A program made the position numbers and the translations under genes. From Pirellulaceae bacterium (GTDB lineage: Bacteria > Planctomycetota > Planctomycetia > Pirellulales > Pirellulaceae), in the NCBI GenBank assembly GCA_030744095.1, contig JASLRF010000477.1:1-8871 (forward strand): DNA of 8,871 nucleotides. Direction: 5' to 3'. Every line of letters starts with the position of its first letter. Position 1 is the first letter of the stretch. Below are positions 1-8,871 of this stretch, in pieces. The notes under the pieces were generated by a model that was given only the letters and a program-made list of their open reading frames with translations, made no database searches and was not told the DNA's origin.

Positions 1-1266
1 TTTCTTCAATTCGGCCTTGACCTTTGCGTATTGGGGGTCACTGGCCAGGTTGTTCCATTCGTAGACATCTTTGGTGATGGCGTACAGTTCCTCAGCGGGC
101 CGCCGATGGTACCTGCGGACTTTATCTGCCGCGTCGTCATCGCCTTGTTCTGCTTTGCGGACCCAAGACTGAAAGAGCGCCGATTTGCTGCAGGCGTTAG
201 TGAATCTTGTCTCCGGTGTGAAGTTGATAATGTATTTGTATTTCGCCGAGCGCACCGAACGGATACCGAAATGGGGTGATCCGTTAATGATGCCGCGCGT
301 CGTCATCTCGCCGAAGACATAGTCCTTATGATGATCCGACTGCCCGAAGAGAACGGGCAACAGACTCTTGCCCTGCAAAACGGGGTCGGGTGTCGCGCCG
401 GCGGCGGCAACGAACGTCGGCAGCACGTCGATATATTCGATTAGCGCGTCGCTAACAGAACCAGGCTTGATTTTACCGGGCCACCGAGCGATGCAGGCAC
501 TTTGCAGTCCGGTGTCATAACACGTCCACTTGGCGAAGGGCATCCCGGATCCTTGTTCGCTGACGACGATCACCAACGTGTTGTCAGTCAGGCCGTGCTT
601 CTCCAGCAACTCGAGGCACTGGCCAACCTGGCCGTCGTAGTACGTGATTTCCGCCAGGTATTTCGAGAGGTTGGAGCGCGTCTCCGGTGTGTCAACGAAG
701 TATGGTGGAAGTTTCAACGACGCAGGATCGTAGCGCGATGCATCACCCTTGTTCCAAGGACTGTGAGGTTCGTTGGAACAGGCGAACAGGCAAAAAGGAG
801 TCTCATCCCTACCACACTCGCCCAGAAGCTTGTCGATCGCGGCCATATCAGGATTGTTCTTGTCGGCCGAGGTTTCAAACGAAAAGATCGACTCGGGCGC
901 GATGTGCCGTTTGCCACTGAGCGCGACGCGATAGCCGAGCGGTTTGAGGTATTGGACAACGCTACGTGTGCCGTCGATGGCAAACGTATGATTCGGATAT
1001 GCGCCGCTCTTGACGGGGTACAAGCCGGTGTAAATGTTGTGTCGTGTGGGCGAACACATGGGTGCGGATTGAAAGCACTGGTTAAACAACATCCCTTCCG
1101 TCGCAAGTCGATCGATGTTGGGTGTGTGTGCTTGCCCGCCGTAACAACCGAGGTCACGGAACGTGCAATCATCAGCGATGATGAACAAGAAGTTGGGCCG
1201 CGATTCAACCGCGTGAAGTGTGCCGCCGAGCAAGATGATAAACAGTAATGAGATTCGGGCATTCAT
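1..1266 (-). CDS. Exported formylglycine-dependent S1-type sulfatase, sulfamidase-like (partial, C-terminus beyond window)
   Basis: Predicted to hydrolyse sulfate esters or N-sulfate groups, probably on a sulfated glycan, outside the cytoplasm. The frame is open from ATG at 1266 to the left edge (422 codons, no stop). Residues 1-19 form a Sec-type signal peptide ending in LHA. The mature part opens with RPNFLFIIADD, whose D32 and D33 are expected metal ligands. The sulfatase signature is C71-S-P-T-R75, with C71 the residue converted to formylglycine, followed by YTGLYP. G118-K-R-H121 matches the usual GKWH active-site segment, and NEPH puts a conserved His at 168. The second metal pair reads S-E237-Q238-G rather than the common D-N or D-H, followed by K246 in FAKWT. 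The C-terminal RRPAEELYAI and WNNLASDPQY match the family's usual end, so only about 30-80 residues should be missing. No clear Shine-Dalgarno precedes the ATG, but the signal peptide fits this start. The family is secure; the sulfamidase-like subgroup and the substrate are inference. Confidence 0.93.
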   Translation of the reverse strand, partial: MNARISLLFIILLGGTLHAVESRPNFLFIIADDCTFRDLGCYGGQAHTPNIDRLATEGMLFNQCFQSAPMCSPTRHNIYTGLYPVKSGAYPNHTFAIDGTRSVVQYLKPLGYRVALSGKRHIAPESIFSFETSADKNNPDMAAIDKLLGECGRDETPFCLFACSNEPHSPWNKGDASRYDPASLKLPPYFVDTPETRSNLSKYLAEITYYDGQVGQCLELLEKHGLTDNTLVIVVSEQGSGMPFAKWTCYDTGLQSACIARWPGKIKPGSVSDALIEYIDVLPTFVAAAGATPDPVLQGKSLLPVLFGQSDHHKDYVFGEMTTRGIINGSPHFGIRSVRSAKYKYIINFTPETRFTNACSKSALFQSWVRKAEQGDDDAADKVRRYHRRPAEELYAITKDVYEWNNLASDPQYAKVKAELKK

Positions 1267-1481
1267 GGGTGGACGGGTCTTTCGAGCGAGGATCAGGAAG
1301 TTACAAGGCGGCGCGGGCTTCCATCGCTTCAAGCCCAATACCGTTCAATGGTGTTGGCCAGGAAGGCGTCGGAAGTCTTTTTCGGGAAACGACATACGAT
1401 CGGCAGATGCCCGAAGGCCGAAAAAGACTCACGACCCTGTAACCAAGCCACATGAATTCTTTACAAGTTCAAAGTCTCAAA
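1267..1481. other. Intergenic spacer between amidohydrolase and sulfatase
   Basis: This 215-bp stretch shows no credible gene; the short plus-strand frames crossing it overlap the sulfatase and resemble nothing. It carries the 12-bp inverted repeat annotated separately. It also carries a smaller hairpin with arms 1335-1342 and 1350-1357, an 8-bp stem with one non-Watson-Crick pair (a G-U wobble in plus-strand RNA, a mismatch in minus-strand RNA) and a 7-nt loop. Neither hairpin is followed by a T run on either strand, so no standard intrinsic terminator is visible. The stretch next to the amidohydrolase stop (about 1440-1481) is more AT-rich than its surroundings and could hold a promoter for the sulfatase, but I could not make out a convincing -35/-10 pair. 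Confidence 0.6.
1374..1429. repeat. 12-bp perfect inverted repeat with 32-nt spacer and alternative internal pairings
   Basis: The arm AGTCTTTTTCGG (1374-1385) is the exact reverse complement of CCGAAAAAGACT (1418-1429). Inside it, TTCGGG (1381-1386) can instead pair with CCCGAA (1410-1415), and TCGGC (1400-1404) with GCCGA (1417-1421). In minus-strand RNA, bases 1418-1409 read GCC-UUCG-GGC, a small stem closed by a UUCG tetraloop. These pairings exclude one another in part, so the element could switch between folds. It lies about 50 nt past the amidohydrolase stop and about 110 nt before the sulfatase start. No U tract follows it in either direction, which argues against an ordinary terminator. 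Roles in mRNA processing, attenuation or protein binding are all possible and unproven. Confidence 0.6.
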
Positions 1482-2423
1482 TCAACTAAATCCCAGTAGG
1501 CGGCGAGCATTCTCGCGAAAGATCTTCTGCTCCACGTCAACGGGCAGCTTCAACAGCTGTTCGAATAACTCAAACTGCGGCACGTGTTGTTCTGGCGCTA
1601 GAAAATCGGTCCCGAACATGATTCGGTCCTGTCGACGAATGAGAAACTGCTGGCCAAACTCCAAATCACGAAGGATCGAATTGGCGCCACTGCCGGCCGA
1701 CAGTTCGCCATAGATGTTGGGGTATTTCTCCATCAGCCGATCGATCGCACCGCCAGCGGCGACCTTGCCTTTGGGATAACCCGCCAGCCCTGCCTGCGTG
1801 ATATCTCCAGATATGGAAGCCCACCAACCGGGACCGTGGCCAATGAACGTACCTTGCGGAGTCTCTTGGAGAACTTTTTCCAGCCCAGGCAATCCCGGCT
1901 TGTCCGTATTACGTTGATTGTCCAAATGAAACAGAACGGGCAGCTTGGCTTCCGCACACGCGGCGAAGAGACGAAGGTTGCGAGGATCATCGAAGGCGAT
2001 CCCCGGCTTATGTTCGCCAAAGCCCTTGGCGCCGACATCGACGTATCGTTTGAGCATGTCGACCAGTCCCTGGTGACCACCACGAAACGACGTGCGCGGA
2101 TCGATGGAACAGAACGGAATCAGTCGGTCGCGATGCGGTTTGGTTTCTGCCAATACAAAATCAGAGGTCAGCGGATAGCTGGACGATTCGGGTGAAATCA
2201 GCGGCAAGACGACGGCGCGGGCGATGCCATGGGCGTCCATCCACCGCAACAAGACCTCAGCGGTCAAAGTCTCGGTGCTGTTCCACGTCTGCCCCAAGTG
2301 CGTATGCATGTCGATATAGCCAGCCTCCGCGATGACTTCCGCCGATGCTGTGTGACCTGAAATGGCGCCAGCGGCAAGAGCCAGCATGGATTGTTGAAAC
2401 GAGCGACGCGTAAGGAGGGGCAT
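1482..2423 (-). CDS. Tat-exported metal-dependent amidohydrolase (Amidohydrolase_2 type TIM barrel)
   Basis: A complete 313-residue hydrolase of the amidohydrolase superfamily; family members hydrolyse or decarboxylate small cyclic or carboxylated substrates with one or two bound metal ions. Residues 1-28 form a twin-arginine signal, with T5-R-R-S-F9 followed by a hydrophobic stretch and a cleavage-like ASA at 26-28, so the folded, metal-loaded enzyme should be exported. The metal-binding series is in order: H40-T-H42 in DMHTHLG at the end of strand 1, H166 in LFHLDN, H196 in IGHGPGWW, and D273 in FGTDF. GEHK at 136-139 may add an active-site acid. The length is normal for the family. The ATG at 2423 is supported by an AGGA 7 nt upstream and by the Tat signal starting at once. 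It lies 52 bp after the stop of the giant repeat gene, so the two may be co-transcribed. The substrate cannot be deduced. Confidence 0.9.
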   Translation of the reverse strand: MPLLTRRSFQQSMLALAAGAISGHTASAEVIAEAGYIDMHTHLGQTWNSTETLTAEVLLRWMDAHGIARAVVLPLISPESSSYPLTSDFVLAETKPHRDRLIPFCSIDPRTSFRGGHQGLVDMLKRYVDVGAKGFGEHKPGIAFDDPRNLRLFAACAEAKLPVLFHLDNQRNTDKPGLPGLEKVLQETPQGTFIGHGPGWWASISGDITQAGLAGYPKGKVAAGGAIDRLMEKYPNIYGELSAGSGANSILRDLEFGQQFLIRRQDRIMFGTDFLAPEQHVPQFELFEQLLKLPVDVEQKIFRENARRLLGFS

Positions 2424-2430
2424 GGGGATT

Positions 2431-2434
2431 TCCT
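2431..2434 (-). promoter_or_regulatory. Ribosome binding site of the amidohydrolase
   Basis: On the minus strand AGGA (within TAGGAAA) stands 7 nt upstream of the ATG at 2423, an ordinary Shine-Dalgarno spacing. It lies in the 52-bp gap after the upstream stop codon, so translation can start independently even if the mRNA is shared. Confidence 0.6.
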
Positions 2435-2475
2435 AGTCAGTTCGCGGACGGGCAGATGTCAATCGGAGGCACGCG

Positions 2476-5400
2476 CTACGGCAACGGGTCGGAGATAAAC
2501 CGAGACAATTGTTCACGCAGCGCATCGCGATCGGGTGATAACTGTACGGCCCGTTTTGAATATCGAATGGCGGATTCCCGGTCACCTTGGCAAAAATGGA
2601 CCTCGGCCAGCGTGTCCAGATAGCTGCCATTGTGAGGTGCCAGTGCGACTGCCTTGGTGGCATGTTCGAACGCCACGTCGATGCGCCGACCGCAGCGGGC
2701 CGCCAGCCAAGCCAGATTGTTGTGCAAGTAGGCACTGTTAGGGAACCGTTTGCAATCTGCCTCGTAGCGGCTAAACAGTGTTTCGAACAGCTGATCGCCT
2801 TTGCCCGATTGCGACGCTCGATCGAACGCCGGAGTCAGTTCTTCGGCCAGGGTTGTATCGCCCGGCGTCAGCGCAGCCGCCAAGTTAATTGTGCGTGCCG
2901 CCGTTTCCAGGTCACCTGCTTCGACGGCCGCCAACGCTTGAAATCGATACACCTTGGTTGGAACGCGCAAATAACCTTCGTGCTCAAGCATATAATACAC
3001 GTTGCGCAAATCGCCCAGCATATAGTGCAGCCAACGTTTGGCCGCCAATGCGGGCTGATCGGGTTGGGCCAGCGCCAGGCGACGTGCCGCATCGTTCAGC
3101 TCCCAATGTTCGAAAGGAGCGGTCACTCGGAGAAACTTCCACTGGCGGATCGCCTCATGGAGCAACCCGCGTTCGGCCAGCGCGGACGCCATCGTGTGCC
3201 GCGCGCGGCTGTCTAGCGCCATCTCACTGGCCAGCTGTTTGTGGTGGGTGGCCTCGTCAACGCGACCAGCTTGTTGGTAGGCGTGTCCTGACAGATACAA
3301 TGCCGCCAGTTGTTCGTTGTCGTCCTCCCAGATTTGCTCGTAGAGGCGAGCGGCTTGCATTGCCTGACTCTGTTCGGCCAAGAGGTCGGCTCGCTGCATG
3401 GCTGCAGTGGAGTACGACCCTGCGGCCTGCAAGCAACGCATGGCGATAGCCGTCTCTCCCAGTCTGCGACAGGTCGTGGCGATTCCCAGCAGGTACGAGT
3501 TCCTCGACACATTGCTGATCGTTTCAGCGTAAACTTCGGCTTGTTTGGCGAGCCCAGAAAACTCGCCAGCGGCTCCAGTGGGTTGCGGATACAAGACTCG
3601 ATGCAGGCGACCCAGCGTGTCAGCAACCGACTCACTTGGTTGTTCAGCCCGCAAGAAACGCCACCAGGCGTTGGCCTCGACGGCACGCCGACCGTACACA
3701 CGTGTCAGCAACGCCGGAGAATAGTGTCGTGGCGACACCACCCGGGCACCGACCGTCCAGGCCTGTTGGTCTAGTCCCATGCGAAACAGCGATTGGCTAG
3801 TCAGCTCCCAATACGCGTTTGCTGGTGGCGTGGACTTGGTCGGTTTCGGCATCTCGTCCACGACCGACAGTAGCACCGCCAACAAGGCATCTCGGTTGTC
3901 CGTCTGGCCCAGCAGATCGAACACGCGCATGATGTGCAGTGCGAACTCGAATCGATCTAGTGTCTGAGCGTCTTCGTTGCCGCCGGTTCCGGGCAATCCG
4001 TCGAACCACACGCGATCCAGTTCAGCGTCGCGCGGCATTCCAATCAACTGCAATGCTTCGTCATAACGATGTTGAAACGTGTACAAGGTGAAGGCGCGCC
4101 GCGGATGTGTGTCGCAGAGAAATGCCAATGCCTGGTCCACGCAATCGTTCACCAACAGCGCTTCGGCACAGTGCCATGCCAACACGAGGTTCGTGGGATT
4201 CGCCTGTTGAAGTTGCTGAATCTTCTTGACGCTCTCCGCGAAGGCTGCCTGCTGCCCCGCCAACCGTTGGAATGTAGCCAAATAGCCCAGCGTTTCGATC
4301 TCCGGGTGGGCGGCCGCGCTGGTGCTATAGGTGATGATCGGGACAGGCAGAGGGCACTCGGACCCGGCCTGCAGTGCGGCGGCGTCTCCCCAGGCTTGAC
4401 GCTCCACCAAAATGGCTCTCAACAAGCCATCGTCGCCCAAACTGGTTGCCAGTTCTTGTGCCGCTGACAGGTCGCCTTGCGCACGCAACAGGTACAGCAG
4501 TTGACGCTGGTCGACTTTCTCTGGCTCGGTCTGCAGTTGTTGCTGCATGGAATCGACGCGAGCGTCCAACAAGTTGCGGGTGCTCAGATACACTGCCAGG
4601 CGAAGCCGACCGCGATCGTCATCGGCGTGCTCGACGAGAATCTCTTCCACGCGCTCGTATTCACCGCGCCGAATGTGCCATGACACAACACCTGCTGGAG
4701 CAAACAACAGCTGCTGTAGGTACCTCTTACGACGGACTTCGTCTTTTTCCATGGCGGCGAACTCACGGAGAAGGTCAGCCTTTCCCGCTTGTATTACACC
4801 TTGCCGGATTCGAGAAACGACCATCATCTGCCGCACAAACGACGACCGATTACTTTCCGTCTCCAGTTTGAAAAGCTTCAACAGCTCCTCAATGACGATC
4901 GGGTGTTTGAACAGGGCTCGACCTTCGGTACGGTAGAGGAAAGCTTGAATGCACTGACGACGGAGGCTGTCGTCCGCCTCTTCGATGACACTCTTGAAGA
5001 GTCGATCCAGCTGATTGGCACCCGCCAGGTAATCCAGTGAGGCCGGCGAGAACAGCAGGGTCGCCATCATCGATCGCCGCGTGCTGTCGTTGGATTCATG
5101 GCTGATATGTGTGAGCAAGAGATCAAAATGGCCATCTTTCAACAAGGCAGACAGCGCTTTGCGGGCATAGAGAATATTGCGTAGAAGATAACCTCGCCGA
5201 CTACTGGTTGTTTGGCCTATCGTCTCAATCAGCAGGTCGGTTTTTCCCGTAGTCGCCAGCCATTCGGCGCCGCTTTGGTTATTGGCCAGACGATTCAGCA
5301 AGGCCTTACGATGGTTGTCGTCAAGTCCCGTTTCGACCAATGTGATCAAGGGAGCCATTAGGTTGTGTTTCGACAATAGTCTCATCGACTCGGAACTGGT

Positions 5401-8400
5401 CAGCAAACGCTCCAGAATCGGTCGCAGCTTGGCTTGATCCGTCTCGGCCAAGACATCCGTCAACACCTTCTTCAAACGGTGCGTGCCGGCCAGGTAGGAA
5501 AGGATGTCCGGCGATGCCAACAGCTCTGACAATAGCGAACGTCGCTTGGCGTCATCCGGGTCCTCCAGGCAAAGAGTCATCAGCAAGTCAATTTGTTTTG
5601 ACTTGATCAGTGCCGTCACAACGGACTTGCTGCGGACAAGTTGCGTAAGCAGATTTCGACGCGCATCCACCGACGCTTCACTCTTGATGGTCTTGAGGAA
5701 GAAGTCGACGCGGTTGTTTCTAACCAATTGCTGTGTGGCCAAATCCAGGGCAAACAGCCGACCCAGTAGCGTGGCACGAAACGTCGCCTCCTTTTGACGC
5801 AGCGTGAGATCCAGCAAATCGTCGAAGAAGCCGTGATTGATCAGCAGAGTGAGCGCCGCTGAGTTATAAAACAGGCGCTGCAGGTAACTGGTTCGGCCAT
5901 TTCCGTCGATGCTTGTTTCAACCACCGCCAAGACCATCGACAACCGTTTCTGTGCAGCCAGATGTTCCAGGACTTTAGGGACAAGTAGTACCTGCCCGAG
6001 CAGTTGTTCGCGCCGGCTCCCGGTGGACTGATTGACCAGCTTCAAGAGCGAAGGGAGTAACCCGTTTTCGACCAATGCGGTGACGGTACCCGAACGGCTT
6101 AGTACATAAGTCAGCAGTTGCTCTCGCGAACTTGCATCGGGTTCTCGGGTAACGAGTTTCAGGACTGAGCCCAATTGTTCCTTGCTAGTCAGATGCTTGA
6201 CGACCGCTGGAGATCCCAGGATCGCGCCCATCAACGAGGCGCGAATCGAAGGGTGCTTCTCTGCACTGGCTAACGCCAGCAACGTCTCAAAATGACCATT
6301 TTTGACCAAGGCCCCGATGGCTTCCTGGTTGTAGCAAAGACGCTGCAAGAATTGTCGCCGGACGTTGGTGTCCTTCTGGGACTTGGCAAAGGTGATCAGC
6401 GAATCGATCTGTTTTGCGGCAATCAACGCGGTGACGACTTTGGAGGCCGTATAGAAATCAGCCAGCAAGGCGGCTCGGCGAGTGGATTGTTCGGTCTTCT
6501 TGGCTAGTTCAAGTAGCTTGTCGAAGTGGCCGGCGTCGATCAGCGCCCCCAGGCCGACATGGTTACGGTACAGTCGCTGCAAGAAAGCATGTTGGGCGTC
6601 TTTATTTTCCTCTTGCGTGGCCAATTCGATAAGCGAGTCCAATTCACCTCTCTTCTTCAGTTGTTCGATCACCGGCCGCGTCCGCACAAACTCGCCATAC
6701 AGAATCGCCCGATCGACAGCGTCTTCGGAGGCGTTAGCGAGCTTTGCCAACGCCTCATAATGCCCATGCTTGATCAGCTCCGTCATGGCCCAGTGATTAC
6801 GAAACAACCCTGTCACAAACTCTGTTCGCGCATTGGCATTAGTAAACTCGGTGGCTAACGCGATCAGCTGGGCTGTCTTCTCTTTGGTTCTGAAGAACTT
6901 GGCCGCGTCCGACGAAGAAATCAAACGCGTCAACAACTGGCCACGGACCGCTTCCGGTTCGATCTTGACCAGCTCGAAGAGTTTGTCGAAATGACCTAGC
7001 TCTAACAACTTACGCCGAAGCGAATAGTTGTTGACCATGGCGGCCAGTAATTGGCCTCGATCTTTGAGTTGCTCTTCGTCAACCAACCACTTAAAGAGCC
7101 AATCGGTTTCTTTCGGATCGTCCAACAACTGAGTGATGCGAGACGTGGCCAGCATGCGCGAAATCGCCACCGTCCGCCAATGGCGGTCAGGATCCGACTT
7201 GACCAGGCTCCACAAAGTATGGAGAGTCGCTTGTGACTTGATCGAATAGAGGATATTGCCGTATTGAAACAGCCGATCCAAGTAAGCACGCCGCGCCACC
7301 AGATCTGTTTCATTTTTTGCCAGTGTGACAAATAACTCATCCTTGCCGTTGGCAGTCACATGCTTACGCATGTCACTTGACATCATCAAATTGGCTAGCA
7401 ATTCACCACGGCTGTGTGGATCCTGTTCTTCGGAGACCATCGCGATGAGGGCGTCGAATCCAGGATCTTCCAGTAACCTCGCGACAACATTGCGCGTACG
7501 AAACAGCTGTTCCAAAATCTTCTTGTGCACCATCGAATCGGAATGTTCTTTGGCGAATGCAAGCACTTGGTCAAGTTTGCCTCGCTCCAGGACCGCGGCA
7601 ATGGCTTCCGGCGCAGCCAACAGCGCCAGCAACAGCTCGCCACGAACCGCCTTGTCTTCTTCCGCCATCAGTGCGGTAAAAGCGAAGTCGAGTTGATTGT
7701 TCTTGATCAGCGCCGCCACGGACCCAGGTGTTTGGAGCACGGTCAGCAACAGCTGCTTGCGCACCTGGGCATCGTCTTCCTTTTGAATAAACTTTAGCAG
7801 CGTGTCGAGACTGCCTGTCTCGATCAGCCGAGTCAGCATCTTGGGAGCGGACAGCACACGTGCCATCATCGTGCGCCTCCACTGTTCATTCTGGTCAGCA
7901 CCGACTGTTTTGATCAGTGTCTCAACTCGATCCAATTCGATGAACCGTTCGATTGCGTTGGAGTCACTAAACAACTTGACGAGCAAAGCGCGGCGAATGT
8001 TGGCATCGCGTTCCAGCAGTAGCAAACGTTCGACCATGTCAAAGCGTTGACGCGACAACAGTTGGGCAAATGCGTTCTGGCGCTGGCTGGGATCGCCTTC
8101 GCGAAATTGGTGGATCCATACCAAGATATTGGCCGGCACACCCGGTATGATACCGAAGTCGAAATCGCTCAGAATCCTCTTCGCGCGAGTTCGGACTTCG
8201 CGGTCGCGGCTCGTAACGGCTTTGCGGAGCGCCGGTTCAGCGGCGAGGCCCATTCGCCAAAGTTGTTGCGAGGCCATTTTGCGCACGACAAATCGATCGC
8301 TCCCCAGATCCGCAATCGCGCGATCGATCAGCGCCTGCGTTTCAACGACCGGTTCGGCACCGCCCCGTCCGATGGCGTCTGGTTCGATGGCAGCTGGCTG

Positions 8401-8478
8401 ACCGATCAATGCCGTGGAAATGACTACGGTCGCGAAAAGGGCAGACATCCGCGCTCTCCCGCTAATAATGGCCCACAC
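2476..8478 (-). CDS. Giant exported alpha-solenoid protein: HEAT-like segment, about 29 tandem 39-residue repeats, C-terminal TPRs
   Basis: I do not recognise a named homologue; the role is best described as an extracytoplasmic scaffold or binding protein. It has 2000 residues (roughly 220 kDa). Residues 1-30 contain two Arg (8, 10) and a hydrophobic stretch (11-26), which fits a Sec signal or an N-terminal anchor. Residues 46-103 form a HEAT-like segment (LGSDRFVVRKMASQQLWRMG). A linker follows (104-138). Residues 139-1265 are the tandem array described separately, trailing into a degenerate copy at 1266-1305. From about 1310 the sequence becomes TPR-like, clearest at 1724-1755, 1758-1787, 1840-1873 and in the final pair 1914-1948 and 1949-1982, which has NNLAWLAARCG and YLDTLAEVHFCQGD. 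No catalytic motif, CxxCH haem site or further membrane segment is visible. The longest frame starts at GTG 8478 (no clear Shine-Dalgarno). ATG 8448 (residue 11) has GGGAGA 6 nt upstream but would leave the signal without its positive charges. The frame is intact throughout and first in the minus-strand cluster. Confidence 0.93.
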   Translation of the reverse strand: MWAIISGRARMSALFATVVISTALIGQPAAIEPDAIGRGGAEPVVETQALIDRAIADLGSDRFVVRKMASQQLWRMGLAAEPALRKAVTSRDREVRTRAKRILSDFDFGIIPGVPANILVWIHQFREGDPSQRQNAFAQLLSRQRFDMVERLLLLERDANIRRALLVKLFSDSNAIERFIELDRVETLIKTVGADQNEQWRRTMMARVLSAPKMLTRLIETGSLDTLLKFIQKEDDAQVRKQLLLTVLQTPGSVAALIKNNQLDFAFTALMAEEDKAVRGELLLALLAAPEAIAAVLERGKLDQVLAFAKEHSDSMVHKKILEQLFRTRNVVARLLEDPGFDALIAMVSEEQDPHSRGELLANLMMSSDMRKHVTANGKDELFVTLAKNETDLVARRAYLDRLFQYGNILYSIKSQATLHTLWSLVKSDPDRHWRTVAISRMLATSRITQLLDDPKETDWLFKWLVDEEQLKDRGQLLAAMVNNYSLRRKLLELGHFDKLFELVKIEPEAVRGQLLTRLISSSDAAKFFRTKEKTAQLIALATEFTNANARTEFVTGLFRNHWAMTELIKHGHYEALAKLANASEDAVDRAILYGEFVRTRPVIEQLKKRGELDSLIELATQEENKDAQHAFLQRLYRNHVGLGALIDAGHFDKLLELAKKTEQSTRRAALLADFYTASKVVTALIAAKQIDSLITFAKSQKDTNVRRQFLQRLCYNQEAIGALVKNGHFETLLALASAEKHPSIRASLMGAILGSPAVVKHLTSKEQLGSVLKLVTREPDASSREQLLTYVLSRSGTVTALVENGLLPSLLKLVNQSTGSRREQLLGQVLLVPKVLEHLAAQKRLSMVLAVVETSIDGNGRTSYLQRLFYNSAALTLLINHGFFDDLLDLTLRQKEATFRATLLGRLFALDLATQQLVRNNRVDFFLKTIKSEASVDARRNLLTQLVRSKSVVTALIKSKQIDLLMTLCLEDPDDAKRRSLLSELLASPDILSYLAGTHRLKKVLTDVLAETDQAKLRPILERLLTSSESMRLLSKHNLMAPLITLVETGLDDNHRKALLNRLANNQSGAEWLATTGKTDLLIETIGQTTSSRRGYLLRNILYARKALSALLKDGHFDLLLTHISHESNDSTRRSMMATLLFSPASLDYLAGANQLDRLFKSVIEEADDSLRRQCIQAFLYRTEGRALFKHPIVIEELLKLFKLETESNRSSFVRQMMVVSRIRQGVIQAGKADLLREFAAMEKDEVRRKRYLQQLLFAPAGVVSWHIRRGEYERVEEILVEHADDDRGRLRLAVYLSTRNLLDARVDSMQQQLQTEPEKVDQRQLLYLLRAQGDLSAAQELATSLGDDGLLRAILVERQAWGDAAALQAGSECPLPVPIITYSTSAAAHPEIETLGYLATFQRLAGQQAAFAESVKKIQQLQQANPTNLVLAWHCAEALLVNDCVDQALAFLCDTHPRRAFTLYTFQHRYDEALQLIGMPRDAELDRVWFDGLPGTGGNEDAQTLDRFEFALHIMRVFDLLGQTDNRDALLAVLLSVVDEMPKPTKSTPPANAYWELTSQSLFRMGLDQQAWTVGARVVSPRHYSPALLTRVYGRRAVEANAWWRFLRAEQPSESVADTLGRLHRVLYPQPTGAAGEFSGLAKQAEVYAETISNVSRNSYLLGIATTCRRLGETAIAMRCLQAAGSYSTAAMQRADLLAEQSQAMQAARLYEQIWEDDNEQLAALYLSGHAYQQAGRVDEATHHKQLASEMALDSRARHTMASALAERGLLHEAIRQWKFLRVTAPFEHWELNDAARRLALAQPDQPALAAKRWLHYMLGDLRNVYYMLEHEGYLRVPTKVYRFQALAAVEAGDLETAARTINLAAALTPGDTTLAEELTPAFDRASQSGKGDQLFETLFSRYEADCKRFPNSAYLHNNLAWLAARCGRRIDVAFEHATKAVALAPHNGSYLDTLAEVHFCQGDRESAIRYSKRAVQLSPDRDALREQLSRFISDPLP
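4684..8064 (-). repeat. Array of about 29 tandem coding repeats of 39 residues (117 bp), HEAT-like helical units
   Basis: Aligning residues 139-1265 by eye gives 29 consecutive units: 23 of exactly 39 residues, five of 38 and one of 40. The shared pattern is roughly ALIKNGHFDxLLxLAxxExD, then xxRRxLLxRLLxSPxAVx. This suggests a short helix ending in a G/N-rich turn, a second helix (FDxLLxLA), an acidic loop, and a third helix carrying a near-invariant Arg and two or three Leu. The Leu-Leu/acidic-loop/Arg arrangement is like helix A-loop-helix B of HEAT repeats, but the spacing between units and the strict 39-residue phase are distinctive. Clear members are residues 684-722, 723-761, 956-994 and 1111-1149. 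The DNA copies have diverged strongly, with only short shared words such as CGCTGCAAGAA (plus strand, in two copies), so the array is old and maintained at protein level. Confidence 0.88.
8455..8460 (-). promoter_or_regulatory. Possible ribosome binding site favouring the internal ATG start of the giant solenoid gene
   Basis: GGGAGA on the minus strand lies 6 nt upstream of the ATG at 8448, which is codon 11 of the longest frame. No comparable purine stretch precedes the GTG at 8478, and another ATG at 8480 is in a different frame. The choice is not settled, because the GTG start adds the R-x-R charges that a signal peptide normally needs. The two products would have 2000 or 1990 residues. 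Confidence 0.4.
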
Positions 8479-8871
8479 ATCGGAGCCCGATCGTGATGGA
8501 ATGCCCCGTCAGGCCAAACCAGGCAAAGCTTGGAGTCATGGCTTCGATGGCATTCTGAACAACCATTCAGCGTACCAGAAGTTGGGGACGCTGTGCATCT
8601 TTCCACGTGCTGGGAAGGCCCGAATTTGGCCGAATACGACCGGTTAAACGGATGCTGCCACCCACGAGACCTCTGTGACGCACCTGTACCGGCGATTCCG
8701 CACCCCAACCGTCCAGCGGCGCAAGACTTTCAGGTCGTCGCACCTCAGCCAGCGATCGCACCCACCAGCAGACGTCTGACCCGAATGGCACTTAATCGAC
8801 GTAAATTCTATGCTTCGCCCGGTTTGTAGTGGTGTCTCGGCTTTTGCATGAGTTTGTATGACTTGGGTCTG
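8479..8871. other. Leader/intergenic region upstream of the giant gene; no convincing gene
   Basis: In these 393 bp the open frames on both strands are short (under 100 codons), rich in Arg, Pro, Cys and Trp, and without a good ribosome binding site, so I take them as non-coding. The promoter of the minus-strand cluster should lie here, but I see no convincing -35/-10 pair. The most AT-rich patch is about 8790-8812. An ATG at 8848 on the plus strand opens a frame (MSLYDLGL) that runs off the edge; it has no Shine-Dalgarno and is too short to judge, so a divergent gene can be neither claimed nor excluded. Confidence 0.5.

What the first reader, a model, noticed from the sequence alone, without database searches (positions are those of the whole stretch)
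4684..8064. Giant exported solenoid built from about 29 tandem 39-residue repeats of a type I cannot name
Seen directly: residues 139-1265 form an almost unbroken array with 23 of 29 units exactly 39 residues long, a conserved Arg in the last helix, hydrophobic FDxLLxLA and RRxLLxRLL helices and a frequent GHFD turn. Known: HEAT repeats vary between about 37 and 47 residues, ARM repeats are about 42 and TPRs 34. A regular 39-residue unit with three short helical parts fits none of these exactly. Inference: a long superhelical scaffold, tens of nanometres if fully extended, acting in the periplasm or at the cell surface, with TPRs at one end as a partner-binding module. It could be a distinct planctomycete-specific solenoid family.
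Basis: partly seen in the sequence, partly recalled or inferred. Interest (0 to 1): 0.72.

Follow-up and report, generated by a model that had tools for sequence, protein, structure and literature searches.

The report
Giant 30-unit armadillo-type planctomycete solenoid
A planctomycete bacterium encodes a roughly 2,000-residue, probably exported protein whose middle is a rod of about 30 units of 39 residues that look like slightly shortened armadillo repeats; the family is not named in the databases checked, but the kind of fold is known.

Summary
The repeat array is real. In the minus-strand ORF 8478..2476, self-similarity peaks at lags 39 and 78 (z 20.2, 19.6); an independent segmentation finds 30 units, 23 of 29 spacings exactly 39. 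The unit can be named: AlphaFold2 predicts three helices per unit (pLDDT 87; 93 for an 8-unit piece), Foldseek's 23 hits at E<=0.001 for that piece include 15 titled armadillo, importin-alpha or Vac8, and a unit profile matches an armadillo consensus (80%, E 1.3e-5) but not HEAT, TPR or PPR consensuses (at most 2.3%). VIA-align does not separate armadillo from HEAT. So: an armadillo-type unit two to three residues short, not a new fold; no Pfam or NCBIfam model reaches its cutoff in the window's array. Beyond the finding: a two-unit superperiod, duplication of 10-11-unit blocks in longer relatives, a short paralogue without the array in six of eight genomes, and a better conserved H3 than H2 face within, not between, clades. 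Groove binding and export are inferred, not shown.

The parts
2476..8448 (-). coding sequence of the giant repeat protein, ATG start (1990 aa; the ORF can be read from GTG at 8478 as 2000 aa; residue numbers below count from that GTG)
   Evidence: start from conserved GGGAG/ATG and P0002 length
8398..8448 (-). short hydrophobic N-terminus ending in Gly-Gln (residues 11-27), signal-peptide-like but without basic residues
   Evidence: Q27 invariant, G26 nearly invariant in A2; hydropathy
8158..8349 (-). N-terminal HEAT-like module (residues 44-107), shared with the short paralogues
   Evidence: (PF13646 HEAT_2 59-106, E 0.011, below cutoff)
4558..8058 (-). array of 30 armadillo-type 39-residue units (residues 141-1307)
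   Evidence: periodicity, segmentation; three helices per unit; armadillo type
5839..6774 (-). units 12-19 (residues 569-880), the 8-unit piece modelled alone (pLDDT 93.1, pTM 0.85)
2479..4557 (-). C-terminal region (residues 1308-2000), shared with the short paralogues; clearest TPR at residues 1953-1983
   Evidence: (TPR_2 31.1 bits against cutoff 27 for residues 1270-2000); not modelled

Best explanation
The protein is a probably exported scaffold made of a small N-terminal HEAT-like cap, about 30 tandem armadillo-type units shortened to 39 residues, and a C-terminal TPR domain. Each unit has helices H1 (about 9 residues), H2 (about 9) and H3 (12-13); stacked units should form a superhelical rod with H3 lining the inner groove. 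Most likely the groove binds an extended partner (a peptide or another linear polymer) and the TPR end docks a second protein, so that the rod works as a long tether or organiser in the periplasm or at the cell surface. The array grew inside a cap-plus-TPR protein, still seen as a short paralogue, and was lengthened in some lineages by duplication of 10-11-unit blocks. Shown by computation: the repeats, the predicted three-helix units, armadillo-type profile similarity, block duplications, the paralogue, and the within-clade conservation contrast. Inferred: export, superhelix geometry, groove binding, docking, and that the short form is the older one.
For: Repeats. Three helices per unit, occupancy at least 0.9 in the middle of each helix over 30 units. 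Fold: models at pLDDT 87 and 93; Foldseek's 23 hits at E<=0.001 for the 8-unit piece are 12 designed armadillo chains, 2 importin-alpha, 1 Vac8, 3 chains of engineered protein 4rv1, and 5 chains of ciliary assemblies whose titles do not name the subunit. Profile: 50 four-unit family segments against a typed 41-residue armadillo consensus in tandem give 80.4%, E 1.3e-5; reversed 0.1%; best of 60 shuffled units 3.6%; HEAT-type 0.1-2.3%, TPR 0.15%, PPR 1.8%. A family profile matched engineered protein OR329 (4hxt, an armadillo design as I recall) over its array positions, E 2.4e-7. Column 4, between H1 and H2, is most often Gly (38%). Groove: polar H3 columns 23, 24, 27, 28, 31 are more conserved than polar H2 columns in the window's clade (0.74 against 0.45, p=7e-5, P0001-P0006; four pairs, largest p 0.0032) and in two pairs of other clades not used to choose the columns (P0012-P0013 p=0.024; P0009-P0010 p=0.009). 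Evolution.
Confidence: 0.5

Rival explanations
1. The array is a passive spacer or elastic spring that sets a distance between the cap and the TPR domain; length matters and the groove binds nothing in particular.
For: Array length varies widely, 22 to 49 detectable units in the closer long forms, partly through blocks of 10-11 units, while the end domains are kept in most; exposed H3 residues are not better conserved than H2 between clades.
Against: Within three clades the exposed H3 face is better conserved than the exposed H2 face; four close relatives, P0003-P0006, keep 30 units with the same 29 spacings in the same order, and for P0006 30 of 30 units best match the same unit of the window.
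Confidence: 0.25
2. It is a HEAT-repeat protein with divergent units rather than an armadillo-type one.
Against: Three separate helices per unit in the models; armadillo consensus 80% against at most 2.3% for three HEAT-type consensuses; among the 50 Foldseek rows listed for the 8-unit model no title names a known HEAT protein, though several ciliary chains are unnamed.
Confidence: 0.15
3. It is a relative of the PVC membrane-coat-like proteins and shapes membranes.
For: A planctomycete alpha-solenoid; such proteins exist in this superphylum (PMC2799638, passages).
Against: That architecture needs an N-terminal beta-propeller; here no strand is predicted in residues 117-1316, the stretch before is a HEAT-like module, and no propeller family matched at E<=1.
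Confidence: 0.05

Closest known systems
Armadillo (ARM) repeat proteins: designed ARM proteins, importin-alpha, Vac8
   Different: Unit 39 rather than about 42 residues (recalled), shorter H3, Arg favoured at column 22, 22-49 units in one chain, bacterial and probably exported, not matched by Pfam Arm at its cutoff in the window's protein
HEAT-repeat proteins (karyopherin-beta types, CAND1, Importin-4)
   Same: All-helical solenoids of the same broad ARM/HEAT class; similar VIA-align Z; Asp/Arg pair near the start of the last helix (HEAT side recalled)
   Different: HEAT units have two helices; HEAT-type consensus tandems do not match the profile
Toxoplasma glideosome-associated connector (8bt6, 8c4a)
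   Same: A single very long chain, among the four best Foldseek matches of the whole array
   Different: Eukaryotic; 13% identity in the alignments; its domain make-up was not examined here
PVC membrane-coat-like proteins (PMC2799638, passages)
   Same: Planctomycete alpha-solenoid
   Different: No N-terminal beta-propeller here

Membership tests
Armadillo repeat fold | three helices (H1, H2, H3) in each unit | tested here: met
   DSSP of the predicted model over 30 units
Armadillo repeat fold | best structural neighbours are armadillo proteins | tested here: met
   Foldseek, 8-unit model: 15 of 23 hits at E<=0.001 titled armadillo, importin-alpha or Vac8, the other 8 unnamed by title; but VIA-align ties ARM and HEAT
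Armadillo repeat fold | sequence profile similarity to armadillo | tested here: met
   hhalign 80.4%, E 1.3e-5 with controls; the armadillo consensus was typed from recall as a single sequence of 41-residue units
Armadillo repeat fold | unit of about 42 residues | tested here: inconclusive
   39 residues; the spread of natural armadillo lengths is recalled, not tested
Armadillo repeat fold | right-handed superhelix with H3 lining the groove | not testable with these tools
   model coordinates are not returned
Pfam Arm PF00514 | match at the curated cutoff | tested here: not met
   window protein: no Arm match at E<=1 or, for residues 117-1316, at E<=0.1; 1 of 15 members at E 0.014
HEAT repeats | two-helix units | tested here: not met
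   three helices per unit in the predicted model
TPR proteins | TPR motifs in the C-terminal region | tested here: met
   TPR_2 31.1 bits against cutoff 27, TPR_14 24.2 against 23.5, for residues 1270-2000; just below cutoff when the full protein is scanned
PVC membrane-coat-like proteins | N-terminal beta-propeller followed by alpha-solenoid | tested here: not met
   no strands in residues 117-1316, no propeller family at E<=1; definition from passages of PMC2799638

The most novel reading that the evidence does not exclude
A bacterial, cell-envelope armadillo ruler: an exported rod of 22-49 short armadillo units, built partly in two-unit steps and lengthened in blocks of 10-11 units (perhaps one superhelical turn), that binds a clade-specific linear polymer or peptide along its groove and sets a distance or register in the envelope.
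Probability: 0.2. Interest if true: 0.65.

Novelty: new variant of a known kind. Interest (0 to 1): 0.42.

Why it matters
Long armadillo arrays are known mainly from eukaryotes (recalled). A bacterial family with 22-49 shortened units, not recognised by Pfam or NCBIfam in the window's array, adds a natural test of how armadillo arrays grow: the same two end domains exist with and without the array, both forms in six of eight genomes, and block duplications can be read directly. It also supplies a repeat model that could improve annotation of planctomycete proteins, a group already reported to be rich in alpha-solenoids (PMC3837014, passages).

Tried and rejected
Pfam, NCBIfam and PADLOC: in the window's array no family reaches its cutoff and PADLOC gives nothing at E<=0.001; weak sub-cutoff matches in the array included TPR_Vps41 (E 0.0007), a phage tail tube family, SGS and ribosomal L17. 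A five-fold consensus tandem against PDB sequences and Pfam gave hits to designed PPR proteins and assorted families, two above their Pfam cutoffs (CysG_dimeriser 34.9 against 23, Pas_Saposin 28 against 27.5), with almost no stretch significant on its own; an idealised tandem inflates such sums, so I judged them uninformative. An alignment of overlapping four-unit segments failed because MAFFT aligned the identical overlaps. BLAST of each protein against itself returned no off-diagonal pieces; an offset scan replaced it. The idea that array length steps exactly by ten units is not upheld: 30, 39-40 and 49 fit, but 45 (L044), 22 (the L006 copy) and 26-27 (P0014, cut short) do not. In the most divergent long forms the unit model finds only part of the array: 8 units in L045-L047, 5 in L049, 14 in L050, 23 in L048, 4 in P0015, and retraining did not extend it in the three tried. 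Neighbourhood as a clue to function: the window's neighbours recur only in L001 and L002, of the loci looked at. Rfam at gathering scores: nothing. Plasmids: nothing. The DNA copies are not recent: identity 0.36 at lags 117 and 234 against 0.26 at other lags.

Rows dropped: in the tree, four partial or duplicate rows of the 43 were left out (L003_0, L012_0, L013_0, L056_0), so P0009 is represented only by P0010; P0014, which lacks the domain, is not in it; L041 was labelled long because it is a piece of the 1,934-residue ORF of L050. The conservation columns were chosen after seeing on the window's clade. Only four of the six short paralogues were examined for units.
Full report
What is there. 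The finding lies in a minus-strand ORF, 8478..2476. A conserved GGGAG followed by ATG in L001 and L002, and the 1,990-residue public copy P0002, put the start at 8448. Residue numbers here count from the upstream GTG. The protein has a hydrophobic N-terminus ending in Gly-Gln (G26 nearly invariant, Q27 invariant in the ten-sequence alignment A2), a HEAT-like module at about 44-107 (HEAT_2, E 0.011, below its cutoff), the repeat array at 141-1307, and a TPR region to the end (TPR_2 31.1 bits against cutoff 27 when residues 1270-2000 are scanned alone).

Is the array more than chance? Yes. Residues 139-1265 match themselves at lag 39 with z=20.2 and at lag 78 with z=19.6 over 300 shuffles, while residues 1266-2000 reach only 3.2, at lag 45. 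An iterated 39-column model finds 30 units; 23 of 29 spacings are 39, and with a model trained on eight family members 24 of 29. Shuffled sequences score at most 2.5 against 1324.

Relatives. A search of 5.8 billion proteins, of which 7,987 candidates were scored, returned 14 at E<=0.001, one of them the window's own copy. P0003-P0006 have 30 units with the same 29 spacings in the same order as the window; P0012 has 30 and P0013 29 or 30 by the two models, P0011 39, P0009 and P0010 40, P0007 47 or 49, and P0014, which ends before the TPR region, 26 or 27. A scan of one genome per species gave nine loci, eight of them true relatives; two of those are titled only 'bacterium', the rest Planctomycetota, and L009 matched only in the TPR part. 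With an alignment of the cap plus the first units, array-spanning matches (E below 1e-40, more than 300 of 415 positions) occur in 10 of 396 genomes of the order of G002, and among 392 genomes drawn from its phylum only in G002 itself; any match at E<=1e-12, which includes the HEAT-like cap alone, occurs in 85 of 396 and 28 of 392. At most four candidates per genome were scored, so these are lower bounds. More distant long forms keep the rhythm: lag 39 is best in L045, L046, L048, L049 and L050 (z 3.7-6.9) and lag 78 in P0015 of Rubripirellula lacrimiformis (z 3.5), although the unit model itself picks up only 4-23 units in them.

How the array evolved. In the window protein, units two apart are more alike than neighbours (mean BLOSUM 25.1 at distance two, 14.7 at one, 14.9 at three); the same alternation shows in P0011 and P0012 but is weak in P0007 and P0009. 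So the building step was partly a two-unit module. In longer relatives the strongest self-matches are at larger offsets: P0007 at 384 residues over 751 residues (34% identity, about 10 units) and at 768; P0009 and P0010 at 423 (36% and 30%, about 11 units). P0011 has a 390-residue offset at 30% identity, third in score behind 78 and 39; L044, with 45 units, shows no such block among its 12 best offsets. Blocks of 10-11 units were thus duplicated in more than one lineage. Units of P0006 best match the same unit of the window in 30 of 30 cases, P0012 in 20 of 30 and P0013 in 19 of 30, so the 30-unit layout is probably older than those splits.

The short paralogue. Six of the eight genomes that hold a long form also hold a protein with an open frame of 914-987 residues that matches mainly the cap and the TPR region (G001-G005 and G008). 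Of four examined, two (S22, S23) carry one recognisable unit with scores of 10.5 and 11.7; S21 and S24 none. On a tree of the C-terminal domain (39 rows) long and short forms part at one branch (100/99) with one exception, L043, which sits on a very long branch; the tool warns of long branches and 12 of 36 inner branches are weak. The simplest reading, that the array arose once inside a cap-plus-TPR protein, is an inference; loss in the short lineage is not excluded, since the root was placed only for drawing.

Mechanism. In armadillo proteins H3 lines the inner groove and extended peptides bind there (recalled). Exposed H3 columns are better conserved than exposed H2 columns in the window's clade (0.74 against 0.45 between P0001 and P0006, p=7e-5), and in the P0012-P0013 and P0009-P0010 pairs (p=0.024 and 0.009), which were not used to choose the columns. 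Between clades the contrast vanishes (p=0.51 and 0.55), and H3 against H1 is weaker or not significant. 'Exposed' means polar on average, not measured exposure. This fits a groove that binds a partner which differs between clades, but packing of H3 against its neighbours is an alternative that I could not separate without coordinates. Export rests on the hydrophobic N-terminus; in the window's protein and its close kin it lacks preceding basic residues, unlike the short paralogue P0016 and the distant long form P0015, so it needs an experiment.

Context. Downstream of the gene lie an amidohydrolase (PF04909) and a sulfatase (PF00884); ORFs that look alike by eye follow in the same order in L001 and L002, and a PhoD-like phosphatase precedes the gene in both. 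Other long forms that I looked at have different neighbours, L004 and L005 sharing theirs with each other. No function can be read from context.

Novelty. Fournier and colleagues (PMC3837014, passages read) reported that Planctomycetes are rich in alpha-solenoids, including uncharacterised ones. Paper searches joining planctomycetes with HEAT, TPR or armadillo repeats, or armadillo repeats with 39 residues or prokaryotes, listed no title or abstract on this family; for these searches only listings were seen apart from passages of PMC3837014, and the library lacks most subscription journals. I rate it a new variant of a known kind: a new armadillo-type unit and family, not a new fold.

Noticed in passing
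window 1482-2423 and 1-1338 (minus strand): An Amidohydro_2 protein and a sulfatase lie directly downstream; ORFs that look alike by eye follow in the same order in L001 and L002, with a PhoD-like phosphatase upstream there.
   Followed up: partly
L021:748-3657 and L024:814-3654: The short paralogue lies beside an ORF that looks like the RNA polymerase beta-prime subunit (recognised by eye, not tested), on the opposite strand.
   Followed up: no
L008 and L005: Two copies of the long form look damaged or cut short: in G008 the match is split over several frames with a TAG inside one piece; in G005 the frame ends after 1,244 residues without the TPR region.
   Followed up: no
window 2476-8448, residues 492-530, 764-802, 1036-1074: The three 38-residue spacings recur every seven units (after units 10, 17 and 24) in the window and in P0003-P0006, a second, longer rhythm that I cannot explain.
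   Followed up: no
L004 and L005: Two long forms share look-alike neighbours by eye: upstream oxidoreductase and enoyl-reductase genes and a downstream PSCyt2/PSD1 protein, families tested in L004 only.
   Followed up: partly
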